Assembly: GCA_017694555.1 (NCBI GenBank)
Contig: JADIMS010000059.1
Location: forward strand, 1-34,840
Source of the DNA: Candidatus Avitreponema avistercoris
GTDB lineage: Bacteria > Spirochaetota > Spirochaetia > Treponematales > Treponemataceae
Direction: 5' to 3'
Length of the DNA: 34,840 nucleotides
Shown here: piece by piece, positions 1 through 34,840 of the stretch
How the letters are laid out: each line of letters begins with the position of its first letter
Numbering within the stretch: position 1 is the stretch's first letter
The notes under the pieces: generated by a model
What the model was told of the DNA's origin: nothing
Database searches by the model: none
Seen by the model: only the letters and a program-made list of their open reading frames with translations
Program-made: the position numbers and the translations under genes

Positions 1-969
1 GCCGTTCCCCTGGATAATTTCGGCTCCGGTTTGTCCGGCGGTCCGGCGCAGGCTTCCGGTTTCCGCCCGCTGTTTCCCGATGCGCTGACGTGGGACGGCT
101 TTCTGTCTTCCGTCCGCGGCGCTTCCCCGCAGATTTACGCGGTCCCGACCAAAGAAGAGGCAGACCGCCTGCGCAGCCCGGCAGACGCGCGGCTCCAGTC
201 ATTTCTGCTGAATAACGACGTATTCGCGCTGTACGGCAAACCGGGCGCATATACGATGGGCATTCTGGGCCGTTATCCGCTGGATGAAATCGAAGAAGTG
301 ATGGATGACTTTGTGGCGCGCTACGACGCCGCCAACGGACAGCGCGGCATCATTCCGGCTTTCTATATCATCTTCGGTACGTGCTGGCCGGAAGGCGAAA
401 TCGGGATCCTGAACTCCTCCGTGGTGCAGGAATACATCGAATTTGCGGCGGAACGCGGCTGGCTGGTGTTTTTGGATCATCAAATCGGCCGTTATTCCGT
501 GGAAAGCGCGGTGGAAAAACTTCTGCCCTGGCTGCGCTACGACAATGTACACCTTGCGCTTGATCCGGAGTGGCGCACGGAAAAACCGATGCAGGAAATC
601 GGATCGGTAACCGCGGAAGAAATCAACCGCGCCCAGCAAATGATTCAGGATTATATGAAGGAACATAATCTGCCCGACCGCCGGATGCTCGTTATCCACC
701 AGTTTAAGCCGAAGATGATTCAGGACCGGGAAGAAGTCCGCAGCGATTTTGAGCTGGTCAAGCTGATTCACTGCGCCGACGGGTTCGGTTCCCCGCAGCT
801 GAAACGGAATACGTATGCGTTCAATGCGGCGGCTAAAAATATCCCGCTGAAATCGTTCAAGCTGTTTCTGGAGCCGACGGTGGAAGGCGCCGGTTATGAC
901 CAGCCGCTGATGAGCCCGGAAGAAGTGTTTGCACTGAATCCGCGGCCCTATTTGATTATGTACCAGTAA
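1..969 (+). CDS. Conserved hypothetical protein, C-terminal part (5' end outside window)
   Basis: The reading frame is open from base 1, so the TTG at 31 in the ORF track is not a real start and the N-terminus lies upstream. The 322 visible residues are soluble and lack membrane segments. Alternating beta-strand-like and helical stretches such as GIIPAFYIIFGTCW, WLVFLDHQIG and VHLALDPEW, together with acidic residues at strand ends, suggest a TIM-barrel or glycosidase-like fold. I do not recognise a named family and assign no reaction. The gene ends 17 bases before the helicase start, and its last codons contain the helicase gene's -35 box. The upstream part could carry a signal peptide, which cannot be seen here. 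Existence of the gene is certain; function is unknown. Confidence 0.8.
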   Translation, partial: AVPLDNFGSGLSGGPAQASGFRPLFPDALTWDGFLSSVRGASPQIYAVPTKEEADRLRSPADARLQSFLLNNDVFALYGKPGAYTMGILGRYPLDEIEEVMDDFVARYDAANGQRGIIPAFYIIFGTCWPEGEIGILNSSVVQEYIEFAAERGWLVFLDHQIGRYSVESAVEKLLPWLRYDNVHLALDPEWRTEKPMQEIGSVTAEEINRAQQMIQDYMKEHNLPDRRMLVIHQFKPKMIQDREEVRSDFELVKLIHCADGFGSPQLKRNTYAFNAAAKNIPLKSFKLFLEPTVEGAGYDQPLMSPEEVFALNPRPYLIMYQ

Positions 970-980
970 ACCGCTATATT
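952..980 (+). promoter_or_regulatory. Promoter for the XPB-like helicase, leaderless geometry
   Basis: TTGATT (952-957) and TATATT (975-980) are separated by 17 bases. The ATG of the helicase gene follows the -10 box after exactly 6 bases, so transcription would start at or within a base of the start codon. No Shine-Dalgarno sequence is present. The -35 box lies inside the last codons of the upstream gene. Confidence 0.6.
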
Positions 981-986
981 CTGTGT

Positions 987-2690
987 ATGCAGAAAAGCGA
1001 AAACCCGCTGATTGTGCAGGGCGACCGGAGTATCCTGCTGGACGTACATGCGCCCGGCGCTCCGGAAGCCCGGAATGCCCTCCTCCCGTTCGCTGAACTG
1101 GAAAAATCTCCCGAGCATTTGCATACTTACCGTTTGACGCCGCTTTCCCTGTGGAATGCCGCGGGCGCCGGGTTTTCCCCGCAGGAAGTGCTTGCCGTTC
1201 TGGAACGTTTTTCCCGCTATCCGGTTCCGCCGCATCTTTCTGCCTGGGTTTCCGAAACAATGTCCCGGTTCGGGAAAATTACACTGGAAGAAAATCCGGA
1301 AAACCGGCCGGATGGCGGCGGGCAGGGGGATTTCCTGTTCCTGCGGACGGCGGAAGAACGGGTATTCCGGGAGATTGCCGCTGCAAAATCCGCCGCGAAA
1401 TATCTTTTTCCGCTTCCGGACAGCAGCGGTTTCCGTCTTGCGCGGCTGCAGCGGGGGACGGTCAAGCAGGAACTTTTGCGCCTGGGGTGGCCGGTGCGGG
1501 ATTTGGTTCCGCTGCGTGAGGGTGCGCCGCTGGAAACCGCTTTGCGGAAACAGACGCTTTCCGGGGCGCCGCTGGTGGTCCGGGATTACCAGGAGGAAGC
1601 TGCACAGTGTTTTGTGGGCGGAAAAGGGCCCGGTACTGGATTCGGCGTGATTGTCCTTCCCTGCGGCGCCGGAAAAACCATTACAGCCCTGCGGGTAATG
1701 GAAATGCTGCAAACGGAAACGCTGGTTCTGACAGCCAATACCGTTGCCGTCCGCCAGTGGATAGCGGAAATACAGGACAAAACCACGCTGCCTGCCGGCA
1801 GTACCGGCGAATACACCGGCGCACGGAAAGAAATAAAGCCGGTTACCGTTGCGACGTATCAAATCCTGACATGGCGTGCCGGACCTGATGAAGATTTTCC
1901 GCATTTTAATCTGTTCCGCGCCAGAAACTGGGGTCTGATCATTTACGACGAAGTGCACTTGCTGCCCGCGCCGGTGTTCCGCATCACGGCTGAGTTACAG
2001 GCTGTCCGGCGGCTGGGGCTTACGGCAACGCTTGTGCGGGAAGACGGGCTGGAAAAAGATGTGTTTTCCCTTGTCGGCCCCAAACGCTTTGACGTCCCCT
2101 GGAAAGAACTGGAGGCAAAAGGGTGGATTGCTTCCGTGCGCTGCGTCGAGATCCGCGTCCCGCTGTCCGGCGGACTGGAGTATGACTACGCTTCCGCCCC
2201 GCTCCGGGGAAAACACCGGATTGCAGGGGAAAACCCGCGGAAAACCGGAATCGTTGCGGAACTTGTACAGCGTCATGCCGGCAGGCAAATTCTGATTATC
2301 GGCCAATATCTGGATCAGCTGGCGAAAATCGCAGCCAGGCTGCACGTTCCGCAGATTACCGGCAAAACGCCGGAAGCCGGACGCGAAAGCCTTTATGCGG
2401 ACTTCCGCAGCGGGAAAGAGAAAATCCTCGTGGTGTCGAAAGTCGCCAATTTTGCCGTTGATTTGCCGGATGCTTCCGTCGCCATCCAGGTTTCCGGGTC
2501 GTTCGGCAGCCGCCAGGAAGAAGCGCAGCGGCTGGGCCGGATTCTGCGTCCGAAAGACCGGGAAGCTGTATTTTACACGCTGGTTTCGGACCGGACTGTG
2601 GAAGAAGATTTTGCTGCAAACCGCCAGAAATTCCTTGCAGAGCAGGGATATGCTTATTCGATTGTCCGGGAAGGGGAGTTTTTGTCATGA
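987..2690 (+). CDS. XPB/Rad25-type superfamily 2 DNA helicase
   Basis: This is a 567-residue SF2 helicase of the bacterial XPB group, expected to be a 3'-5' DNA translocase in repair or transcription-coupled processes. Visible motifs in order are Walker A PCGAGKT (about residue 225), the DEVH box (about 320), motif III LTATL followed by VREDG (about 347), and motif VI QRLGRILRPK (about 515). LTATLVREDG and the C-terminal RILRPK are typical of XPB rather than RecQ or DEAD-box proteins. The roughly 200 residues before Walker A would hold the XPB N-terminal and damage-recognition-like regions. It starts directly after a -10 box with no ribosome site, and its stop overlaps the next gene (ATGA), so the two are probably co-translated and interact. 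No nuclease domain is visible. Confidence 0.9.
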   Translation: MQKSENPLIVQGDRSILLDVHAPGAPEARNALLPFAELEKSPEHLHTYRLTPLSLWNAAGAGFSPQEVLAVLERFSRYPVPPHLSAWVSETMSRFGKITLEENPENRPDGGGQGDFLFLRTAEERVFREIAAAKSAAKYLFPLPDSSGFRLARLQRGTVKQELLRLGWPVRDLVPLREGAPLETALRKQTLSGAPLVVRDYQEEAAQCFVGGKGPGTGFGVIVLPCGAGKTITALRVMEMLQTETLVLTANTVAVRQWIAEIQDKTTLPAGSTGEYTGARKEIKPVTVATYQILTWRAGPDEDFPHFNLFRARNWGLIIYDEVHLLPAPVFRITAELQAVRRLGLTATLVREDGLEKDVFSLVGPKRFDVPWKELEAKGWIASVRCVEIRVPLSGGLEYDYASAPLRGKHRIAGENPRKTGIVAELVQRHAGRQILIIGQYLDQLAKIAARLHVPQITGKTPEAGRESLYADFRSGKEKILVVSKVANFAVDLPDASVAIQVSGSFGSRQEEAQRLGRILRPKDREAVFYTLVSDRTVEEDFAANRQKFLAEQGYAYSIVREGEFLS

Positions 2691-4834
2691 AAGAACTTCC
2701 GTCCGCTGCGGCGGTTGCCCGCTGGAAAGAGGCTGTGCTCGGTTTGTCCGACAAACGCTTTTTTGATTTGATGCGGCTGTACCTCGGCCCGGTTAAAACG
2801 CCATTCAATAAACAGCGGCTGACGGATGCGCTGGCTGCGTTCCTGCGGCGGCCGGCAGTCCGGGAAAATATCCTGGCAGGCCTGGATACGCTGGACCTGC
2901 GGCTGATCAGCGCCGTCCGCTTTCTGCATGAACCGGACCGTACCCGGCTGACGGATGTTTTTTCCGGGGAAATTCCCTATCCGGAGCTTTACGGGCGCAT
3001 TCTCAATCTGGAAGAGCGTCTGCTGATTTTCCGCGCGAAAGAAGACCATGCGGCCGGGTACCGCCTGAATCCGCTACTGGAAGCCGACCTGCGCGACCGT
3101 GCGGATTTTTCGTTTCTGGTTTCGCCCGGCGTTCCGGCGGCGGGATTCCGTCCGTCTCCGGTTTTACTGCCTGCCGCCGGATTAACGCTGGCGGGGATTT
3201 TTGCGTTTTTCCATTGCCGGAAAATTCCGGAAACGCGGGATGCTTCCCTGCGGAAAAAAGACGCGCAGGCCTTTGCGGAAATTTTTCCGGACGTCCCTGC
3301 TTCCCCGGAAATTCTGATTCCGGTTCTGAAACGGCTCGGGCTTTTAACCGTTGCGGAAGAAAATACGCTTGTCCCGGATTTTGCCGTCTGGCAGGAATTC
3401 TCCCGGCTTTCCGTTGCTGTGCGTACCGCCTGGCTTTGCGCGGCCGCCGTTCCGCTTTCTGCCTCTTTCCGCACGCTTTCCGGAGCCGCTTCCGTTTTTT
3501 TGACCTGTACAGGAATCTTGCTGCCGGGCGCCGTTTACCGTGCCGGGGACGTCGCACGCCTGTTTGCCGTACTTGCGGAAAATCCGGAAAACGCGCTTCC
3601 TTCCCGTCCGCTTTTGTGCAGCAGTCCGGCGCAGGGAAAAAGCCGCTTTGCCGCCCTTCTTGCAGCGGCGCAGTCCCCGGAAAAAAACAGCCGGGTTTCT
3701 ATGACGGATGCCGCGCTTGCATTCGGGCTTCTGGTCCGTGACGGGGATTTTTTTGCGCTCAACCATGAATTGGCCGGTTACGCGGAAAATACGGGAAGTG
3801 AATTTCCCGCGGGACAAAAAGTGCCGGAAAAACGGAAAGAGGACGGCGGCGTCCGCAATGTTTTTGCCGACCCTTCCTGCCGGGTGACCGTGCTGCCGGG
3901 AACGCCGCTTGCGGATTTTCTGCCTGCCGTCCGTTTCCTTGCGCCGGAAAATATCCACCAGGCGGCAATATTCTGCATTACGCGGGAATCCTGTGCGGCG
4001 GCTTTTGCGGACGGGGAAACCCCGGATTCATTCCGGCAGGTATTTTCGCTGCTTGGTGCGGATCTGCCGGAAAACGTGGGCTTCCTTCTGGACGACTGGT
4101 ATGACCGTTTTTCTTCGCTGCGGCTGTACGAAGGAATTGTGCTGAAAGCCGCCCCGGAATTGCAGCCGCTTTTTGCACCGGGCGGAAATCTCTTTTCTTT
4201 TGTGCGCGGAACGCTGGCTCCCGGCGTTTACCTTTTGGGCGGCGGGAACCGGGAGTCCCTGGCCGCAGCTTTCCGGCAGGCGGGATTGGATGTCCCTTTG
4301 CCGGAATCCGCTTCCCGGGAACCCGTTCCCGGCGGGGAACTGCGCCCGGTATTCGCCGTACCGTTACAGCGCGCGGATTTTGCCGCAGCCGGAACCCGGA
4401 GGGAAGCCCCTCCGCCGGCGGAGGATGCCGGAGACGCCGGACGGATACAGGAAAGTTTGCTCGCTGAATTGGACGCAAAACCGATGGAGGATTCCGTGCG
4501 CGCCGTTTTTGTCCGGCGCATCCGGGAAAAAACCGTCGTCTGTAAAACCCAGCTGGATCCGGCTGCCGTCCGCGCGGAGAAAACCGAAGCGGGGACGCTT
4601 GATTTCAGCGGAAAAGTCCGGCTGGCGGAACAGGCGCTGCGGGAAGGCGCGCTGCTGGAAATCTGGCCGGATGAAAGCCGGAAAACCGGGGGCGGCGCCG
4701 CCGTGCTGCGTCCGCTGCGTGTGGAAAAATCCGGTATGGTACACGGCACGCTGGAGCCTGCGGGGACGGCATGCAGCTTTTCATTGGGCAAAGCTGCACG
4801 GGTACGGATTCTTCCTTCCCCTCTTTTCTCCTGA
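2687..4834 (+). CDS. Helicase-associated protein, partner of the XPB-like helicase
   Basis: This is a 715-residue protein whose start codon overlaps the helicase stop by four bases. Residues around 425-485 (AAIFCITRESCAAAFADGETPDSFRQVF, followed by LPENVGFLLDDWYDRFSSLRLYEG) match the helicase XPB/Ssl2 N-terminal-like domain (Helicase_C_3). In many bacteria that domain is encoded next to XPB as a separate protein. The rest is leucine- and alanine-rich helical sequence with no nucleotide-binding motif. The C-terminal part (about 590-700) has a small beta-rich look. It probably acts as a regulatory or DNA-contacting subunit of the helicase, an inference from gene order and domain. Many in-frame shadow ORFs occur here because the sequence is GC-rich with few stops. 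Confidence 0.8.
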   Translation: MKELPSAAAVARWKEAVLGLSDKRFFDLMRLYLGPVKTPFNKQRLTDALAAFLRRPAVRENILAGLDTLDLRLISAVRFLHEPDRTRLTDVFSGEIPYPELYGRILNLEERLLIFRAKEDHAAGYRLNPLLEADLRDRADFSFLVSPGVPAAGFRPSPVLLPAAGLTLAGIFAFFHCRKIPETRDASLRKKDAQAFAEIFPDVPASPEILIPVLKRLGLLTVAEENTLVPDFAVWQEFSRLSVAVRTAWLCAAAVPLSASFRTLSGAASVFLTCTGILLPGAVYRAGDVARLFAVLAENPENALPSRPLLCSSPAQGKSRFAALLAAAQSPEKNSRVSMTDAALAFGLLVRDGDFFALNHELAGYAENTGSEFPAGQKVPEKRKEDGGVRNVFADPSCRVTVLPGTPLADFLPAVRFLAPENIHQAAIFCITRESCAAAFADGETPDSFRQVFSLLGADLPENVGFLLDDWYDRFSSLRLYEGIVLKAAPELQPLFAPGGNLFSFVRGTLAPGVYLLGGGNRESLAAAFRQAGLDVPLPESASREPVPGGELRPVFAVPLQRADFAAAGTRREAPPPAEDAGDAGRIQESLLAELDAKPMEDSVRAVFVRRIREKTVVCKTQLDPAAVRAEKTEAGTLDFSGKVRLAEQALREGALLEIWPDESRKTGGGAAVLRPLRVEKSGMVHGTLEPAGTACSFSLGKAARVRILPSPLFS

Positions 4835-4889
4835 AATTCCGGGATTCCTGCATTGATTAAAAAATATTAAGAATTTACCTAAATAATAC

Positions 4890-4917
4890 TTGAAATAATA
4901 AAAAAATAGTCTATAAT
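4890..4917 (+). promoter_or_regulatory. Sigma-70-type promoter upstream of nagB
   Basis: TTGAAA (4890-4895), a 16-base spacer and a perfect TATAAT (4912-4917) lie in an AT-rich patch (about 4853-4925) that contrasts with the GC-rich surroundings. The same hexamers with the same spacer recur before the MATE gene. The predicted leader to nagB is about 135 bases. I see no riboswitch motif in it. Confidence 0.7.
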
Positions 4918-5058
4918 TTACTTTAACAGCGTTTGGCGGAATAGAAACGGTTGACCCGCTGTTTTCCCGGAACCCGGTATACAGAACCCTTGCGGCAGGG
5001 ATATACTGGAACGCGCCGTTTTGCTTGCGGCTGATTTTCCTTATTCTAAGGAGCTTTT

Positions 5059-5850
5059 ATGCGCGTTGTAATCAAAGAAGACTATTCTGCCTGCGCTGTA
5101 TGGACTGCGAACCTGATTGTCCGCAGGATTCAGGAATTTGCGCCGTCGGCGGAGCGCCCCTTCGTATTGGGGCTGCCGACCGGTTCCACGCCGCTGGGTG
5201 TTTACCGGGAGCTGATCAATCTGTGCAAGGCGGGCCGGGTTTCTTTCCGGAACGTGGTCACCTTCAATATGGACGAATATCTGTCGCTCGATCCCGAACA
5301 CCCCCAGAGCTACCACCGGTTTATGTACGATAATTTCTTTTCGCACATCGATATCCGTCCGGAAAACATCAACATCCTGGACGGGATGACGGCAGATCCC
5401 GAAGGCGAATGCCGCCGTTACGAAGAGAAAATCGCTTCGTACGGAAAAATCAACCTGTTCCTCGGCGGCGTCGGGGCGGACGGTCATATCGCGTTCAATG
5501 AGCCCGGTTCTTCGCTGTCTTCCCGGACGCGGGTCAAGACGCTTACCCGCGATACCATTATCCAGAATTCGCGCTTTTTCGGCGGCGATACGTCCCGGGT
5601 GCCGGCGCAGGCGCTGACGGTGGGCGTCGGGACGGTTACCGACGCGGAAGAAGTGGTGATTCTTGCTACCGGCCACGGAAAAGCCCGTGCAGTCCGGCAC
5701 GCCATCGAAGGCAGCGTCAACCAAATGTGGACCGTCAGTGTGCTGCAGCTTCATCCGCGCGCGGTTTTGGTCTGCGACGAAGATTCCATTGAGGAATTGC
5801 GCGTGGGCACCGTCCGCTACTTTAAAGATATTGAGGAGCGCGCAGAGTAG
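5059..5850 (+). CDS. nagB: Glucosamine-6-phosphate deaminase
   Basis: Converts glucosamine 6-phosphate to fructose 6-phosphate and ammonia, in the cytosol, as the last step of N-acetylglucosamine use. At 263 residues it has the usual NagB length. The phosphate-binding region [15 protein letters not shown] lies near residue 40. FNMDEY places the catalytic base at Asp72. [17 protein letters not shown] supplies Asp141, His143 and Glu148, the same numbers as in the E. coli enzyme. The start ATG is preceded by AAGGAG at good spacing. A strong promoter lies about 140 bases upstream. The next gene, a disaccharide phosphorylase, follows after 73 bases, so the two may share a transcript for feeding amino sugar or glucan breakdown products into glycolysis. 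Confidence 0.96.
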
Positions 5851-5874
5851 CCCCGCGGAAAACGGCGGCTGTTT
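5849..5874 (+). terminator. Weak hairpin after nagB
   Basis: AGCCCCG and CGGCGGCT can pair with one bulge around a short A-rich loop, followed by TTTT. It may attenuate rather than stop transcription into the phosphorylase gene. Confidence 0.3.
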
Positions 5875-5923
5875 TCATCTGTAATTTGTCTGTTCAGTCA
5901 GAAATAAATTTGAAGGAGCAAGC

Positions 5924-8407
5924 ATGAAATTCGGCCATTTTGACGACAGCTGCCGTGAGTATGTGATTGAGACGCCCCGGACTCCGTATCCGTGGATCAA
6001 TTACCTGGGGAATGAGAAATTTTTCTCGCTGATTTCCAATACGGCGGGCGGGTATGCGTTTTACACGGACGCCCGTCTGCGCCGGCTGACCCGCTACCGG
6101 TACAACGATGTACCGCTGGACGGAAACGGACGCTATTTTTATATCGAAGACGGCGGAACCGTATGGAATCCGGGATGGAAGCCGGTGTGCACGGAGCTGG
6201 ACAAATACGAATGCCGCCACGGTTTCGGCTACACGAAATTCGCTTCGGAGAAAAACGGGCTGCAGGCGGACGTCCTGTACATGGTACCGAACGGCGAAGA
6301 CGCAGAAGTACAGCGGATTACGCTGACCAACGCCTCTCCGGCGGAAAAAAAGGTTTCCCTGGTTTCGTTTGTGGAATGGTGTCTGTATAATGCTCAGGAC
6401 GATTCTTCCAACTTCCAGCGGAATTTTTCCACCGGCGAAGTGGAAATCTGCGGCGGCGCCATTTACCACAAAACCGAATACCGCGAACGGCGGAACCACT
6501 TTGCGTTTTATTCCGTCAACGCGCAGCCGGACGGTTTTGACACGGACAGGGAAACGTTTTTGGGCAGCCTGTACAACGGCTACGCCAACCCGGCTGCGGT
6601 TTTTTCCGGCAAAAGCGGCAATTCCGTGGCGGACGGCTGGTCTCCGGTTGCCAGCCACCGCCTGAATTTTAACCTGAAACCCGGGGAAAGCCGGACGTTT
6701 ATTTTTGTGCTCGGCTACATCGAAAACAGCCCGGAGTGCAAATGGGCTGCCGCGCCGGAAGAAGGTCTTTTGCAGACCAATGCGGCCATGCGCGTCATCA
6801 ATAAAGAAAAAGCCGTTGCGCTGCAAAAACGCTTTGATACGCCGGAAAAAGTGGACGCCGCATTTTCCGCGCTGAAAGAATTCTGGGACGGGCTGTTGTC
6901 CAATTTTACGCTGAAAACCGGCGATGAAAAACTGGACCGCATGGCGTTGTGGAACCAGTATCAGTGCGTCGTTACCTATAACTTTGCGCGTTCGGCTTCG
7001 TATTTTGAAAGCGGCATCGGGCGCGGGATCGGGTTCCGTGACACAAGCCAGGATATGCTCGGCGTTGTGCACCAGCTTCCGCGCCGCCGCCTGCGGGAGC
7101 GCCTGTATGATGTGGCCGCGACGCAGTTTGCCGACGGCAGCGCGTACCATCAGTTCCAGCCGCTGACCAAACGGGGCAATGCCGATATCGGTTCGAATTT
7201 CAACGACGATCCGCTGTGGCTGATTCTGGGGACGGCAGGCTACATCAAGGAAACAGGCGACGCGGATTTTCTGCATGAGATGGTTCCGTTTGACAACGAT
7301 GAAAATAACCGCGCGCCGATGTTTGAACATTTGCGCCGTTCCTTCCATTATATTACGGAACACAAAGGGCCGCACGGACTGCCGCTGATCGGACGGGCCG
7401 ACTGGAACGACTGCCTCAACCTGAATTGTTTCAGCACGGATCCCAACGATTCGTTCCAGACCTGTACGAACAAAGACGGAAACCGCGCCGAATCCGTCCT
7501 GATTGCCGAAATGTTTGTGTATGTGGCGCCGGACTATGCCGCCATGTGCCGGCTGGCCGGGGACGAAGCCGAAGCCCGGTTTGCCGAAACGGAAGCGGCA
7601 AAAATGGCGGAGAAAATCTGCGAAACCGGCTGGGACGGCGAATGGTATCTGCGCGCCTACGACGATGCAGGAAACAAAATCGGCTCCTCGGTATGCGGAG
7701 ACGGAAAGATTTACATCGAAACACAGGGGTTCGGCGCGATGGCGCGCATCGGCGCGGAAAAAGGCTATCCGCTGCGGGCGCTGGACAGCGTGGAAAAGTA
7801 TTTGGACAGCAAGTATGGGATTGTGATTCTCGACCCGCCGTATAAAGATTATCATGTGGAGCTGGGCGAAGTTTCGTCCTATCCGCCGGGATATAAAGAA
7901 AACGCCGGGATTTTCTGCCACAACAATCCGTGGGTGATGATCGGGGAAGTGCTTTGCGGCCGCTGTGATAAAGCGTGGGAGCATTACCGGAAAATCGCGC
8001 CGGCTTTTCTGGAAGAAATCAGCGAAATCCACCGGCTGGAGCCCTACGTCTACGCGCAGATGATTGCCGGAAAAGCCGCCCGGCGGCACGGCGAGGCCAA
8101 AAACAGCTGGCTGACGGGGACTGCGGCCTGGAATTTTGTGGCGCTGTCGCAGTATTTGTGCGGCGTGCGTCCGGAATTTGACGGTCTGCGCGTGGAACCG
8201 CGTCTTCCGGCGCATATCAGGCAGGCGGAAATCGTGCGCGTGTGGAAAGGCGTGCGTTATGTGATTGCGGTGGAAAACCTCGATCCCAAGGGTATTGTGA
8301 CGCTTTCTGCGGATAATCCGGATGTCCGGACGGAAGGCACGCTTGTGCGTTTGCTGCCGGGCGCAAAGGCGGCTGAAGTGCGTCTGACCGCCCGTATCGG
8401 CGGGTAG
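5924..8407 (+). CDS. GH94 cellobiose phosphorylase
   Basis: A glycoside hydrolase family 94 phosphorylase that splits beta-1,4-glucobiose (or a close relative) with inorganic phosphate to give alpha-glucose 1-phosphate and glucose, saving ATP. The 827 residues match the usual cellobiose phosphorylase length. The N-terminus (FGHFDDSCREYVIETPRTPYPWINYLG) and the RGIGFRDTSQD segment are typical of the cellobiose subgroup. The general acid is Asp493 in GRADWND, matching the catalytic Asp of characterised cellobiose phosphorylases. No signal peptide is present, so the enzyme is cytosolic and needs an importer not in this window. The start is set by GAAGGAG eight bases upstream. Chitobiose phosphorylase is the main alternative, made less likely by the N-terminal sequence. 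The 843-residue antisense ORF across it is a shadow. Confidence 0.93.
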   Translation: MKFGHFDDSCREYVIETPRTPYPWINYLGNEKFFSLISNTAGGYAFYTDARLRRLTRYRYNDVPLDGNGRYFYIEDGGTVWNPGWKPVCTELDKYECRHGFGYTKFASEKNGLQADVLYMVPNGEDAEVQRITLTNASPAEKKVSLVSFVEWCLYNAQDDSSNFQRNFSTGEVEICGGAIYHKTEYRERRNHFAFYSVNAQPDGFDTDRETFLGSLYNGYANPAAVFSGKSGNSVADGWSPVASHRLNFNLKPGESRTFIFVLGYIENSPECKWAAAPEEGLLQTNAAMRVINKEKAVALQKRFDTPEKVDAAFSALKEFWDGLLSNFTLKTGDEKLDRMALWNQYQCVVTYNFARSASYFESGIGRGIGFRDTSQDMLGVVHQLPRRRLRERLYDVAATQFADGSAYHQFQPLTKRGNADIGSNFNDDPLWLILGTAGYIKETGDADFLHEMVPFDNDENNRAPMFEHLRRSFHYITEHKGPHGLPLIGRADWNDCLNLNCFSTDPNDSFQTCTNKDGNRAESVLIAEMFVYVAPDYAAMCRLAGDEAEARFAETEAAKMAEKICETGWDGEWYLRAYDDAGNKIGSSVCGDGKIYIETQGFGAMARIGAEKGYPLRALDSVEKYLDSKYGIVILDPPYKDYHVELGEVSSYPPGYKENAGIFCHNNPWVMIGEVLCGRCDKAWEHYRKIAPAFLEEISEIHRLEPYVYAQMIAGKAARRHGEAKNSWLTGTAAWNFVALSQYLCGVRPEFDGLRVEPRLPAHIRQAEIVRVWKGVRYVIAVENLDPKGIVTLSADNPDVRTEGTLVRLLPGAKAAEVRLTARIGG

Positions 8408-8452
8408 GCCGCAAAACCGGAGCATAACGGCGGCGCGCAGACGCCGGATAAA

Positions 8453-8502
8453 CAGCCGTCCGGGGCGGGAGGTTTCCTGCTCTTGGCGGCTGCTTTTTTT
8501 TT
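8453..8502 (+). terminator. Rho-independent terminator after the GH94 gene
   Basis: CAGCCGTC (8453-8460) pairs with GGCGGCTG (8485-8492) over eight bases with one G-U pair. An inner GGAGGTTTCCT adds further pairing. A run of nine T follows directly. Confidence 0.7.
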
Positions 8503-8512
8503 ACGCTATACT
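8483..8512 (+). promoter_or_regulatory. Possible promoter for the small Cys protein
   Basis: TTGGCG (8483-8488), an 18-base spacer and TATACT (8507-8512) overlap the 3' arm of the terminator. This gives a leader of about 60 bases before a strong AGGAGG ribosome site. Confidence 0.4.
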
Positions 8513-8579
8513 TTCCCGGATTGATTTTTATTCATTCTAACTAACGGCAGCTTTTGCCGGTATATGCCAGGAGGACAAC

Positions 8580-8936
8580 ATGAACGGAACGGTTCCGGAA
8601 ACGGTTCTTGCCAAAACAAAAGAACTGATTGCTGCGTCTACTTGCTGCGCAGCCGCCAAAAAAGCCGCAGAGGACTGGCTTGCAGCTCTGGGAACGGAAA
8701 AAGAAGCGGCCGCCGCCCGCGCTTATGTGGAAGAATTGGAGCGGGACATCATGCCGCTGGAAAACCTGATTGCCTTTGCAAAATCCCCGGACGGCGCGCG
8801 TGTGTTCGGCGGACGCGCAGGCGAAGTTGCCGCCCATGCCGGGGAACTGCTGGCAGGCGGAAAAAAATACTGCGACTGCCCTGCCTGCGCTGCGGCGGAA
8901 GCCATACTGGCGGAAAAAGCGGCAATCCTCCGGTAA
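8580..8936 (+). CDS. Small conserved cysteine-containing protein (118 aa)
   Basis: A small, acidic, alanine-rich helical protein with two cysteine clusters: TCC near residue 22 and YCDCPACAAA near residue 100. The ribosome site AGGAGG lies seven bases before the ATG, so the start is clear. It resembles a short protein found in anaerobic Firmicutes and spirochaetes that is sometimes annotated, misleadingly, as Hsp90. It has none of the GHKL ATPase motifs of Hsp90, and a true htpG lies 5 kb away. The cysteine spacing would suit a metal site or a redox pair, but no function can be assigned. It sits alone between a terminator upstream and another downstream, so it is probably a single-gene transcript. 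Confidence 0.85.
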   Translation: MNGTVPETVLAKTKELIAASTCCAAAKKAAEDWLAALGTEKEAAAARAYVEELERDIMPLENLIAFAKSPDGARVFGGRAGEVAAHAGELLAGGKKYCDCPACAAAEAILAEKAAILR

Positions 8937-8953
8937 ACGGAAGCAGAAACGCG

Positions 8954-9000
8954 CCGGTGTGCGGAAAATTTTCCGCGCGCCGGGCTTATCCTTTTGTTTT
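8954..9000 (+). terminator. Rho-independent terminator after the small Cys protein
   Basis: CCGGTGTGCGGAAAA (8954-8968) faces TTTTCCGCGCGCCGG (8969-8983). The stem is almost perfect with two G-U pairs and folds back on its A/T centre. The tail CTTATCCTTTTGTTTT is T-rich. Confidence 0.6.
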
Positions 9001-9040
9001 CCCGCTGTATCTGCGTGTAATCTGTGCGCCGTTTTCCCGG

Positions 9041-9069
9041 TTGCCCGGCGGGGAAAAATGCGTTAAACT
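9041..9069 (+). promoter_or_regulatory. Promoter for the AI-2E transporter gene, leaderless geometry
   Basis: TTGCCC (9041-9046), a 17-base spacer and TAAACT (9064-9069) are followed by exactly 6 bases and the ATG at 9076. No Shine-Dalgarno sequence is present. This is the same layout as upstream of the helicase gene. Confidence 0.6.
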
Positions 9070-9075
9070 GGCAGC

Positions 9076-10275
9076 ATGAGCCAGCGAATCCCGATACAGG
9101 CCGTTTCGATTGTAGCGCTTCTTGCCCTGATGATTTTTTTGATGGGCGAGATTTTCCTGCCGTATGCCAGCGTCCTTCTGTGGTCGGCCGTATTTTACAT
9201 CCTGCTCCGTCCGCTGTACAAAAAAATCCTGCTGCGGATGAATCCCAAAAAAAAGCTGTATTCCCTGCAACGGCGTTTACTGGCCGGTGTGTTTTCGCTG
9301 GGTACTGTGGTTGCCGTCTTCTTTCTGTTCAGCTTTCTGGTGGTGAATCTGGCCGGGCAGATTACGGTTTTTGTGAACGAACTGATTTCGTTTATGAATT
9401 CCAATCTCGAATTTTTTAATGAGTCGGAAACCGGCCGTAAGATTTCGGATACGGTTAAGAACTTGTCGATGGGTGTTCTCGATCTTTCCGCAATGGACAT
9501 CAAGGCGCAGATTGTTTCCCTGCTGCGTCAGTATTCGGATACCATTCTGGGACTTTCCCGCAGCCTTGCGTCAAATATCGGCCGCTTTATCCTGTCGCTG
9601 TGTTTCATGTGCTTTTCGCTGTATTTTTTCTATGTAGACGGTTCGTATCTGGTGAATCTTCTGATCAGCGCCGTTCCCATTGACAAACGCCAAACCCGGC
9701 TGCTGATGAAAAAATTCCGCGACGTTCTGGGTAATTTGGTGCAGGGGCTCTTTCTGGTGGCTTTTTACCAGGCAACGGCTGCATTCCTGATTTTCTCCCT
9801 GTTCCGGATAACCGGCTCGCTGCTTTTTGCGGTGCTGGTATTTTTCTGCTCATTCATCCCGATGTTCGGATGCGCCATCGTGTGGTTCCCGCTGGGTGTG
9901 ATGCTGATACCTGTACGGGGTATATTCCCGGCTCTGCTGTTCATGGCGGCCTGCGCTGTTTTTATCAGCTTCCTGGATAATTTTATCCGCCCGCTGCTGC
10001 TGAAAGACCGTATCAAAATCCATCCGCTGCTGATTTTCTTTTCGATTCTGGGCGGCGTGAAATTTTTCGGGCTGAACGGCATTATCCTCGGCCCGATGAC
10101 GGTTATTTTGTTTTTCACGATTGTCGATATGGTGACGGCTGATTCTCCCGGCAAGCGTTCCGTGAGGCGGATGCAGAACCGTCCGCCGCTGGCGGATGAG
10201 CCGGACGCCGGAACGGCCGGGGAACCGGAGGCGGAAAATGCCGGAGATGAAGATGACGGATGCAGGGAAACTTGA
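9076..10275 (+). CDS. AI-2E family (PerM-like) membrane transporter
   Basis: A 399-residue polytopic membrane protein of the AI-2E/PerM exporter family. Hydrophobic segments occur near residues 8-50 (two), 70-95, 150-185, 215-255, 260-300 and 315-350, giving the usual arrangement of about eight helices. The end of the membrane domain, [22 protein letters not shown], is the hallmark C-terminal motif of the family. The last roughly 40 residues are hydrophilic and rich in Ala, Glu, Pro and Asp. Substrates in this family are poorly defined (autoinducer-2, ions, small metabolites), so no substrate is assigned. The gene overlaps the next one by 38 bases, suggesting translational coupling. The start rests on the leaderless promoter and on the hydrophobic N-terminus beginning right after it. 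Confidence 0.9.
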
Positions 10276-11005
10276 CGCATTGTGCAGCGCGCTGACGCAT
10301 GCTTCCCATTGTGTGGCTTTTACCGGGGCGGGGGTCAGTACGCTGTCCGGTATCCGGGATTTCCGCGGTAAGAACGGCCTGTATACGACCGGCGGCCCGG
10401 ACGCGGAACGGATGTTTGATCTGGATGTGTTTTTTCAGGATCCGTCGGTGTACTATACCTGTGCGCGGGATTTTATTTACGGACTGGAAGACAAGCAGCC
10501 TTCTGTGGTGCATGAAGTGCTGGCCCGTCTGGAAGCGCGCGGTATTGTGCGTGCGGTCATTACGCAGAATGTAGACTTGCTGCACCAAAAAGCCGGTTCC
10601 GGACAGGTGATTGAGGTTCACGGTTCGCCTTCGGTACACCGCTGCCCGGCGTGCGGCTGGGAGACGGATTTTGCTTTTGCGGCTGCGGAGGTGCGGGCGG
10701 GACGGCTTCCGCGGTGCGCACGCTGTTCCGCCGTGCTGAAACCGGCCATTACGTTTTTCGGGGAAAGTTTGCCTGCGGCGGCGCTGGCCCGGGCGGAACG
10801 GGAGGCTGCTGCGGCCGATTTGCTTTTGGTTCTCGGTTCTTCGCTGACGGTGTATCCTGCCGCCGCGCTGCCGGATTTGACGCTCCGCGGCGGAGGCCGC
10901 GTTGTGGTGGTGAACGACCAGCCGACGCGCGCGGACGCTTCTGCTTTCCTCCGCTTTTCGGATTTACAAACGGTGTTTGACGGACTGTCGCACCGTTTTC
11001 CGTAA
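10238..11005 (+). CDS. Sir2-family NAD-dependent protein deacylase
   Basis: A cytosolic sirtuin that removes acetyl or related acyl groups from lysines using NAD+. From the chosen start it has 255 residues. NAD-binding [15 protein letters not shown] is at about residues 30-44, [13 protein letters not shown] near 110, the catalytic His in EVHGS at about 128, a zinc site CPAC...CARC between about 135 and 162, and [11 protein letters not shown] near 200. I chose ATG 10238 because GGAGG lies six bases upstream; the ORF-track start at 10196 has no ribosome site. In-frame ATGs at 10247 and 10253 are possible alternatives. The gene begins inside the end of the transporter gene in a different frame, so it is probably translated from the same message. 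Confidence 0.93.
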
Positions 11006-11025
11006 CGTTTTCGCCGGCTCCGCGG

Positions 11026-11862
11026 ATGAAAAAGACGGATGCGTTCGGCATTTGCGCCGCATTGTTTGTACTTGCCTTTGGATTGCCGCTGCTTCCGCTC
11101 CCTTTGCCGGCCGGCGGACTGCTCTTTTCTTCGCTGTATGTGTGCTGTATCGGCCTGCTTCCGTTTGTGTATGCTGCGGCAAGGCGCATCCCGTGGCGGA
11201 CGTTTTTTCGTGCGGGGAATTTTTCCCTGCGGCTTCTGGCCGGCGCGCTGTTGTGCATGGCCGGCGGCGCGGCTTTTTCCGCAGTGGCGTGGACGGCGTC
11301 TGCCGCTGTTTTCCGGGAAAGCCATGCGGCGCACGAAGCCATGCTGGAAGGATTTTTTACCGGCTATCCTGCGCCGCTGGTGTTTTTTGCCCTGACGGTT
11401 TTGCCCGCGTTTTGCGAAGAAGTGTTCTTCCGCGGTTTTGTCCTGCGCAGCCTGCGCCGCTTTCCGGACCTGCCTGCGCGCCGTTTCCGGGATGAAGCGC
11501 CTGCGGTTGTGGCCTGCGCGCTGCTGTTTGCCCTGGCGCACATGGATCTTTCCCGGTTTCTGCCGGCCTTTATATCCGGACTTGTCCTTTCGTATACCGC
11601 CTGCCTGACCAATTCACTGGTTCTGCCTGCCGCGATGCATTTTTTCTACAATGCCGGCGTACTTTTTTTATCCTGGTTTCCGCTTTCGCCGGACGATTTG
11701 GCTGTATCCGGGCTGCTGATGGAATTTCCCCGTGAGTTTTTGCTGGCAGTGGCGCAGGCGGCCCTCCCCGCGGCTTGTGCCGGCGGCGGGCTGCTGTATT
11801 TTTGCGGTCTGCGTCTGATCCGGCGCGGGATGGCCGGACGGCGGCACAGGACTTCTGCTTGA
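11026..11862 (+). CDS. CPBP-family intramembrane metalloprotease
   Basis: A 278-residue membrane protein with about seven to eight hydrophobic segments. It carries the three CPBP (Abi/Rce1-like) motifs: EEVFFRG (about residue 131), FALAH (about 170) and HFFYN (about 206). These provide the glutamates, histidines and asparagine of the predicted membrane-embedded metal site. Family members include CAAX prenyl proteases and bacteriocin-immunity proteins; the substrate here is unknown. It follows the Sir2 gene by 20 bases and probably belongs to the same transcript, although no good ribosome site is visible before the ATG. The promoter of the next gene overlaps its stop codon, so the operon seems to end here functionally. 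Confidence 0.88.
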   Translation: MKKTDAFGICAALFVLAFGLPLLPLPLPAGGLLFSSLYVCCIGLLPFVYAAARRIPWRTFFRAGNFSLRLLAGALLCMAGGAAFSAVAWTASAAVFRESHAAHEAMLEGFFTGYPAPLVFFALTVLPAFCEEVFFRGFVLRSLRRFPDLPARRFRDEAPAVVACALLFALAHMDLSRFLPAFISGLVLSYTACLTNSLVLPAAMHFFYNAGVLFLSWFPLSPDDLAVSGLLMEFPREFLLAVAQAALPAACAGGGLLYFCGLRLIRRGMAGRRHRTSA

Positions 11863-11886
11863 AAATTTCCTGTTTCCCTTTATAAT
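11859..11886 (+). promoter_or_regulatory. Sigma-70-type promoter upstream of the MATE gene
   Basis: TTGAAA (11859-11864), a 16-base spacer and TATAAT (11881-11886) repeat the nagB promoter exactly. The -35 box overlaps the stop codon of the CPBP gene. A leader of about 50 bases ends with GGAG before the MATE start. Confidence 0.75.
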
Positions 11887-11942
11887 CTGCCTTTGCGCGG
11901 CTGTTCCGGGATTCCCGGCATATATCCGCGCGGAGAGTAAAT

Positions 11943-13289
11943 ATGGCAGAACCGCATACGCAGTCCAACGAACTCGCTTTTTTTACATCGGCTAAACCCG
12001 TGCGCCTGTTTTTCCGCATGGCGCTTCCCGGCGCGGTCAGTATGGTTGCGTCCGTGCTCTACCAGTTTCTGGACGGAATTTTCGTCGGACGGATTCTGGG
12101 CGCCGAAGCGTTTGCCGCGCTGAACCTTGCTTTTCCGTTTGTCATCATCAACTTTGCGATTGCCGATTTGGTGGGCGTGGGATCCGCCGTCCCTATTTCG
12201 ATTTGTCTCGGGCGTCAGGAAAATGCGGAAGCCGACAATATTTTTTCCTGCGCCTGTATCCTGATTGTGGCTTCCGGCGCAGTACTGGGCGCGGCGTTGT
12301 ATGCGGGCGCCCCGCTGTTTATGCGTCTTTTGGGTGCGGAAGGGGGATTCGCCGCGCGCGCAGCGGAGTACCTGCGGGTGTACGCGCTGTGTTCCCCGGT
12401 GACCACGATTGTCTTTGCGATGGACAATTACCTGAAAATCTGCGGGCGCGTCAAAACCAGTATGGCGCTCAATATCGTGATGTCGTTCCTCGGCGCAGGA
12501 CTGGAATTCCTGTTTCTGTTTGTATTCGGGACCGGCATTTGGGGCGCGGCGGCGGCAACCTGTCTTTCCATGATGGTTTGCGCCGTTCTGGCCGTGATTC
12601 CGTTTGCGCGCAGGAAGATGCAGCTGCGGTTCCGTCTGCCGCATTTTTCGCGGCGGATTGTGGCGCGCATCCTGTCCTGCGGTACGCCGACATTTCTTTC
12701 CAATATTTCCGGCCGCATCACATCCATCCTGATGAATCTGCTTTTGGTGCGCCTGGGCGGCGCCCCGGCGGTTTCCATTTACGGTATGCTGATGTACGCA
12801 GACGGATTTGTGATTTCCCTGCTGTACGGCTCCATCGACTCGGTGCAGCCCGCCGTCGGGTACAATTACGGCGCCGGGCGGCGGGACCGTGTACGCGCCA
12901 TCGAAGCCTGCTGTTTCACGGCGGCCGGCGTGCTTTCGGTGGTTCTGGCTGCCGTGCTGTTTTTGTTCCCGGAAGCCATCACCGCGCTTTTTCTGGAAGA
13001 CGCAGCCGGCGCTTTCCGGGCAGAAGCGGCGGCGGCCATGCGGATTTTCAGCCTGACGTACCTGAGCCGCTGGTTTTCATTCACTACGCAAAGTTATATG
13101 CTGGCAATCGGCAAATCCGCGCCGGCTTCGGGTATTTCCGTCGCTACCGCTTTTGTGTTTCCGGTGATCCTGCTGGCGGCGTTTTATCCCGCCGGGCTTA
13201 CCGGAATCTGGCTGAACTTTCCGTCCACGGCGTTCCTGGCGGCGCTGCTTTCGGCAGCCGTTCTTATCCGGGAGCGGCGGCGCGGCTGA
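11943..13289 (+). CDS. MATE-family multidrug/sodium antiporter
   Basis: A 448-residue inner-membrane exporter with about twelve hydrophobic helices in two similar halves. The opening RLFFRMALPGAVSMVASVLYQFLDGIFVGRILG is the classic MATE N-terminal motif. The second half repeats it loosely (GTPTFLSNISGRITSILMNLLLVRLGG), and QPAVGYNYGAG is the usual loop motif. It would expel cationic drugs or other toxic compounds using a sodium or proton gradient; the substrate cannot be told from sequence. The ATG is preceded by GGAG, and a strong promoter lies 60 bases upstream. It is distinct from the Wzx-like flippase further right, which is AT-rich and of different origin. Confidence 0.92.
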   Translation: MAEPHTQSNELAFFTSAKPVRLFFRMALPGAVSMVASVLYQFLDGIFVGRILGAEAFAALNLAFPFVIINFAIADLVGVGSAVPISICLGRQENAEADNIFSCACILIVASGAVLGAALYAGAPLFMRLLGAEGGFAARAAEYLRVYALCSPVTTIVFAMDNYLKICGRVKTSMALNIVMSFLGAGLEFLFLFVFGTGIWGAAAATCLSMMVCAVLAVIPFARRKMQLRFRLPHFSRRIVARILSCGTPTFLSNISGRITSILMNLLLVRLGGAPAVSIYGMLMYADGFVISLLYGSIDSVQPAVGYNYGAGRRDRVRAIEACCFTAAGVLSVVLAAVLFLFPEAITALFLEDAAGAFRAEAAAAMRIFSLTYLSRWFSFTTQSYMLAIGKSAPASGISVATAFVFPVILLAAFYPAGLTGIWLNFPSTAFLAALLSAAVLIRERRRG

Positions 13290-13412
13290 GTTCCCGCTTC
13301 CGGGATGCATTTCCTCAAGTTCCGGCGTGCGGTGCGGTTGACGGCGGGCGGCGGATTTTATTACTTTTCAATATGTACGTAGAAAAAATGTAGAAAAATA
13401 ACGGAGGTCTAC

Positions 13413-15410
13413 ATGGCAACCTATCAGTTTCAGACGGAAGTGAATCAGCTTTTGACGCTGATTATCCACTCCCTGTATTCCAACCGGGAAATCTTTTTGC
13501 GGGAGATTGTCTCCAACGCTTCCGACGCCCTGGACAAACTGAAATATCTGACCCTTTCGGACGATGCGTACAAGAGCGTGCCTTTTGCGCCGCGCATCGA
13601 TATTGCATTTGATGAAAACGCAAAGACGCTGACCGTCCGCGACACCGGAGTCGGCATGAATGACCAGGACATTATCGCCAACCTCGGCACCATCGCGCGT
13701 TCGGGAACAAAAGCCTTTTTGGAAAAACTTTCCGCCGGAGACAAGAAAGACTCCAACTTGATCGGCCAGTTCGGCGTGGGTTTTTACTCCGCGTTTATGG
13801 TCTCTTCCAAAATCGAGGTGGTTTCCAAGAAAGCCGGCGAATCCAAAGTGTGGAAGTGGGTGTCCGACGGCAAAGGCTCCTATGATCTGGAAGAAGCCGG
13901 AGACAGTGCGTTCCCGCTCTTGGACGGCGTGCCCGAAGGATCCAACGGCACGGCGGTGGTGATGTACCTGAATGACGATGACAAGGAATTCGCTTCCCGC
14001 TGGAAAATCGAAGACATCATCAAACGGTATTCCGACCACATTGCGTTCCCGATTTACCTGCACTACACGAAAAACGAATACGACGACAAAGGCAAGGTGA
14101 AAAAAAGCGAACCGGCTTCGGAGCAGATTAACGACGCAAGCGCGCTGTGGCAGAAACCCAAGTCTGAACTGAAAGAAGAGGATTACGTTTCTTTCTATAA
14201 GTCTTTGTCGCACGATTCCGAAGATCCGCTGCTGTATGTGCACACCAAGGCGGAAGGAACGCAGGAATACACGACGTTGTTTTATGTTCCGGCGCGCGCG
14301 CCGTTCGACATGTACCATGCGGATTACAAACCCGGCGTCAAGCTGTTCGTAAAGCGGGTATTCATCACCGACGACGACAAAGAGCTTCTGCCGGTGTACC
14401 TCCGTTTTGTGCGCGGCATCATTGACAGCGAGGATTTGCCGCTTAACGTGAGCCGGGAAATCCTGCAGCAGAACCGCGTGCTTTCCGCCATTCAGGGCGC
14501 TTCGGTGAAAAAACTGCTCGGCGAATTCAAAAAGCTGGCGGAAGGCGATCCGGAGAAATATAACCGTTTTGTGGCGGAATACAACCGGCCGCTGAAAGAA
14601 GGCCTGTACAGCGATTACGCGCACCGCGACGATCTGGCTGAACTTGTACGGTTTAAAACCACGGCCGAACTGCCCAAGCTGCAAAAGAAAGTAACGGTGA
14701 AAGATGCGGAATCCGGCGACGGCGCTTCCGCGGAAAAAATCGAGGAAGCGGAAAACCCGTGGACCGGACTTGCCGGCTACGTTTCCCGGATGAAAGAAGG
14801 GCAGAAAGCCATTTATTACATCACCGGCGGCGATGAAAAAACGCTGCGGCAGTCCCCGCTTCTGGAAGCGTACAAGGCCAAGGGCTTTGAAGTGCTCATC
14901 ATGGATGATGAGATTGACGACATCGTGATTCCTGCCCTCGGCAAGTATAAGGACTGGGAACTGAAAGCGGTAAACCGCGCCGGAAGCGACGACGAGCTTG
15001 CGGACGGCGACACGGACAAAAAAGCGGAAAAGAACAAAGAGAAAGAACTGAAGGATGTGGTGGAAGCCGTGAAGAAGTCGCTGGGCGACCGGGTGAAGGA
15101 TGTGCGCCTTTCCCGCCGGCTTTCCGATTCCCCCTGCTGTATTGTTGTGGACGAGAACGATCCCAGTCTGCAAATGGAACGGATGATGAAAGCGATGGGA
15201 CAAAAAGGGTTTGCGGAAGTCAAGCCGATTTTGGAACTGAACGGGGATCATCCGCTGGTGCTGCGGCTGAAGGGGCTTTCGGATCAGGAGCAGGTGGACG
15301 ATATTTCTTCCGTGCTGCTTGACCAGGCGCTGCTGGTGGACGGCGGCGAACTGAAGGATCCGGCAGATTTTGTGAAGCGCATGAACCGTCTGCTTGCGCC
15401 CGGCGCCTGA
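13413..15410 (+). CDS. htpG: Hsp90-family chaperone HtpG
   Basis: A cytosolic ATP-dependent chaperone of 665 residues, slightly longer than E. coli HtpG (624). The GHKL ATPase domain shows SNREIFLREIVSNASDALDKL (Mg-binding Asn), DTGVGM and GQFGVGFYSAF. The middle domain contains LPLNVSREILQQN with the conserved Arg. The C-terminal dimerisation region follows. A lysine- and glutamate-rich insertion near residues 530-550 (DTDKKAEKNKEKELKD) accounts for much of the extra length. The ribosome site CGGAGG is placed seven bases before the ATG. The preceding 120 bases are AT-rich near the start, but I could not fix a clean promoter. A heat-shock element was not recognised. Confidence 0.97.
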   Translation: MATYQFQTEVNQLLTLIIHSLYSNREIFLREIVSNASDALDKLKYLTLSDDAYKSVPFAPRIDIAFDENAKTLTVRDTGVGMNDQDIIANLGTIARSGTKAFLEKLSAGDKKDSNLIGQFGVGFYSAFMVSSKIEVVSKKAGESKVWKWVSDGKGSYDLEEAGDSAFPLLDGVPEGSNGTAVVMYLNDDDKEFASRWKIEDIIKRYSDHIAFPIYLHYTKNEYDDKGKVKKSEPASEQINDASALWQKPKSELKEEDYVSFYKSLSHDSEDPLLYVHTKAEGTQEYTTLFYVPARAPFDMYHADYKPGVKLFVKRVFITDDDKELLPVYLRFVRGIIDSEDLPLNVSREILQQNRVLSAIQGASVKKLLGEFKKLAEGDPEKYNRFVAEYNRPLKEGLYSDYAHRDDLAELVRFKTTAELPKLQKKVTVKDAESGDGASAEKIEEAENPWTGLAGYVSRMKEGQKAIYYITGGDEKTLRQSPLLEAYKAKGFEVLIMDDEIDDIVIPALGKYKDWELKAVNRAGSDDELADGDTDKKAEKNKEKELKDVVEAVKKSLGDRVKDVRLSRRLSDSPCCIVVDENDPSLQMERMMKAMGQKGFAEVKPILELNGDHPLVLRLKGLSDQEQVDDISSVLLDQALLVDGGELKDPADFVKRMNRLLAPGA

Positions 15411-15439
15411 AGCCGGTTCCGGATTACAGCGGCAACCCC

Positions 15440-16432
15440 ATGTGCAGCGGATTTACGCCGGACAGATGGCTTTCCGCCTGTTCGCTTTGTCCCCGCGCGT
15501 GCGGCGCTTCCCGTGCGGAAGCCGTCGCTTCCGCGTTTTGCGGGGAAGCGGCAGACCTGCGGCTGGCGTGGGCCGGCCTGCATTTCGGGGAAGAGCCGCC
15601 GGTAACGGGCGCAGGCGGTTCCGGTACGGTATTTGTAACCGGCTGCAATTTGCGCTGTTCGTTCTGCCAGAACCGGCAGATTTCGCAGGAAGGTATGGGC
15701 GCGCCGGTTTCCCGCGGCGCCTTTGCCGGGATCTGCCTTGCGCTGGAAAAAGCCGGCGCTGAAAATATCAACATTGTGACCGGAAGCCACGCGGTTCCTG
15801 CGCTGGCGGACGGATTGCGGGAAGCCCGGGAGAGGGGGCTTTCCGTTCCCGTTTTATGGAATTCATCCGCCTATGAATCCGTAACTACACTGCGCCGGCT
15901 GGAAGGGCTGGTTTCCGTGTGGCTGCCGGATTTTAAATCGATGGATGCGGATTTTTCCGCCGCCGTTTTCCGCGCGCGGGATTATCCGCAGCGTGCGGCT
16001 GAAGCGCTGCTGTACATGGCGGAAACTTCCCCGCTGTCTTTCGGCCCGGCGCGCTCCGGCAGTACGGAAGTGCTGCGTTCCGGCGTGATTGTGCGCCATC
16101 TTGCGCTCCCCGGCAGGCTTGCGGATACGGAAAGCGTGCTGCGCTGGTATAAGGAAAACCTGGACGGCCGGGCGCTGCTTTCGCTGATGACGCAGTACAC
16201 CCCGATTCCCGGCAGTCCTGCCGTACCGTTCCCGGACCGCTTTACGGAACAGGAAGAATACGGCAGCCTGCTTGCCTTTTTGGAGCAGCTGGATATCGGG
16301 GACGGTTTTTTGCAGGAGCTGAACCCGGATGACGAATGGCTCCCGGATTTTTCGCGGGAGCAGCCGTTTTCTTCGGATTTGGCCCGGCCGGTCTGGCACT
16401 GGAAAACCGGCTTTCTCCCGGCTGTACGCTGA
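15440..16432 (+). CDS. PflX-like radical SAM protein
   Basis: A 330-residue radical SAM enzyme of the uncharacterised PflX/COG1313 group, related to pyruvate formate-lyase activating enzymes. The N-terminal SACSLCPRACGA is typical of the group. The radical SAM cluster is TGCNLRCSFCQN (CxxxCxxC, about residues 68-79), which binds the [4Fe-4S] cluster and SAM. Later parts contain WLPDFKSMD and the C-terminal QYTPIPG region, also family-like. It probably generates a 5'-deoxyadenosyl radical for a partner enzyme or small-molecule reaction, but no glycyl radical enzyme is encoded nearby. It starts 29 bases after htpG with no clear ribosome site. A strong hairpin lies 11 bases after the stop. Confidence 0.87.
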   Translation: MCSGFTPDRWLSACSLCPRACGASRAEAVASAFCGEAADLRLAWAGLHFGEEPPVTGAGGSGTVFVTGCNLRCSFCQNRQISQEGMGAPVSRGAFAGICLALEKAGAENINIVTGSHAVPALADGLREARERGLSVPVLWNSSAYESVTTLRRLEGLVSVWLPDFKSMDADFSAAVFRARDYPQRAAEALLYMAETSPLSFGPARSGSTEVLRSGVIVRHLALPGRLADTESVLRWYKENLDGRALLSLMTQYTPIPGSPAVPFPDRFTEQEEYGSLLAFLEQLDIGDGFLQELNPDDEWLPDFSREQPFSSDLARPVWHWKTGFLPAVR

Positions 16433-16442
16433 ACCGCCTGTA

Positions 16443-16472
16443 CGCGGAAACGGCTGCGCCGCCGTTTCCGCG
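16443..16472. terminator. Bidirectional hairpin between convergent genes
   Basis: CGCGGAAACGGC (16443-16454) and GCCGTTTCCGCG (16461-16472) form a perfect 12-bp stem with a 6-base loop. It lies between the ends of the radical SAM gene and the minus-strand amidohydrolase. There is no T-run, so it may act as a barrier or an mRNA 3' stabiliser. Confidence 0.55.
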
Positions 16473-16486
16473 GCCGCCGTTCTGTG

Positions 16487-18256
16487 CTATCCGGCGGTGT
16501 AAACCGTTTTTCCGTCCTTAATTGTATGCAGCACGCGCAGGCTGCGCAGTTCCTCTCCGCTTACCGTGAGCGGATTTCCGTCCAGTACCGTAAGATCCGC
16601 GCGTTTACCCGGCTCAAGTGTCCCCTTGGAATCCTCTTCCCAGATTTCCCATGCGCCGTGCACGGTAACGGCTTTCAGCGCATCGTACACGGAAACTTTT
16701 TCGTCTTCGGCAAACTGTACGCCGTTTTTGGTAATCCGCGCGGCGGCACACCAGATGGTTTCCAGCATATCCGGCGGAATGACCGGCGTGTCCTGATGGA
16801 ACGTGTAGGGCAGTCCGGCTTTCCGCGCGCTGTTCACCGCGCTGATGTGCGAAGCGCGCTCCATTCCCAGATTTTCGATGTGGACGTCGCCCCAGTGCCA
16901 GATGTGCGCCGGGAACATCGAAGGCAGGATGCCGGTTTCCGCCATTTCCCGGAACTGCTCCGGACGGATGACCTGCGTATGAATCATGACCGGGCGGGTT
17001 TCTGCGCGCGCCGGTTTTCCCCCGTTCTGTTCTGCAAGGGCCTGCCGGAAAGCGCGGATGTATTGCGCGGCTGCGGCATCCCCGTTGCAATGCGCATGGA
17101 GGCTGATGCCTTCTGCAAGGCTGCGCGCCGCAAATGCCTGCACTTCTTCATCTTTATAGACCGGATACCCGCAATAATCCGGGGCGGAACCGTTTTGCGG
17201 CAGGTACGGCTCGGAAAGCCATGCGGTTCTTCCCTGCGGGGAGCCGTCCAGGAAAATCTTATATCCGCCCAGCTTGAAATGGCTGCGGTAGACGTTGTGC
17301 ATATCCGCGTGTTCCGCCAGCAGATGTGAAGCGTCTTTCATGTCTGCATACCCGACAACGTCGATTTGCAGCACGCCGCTTTCCGCAGCTTCCTGCAGGA
17401 TGGCGAATTCCTTTTCAAAAATCCGCGCGTCCTGCGTGGTGGTGATGCCGTAGCGGAAGTACGCGTTCTGTGCCCGTGCGATCAGGTCGTTCATGCTGAC
17501 CTGCGGCATCTGCGTTTTGCCGGCGCATTCCATAAAGGCTTTTTCTTCCACATAGCCGTCCGGTTCGGAAGAGCCGGGTTCGCGTCCGATCCGTCCGCCC
17601 TGTGGGTCCGGCGTGGCGGCCGTGATGCCGCATACTTCCAGGGCTTTGGAATTGAGTACGCCCATGTGTCCGGATGCGTGGGTGATGGAAACCGGAATTT
17701 CCGCGGAAATCCGGTCCAGCACTTCTTTTGTGGGATGGCGGCGGCCGGGCAGGTTGTTGTTGTCATAGCCGAATCCGACGAGCCAGTCGCCTTCCTGCAT
17801 TTTATCCGCATTATCTTTGAGGAAAGCCTGCATGACCGCCACGATTTCATCGTCCGTCGTGACGTCCCCCAGCTGCGCGATGGCGAGCGTCTGCGCATAG
17901 GAGGTGATATGGCTGTGCCCGTCGATAAAGCCGGGCAGCAGGGTTTTTCCTTCCAGATCGATCCGGCGCGCGGAGGACGACGCCTGCGCTCCGGTTTCCG
18001 CAAGCGTTCCCACGGCGGCGATTTTCCCGTCCCGGATGAGCAGCGCTTCCGCCGTTACGGGCGATCCGTCCGGGTTACCGGTCATGGTGAGGATATTGCC
18101 GCCGGACAGAAGTACTTCCCCCTGCCCGGTAAGCGCGGAGAGATCCTGCACGGTGTTTCCGGATTCCTGCGTGCCGCCTGCCTGCCGGCAGGCAGTTGCA
18201 GCCAGAAGGCAAAGCGTGCAGAGCAGCGCGGCCGTTGTTGCATAGGGATTTTTCAT
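16487..18256 (-). CDS. YtcJ-like amidohydrolase, probable lipoprotein
   Basis: A metal-dependent amidohydrolase of the COG1574 (YtcJ) group, 589 residues from the chosen start. I use the ATG at 18256 rather than 18313 because AAGGAGG sits just upstream and the N-terminus then reads as a signal peptide: MKNPYATTAALLCTLCLLAATAC, with a relaxed spirochaete-type lipobox ending at Cys23. Metal-site motifs are LPGFIDGHSH (about residue 110), LHAHCNGDAA, a later TFHQDTPV, and a C-terminal region GTLEPGKRADLTVLDGNP typical of the family. Members hydrolyse amides or imides of unknown identity. As a lipoprotein it would act outside the inner membrane. A possible -10 (TATACT, 18294-18289 on the minus strand) lacks a convincing -35. 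It stands alone on the minus strand. Confidence 0.88.
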   Translation of the reverse strand: MKNPYATTAALLCTLCLLAATACRQAGGTQESGNTVQDLSALTGQGEVLLSGGNILTMTGNPDGSPVTAEALLIRDGKIAAVGTLAETGAQASSSARRIDLEGKTLLPGFIDGHSHITSYAQTLAIAQLGDVTTDDEIVAVMQAFLKDNADKMQEGDWLVGFGYDNNNLPGRRHPTKEVLDRISAEIPVSITHASGHMGVLNSKALEVCGITAATPDPQGGRIGREPGSSEPDGYVEEKAFMECAGKTQMPQVSMNDLIARAQNAYFRYGITTTQDARIFEKEFAILQEAAESGVLQIDVVGYADMKDASHLLAEHADMHNVYRSHFKLGGYKIFLDGSPQGRTAWLSEPYLPQNGSAPDYCGYPVYKDEEVQAFAARSLAEGISLHAHCNGDAAAAQYIRAFRQALAEQNGGKPARAETRPVMIHTQVIRPEQFREMAETGILPSMFPAHIWHWGDVHIENLGMERASHISAVNSARKAGLPYTFHQDTPVIPPDMLETIWCAAARITKNGVQFAEDEKVSVYDALKAVTVHGAWEIWEEDSKGTLEPGKRADLTVLDGNPLTVSGEELRSLRVLHTIKDGKTVYTAG

Positions 18257-18346
18257 GTATTCCTCCTTCTTTGCTTTGATTCTTCTATAGTATAGTTGCT
18301 TCAATTCTTTCATTGTACAGCCTGTTCAGCGCACATCCGGCGCCTG

Positions 18347-18553
18347 TATATTGCGCCTTTTCCCCGGGACATACAAGAGGGCTGCCTCTATCCGCGCCGG
18401 AGGCATGATTTGCTTAGCGGTAAGGGTGGAAAACCGTCGGCGCCATTGTATGTTCCGGGGAGACGCACTGTTAAGCGCCGGCGTCCGCGGGCGGGCATTG
18501 CTTCGCTGAATCTAAGACTGCACCATAAGACGAATCACCCTTATAGCGTCTTT
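18347..18553 (+). ncRNA. Candidate structured RNA, family not recognised
   Basis: CCCCGGGACATACAA (18362-18376) pairs with TTGTATGTTCCGGGG (18446-18460) over 15 positions, with one G-U pair that exists only if the plus strand is transcribed. Inside are a GAGG-GCTG-CCTC tetraloop hairpin (18377-18388) and a GCGCCG/CGGCGC stem (18394-18399 with 18438-18443). After it come GACGC/GCGTC (18462-18466 with 18481-18485) and an AAGACG/CGTCTT stem ending near 18553. A TATATT at 18347-18352 would start transcription a few bases before the main stem, but its -35 is weak. I compared it by eye with RNase P, 6S, SRP RNA, tmRNA and common riboswitches and found none of their signature motifs. The 3' end is uncertain. 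Confidence 0.35.
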
Positions 18554-18590
18554 CCGGCGTGTGCCTGGCCCGCCCATATGCGCCGTCCTC

Positions 18591-18619
18591 TTGCACGGCC
18601 GCGGATCGTGTGCTAAAAT
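18591..18619 (+). promoter_or_regulatory. Extended -10 promoter for the FkbH operon
   Basis: TTGCAC (18591-18596), a 17-base spacer and TAAAAT (18614-18619) preceded by TGC form an extended -10 promoter. Transcription from about 18626 would give a leader of roughly 500 bases before the FkbH-like gene, including the tandem repeats. Confidence 0.6.
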
Positions 18620-18932
18620 GTCCTTATCATACGCGGTTTTTCCGCGCGGAACCGGTCAGCTGTTCCGGCAGCGGCTGGATTCGGGCTGTATTTCTTTTAT
18701 TTTCCGCTTCCTGCGGAAATGTCCTGCCGTGCCCGCATGGCTGTACAGACGCAAAAAAACGCCCGCCCTGTCCGGCAGTCCGTCTGCCTTCCGGGTCCGC
18801 CGTCCCGTCCCGCCCGGGTTTCCCCGGTTTTACCTGAAACGGTTTTCATTGCCACGCCGCCGTGCGCTGCCCGCGGTATTGTTTCCATAAAGCATATATT
18901 CCATACCGTAATAGCTGTTTGTTATTGCAGCG

Positions 18933-19064
18933 TGCAGCATAAGCCTGTCCGGAGAATGCTGTAAGCCTTGCAGGAGAATATTCTAAGGCTTACAGGAAAA
19001 TGTTCTAAGCTTATCAGCAAAATATTCCAAGCTTATCCGGAGAATGTTCCAAGCTTATCCGGAG
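18933..19064 (+). repeat. 22-bp tandem repeat array, six imperfect copies
   Basis: Units begin at 18933 (degenerate), 18955, 18977, 18999, 19021 and 19043, all exactly 22 bases. The last two differ by one base and share the core TTCCAAGCTTATCCGGAG. Copies alternate AATAT/AATGT at their start. Units two and three also form an 11-bp inverted repeat, CTGTAAGCCTT (18959-18969) with AAGGCTTACAG (18985-18995). The array ends 67 bases before the FkbH-like start. There are no spacers, so it is not CRISPR. Confidence 0.9.
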
Positions 19065-19130
19065 GCGCGGCCGGGCTGTTTCGCGGTGAGGCGGAAAGCC
19101 GGACGGCGTGATTGGCAGGATAAAATAAGA

Positions 19131-20897
19131 ATGATGACATTCAATGAATTAAAACGGAGGGCGAAAGCAGATCTTTCCGCGCTTCCGGCTGTTTCCTTTG
19201 CGGTTACTGGCGATAACGCTACGCAACTTCTTTGCACGGCAATCCGCGGGACGGCGGCGGAACGGGGGTTGCGGGCGGAGATTTTAGAAAGCGGCTTTGA
19301 CCAGATAGAAGGCCAGCTTTTGAATCCGGAAAGCGAAATCCTGCGTTCCGGCGCGGAATTTATCGTACTGTTTCAGTCTTCACATAAACTGTTGGAAAAG
19401 CATGCCTGTATGTGTCCGGAAGACCGTCCGGGTTTGGCGGAAGAACGGCTTTCCTTTATCCGCGGCGTTTTGGCGCAACCGGGAGTGTCCGGGCGGAAAC
19501 TGATTGTATTCAATTATCCGGAAATTGACGACGGCGTGTTCGGCAGTTATGCCAACAAGGTTCCGGAATGCTTTGTCCGGCAGGTACGCAGGCTCAATGC
19601 AGGGCTGATGGATCTGGCTGAAGAGAACGCCAACCTTTTCATCTGCGATCTTTCGTCGATTCAGAACAAATACGGGCGGGATTTTCTGTTTGCGTCCAAC
19701 ATTTACGCAACCACGGAAAATGTTCTGTCGCTGGATGCGCTGCCTGCCGTTGCGTCCAGGCTTTTGGATATTGTCTGCGCCGTCCGGGGAATGCTGAAAA
19801 AATGCCTGATTCTGGATTTGGACAATACGCTGTGGGGCGGCATTGTCGGCGATGACGGCGTAGAAGGAATCGAAATCGGGCATGGACTGGGAACCGGTCA
19901 GATTTTCCGCGAGATACAGCTGTGGGCAAAAAAGCTGAAAGACCGCGGGATCCTTTTATGTGTTGTTTCAAAAAATGACGAAGCGAACGCAAAAGCTCCG
20001 TTTTTGCAGCATCCGGATATGGTTCTTCGTCTTGAGGATTTTGCCGTATTCATTGCCAACTGGGAAAACAAAGCGGACAATATCCGCAGGCTGCAGGCGG
20101 TTTTGAATATTTCTTTCGATTCCATGGTGTTCTTGGACGACACCCCGTTTGAGCGGGCAATGGTGCGGGAACATCTTCCCGCCGTTACGGTTCCGGAATT
20201 GCCGGAAGATCCGGCGGACTGGCTGGAATTCCTGTACGGGCTGAATTTGTTTGAAACGGCTTCTTTCGCTTCCGAAGACCGGAACCGCACCGGCCAGTAC
20301 CGTGCGGAAGCCGGGCGTGTGTCTGCGCGCGCTTCGTTTGCCAATGAAGATGATTTTCTGCGGTCGTTGGATATGACGGCGGAAGTACGTAACTTTGATT
20401 CCTATAACATCCCGCGGGTTGCGCAGCTGTCCCAGAGAAGCAACCAGTTCAATCTACGCACGGTACGGTATACGGAAGACCAGATTGCAGCTCTTGCCGC
20501 GGAGCCGGATGCCTGGTGTCTGGCGGTTATGCTGCGCGACCGGTTCGGAGACAACGGGCTCGTTGCCGCCGTCATCCTAAAGCGGCTGGACGCTGAAACC
20601 TGTTTTATCGATACCTGGATTATGAGCTGCCGGGTGCTTCGCCGGGGAGTGGAGGATTTTACGCTGAATGCGGTTGTCCGCACAGCGCGGGAAGCCGGAT
20701 TTACCCGGATCATGGGCGAATACCTCCCGACGGCAAAAAATAAACTGGTGGAAAACCTGTTTTCGTCCTTGGGTTTTTCGCGGATTCCGGATTCGGATTC
20801 TGCGCGGTATGAACTTTTTATACAGGGTTTTCAGGAACGGAAAAATCATATCCGCCTTGCGGGGAAAAACGGGGAAAAGAAAAATGACGGTTTCTGA
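19131..20897 (+). CDS. FkbH-like HAD-superfamily protein
   Basis: A 588-residue FkbH-domain protein. The N-terminal 200 or so residues form an SGNH-like region. The HAD domain begins with CLILDLDNTLWGGIVGDDG (DxDxT nucleophile Asp at about 228), with VFLDDTPFERAMV further on. The C-terminus (FTRIMGEYLPTAKNKLVENLFSSLGF) is the GNAT-like tail of the family. Characterised relatives take 1,3-bisphosphoglycerate, remove phosphate and load glyceryl onto an acyl carrier protein. An acyl carrier protein is encoded three genes downstream, which fits. I prefer ATG 19131 (or 19134) over the ORF-track start at 19044, because the family N-terminus begins there and the upstream stretch is the repeat region. 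The ribosome site is weak (AGGA). It overlaps the next gene by 14 bases. Confidence 0.88.
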   Translation: MMTFNELKRRAKADLSALPAVSFAVTGDNATQLLCTAIRGTAAERGLRAEILESGFDQIEGQLLNPESEILRSGAEFIVLFQSSHKLLEKHACMCPEDRPGLAEERLSFIRGVLAQPGVSGRKLIVFNYPEIDDGVFGSYANKVPECFVRQVRRLNAGLMDLAEENANLFICDLSSIQNKYGRDFLFASNIYATTENVLSLDALPAVASRLLDIVCAVRGMLKKCLILDLDNTLWGGIVGDDGVEGIEIGHGLGTGQIFREIQLWAKKLKDRGILLCVVSKNDEANAKAPFLQHPDMVLRLEDFAVFIANWENKADNIRRLQAVLNISFDSMVFLDDTPFERAMVREHLPAVTVPELPEDPADWLEFLYGLNLFETASFASEDRNRTGQYRAEAGRVSARASFANEDDFLRSLDMTAEVRNFDSYNIPRVAQLSQRSNQFNLRTVRYTEDQIAALAAEPDAWCLAVMLRDRFGDNGLVAAVILKRLDAETCFIDTWIMSCRVLRRGVEDFTLNAVVRTAREAGFTRIMGEYLPTAKNKLVENLFSSLGFSRIPDSDSARYELFIQGFQERKNHIRLAGKNGEKKNDGF

Positions 20898-21327
20898 GCT
20901 TGCAGAAAAAAAGACTGAATACAGGCAGGTGTACCGGATAACGGACGGCGTATACGCCGCCTTCCAGTTTTGCTCGCGGGACTATAACCCGCTGCATACG
21001 GATCCGGCGTTTGCCGCTTCCCACGGCTTCGGGGAATGCGTGATGTACGGGAATATCCTGAATGCGTTTGTCTCGCATTTTGTCGGGATGGCGCTTCCTG
21101 TCCGTGATGTGATGATCCAGAAGCAGGAGCTGGCTTTTCACAAGCCTTGTTTTCTTGGAGATGAATTGACACTGTGTGCGCACGTGGACTTTGTTTCAGA
21201 AGCAGTCAATGTCCTTGCGTTTAAGTTGCGGTTTACACGAAACCGTGACGGAAAACCGGAAACAGTTGCCAAAGGTTCCGTGCAGATCGGCTTGCTGCGC
21301 GGCGCAGAGACAGAAGGGGGGGGGTAA
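20884..21327 (+). CDS. MaoC-like (R)-hydratase/dehydratase
   Basis: A 147-residue single hot-dog domain protein of the MaoC/(R)-specific enoyl-acyl hydratase type. The hydratase signature reads SRDYNPLHTDPAFAASHGFGECVMYGN, with the catalytic Asp and His in DYNPLH. In this operon it would act on an acyl group held on the nearby acyl carrier protein or on CoA. The real start is ATG 20884, just inside the end of the FkbH-like gene with a purine-rich GGGGAAAAG before it; the longer ORF starting at 20668 is not used. The gene ends with nine consecutive G coding GGG GGG GGG directly before TAA. The next gene starts at the following codon. Confidence 0.87.
   Translation: MTVSELAEKKTEYRQVYRITDGVYAAFQFCSRDYNPLHTDPAFAASHGFGECVMYGNILNAFVSHFVGMALPVRDVMIQKQELAFHKPCFLGDELTLCAHVDFVSEAVNVLAFKLRFTRNRDGKPETVAKGSVQIGLLRGAETEGGG
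21316..21324 (+). repeat. G9 homopolymer at the MaoC/SDR junction
   Basis: Nine G residues encode the last three glycines of the MaoC-like protein. They are followed at once by TAA and by the TTG start of the SDR gene. The tract is also the only possible Shine-Dalgarno-like sequence for the SDR. Confidence 0.9.
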
Positions 21328-22047
21328 TTGAACATTCTGGTAACAGGCGGCTCCTCCGGTCTTGGAGAAGCCATTGTCCGCAAATTGGCATCCGCGGGCG
21401 GGCACCGGATTTTGTTTACATACAACAGCGGGAAAGAAAACGCGGAAAAACTTTGCGGAATGTTTCCGAATGTTTCCTGCGCGCAGGTTGATTTTTGCGA
21501 TGCGGCAAGCGTAGATGCTTTTGCCGCATCTGTTTCTTCTCTTGATATAGATGTGCTTGTGAATAATGCCTGGGCCGGTTCCCCGGACGGAACATATTTT
21601 CATAAAACACCGGCAGAAGATTTTCTGCATGCGTTTACGTGCAATGTCATGCCGTTAATCAAAATTACGCAGGCATGCATTTCCGTGATGCGGAAGAAAA
21701 AGTCAGGAAAAATCATCAATATTATTACTTCATCCCTGATTTCTTTACCGCCGATGGGATATTCCGTTTATTCGGCAACAAAAGCTTATATCTGGCAGCT
21801 TTCCAAATGCTGGTGCAGAGAGAATTTGAAATTCAATATTACCTCAAACTGCATTCTGCCGGATTTTATGGATACCGGATTCAGTACGCCGGATCCGCGT
21901 ATTGCAGAACAGATGACTGCGGAGCACCCGTTAAAGAAATTGCTTTCAGCAGAAGAAACCGCCGGTGCTGTGCAGTTTTTTGTTGAAGCATCCCCGCAGG
22001 TCAACGGCGTATCCCTGCCGCTTACTGCGGGGCAGAGGGTTTTCTGA
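21328..22047 (+). CDS. Short-chain dehydrogenase/reductase (FabG-like)
   Basis: A 239-residue classical SDR. The N-terminus MNILVTGGSSGLGEAI supplies the TGxxxGxG cofactor motif right after the start, supporting the TTG codon at 21328. DVLVNNAWAG is the NNAG-type motif. The catalytic Ser is in ITSSLISL, and YSATK gives the Tyr and Lys (YxxxK). In this setting it probably reduces or oxidises a hydroxyl or keto group on an acyl chain carried by the ACP, or a sugar; the substrate is inferred only from context. Start and upstream stop touch (TAATTG) in the same frame, so translation probably restarts after the MaoC gene, with initiation possibly sensitive to the G-tract length. Confidence 0.88.
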   Translation: MNILVTGGSSGLGEAIVRKLASAGGHRILFTYNSGKENAEKLCGMFPNVSCAQVDFCDAASVDAFAASVSSLDIDVLVNNAWAGSPDGTYFHKTPAEDFLHAFTCNVMPLIKITQACISVMRKKKSGKIINIITSSLISLPPMGYSVYSATKAYIWQLSKCWCRENLKFNITSNCILPDFMDTGFSTPDPRIAEQMTAEHPLKKLLSAEETAGAVQFFVEASPQVNGVSLPLTAGQRVF

Positions 22048-22090
22048 ATCCGGGGGACGGATAAGAGTAGTAAAATTAAAGGAGCGTATG

Positions 22091-22333
22091 ATGGACAATG
22101 CGGAAATTCTGCAAAAGCTGGAAGCCATTTTCCGGGATGTTCTGGATAATGAAGAAATCTGCCTGACAGAGGATACAACAGCGGACGATATTGAAGAATG
22201 GGATTCGCTTTCGCATATCCAGCTGATTGTGGCAATCGAAAAAGGATTCGGTATTAAGCTTTCTGCGAGGGAAGTGCGGGAACTTGCCGACGTTGGGGAG
22301 ATGGTACTTTGCATCGCGGATAAATTGCAATAA
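22091..22333 (+). CDS. Acyl carrier protein
   Basis: An 80-residue acidic four-helix carrier protein. EEWDSLSHIQLIVAIE contains the DSL motif whose Ser receives the 4'-phosphopantetheine arm. The start is ATG 22091, six bases after GGAG; the ATG one codon earlier is too close to that site. It differs from housekeeping fatty-acid AcpP (which usually has a GADSLDTVEL-type motif), so it is probably a dedicated carrier for this operon. The FkbH-like enzyme is the likely loader, with the MaoC-like protein, SDR and fused acyltransferase as possible users of the loaded group. No phosphopantetheinyl transferase is present in the window. Confidence 0.92.
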   Translation: MDNAEILQKLEAIFRDVLDNEEICLTEDTTADDIEEWDSLSHIQLIVAIEKGFGIKLSAREVRELADVGEMVLCIADKLQ

Positions 22334-22364
22334 TCCCGGTTTCTCCATCCGGATAATTTTACGT

Positions 22365-24173
22365 ATGATTGACATAAAAGACAAAAGAGACTGCTGCGGC
22401 TGCAATGCCTGCGGAGACATTTGTCCGAAAGAAGCGGTCAGTTTTGAGACGGATATTGAGGGGTTCTGGTATCCGGTTGTTGACCGTGCAAAATGTGTGG
22501 ACTGCGGGCTGTGTGAAAAAGTTTGCCCGGTGCTTCATGCGGATGCTTGCAGGGTAAGCAATGAAGAGTTGCCCGTTTGTTATGTTGCGGAAAATAAAAA
22601 CGTTTCCATTGTCTTTGCCAGTACGTCCGGCGGTGTGTTTTCCGTGTTCGCGGATGCCGCTTACCGGGAAAAGGGTTATGTCGGCGGCGCGGTATTTAAT
22701 GATGATTTTTCCGTAAGGCATATTTTGTCTGCAAAGCGGGAAGATATTGCCCGGATCAGGGGATCCAAATATATTCAGAGTTCTTTTTCCGGATTTTATA
22801 CGGCGGTAAAAAAAGCTCTGAATGAAGGGGATTTTGTTGTGGTGTGCGGCGGTCCCTGCCAGATGGCCGCATTGCGTACTTTTTTGGGGAAGGATTACGA
22901 CAATCTGATTCTCATTGATTACATTTGCCGGGGAATCGGGTCTCCAAAAGCCTTTCAGAATTATTTACGCTCGTTTGAAAAACGGTACGGCTCCCCGGTT
23001 GTACACGCCAGGGCAAAGGCAAAGGATCTCGGCTGGCGGAATCTTACACAGCAGGTGGATTTGGCGGACGGGCGCAGGATTTTTGAAACAAGCGCCGAAA
23101 GCGCTTGGACAAGTCATTTTAACCGGGACGGATTGTTCCACCGCCCGTCCTGTCATGCCTGCCGGTTCCGGGGGTTTCCGCGGGTTTCGGATATTACCAT
23201 TGCGGACTTCTGGGGCGTGGAAAAAATAAAACTGGAGAATATCAAGGACAAAAATTTGGGCTTGTCTTTGATTATGGTGAATTCAAAAAAAGGATCGTCT
23301 TTTTTTGAGACGGTGAAAAAGAAATTCAACTTTCAGCAGGTTCCGTTTGAGATGGCTGTCCGCGGTAATGCGCATCTTTACCGGAACGTCCAACAGGAGC
23401 CGGTTGACCGGGAAGAATTTTACCGTGCGCTTGACCGTATGTCTTTGCAGGAAGCGCTTAGTGTGTTTTATCAAAACTACAATCGCATTCCGCTTCTGCG
23501 CCGTATGCGCCGGACTGTAAAAAACATTCTGCGTTTTGGTTATGCGTTTATCCGATATACCCGTCTGCATCCGCGGCCGGTTTTGCAGTTTTTCCGCTGG
23601 AACAGTGTCCCGGAAATCCTCCGCGGGAATATGCTCCTTCCGACGCCGCATTGTGTGATTCAGAATCACGGAAAGATAAAGGTAAAGGGCGTTGTGGTTC
23701 TTGGCGGAAAGCGCGTGCTGAAATCAAAAGCCGAAACGCGGCTTTTGATTGACAAGGGCGGTGTGTTTGAAACGGCCGGAGCCTGCACGATCGGATACGG
23801 AAGCGACATTCAGGTATTCCATTCCGGGCATCTTGTTTTTGAAGGCGGGAATATCATCAACTCGGACGCGGTTATTATTTGTGCGGAGGATATCCGGATC
23901 GGAAAAAATACCGCGATCGGGCGCGGCGTTGTGATACGGGACAACCACGGGGAACATTGGATGAATATTCCCGGATACCGGCCTTCCCGCCCCGTGCAGA
24001 TCGGGGAGCATGTGTGGTTCGGCGAGCGCGCTGTTGTCATGCCCGGCGTGAAAATCGGTTCCGGTTCCGTGATTTCTGCCTGTTCCGTGGTGACTGGCAA
24101 TCTTCCCGCGCGATGTCTTTGTGCCGGTCATCCGGCGCAGGTTATCCAGACGGAAATTGCATTTAAACTGTAA
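22365..24173 (+). CDS. Ferredoxin/FrhB-like protein fused to a hexapeptide acyltransferase
   Basis: A 602-residue two-part protein. Part one begins with two 4Fe-4S motifs, CCGCNACGDIC (Cys 10/13/16/20) and CVDCGLCEKVC (Cys 44/47/50/54). A coenzyme F420 hydrogenase beta-subunit (FrhB)-like domain follows to about residue 400, including CGGPCQMAALR and SDITIADFWG. Such proteins often accompany polysaccharide pyruvyl transferases in glycan clusters; one is encoded 6 kb downstream. Part two (about 425-602) is a left-handed beta-helix acyltransferase with hexapeptide repeats (IRIGKNTAIGRGVVIRDNHGEH, VWFGERAVVMPGVKIGSGSVI) and the probable catalytic His in RDNHG. The ORF-track start at 22227 is in the ACP gene; I choose ATG 22365, where the ferredoxin begins. 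No stop or frameshift separates the halves. Confidence 0.85.
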   Translation: MIDIKDKRDCCGCNACGDICPKEAVSFETDIEGFWYPVVDRAKCVDCGLCEKVCPVLHADACRVSNEELPVCYVAENKNVSIVFASTSGGVFSVFADAAYREKGYVGGAVFNDDFSVRHILSAKREDIARIRGSKYIQSSFSGFYTAVKKALNEGDFVVVCGGPCQMAALRTFLGKDYDNLILIDYICRGIGSPKAFQNYLRSFEKRYGSPVVHARAKAKDLGWRNLTQQVDLADGRRIFETSAESAWTSHFNRDGLFHRPSCHACRFRGFPRVSDITIADFWGVEKIKLENIKDKNLGLSLIMVNSKKGSSFFETVKKKFNFQQVPFEMAVRGNAHLYRNVQQEPVDREEFYRALDRMSLQEALSVFYQNYNRIPLLRRMRRTVKNILRFGYAFIRYTRLHPRPVLQFFRWNSVPEILRGNMLLPTPHCVIQNHGKIKVKGVVVLGGKRVLKSKAETRLLIDKGGVFETAGACTIGYGSDIQVFHSGHLVFEGGNIINSDAVIICAEDIRIGKNTAIGRGVVIRDNHGEHWMNIPGYRPSRPVQIGEHVWFGERAVVMPGVKIGSGSVISACSVVTGNLPARCLCAGHPAQVIQTEIAFKL

Positions 24174-24236
24174 AATTTTACGGAAGAATTCTTGGAATAT
24201 TTAGAAGACGGAAAAGGAGTAGAGTGTGGATAGTTT

Positions 24237-24776
24237 TTGCTTAGAGACTGTCTCCGGTTCGCAAGTACCTGCCGTTGGAATGGGAACCTATCTTCCTCCA
24301 CAGTTGCTGCCGTCTATGGTTTGCGCCGCATTCCTTATGGGATTTCTCCGCAATACGGTTATCACTGGACTCTTGCTGCCAGAATACTGAATAACAAGCC
24401 AATCATAAGGTGGAACGGCGGCATCAACCGCTGCAACATGATGCGCGTGGAAGATTTCGCTGTAGGGGCAGTCGGACTGATCGGTAATCCGTCCGCTTAT
24501 AATGAGGCATTCAACATTTGCGGCGACGAGACACCTTCTTTTAACGATGTGCTGGACTGCCTTTCGGAACTAACGGGAAAAATCGTAAAGACCGTAGACA
24601 TTGACAGCGCTTTTTATGCAAAGGAAGTGCCGAAAAGGGCAGGGGAAATCCTCGGCGGACGTTCCATCGACTCGATCAACAGTAATGAAAAAATAAAAGC
24701 AGCTGTTCCTTCGTATGTCATAGCGGACGGTAATCCGGCAGTACCTACCATGTATAACGTCTATTGGAAAGTCTAA
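24237..24776 (+). pseudogene. C-terminal remnant of an NAD-dependent sugar epimerase/dehydratase
   Basis: From about residue 24 the translation reads as the second half of an extended SDR: AAVYGLRRIPYGISPQYGYHWTLAARILNNKPIIRWNGG, then RVEDFAVGAVGL and EAFNICGDE. The N-terminal Rossmann fold with GxxGxxG and the YxxxK site are missing, and there is no plausible start codon or ribosome site (the TTG is arbitrary). The last residues after KIKAAVPSYV also look improvised. It lies at the left edge of the AT-rich cassette and has an intermediate base composition. I take it as a gene broken by recombination. The 63 bases before it contain a short open stretch (TEEFLEYLEDGKG) that I cannot place. Confidence 0.7.
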
Positions 24777-24811
24777 CCAACGAAGGTTGTTACTACAATT
24801 CTGCTTAAAAC

Positions 24812-26338
24812 ATGTTAGATAGCAAGCGCATAGCAAAGAATACGATATTCTTGTACTTCAGAATGATTCTGGTAATGGCGGTTGCATTATATACATCGAG
24901 AGTTGTTCTGGGCATATTGGGAGCTTCTGATTATGGTCTTTATAACGTAGTAGGCGGAGTCGTCACCATGTTCGCATTTGTTAATGGTGTCCTCAGCTCG
25001 GGAACATCAAGGTTTATTACTTACGAACTAGGCATGGGAGATGATGAGAAGCTAAGAGATATTTTTAATGTGGCGCTTGTTTCACATATTGGGTTAGCGT
25101 TTATTGTTTTTATTCTGGCGGAAAGTGCGGGGGTGTGGTTTATCAATACACAACTTGTGTTTCCTCCCGAGCGTACACTGGCAGTCAATGTGGTTTATCA
25201 GCTATCTGTCCTCACTTTGATGTTGCAGTTTACCCAATTGCCATATACCGCTACGATTATCGCCCACGAGAAAATGAATGTTTATGCTTATGTAGGGCTC
25301 CTTGACGTAGGTTTGAAACTGCTGATGATACTCTTGCTGAATCTCAATCGTTCGTTAGATAATCTTATTTTATACGCTATATTGATTTTCTGTGTTCAGG
25401 TTATCACGCTGGTTATATATCGAATTTATTGTTTGCGCCATTATCAGGAATCACATTGGCGATTAAGTAAAGATAAGCAAAAATATAAAGACATTTTCTC
25501 CTATGCGGGGTGGGATGTCATAGGATCTCTATGTGTTATTACTCAGGGACAAGGTGTTAACATTCTGCTTAATATTTATTTTGGGCCCGTTGTCAATGCG
25601 GCTCGTGCTATATGCTATCAGGTGGAGGGAGCCTTTAATCAATTGACAGGTAACTTTATGACGGCATTAACCCCTCAGATAGTCAAAAGTTATGCCAAAA
25701 ATGAGATAGATGACATGTTGGAACTTATCAAGGATGGCTCCAAATATGGTTTCTTCCTTTTGGCGGTTTTTTTGATACCTGTAATGTACAAGATAGACTA
25801 TGTTTTGAATCTGTGGTTGATAGATGTTCCGGCACAAACAGCTCTATTTGTTCTTATAATTCTAACTAATACTATGATTAGAGTGATAGCAAGGCCTGTG
25901 ATAAGCGGCGTGCATGCTACAGGTCGCATTAAACGACTTGATATATATGCAGGAGGCATAGGATTGATGCCGCTTCCGCTGATTTGGGTGCTTTTTGAGA
26001 AGGGTTTTGCCGCTCATTATGCTTTTTGGGTGATTTTGCTTTGGGGAGTTTTTGCTAATATAGCAGAGATCATTATCTTTAAGGTTGAATTGCCAGAATT
26101 TCAAGTGATAGATTATTGTATTTCAGTTTATGGCAGATGTTTTATAGTAGCGGCAGGCGTGTTGTTTATAGACAATATATTGCTGGACTTTTTCGCGAAT
26201 CAATTCCTGTCTGTTTGTTTGTATTTTGCTTTGACTTTTGCTTTAAATGCCTCGATAGTCTTCATGTTAGGATTTAATCGAAGACAGAGAGGAAAGATTT
26301 TAAATGTACTGTATGGTAGATTAAAACAATTATTATGA
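24812..26338 (+). CDS. Wzx-like polysaccharide flippase
   Basis: A 508-residue membrane protein of the MOP superfamily with about 12-14 hydrophobic helices. It starts MLDSKRIAKNTIFLYFRMILVMAVALYTSRVVLGILG and continues YGLYNVVGGVV, as in oligosaccharide flippases of gut Bacteroidetes. It would move lipid-linked glycan repeat units across the inner membrane. Base composition and codons are strikingly AT-rich compared with the first 24 kb, which points to transfer. No Shine-Dalgarno sequence is visible before the ATG, which is common in Bacteroidetes genes. Its stop overlaps the next start (ATGA), so the cassette is an operon. It is separate from the drug-type MATE protein at 11943. Confidence 0.88.
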   Translation: MLDSKRIAKNTIFLYFRMILVMAVALYTSRVVLGILGASDYGLYNVVGGVVTMFAFVNGVLSSGTSRFITYELGMGDDEKLRDIFNVALVSHIGLAFIVFILAESAGVWFINTQLVFPPERTLAVNVVYQLSVLTLMLQFTQLPYTATIIAHEKMNVYAYVGLLDVGLKLLMILLLNLNRSLDNLILYAILIFCVQVITLVIYRIYCLRHYQESHWRLSKDKQKYKDIFSYAGWDVIGSLCVITQGQGVNILLNIYFGPVVNAARAICYQVEGAFNQLTGNFMTALTPQIVKSYAKNEIDDMLELIKDGSKYGFFLLAVFLIPVMYKIDYVLNLWLIDVPAQTALFVLIILTNTMIRVIARPVISGVHATGRIKRLDIYAGGIGLMPLPLIWVLFEKGFAAHYAFWVILLWGVFANIAEIIIFKVELPEFQVIDYCISVYGRCFIVAAGVLFIDNILLDFFANQFLSVCLYFALTFALNASIVFMLGFNRRQRGKILNVLYGRLKQLL

Positions 26339-27180
26339 GAATTTCTGGAATCGATTTCCCATCTATAATGATGGGTACGTCTGTTTGTGATTATAAAGGC
26401 AACAGAAGAAGTTTGCTTAAAAAGGTTGAGGAGAGTATTCTCTTTTCGATTAAATCTGGTAAACTGGGCTACGATACTGCTCGTGATTATGGGAATGAGT
26501 CTATCTTAGGGAAGATTTTTTCTTCATTGATAAAGAAAGGAGAAATATCTCGAGAAGATTTATTTATAACTACCAAGGTGGGCAATAACCAACAAAGATT
26601 GGGTGATATACGCCATGAATTAGAGCTTTCACTAAAGGCTCTGCGATTAGACTACTTAGATTTATGGCTTCTCCACTGGCCTCTCCCCGGGCACTATCTT
26701 GATAATTGGAAACAAATGTGTGAGATCTATCAATCGGGTATGGTCAAAGCTATAGGAATCGCTAATTGTCGTGAGCGGCATATATTGGAAATGGAGAAGG
26801 CTAATGTAGTTCTGCCACATGTCATACAGATAGAATATCATCCATTCCGAACTGTGCCTCGAATGGTACAGATGTGTAAGGAGAGAAATATTCAATTGGA
26901 GGCCTACTCCGCAAATTGTCTCATGCTCCCATTCGTTCGCCATAATGATATCCTTACTTCACTGGCGAAGAAGTATTCTAGAACAGTTGGTCAGATTATA
27001 ATGCGATGGCATGTGCAGCAAGGAGTAATACCCATCTTTAGTTCATTTAATAAGGCTCACATTGCTGAGAATATCAATATTTTCGACTTTGAGTTAGAAG
27101 AATCTGATATGCAGAAAATTTTTAACTTGAATATAGACTATAAGTTCCATCCTGAATCATTAAATTGCTTTAGTTATTAA
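26335..27180 (+). CDS. Aldo/keto reductase
   Basis: A 281-residue (beta/alpha)8-barrel oxidoreductase with the full catalytic tetrad: Asp47 and Tyr52 in YDTARDYGNE, Lys81 in ITTKVGN, and His114 in WLLHWPLPG. It would use NADPH to reduce a carbonyl or act in reverse on a sugar alcohol. In a polysaccharide cassette the substrate is probably a sugar or nucleotide-sugar derivative, but this is inferred. The start overlaps the flippase stop by four bases. It has the same AT-rich composition as its neighbours and would have moved with them. Confidence 0.87.
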   Translation: MRISGIDFPSIMMGTSVCDYKGNRRSLLKKVEESILFSIKSGKLGYDTARDYGNESILGKIFSSLIKKGEISREDLFITTKVGNNQQRLGDIRHELELSLKALRLDYLDLWLLHWPLPGHYLDNWKQMCEIYQSGMVKAIGIANCRERHILEMEKANVVLPHVIQIEYHPFRTVPRMVQMCKERNIQLEAYSANCLMLPFVRHNDILTSLAKKYSRTVGQIIMRWHVQQGVIPIFSSFNKAHIAENINIFDFELEESDMQKIFNLNIDYKFHPESLNCFSY

Positions 27181-27183
27181 AAT

Positions 27184-28239
27184 ATGAGAAAGAAATTATA
27201 TTTACTTGCCGCCATCGATTTGTTATTTATCATGGTAACGTTCTTTACTTGTTGGAAAATATCGTTGGCTCTAATCATTCTCTCTCTGCTAACAGGAATC
27301 TGTGGCCTATCTTTTCTCGTTCTCAACAAATTATTTAAGAAGACCAATTATTGGAAGAACCTGTTCGACTTTCAGAAGCGTTTTGTCTCCAATGAGGGGT
27401 ATCGTGATAATATCAGTCGTAATTACGATATCATAAACCTAGGTAGCAATCCCGCCATGTTCGCCTTCTTCTATGAGCAAGTGAGAGGGCAGAATTGGTC
27501 TACGGGATCGCAGGGGCTGTCAATGGATTTTGAGATACTGAAATATTTCCATAGTTACCTGAGAGATGGCGGCATAGTACTTATCCCTATCATGCCTTTT
27601 ACGGCTATTTCTCAGTATCTAAAGAATAAACCGGAGTATTGGTCCGATAATTATTATATGAAGTTTGCCAGCATCTTGGATGGCTATCAAGCTAATCACC
27701 TGAATGGAGCTAAAAATTATCTTCTCATGTTGAAGTGTCCGCTGCTCTATAATATAAAGGGCATAAAATACCTGTTTCATGACGTAGAAAGAGATCATCG
27801 GTTGGAGATAGCCGAGCAACCGATGCAGGCTCTTGATATGGAACAGGATGCAAGATTGTGCATACAGAGTTGGATGAAAGAGTTTGATGTCACTGACATG
27901 GAGGCTTTCTATAGCGATAAGTTTGCTGAATATTATGAAGAAGGGACGCAGATACTGCGTGATATGATAAACTATTGTTTGGAGCGTAACTATAAACCCG
28001 TCATCATAACCATCCCTATGACTTCATATCTTGGAGAAATGTTTAACGAGGAGTTCCGCCAAAAAATGGTGAAGGATTTTGTCTCTAAAGCTAATGAGAA
28101 AGATGTCCTGTTCTTGGATTACTGGAACCAAAGAGTATTCACAGATAGTTCACTCTATTTTAATTCCTTCTACTTTAACCTGCGAGGAAGGAAATTATTC
28201 ACGGCTCAAGTACTGAAAGAATTGGGGCTAATGAGCTGA
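27184..28239 (+). CDS. Membrane-anchored SGNH/DltD-like protein of unknown function
   Basis: A 351-residue protein with two N-terminal hydrophobic segments (about residues 5-25 and 27-50), then a long globular domain. DIINLGSNPAMF could be a degenerate SGNH block I (GxS). The C-terminal DYWNQRVFTDSSLYFNSFYFNLRGRKLFTAQVL resembles the last block of DltD-like proteins, although the expected Asp-x-x-His pair is not clear. I would expect a membrane-attached protein that adds or removes acyl groups on a surface glycan, but this is only a possibility. It starts three bases after the aldo/keto reductase stop and shares its AT-rich composition. Confidence 0.75.
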   Translation: MRKKLYLLAAIDLLFIMVTFFTCWKISLALIILSLLTGICGLSFLVLNKLFKKTNYWKNLFDFQKRFVSNEGYRDNISRNYDIINLGSNPAMFAFFYEQVRGQNWSTGSQGLSMDFEILKYFHSYLRDGGIVLIPIMPFTAISQYLKNKPEYWSDNYYMKFASILDGYQANHLNGAKNYLLMLKCPLLYNIKGIKYLFHDVERDHRLEIAEQPMQALDMEQDARLCIQSWMKEFDVTDMEAFYSDKFAEYYEEGTQILRDMINYCLERNYKPVIITIPMTSYLGEMFNEEFRQKMVKDFVSKANEKDVLFLDYWNQRVFTDSSLYFNSFYFNLRGRKLFTAQVLKELGLMS

Positions 28240-28329
28240 GAGAATTCATAACTATCTATAGATGTGTAATGGCTCCCTTGTCATATTTTGACATTATATA
28301 GCATCTGGTTTGTTTTTATTCGATTTTAA

Positions 28330-29088
28330 AATGAAAAACTCAATGCTGGACATTACGGAAACAAATTGCTTGGTTGTTTCGCCGCTATGCAGATTGACGG
28401 GGTCGTGCATTTGGCAGCTTTTCAAGCTTTTTCTCCGGAAGAAGGAGAAATAAAAGATTTGGTGCTTTCTAATATTTGGCTTGGAACTGCGCTTCTTGAG
28501 GCTTGTAAAAAAGCTGACGTTAAATGGTTTTTAAATACAGGAACTATATGGCAAAATTACCAGTCTCCGGATTTTTTAGATGTATATAATCCGGTAAATC
28601 TTTATGCAGCGTCTAAGCAGGCTTTCCTTTCCATGGCCAAATATTATACTGAGACCTCTTCAATTCGATTTTGTACTTTAAAACTTTGTGATACATATGG
28701 TCCTGGGGATACAAGAAAGAAAATTTTATCACTATTTGATGAAGCCCGTCAGACCGGATGTAGGCTTGATTTGACCCCCGGTAAACAACAAATCGATCTG
28801 CTCCACATTAATGATGTTGTTTCCGGGTTTGTCCGTTTGACTGCAATTCTTGCGGATCAAGAATTTCCGGTTTGTCCAGAATATGTTTTGTCTTCGGGAA
28901 AAAGAATTTCTTTAAGAAATCTGGCTGTTCTTTATGAGAAGAAATATCATACAAAATTGAATATCTGTTGGGGTGCTATCCCTTACCGGGAACGTACTGT
29001 TATGATTCCGTATAAGGGTAATATTCTGCCCGGATGGTCGCCGATTATAACAGAGGAGGATTTGTACGGAGATGAAATCCCGTCTTGA
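28330..29088 (+). pseudogene. N-terminally truncated NAD-dependent epimerase/dehydratase
   Basis: The frame opens after a TAA at 28327 and reads NEKLNAGHYGNKLLGCFAAMQIDGVVHLAAF, which joins an extended-SDR epimerase about 45 residues in. The first beta strand and glycine-rich NAD motif are absent. The rest is intact: VHLAA, a catalytic-site region (NTGTIWQ, LYAASKQ with YxxxK), YGPGDTR and a C-terminal substrate domain to the stop. The TTG at 28366 in the ORF track has no ribosome site. Without the NAD-binding loop it is very probably inactive. The break coincides with the right edge of the AT-rich cassette. Its stop overlaps the next start by 17 bases, so translation may still serve coupling. 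Confidence 0.75.
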
Positions 29089-30091
29089 ATATTACGACTT
29101 TCTGCGCGGTGTCGCGGTGATCATGGTTGTTGCGATACACACGTTTGGCGTTGTGTACATAGATGAAACGCTGACGCTTGCCGGCATATTTGTGCGCGAA
29201 CTTCTGAACTGCGCGGTGCCGCTGTTCTGTGTGTCGAGCGCGTTTTTTCTCATCAATAAGAATACAGGAAATTACAAGATGTATCTTGTGCCGCATATAC
29301 TGCGCGTGTGGATACCGCTTTTGGTGTATTCGTTTCCGTGGTTCGCGTATGACGTCTGGAAAAACGGCGCTGGCCTTACGGGTGTGCTGAAGCTGATTGG
29401 GGGGGGGTATAGCGTCTATTACTTTGCCGCGGTAATCCTTCAGTTTTATGTTCTGCTGCCGCTGTTCCAGAAATATAAAATCTTTCGGAATGTGCCTGTG
29501 ATGTGTTTGATCTCGCTGCTGTGGGTAGCGGGATATATTTACATTGTCTATCCAGAGTATTCGCAGCTTCCGCTTTTGGCATATGGCGGCGTGATCTTGT
29601 GTTGGCTTGTGTATTTTGCGCTGGGAGCTGCCTTTATGAAAGACGGAATAAAAAGCCGTGTTTCTGTCCGCCTGTGTCTTGCAGGCAGTATCGCGGCGCT
29701 TGCATTGAGCTTTGCCGAATGTATCTTCTTGCGCGAAAAACCTGGCGCGTTGCCATTTGATGGAATCGGACTAAAGCCCTCTGCGGTTCTGTTTGCCGTT
29801 TGCGTATGTGCCTTGCTGTATTCTGACCGGTGTGCGCAGCTATACCGGCGCGACGCTGTCCGGCGGTTTATTGCCTGCCTGGGGCGATTCAGTTATGGTA
29901 TGTATCTTGCTCATATGTATGTGCTGTGGGCAGGCGGAAAAATTCTTGCATTCACAGGATTCGGGTTCCCGGGGATAAAGCTGTTGTGGTGGGCGGCGTA
30001 TACCGCAGTTGTCGCGTGCATAACGTTCGCTCTCCTTTCCCTTGTAAAGAGAATCAGTCCGGAAATTTCCAAAGTGTTTTTTGGTGTATAG
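29072..30091 (+). CDS. Membrane acyltransferase (acyltransferase-3/OafA-like), with G9 tract
   Basis: A 339-residue integral membrane protein with about ten hydrophobic helices. It begins KSRLEYYDFLRGVAVIMVVAIHTFGVV, the hallmark R/DxLRGxAxxxVxxxH opening of acyltransferase family 3. Such proteins O-acetylate sugars in lipopolysaccharide or capsule, using acyl-CoA from the cytosol. Codons at 29399-29407 are GGG GGG GGG, then TAT, inside LIGGGYSVYYF. With nine G the frame is open and the protein full length. One extra G gives GTA TAG, an immediate stop. The start overlaps the broken epimerase; GGAG precedes it closely and GAGGAGG lies further upstream. Confidence 0.88.
   Translation: MKSRLEYYDFLRGVAVIMVVAIHTFGVVYIDETLTLAGIFVRELLNCAVPLFCVSSAFFLINKNTGNYKMYLVPHILRVWIPLLVYSFPWFAYDVWKNGAGLTGVLKLIGGGYSVYYFAAVILQFYVLLPLFQKYKIFRNVPVMCLISLLWVAGYIYIVYPEYSQLPLLAYGGVILCWLVYFALGAAFMKDGIKSRVSVRLCLAGSIAALALSFAECIFLREKPGALPFDGIGLKPSAVLFAVCVCALLYSDRCAQLYRRDAVRRFIACLGRFSYGMYLAHMYVLWAGGKILAFTGFGFPGIKLLWWAAYTAVVACITFALLSLVKRISPEISKVFFGV
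29399..29407 (+). repeat. G9 homopolymer inside the acyltransferase gene (in frame)
   Basis: Nine G at a codon boundary, followed by TAT. Slippage by one base in either direction ends translation soon after: at once with G10, and after a few codons with G8. Confidence 0.9.
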
Positions 30092-30094
30092 AAA

Positions 30095-31240
30095 ATGAAA
30101 ATCGGTATTCTTACCTTCTGGTGGTCCGCTGACAATTACGGGCAGCTTTTGCAGGCGTACGCGCTGCAAGCCTACTTGCGCGGGCAGGGGCACGACGCGT
30201 ACCTAATCCGCTACAAATGGGAAAAGGACTTTACGCCGTCGCCGCTTGCGCTTCGCCTCCTGAAGGCGTGCAATCCCGTTTTGCTGTTCCGCTTTTTCAG
30301 CGCGCGGCGCAGAATTCGCGCGGCGAAACAAGAGCAAGCCGCGTTTGACCGCGGATTCGACGCGTTCCGCGACCGGTACATCGCGCAAAGCCCGCGCGTT
30401 TACAACTCTTGGACGGAACTTCGCGAAGACCCGCCGCAAGCCGATTGCTACATTGTTGGCAGCGACCAAGTTTGGAATTTCGGCGCCATTCCGCTCGCGC
30501 GCTGCCGATCTGCCGTGCACGCGTACTTTTTGGATTTCGGCAAACCTGAAACCGTGCGCCTTTCGTACGCGGCAAGCTGGGGACGCGTAACGCTCCCGGA
30601 TGAATACGCGCGGGAAATCGCGCCGCTTCTTTCGCGCTTCCGGTACGTTTCCGTGCGGGAAGAAAGCGGCGTTTCGCTTTGCGTGCAATGCGGCTTTCCC
30701 GGTGCGCGCTGGGTGCGAGACCCGACGCTGTTGTTGGACGCTGAGGCGTGGCGCGCGCTCTATAAAGAAAACGAATTGCGCGAGCCAACCGGGCGCTATC
30801 TTTTTCTTTACATGCTCGGAAATGAATGCGAATTTGATATTGAAACTGTCTATCGTTTCGCGCGCGAGCGGAATCTTCAAGTTGTCTACGTGACGGGCAA
30901 CAGCGTTGTTGACCGCAGAGAGAAATGGTTCGCCACGATTCCGGAGTGGCTCGCTCTTGTCGATCACGCGGAGTATGTCGTGACGAACAGCTTTCACTGC
31001 TGCGTGTTCAGCGTCTTGTTTGAAAAGCGCTTCGCCGTGATCCCGCTGAAAGGCGCGGCCGGCGGAATGAACGCGCGCATGGATTCGCTCTTTGAATTAT
31101 TCCGGATGAAGCCGCGTTGGCTGCGCGGGGACTTTTCTGTGCTGGAGAGCGAGGCGGATGCCCGCGTGCCGGACACGTTCCGGTTTGATTTACAAGAAGC
31201 GCTCGGCGAAACGAGCGAAGGGACGCGCGAAAGCCGTTAA
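30095..31240 (+). CDS. Polysaccharide pyruvyl transferase family protein
   Basis: A 381-residue soluble protein of the CsaB/WcaK-like group. MKIGILTFWWSADNYGQLLQAYALQAYL is the usual opening (GxxNYGxxLQAyAL). YIVGSDQVWNFGAIPL and the late VTNSFHCCVFSVLFEKRF are the other family marks. Members transfer pyruvate from phosphoenolpyruvate to a sugar as a ketal, or act as related glycan-modifying enzymes, often together with FrhB-like proteins such as the one at 22365. It begins three bases after the acyltransferase stop. Composition is GC-rich with heavy use of GCG and CGC codons, unlike the AT-rich cassette to its left, so a separate origin is likely. It ends overlapping a minus-strand gene by four bases. 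Confidence 0.87.
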   Translation: MKIGILTFWWSADNYGQLLQAYALQAYLRGQGHDAYLIRYKWEKDFTPSPLALRLLKACNPVLLFRFFSARRRIRAAKQEQAAFDRGFDAFRDRYIAQSPRVYNSWTELREDPPQADCYIVGSDQVWNFGAIPLARCRSAVHAYFLDFGKPETVRLSYAASWGRVTLPDEYAREIAPLLSRFRYVSVREESGVSLCVQCGFPGARWVRDPTLLLDAEAWRALYKENELREPTGRYLFLYMLGNECEFDIETVYRFARERNLQVVYVTGNSVVDRREKWFATIPEWLALVDHAEYVVTNSFHCCVFSVLFEKRFAVIPLKGAAGGMNARMDSLFELFRMKPRWLRGDFSVLESEADARVPDTFRFDLQEALGETSEGTRESR

Positions 31241-32481
31241 ACAAATTGCGCGGGAATCGCCGCCGCGTTCACTCCGTTGTGGGAGAGCGAGACGACATTG
31301 TTCGTGCTGCAGATCACGACGGCGTCCGCGATTTGCACGTTCTTGATCCTGGATAGGATATGAAAGTTTTTTGCGTCATCGCCGGTTGGCGTGGCGGTCT
31401 TTTTGATTTCGACGGGGTATAGGATTCCGTCCTGCTCAATCAGGAGATCGATTTCGGTTTTATCTTTGTCGCGGTAAAAGAAAAGCGGCGGGGTGATTCC
31501 TTTGTTGGCGAACGACTTGACGATTTCCGCGACGACGTAGGTTTCAAAAAAAGCGCCCGCGCTCGCGCCGCTGCAAAGTACTTCGGGGTTCGTCCAGCGC
31601 GTCAGATACGCGGCAAGGCCTGTGTCCATAAAATACAGCTTGGGCGTTTTTACGACGCGCTTTTCGACATTCGCCGAATAGGGCGGCAGCAAATAAATCA
31701 CGCCGGAGCTGAGCAAAAGCGAGATCCATTTTTTGACGGTGACTTCGCTTACGGAACATTCGCGCGCGATGTCGGCGTAATTCAAAAGCTGCGCCGTGCG
31801 CGCCGCCGCAATCGAGATGAATTGCAAAAATTGCATTTCACTGGCGACGTGCGCCAGTTTTCGGATGTCACGTTCGATATAGGTTTTCAGATAGTTCGCG
31901 TAAAAATCCCGCGGCGCGTTGTTCGCCGCGGCAACTTCCGGATAAAAACCGCGCTGAATCGAAGTCCACAGTTTTTTTTGCGGAACGGCGAAGGAGGCAA
32001 TTTCTTTGTTCCGCGCAAGCAGATATTGTTTTGAGGGGATGAACGGCGCGTCAAAGCTCTCTCCTCGGAGTTCCCGCTCAGAAAGCGGGTAAAGCTGCAG
32101 AACGGCGATTCTCCCGGATAAGCTTTCCGCGGTCGCTTCCATCAGGTTGAACTGCTGGCTTCCCGTGAGGAAATACATTCCGTTTTTGCGGTCTGAGTCA
32201 ATTTGCATTTTGAGATAGCGGAATAAATGGGGAACGTATTGAACTTCGTCAAAAACGCGGGGCGCGGGATGAAACTCGATGAAAGACTTCGCGTCGTTTT
32301 TGGCGGAGGCTTCTTCCATCGGATCGTCAAAAGTGGTGTAGGGAATGTTCCGCGCGTCCGTGATTTTTTTTAAGAGCGTTGTTTTACCTGTCTGTCTCGC
32401 GCCCGTTACCAGAACGGCCGGATATTCTTTGGCAAGGCGGGAAACCGTTTGTTCCGCGTGGCGTAAGACTTGCTTTTTCAT
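31237..32481 (-). CDS. AAA-family ATPase with DUF4143 domain
   Basis: A 414-residue protein of the common AAA_14/DUF4143 type. Walker A is GARQTGKTTLL (about residue 31) and Walker B is PRVFDEVQ. A winged-helix-like middle (DIARECSVSEVTVKKWISLLLSSGVIYLL) follows, with the DUF4143 C-terminus containing RDKDKTEIDLLIEQDGILYPVEIKKT, a PD-(D/E)xK nuclease-like core. Such genes are abundant in gut anaerobes and scattered among mobile regions; their role is not settled. AAGGAG lies about 12 bases before the ATG. A 12-bp inverted repeat upstream may be its operator. It faces the pyruvyl transferase gene end to end with a four-base overlap. Confidence 0.9.
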   Translation of the reverse strand: MKKQVLRHAEQTVSRLAKEYPAVLVTGARQTGKTTLLKKITDARNIPYTTFDDPMEEASAKNDAKSFIEFHPAPRVFDEVQYVPHLFRYLKMQIDSDRKNGMYFLTGSQQFNLMEATAESLSGRIAVLQLYPLSERELRGESFDAPFIPSKQYLLARNKEIASFAVPQKKLWTSIQRGFYPEVAAANNAPRDFYANYLKTYIERDIRKLAHVASEMQFLQFISIAAARTAQLLNYADIARECSVSEVTVKKWISLLLSSGVIYLLPPYSANVEKRVVKTPKLYFMDTGLAAYLTRWTNPEVLCSGASAGAFFETYVVAEIVKSFANKGITPPLFFYRDKDKTEIDLLIEQDGILYPVEIKKTATPTGDDAKNFHILSRIKNVQIADAVVICSTNNVVSLSHNGVNAAAIPAQFV

Positions 32482-32531
32482 GGCTGGCTGTTTCTCCTTC
32501 TGAAAGCGGTAAGTGAAAGCCGCAGACCGGC

Positions 32532-32568
32532 ATGGGATAATCTTTAATATGACTTTAGATTATCCCAT
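32532..32568. promoter_or_regulatory. 12-bp perfect inverted repeat, candidate operator
   Basis: ATGGGATAATCT (32532-32543) and AGATTATCCCAT (32557-32568) are perfect inverted copies separated by 13 bases. They sit 51 bases upstream of the DUF4143 ATPase start and in front of the divergent glycosyltransferase fragment. The spacing suits a dimeric repressor. Confidence 0.6.
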
Positions 32569-32656
32569 TGCTTGAAAAATTGCAAGATTTAAAAACACGG
32601 CGTGCGTAAGCCTCGCATGAATATCTGTAATAGATATAGATAAAATAGGAGTTTTT

Positions 32657-32818
32657 ATGTCTGAAACGCCGAAAATCAGCGTGATCGTGCCGGTGTACAA
32701 TACCGCGCGCTATCTTGCCCGCTGCCTCGATTCGATTGCGGCGCAGACGTTCACTGACTGGGAATGCGTCTGCGTAGACGACGGCTCTCCTGACGAAAGC
32801 GGCGCCGGTTTAATTTGA
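32657..32818 (+). pseudogene. 5' fragment of a family 2 glycosyltransferase
   Basis: ATG 32657, with AGGAG five bases before it, opens a 53-codon frame reading PKISVIVPVYNTARYLARCLDSIAAQTFTDWECVCVDDGSPDESG and then stopping. This is the N-terminal nucleotide-sugar-binding strand and DDGS motif of a GT2 enzyme with the rest missing. Bases 32669-32805 align without gaps to 33730-33866 in the complete copy downstream. After AGCGGCGC the similarity ends and toxin-antitoxin DNA begins. It is too short to be active. Confidence 0.85.
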
Positions 32819-32856
32819 AAAATCTGAAAAGAAACGGAGGTGTGCCGGAAAGAGAA

Positions 32857-32885
32857 TTGATTTTTTGGAAAGGGCATGGTAAATT
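32857..32885 (+). promoter_or_regulatory. Promoter for the toxin-antitoxin pair
   Basis: TTGATT (32857-32862), a 17-base spacer and TAAATT (32880-32885) lie 34 bases before the antitoxin start. The module therefore brings its own promoter. Confidence 0.55.
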
Positions 32886-32918
32886 TATGCGGGAATTTTG
32901 AATTTTACGGAGGACTTT

Positions 32919-33170
32919 ATGACTGTGGACATAACAATTACGAACGCAGACAATGCGCTTGTTTCGGCGCTCAAAAGTGTATGCAGGCTGAATCCTGCGG
33001 TAAAAGTTTCCGTCAAAATGCAGGATTCCCCCGCGGACGAGTTGCGGACAGATCGGATGCACAGTGATGCAGCTGGGCAAAACGGAAAATCAAAATTCCT
33101 TGAACTTGCCGGCAAAATCGACATCGATTCAACTGCGGTTGACGGACTGCGCGAAAGGAGTTCGATTTGA
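32919..33170 (+). CDS. Probable antitoxin of a VapBC-type pair
   Basis: An 83-residue protein starting at ATG 32919, with GGAGG five bases upstream; the ORF-track start at 32898 has no such site. The N-terminus (MTVDITITNADNALVSALKSVCRLNPAVKVSVKMQ) has a beta-helix-beta look. The C-terminal half is charged and probably wraps the toxin. I do not recognise a clear ribbon-helix-helix or AbrB domain, so the call rests mainly on position: small gene, four-base overlap with a PIN-domain toxin, own promoter. Confidence 0.72.
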   Translation: MTVDITITNADNALVSALKSVCRLNPAVKVSVKMQDSPADELRTDRMHSDAAGQNGKSKFLELAGKIDIDSTAVDGLRERSSI

Positions 33171-33547
33171 AACTTCTCGCCGATTCCAACGTTCTGATTG
33201 AAATCCTGAAATCTCCGGCAAAAGATCTTGCAGATGTGTTCGTTTCGAACGAAATAGTAATTTGCGGCGTTATAAAGGCGGAAGTCCTTCACGGCGCGAA
33301 GAACGACACGGATTTTGCCGCCATAAGAGATGCATTGAGCGGGTTGGAAGAAATTGATATTGAATTTACTGACTGGATTGAAATCGGCCGCCTGCTTTAC
33401 ATGCTCCGTAAAAAAGGCGTTTCCGTTCCGTTTCAAGACGCAGTGATTGCCTTTGCCGCAAAGAAACACAATGCCGTGCTTTGGACACGTGACAAGCATT
33501 TTGCTTTGATAAAAGAAAACGCTCTGCCGGATCTCTCGATTTTGTAA
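33167..33547 (+). CDS. VapC-like PIN-domain toxin
   Basis: A 126-residue PIN-domain ribonuclease with the four expected acidic residues: Asp6 in LLADSNVLIE, Glu39 in VIKAEVLHG, Asp91 in VPFQDAVIAF and Asp109 in LWTRDKHF. It would cleave RNA (tRNA or rRNA in known VapC proteins) when not held by the antitoxin. The start is TTG 33167, overlapping the antitoxin stop as TTGA, with AAAGGAG six bases before it, so the two are translated together. ATG is not available in the right place. The pair lies between a truncated and a full copy of the same glycosyltransferase. Confidence 0.88.
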   Translation: MKLLADSNVLIEILKSPAKDLADVFVSNEIVICGVIKAEVLHGAKNDTDFAAIRDALSGLEEIDIEFTDWIEIGRLLYMLRKKGVSVPFQDAVIAFAAKKHNAVLWTRDKHFALIKENALPDLSIL

Positions 33548-33662
33548 TGCATACTTGTACGCACAGTGTTATTCTTTCCCAAAATCAAAAAACAGCAGTT
33601 AGGATTTGTTGACGGACGGTGTCAGAGTCTGTTTGTTAATTCCGCATAATGCAGTATGCATT
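33546..33662. repeat. 10-bp inverted repeat after the toxin gene
   Basis: AATGCATACT (33546-33555, overlapping the toxin stop) and AGTATGCATT (33653-33662) are perfect inverted copies 97 bases apart. The stretch between them has no gene. It might mark the edge of the inserted module, but no target duplication was seen. Confidence 0.35.
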
Positions 33663-34154
33663 GCCCGTAATTGCTGAGTGATTCTCTTCCGGCCAAAACT
33701 GAATGGCTGAAACAGGACAAAAAGCTTTACCGAAAATCAGCATTATCGTGCCGGTATACAATACCGCGCGTTACCTTGCCCGCTGCCTTGACAGCATCGC
33801 GGCGCAGACGTTCACTGACTGGGAGTGCATCTGCGTGGACGACGGATCGCCGGACGCGAGCGGCGCAATCCTTGACGAGTACGCGGCAAAAGACAGCCGC
33901 TTTGTCGTGCTGCATCAGGAGAACGGCGGCGTAAGCCGCGCACGGAACGCCGGCCTTGACGTGGCGCGGGGAGAGTGGATCGCGTTTGTGGACAGCGATG
34001 ACTGGGTGGAGCCTGAAACGTTCGCGCTTGCCCATGAGGCCGCCGCCGCGCACAACGCGGATTTGGTGCAGTGGGATTATGTGTTTGAGGACAACGGGAA
34101 ACGGATCGTCGGGCTTTCCTTGGCGGAAGGGCCGTTTTCTGTTTCGAAGAATGC

Positions 34155-34213
34155 CACATACTTTTGTCCAAGTATGTGTCATAAATTAGTTTTAAGAAAA
34201 CTAATTTATGACA
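34155..34213 (+). repeat. Two consecutive perfect hairpins inside the glycosyltransferase gene
   Basis: CACATACTT (34155-34163) pairs with AAGTATGTG (34170-34178) around six bases. Then TGTCATAAATTAGTTTT (34177-34193) pairs with AAAACTAATTTATGACA (34197-34213) around AAG: 17 perfect base pairs. The patch is AT-rich within a GC-rich gene, yet stays in frame and encodes CHKLVLRKLIYDNH, a normal-looking GT2 segment. Confidence 0.9.
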
Positions 34214-34446
34214 ATCATTTGTTATTTCCGGAAAACATCCGCCTTTCGGAAGACCGCCTGTTTTCGTTTCAGTGCAGCTTGATCGCGCGCCGCGCCTTCC
34301 ATTTGAATCGCGCGCTTTATCACTATACGGCGAACGCGTCTTCTGCGAGCCACAATATGACGCGCGAAATGATTTTGGAAGAAGTGGAGGTTGTGAAAGA
34401 GATGGAGCGGTTCTCTCTCGATTTTGAACGCAACGCCGTCCTGAGC

Positions 34447-34456
34447 GGGGGGGGGG
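34447..34456 (+). repeat. G10 homopolymer inside the glycosyltransferase gene (out of frame)
   Basis: Ten G beginning at a codon boundary and followed by TAT. Nine would keep the frame open; ten gives GTA TGA. The same G-run-plus-TAT layout occurs at 29399-29410. Confidence 0.92.
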
Positions 34457-34756
34457 TATGACGGCGCCCCGCTTCTTTTCGCGCAGAAGCTTGAGCCGAA
34501 GCTGCATGCGCTGCTCGGTTTGCTGGAACCGGACGCGAATCTTTGCCGCGCGGTGTTCCCGGAAACAAACCGTAAGCTCTTCGGCAATTTCCTGCGCAAG
34601 AAGACGCGGTCTGCTTTCCTGCTGCTGCTTGCCGCCCTGCGCATGGATTTCCTTGTGCGTCTCGCGGTTCAAGTCCGCAAGGTGTTCATGGCGTAACGCC
34701 GCAGAGAATGCCCGCGCCCGAACGACGCGCTTTGATTTTGAAGCGGGGCGCGCGGC

Positions 34757-34840
34757 ATGAAAAACACAAAACCAAAAATCGCGTTTTTTATGCCGGGACC
34801 GGATGGAAGGCCTACCGGCGGCTACAAGATGGTTTATGAA
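34757..34840 (+). CDS. Glycosyltransferase, N-terminal fragment (runs off the window)
   Basis: ATG 34757 opens MKNTKPKIAFFMPGPDGRPTGGYKMVYE, 28 residues to the window edge. The pattern of a beta strand followed by a glycine-rich PTGGYKMVYE is typical of the N-terminal donor-side fold of GT-B glycosyltransferases (GT4-like). It starts 60 bases after the restored end of the upstream GT2 gene. No strong ribosome site is visible. It extends the polysaccharide locus beyond the window. Confidence 0.65.
   Translation, partial: MKNTKPKIAFFMPGPDGRPTGGYKMVYE

Follow-up and report, generated by a model that had tools for sequence, protein, structure and literature searches.

Runs of G8 to G10 lie inside glycan biosynthesis genes among the surface-glycan loci of Campylobacter jejuni, where switching rates have been measured. 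Large repertoires are mentioned for this species (PMC11868660). Among acyltransferases of the AT3 family, oafA of Haemophilus influenzae encodes a phase-variable lipooligosaccharide (LOS) O-acetyltransferase in which repeat slippage alters glycan acetylation (PMC9558356, PMC11868660), and the O-antigen acetylation mediated by Salmonella oafB is phase-variable in a manner dependent on DNA methylation (PMC9558356). In Treponema pallidum, the poly-G tracts of tp0126, tprE/G/J, and tprL, about 7 to 11 bases long, vary in length, and the tract of tp0126 sets the distance between the −35 and −10 elements (PMC7864442).

Here we describe a G9 tract inside an AT3 gene of an uncultured treponeme, placed in its family by way of its named relatives, and located in a stretch of DNA of 34,840 nucleotides (the window). 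The gene resembles oafA of H. influenzae as an AT3 gene that would be switched ON and OFF by slippage of a simple repeat, but oafA carries a tetranucleotide repeat, belongs to a proteobacterium, and has a function and an immune effect shown by experiment, whereas the repeat in the window is poly-G. With Salmonella oafB it shares the AT3 family, but the switching of oafB is epigenetic and involves no homopolymer, and its AT3 domain is fused to an SGNH domain, which the window protein lacks. The tracts of T. pallidum, presumably a member of the same family, are of the same repeat type, and those in promoter spacers resemble the intergenic tracts described below, but they lie in promoters of outer-membrane protein genes, whereas the window tract is part of the reading frame of a glycan-modifying enzyme. 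The C. jejuni loci are alike in having poly-G runs within glycan genes and differ in belonging to another phylum and in having measured rates.

We conclude, at a probability of roughly 0.88, that the G9 tract represents a poly-G contingency locus, that is, a site of simple-sequence phase variation, at which the AT3 gene, and with it probably the O-acylation of an exported glycan, is switched on and off. Phase-variable AT3 genes and the poly-G tracts of T. pallidum are already known; less expected is that uncultured treponemes have recruited AT3 genes repeatedly. Phase variation in treponemes has so far been known mainly from T. pallidum, where it concerns the promoters of outer-membrane protein genes, and the locus described here is a coding-frame version in a glycan-modifying enzyme of uncultured, probably gut-associated treponemes, in which AT3 genes have been made switchable repeatedly. 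This suggests that commensal spirochaetes use acylation of the surface glycan for bet-hedging against phage or host immunity.

The tract, its reading frames, and the acyltransferase

The tract is read as ATT GGG GGG GGG TAT within an open reading frame (ORF) that is intact as assembled (Table 1). Its G10 version gives GTA TAG, placing a stop at the second codon after the tract, and its G8 version gives GGT ATA GCG ... CGG TAA, with the stop nine codons beyond it; the G9 thus combines a slippable repeat in a coding frame with early stops in both other frames, as expected of a contingency locus. The initial annotation had placed an in-frame G9 in an acyltransferase-3 gene at exactly this position, which the sequence and the match to PF01757 confirm, and its statement that one added G leads at once to GTA TAG follows from the sequence. 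All tract lengths given here are single consensus values from assemblies, and homopolymers are a known class of error.

Table 1. Features of the window discussed in the text.
Feature	Position	Strand	Remarks
Third G9 tract	21316..21324	+	Final codons of a MaoC-like gene, followed by TAATTG; absent from the initial annotation
Probable polysaccharide flippase (Wzx-like)	24812..26338	+	Based on sequence character and likeness to the gene in the same place in relatives; no Pfam match
AT3 gene (Acyl_transf_3, PF01757)	29072..30091	+	339 aa; intact (ON) as assembled
G9 tract	29399..29407	+	Codes for Gly110-Gly112; predicted slippage switch
Polysaccharide pyruvyl transferase (PF04230)	30095..31240	+	Also adjoins AT3 in G003, G045, and RUG314
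GT2 glycosyltransferase (PF00535)	33703..34461	+	Cut short as assembled by G10 (GGG GGG GGG GTA TGA); OFF
GT2 G10 tract	34447..34456	+	5.0 kb from the AT3 tract; TATGAC follows
GT2 post-tract frame	34457..34696	+	YDGAPLL...LCRAVFPETN...; resembles the C-terminus of the G015 orthologue

Membership of the AT3 family was judged by a Pfam match above the curated cut-off across the whole domain, and the window protein matches PF01757 over profile positions 2–324 of 326 (E = 1.6e-25; 90.3 bits versus a cut-off of 31). The R-X10-H motif that defines AT3 helix 1 (PMC9833829) is present as R12 and H23 in transmembrane (TM) helix 1 (residues 6–28); among 15 AT3 proteins compared from treponemes and related organisms, H23 is invariant and R12 nearly so. 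At the RXXR site on the cytoplasmic face of TM helix 3, which has been described as highly, not absolutely, conserved (PMC9833829), the second arginine alone (R78) is present; it is conserved in the four orthologues, which have H/Q-X-X-R, and the motif is thus incomplete. In an AlphaFold2 model (pLDDT 85, pTM 0.86), Gly110–112 form a short break or loop between a helix at residues 101–110 and a membrane helix at residues 114–134, the region equivalent to the re-entrant TM3-TM4 loop described for OafB (PMC9833829). A fold search for a solved AT3 structure gave weak matches only, to the transmembrane acyltransferases HGSNAT and GWT1 (E > 0.1), which were taken as no more than mild support. A scan of IMG/VR returned no relatives of the AT3 protein, so that there is no sign of a phage origin.

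The gene lies in a surface-polysaccharide cluster that includes the flippase, the pyruvyl transferase, and NDP-sugar enzymes, and the switch would therefore most likely act on the O-acylation of an exported glycan. In the same region, the epimerase ORF at 28366–29088 covers only positions 60–224 of the PF01370 profile; its N-terminal nucleotide-binding part is missing, and it looks truncated. Slipped-strand mispairing during replication would presumably add or remove one G. The G9 allele would be read through into the full multi-helix acyltransferase (ON), and alleles of G8 or G10 would meet a stop within about 12 codons, leaving roughly 112–122 of 339 residues and losing most membrane helices (OFF); a frameshift at the tract deletes the last two thirds of the protein. 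In this way, O-acylation of the glycan, probably O-acetylation, would be turned on and off in subpopulations. We infer the acyl donor, the acceptor, the benefit, and live switching in this species.

Orthologous loci and competing explanations

Relatives of the window AT3 were sought in 98 related genomes, its own included, at a threshold of E ≤ 0.001, and two genomes besides its own were found to contain one. The same search found no orthologue in the congeners G001 and G002, for which reason we used other genera for this gene and a sister AT3 gene for comparisons within the genus. In the nearest orthologue, that of G003, from another genus of the same family, the match falls into two pieces that join at the tract and are 48–53% identical to the window protein on each side. 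The G003 DNA reads AAA TTT ATC followed by G10 and TACAGTGTATATTATTTTGCC, and its first frame ends shortly past the tract; in the other frame comes GGGYSVYYFAALIIQFYILLPLF, which is similar to the window protein. G003 thus carries a G10 at the same codon as the window G9, one G more, and is an OFF allele. Because this gene is broken exactly there, the window tract is very likely an on/off switch; given that G003 belongs to another genus, its G10 may possibly reflect pseudogenisation following slippage.

The AT3 gene is intact in two further loci, G045 (the same sequence as the record Spirochaetaceae bacterium RGIG8712, from water deer colon) and uncultured Treponema sp. RUG314, in which the tract site reads SCSYSVFYF or FFCGYSVYYF. 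Since FFCG and SCSY stand in place of the glycines, these are not required, and other residues are evidently tolerated in the loop; we rejected conserved glycines as the cause of the tract, two orthologues having SCS and FFC where the window protein has GGG. The initial annotation had suggested comparing the Gly-Gly-Gly stretch with homologues; glycines conserved in mixed codons at constant length, which would have spoken against a switch, did not appear, and we found instead the G10 frameshift in G003 and FFCG or SCSY elsewhere. The AT3 gene of G045 has an in-frame G10 of its own near the C-terminus, at a position different from that of the window tract, where RUG314 reads TGGGGW in mixed codons (GGG GGA GGC GGC), which is a tract that has decayed or else a run of glycines that is tolerated there. 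The pyruvyl transferase gene follows AT3 in all four loci (window, G003, G045, and RUG314), and a Wzx-like flippase gene and an FrhB-type gene lie upstream of it in the window, G003, and G045; this neighbor order common to the relatives supports the orthology of the AT3 genes. In G045, the FrhB-type gene (L052:10198-11381) is split into two overlapping frames, possibly by a further frameshift. The idea of switchable glycan decoration with O-acylation now on is largely supported as regards the tract, its ON frame, the frameshift in G003, and the polysaccharide cluster; O-acylation itself we infer.

Three other explanations of the tract were weighed against a contingency locus. The G-run could be mutable but unselected, with the OFF alleles of relatives representing decaying pseudogenes, and the truncated epimerase indicates that decay does occur in this region. 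We consider this improbable in view of the excess of tracts and the bimodality of run lengths in the genome and of a roughly 40-fold enrichment of tracts in AT3 genes, where they occupy several unrelated positions (see below); moreover, the two halves of OFF alleles are both open and, except at the tract, similar to intact homologues over their full length.

A programmed slippery site, at which slippage of RNA polymerase or the ribosome on G9–G10 yields a fixed mixture of full-length and truncated product from unchanged DNA, is less probable still. Transcriptional slippage can arise at long G-runs and would keep G10 alleles partly functional, but at a G9 that is already in frame it would only lose product, the length of the DNA differs between orthologues at the same site, and two orthologues do without the run. 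Hardly any weight attaches to an artefact of sequencing or assembly, such as the poly-G of two-color chemistry. The assembly is a draft of metagenome style (169 contigs, 80% complete), and 2 of its 19 tracts (on C31 and C67) are embedded in nearly identical sequence about 160 bases short of a contig end; against this, the tracts are contig-internal and occupy orthologous codons in independent assemblies, and the reading frame is correct both before and after the tract.

Poly-G tracts and AT3 genes across the family

Exact pattern searches of the whole genome (G000; 1.87 Mb, 80% complete, 169 contigs) returned 1 run of G7, 6 of G8, and 19 of at least nine, against 0.1–1.8 runs of at least nine expected from Markov models of order 2–4. 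An order-1 model predicts about 22 such runs, a figure that we discounted because the model has no memory of run length and is contradicted by the sharp drop from length five to seven. In a 242-kb sample, runs of length 5, 6, 7, 9, and 10 numbered 117, 6, 0, 8, and 9, respectively; this sample was picked to include all long tracts, a bias from which the genome-wide G7 and G8 counts are free. The lengths of G-runs are bimodal, and the excess of tracts is not due to chance. By codon usage, three successive glycines would be written GGG GGG GGG 1.2% of the time, and among the window genes checked 2 of 6 such triplets are, namely those of the AT3 and GT2 tracts.

The search by protein family found exactly three AT3 genes in the genome, each with a tract inside the gene (0.03 expected at random placement): the window gene (G9, ON) and those on contigs C68 (G9, ON) and C115 (G10, OFF). 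The G10 of C115 corresponds to a G9 in the congener G001, with 40 bases upstream and 24 downstream identical, and the G001 orthologue is likewise out of frame. The tract position of C68 is common to G022 (G8, ON) and G015 (G9, OFF), and in G006 and G015 still other AT3 genes bear tracts, at positions different from these. Tract lengths that differ between related genomes, together with ON and OFF alleles, mark a contingency locus, and such differences are found at the window tract (G9/G10) and at that of C115 (G10/G9). Overall, 11 of 37 AT3 genes examined in 13 family genomes, a count that covers the family genomes with AT3 genes and only part of the AT3 genes of G014, contain a G or C run of at least nine (0.28 expected), an enrichment of about 40-fold spread over at least seven positions. 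A literature search, with most subscription journals outside its reach, found no description of repeated AT3 recruitment by poly-G, which thus appears to be undescribed so far. The single-contig genome G072 has a homopolymer of 61 C (L073:2588-2648) about 90 bases past an AT3 match, either an assembly artefact or an extreme tract.

The GT2 gene, which the initial annotation had described as sharing the layout of a G-run followed by TAT, does have G10 followed by TATGAC, and its switch is real but currently OFF, the frame ending at GTA TGA; as assembled, therefore, AT3 is ON and GT2 is OFF. Its orthologue in G015 is 59% identical, free of a tract, and has LCRSLFPEIN at its C-terminus. The layout shared by these two unrelated genes is poor evidence of selection for a +1-frame stop, as it is a family-wide signature that marks intergenic promoter tracts too. 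In the 33 family genomes with tracts, TA follows 200 of 485 G-runs of at least nine, and AT precedes only 56, compared with TA after 67 of 463 in other families of the order. Since TA follows tracts throughout the family, the layout is not special to the AT3 and GT2 genes. At many intergenic tracts the TA opens a −10 box (TAAACT, TAGAAT, TAAAAT, or TATAAT), TTGAC(A/G) lies upstream, and the G-run occupies the spacer; among coding tracts, TA comes next in 12 of 18, without a −35 box. That the layout arises in general from selection for a stop directly in the +1 frame was rejected, TA following coding and intergenic tracts alike and TAT and TAC being no stops.

Promoter-spacer tracts with 14–20 bases from TTGAC(A/G) to TAnnnT occur across the family, for example at L042:12515, L045:9883, L046:9343, L086, L087, L094, L103, L104, and L107; that of L046, a G12, has a mannose-1-phosphate guanylyltransferase-like gene before it and a glycosyl transferase family 4 gene (PF00953) after it. 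The third G9 tract of the window belongs to a cluster of FkbH, MaoC, and SDR genes, and the TTG of the TAATTG that follows it is the start of the SDR gene. A change in its length would alter the end of the MaoC-like gene and the start region of the SDR gene, with a possible effect on coupling or on the Shine-Dalgarno region.

Taken together, we lean toward the view that uncultured host-associated treponemes have a large poly-G phasome, which in several lineages would comprise some 20 switches or more per genome, with AT3 as a preferred target. Tracts at no fewer than seven separate AT3 positions would in that case stand beside GT2, DNA methyltransferase, lipoprotein, and promoter-spacer switches, all with the G-run followed by TA, pointing to a family-specific rule for the origin or action of tracts.

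Several further genes have tracts of this kind. On contig C6 of G001, a probable DNA methyltransferase gene (L112:1398-2160) is split by a G10 directly after its DPPY motif and is OFF, making it a candidate phase-variable methyltransferase (phasevarion), and in G000 a G10 lies 17 bases ahead of the start codon of a DNA methylase gene (PF01555, L043:5560-6231). A G10 at L037:19580-19589 comes right after the lipobox-like LFSSCDTGN, what follows lies in a different frame, and the gene is a candidate phase-variable surface lipoprotein, OFF. Finally, a 1351-aa PAS/GGDEF/EAL signaling protein, encoded on the minus strand (L038:3623-7675) just upstream of a CheB-type gene, has a G10 at both ends of its reading frame.
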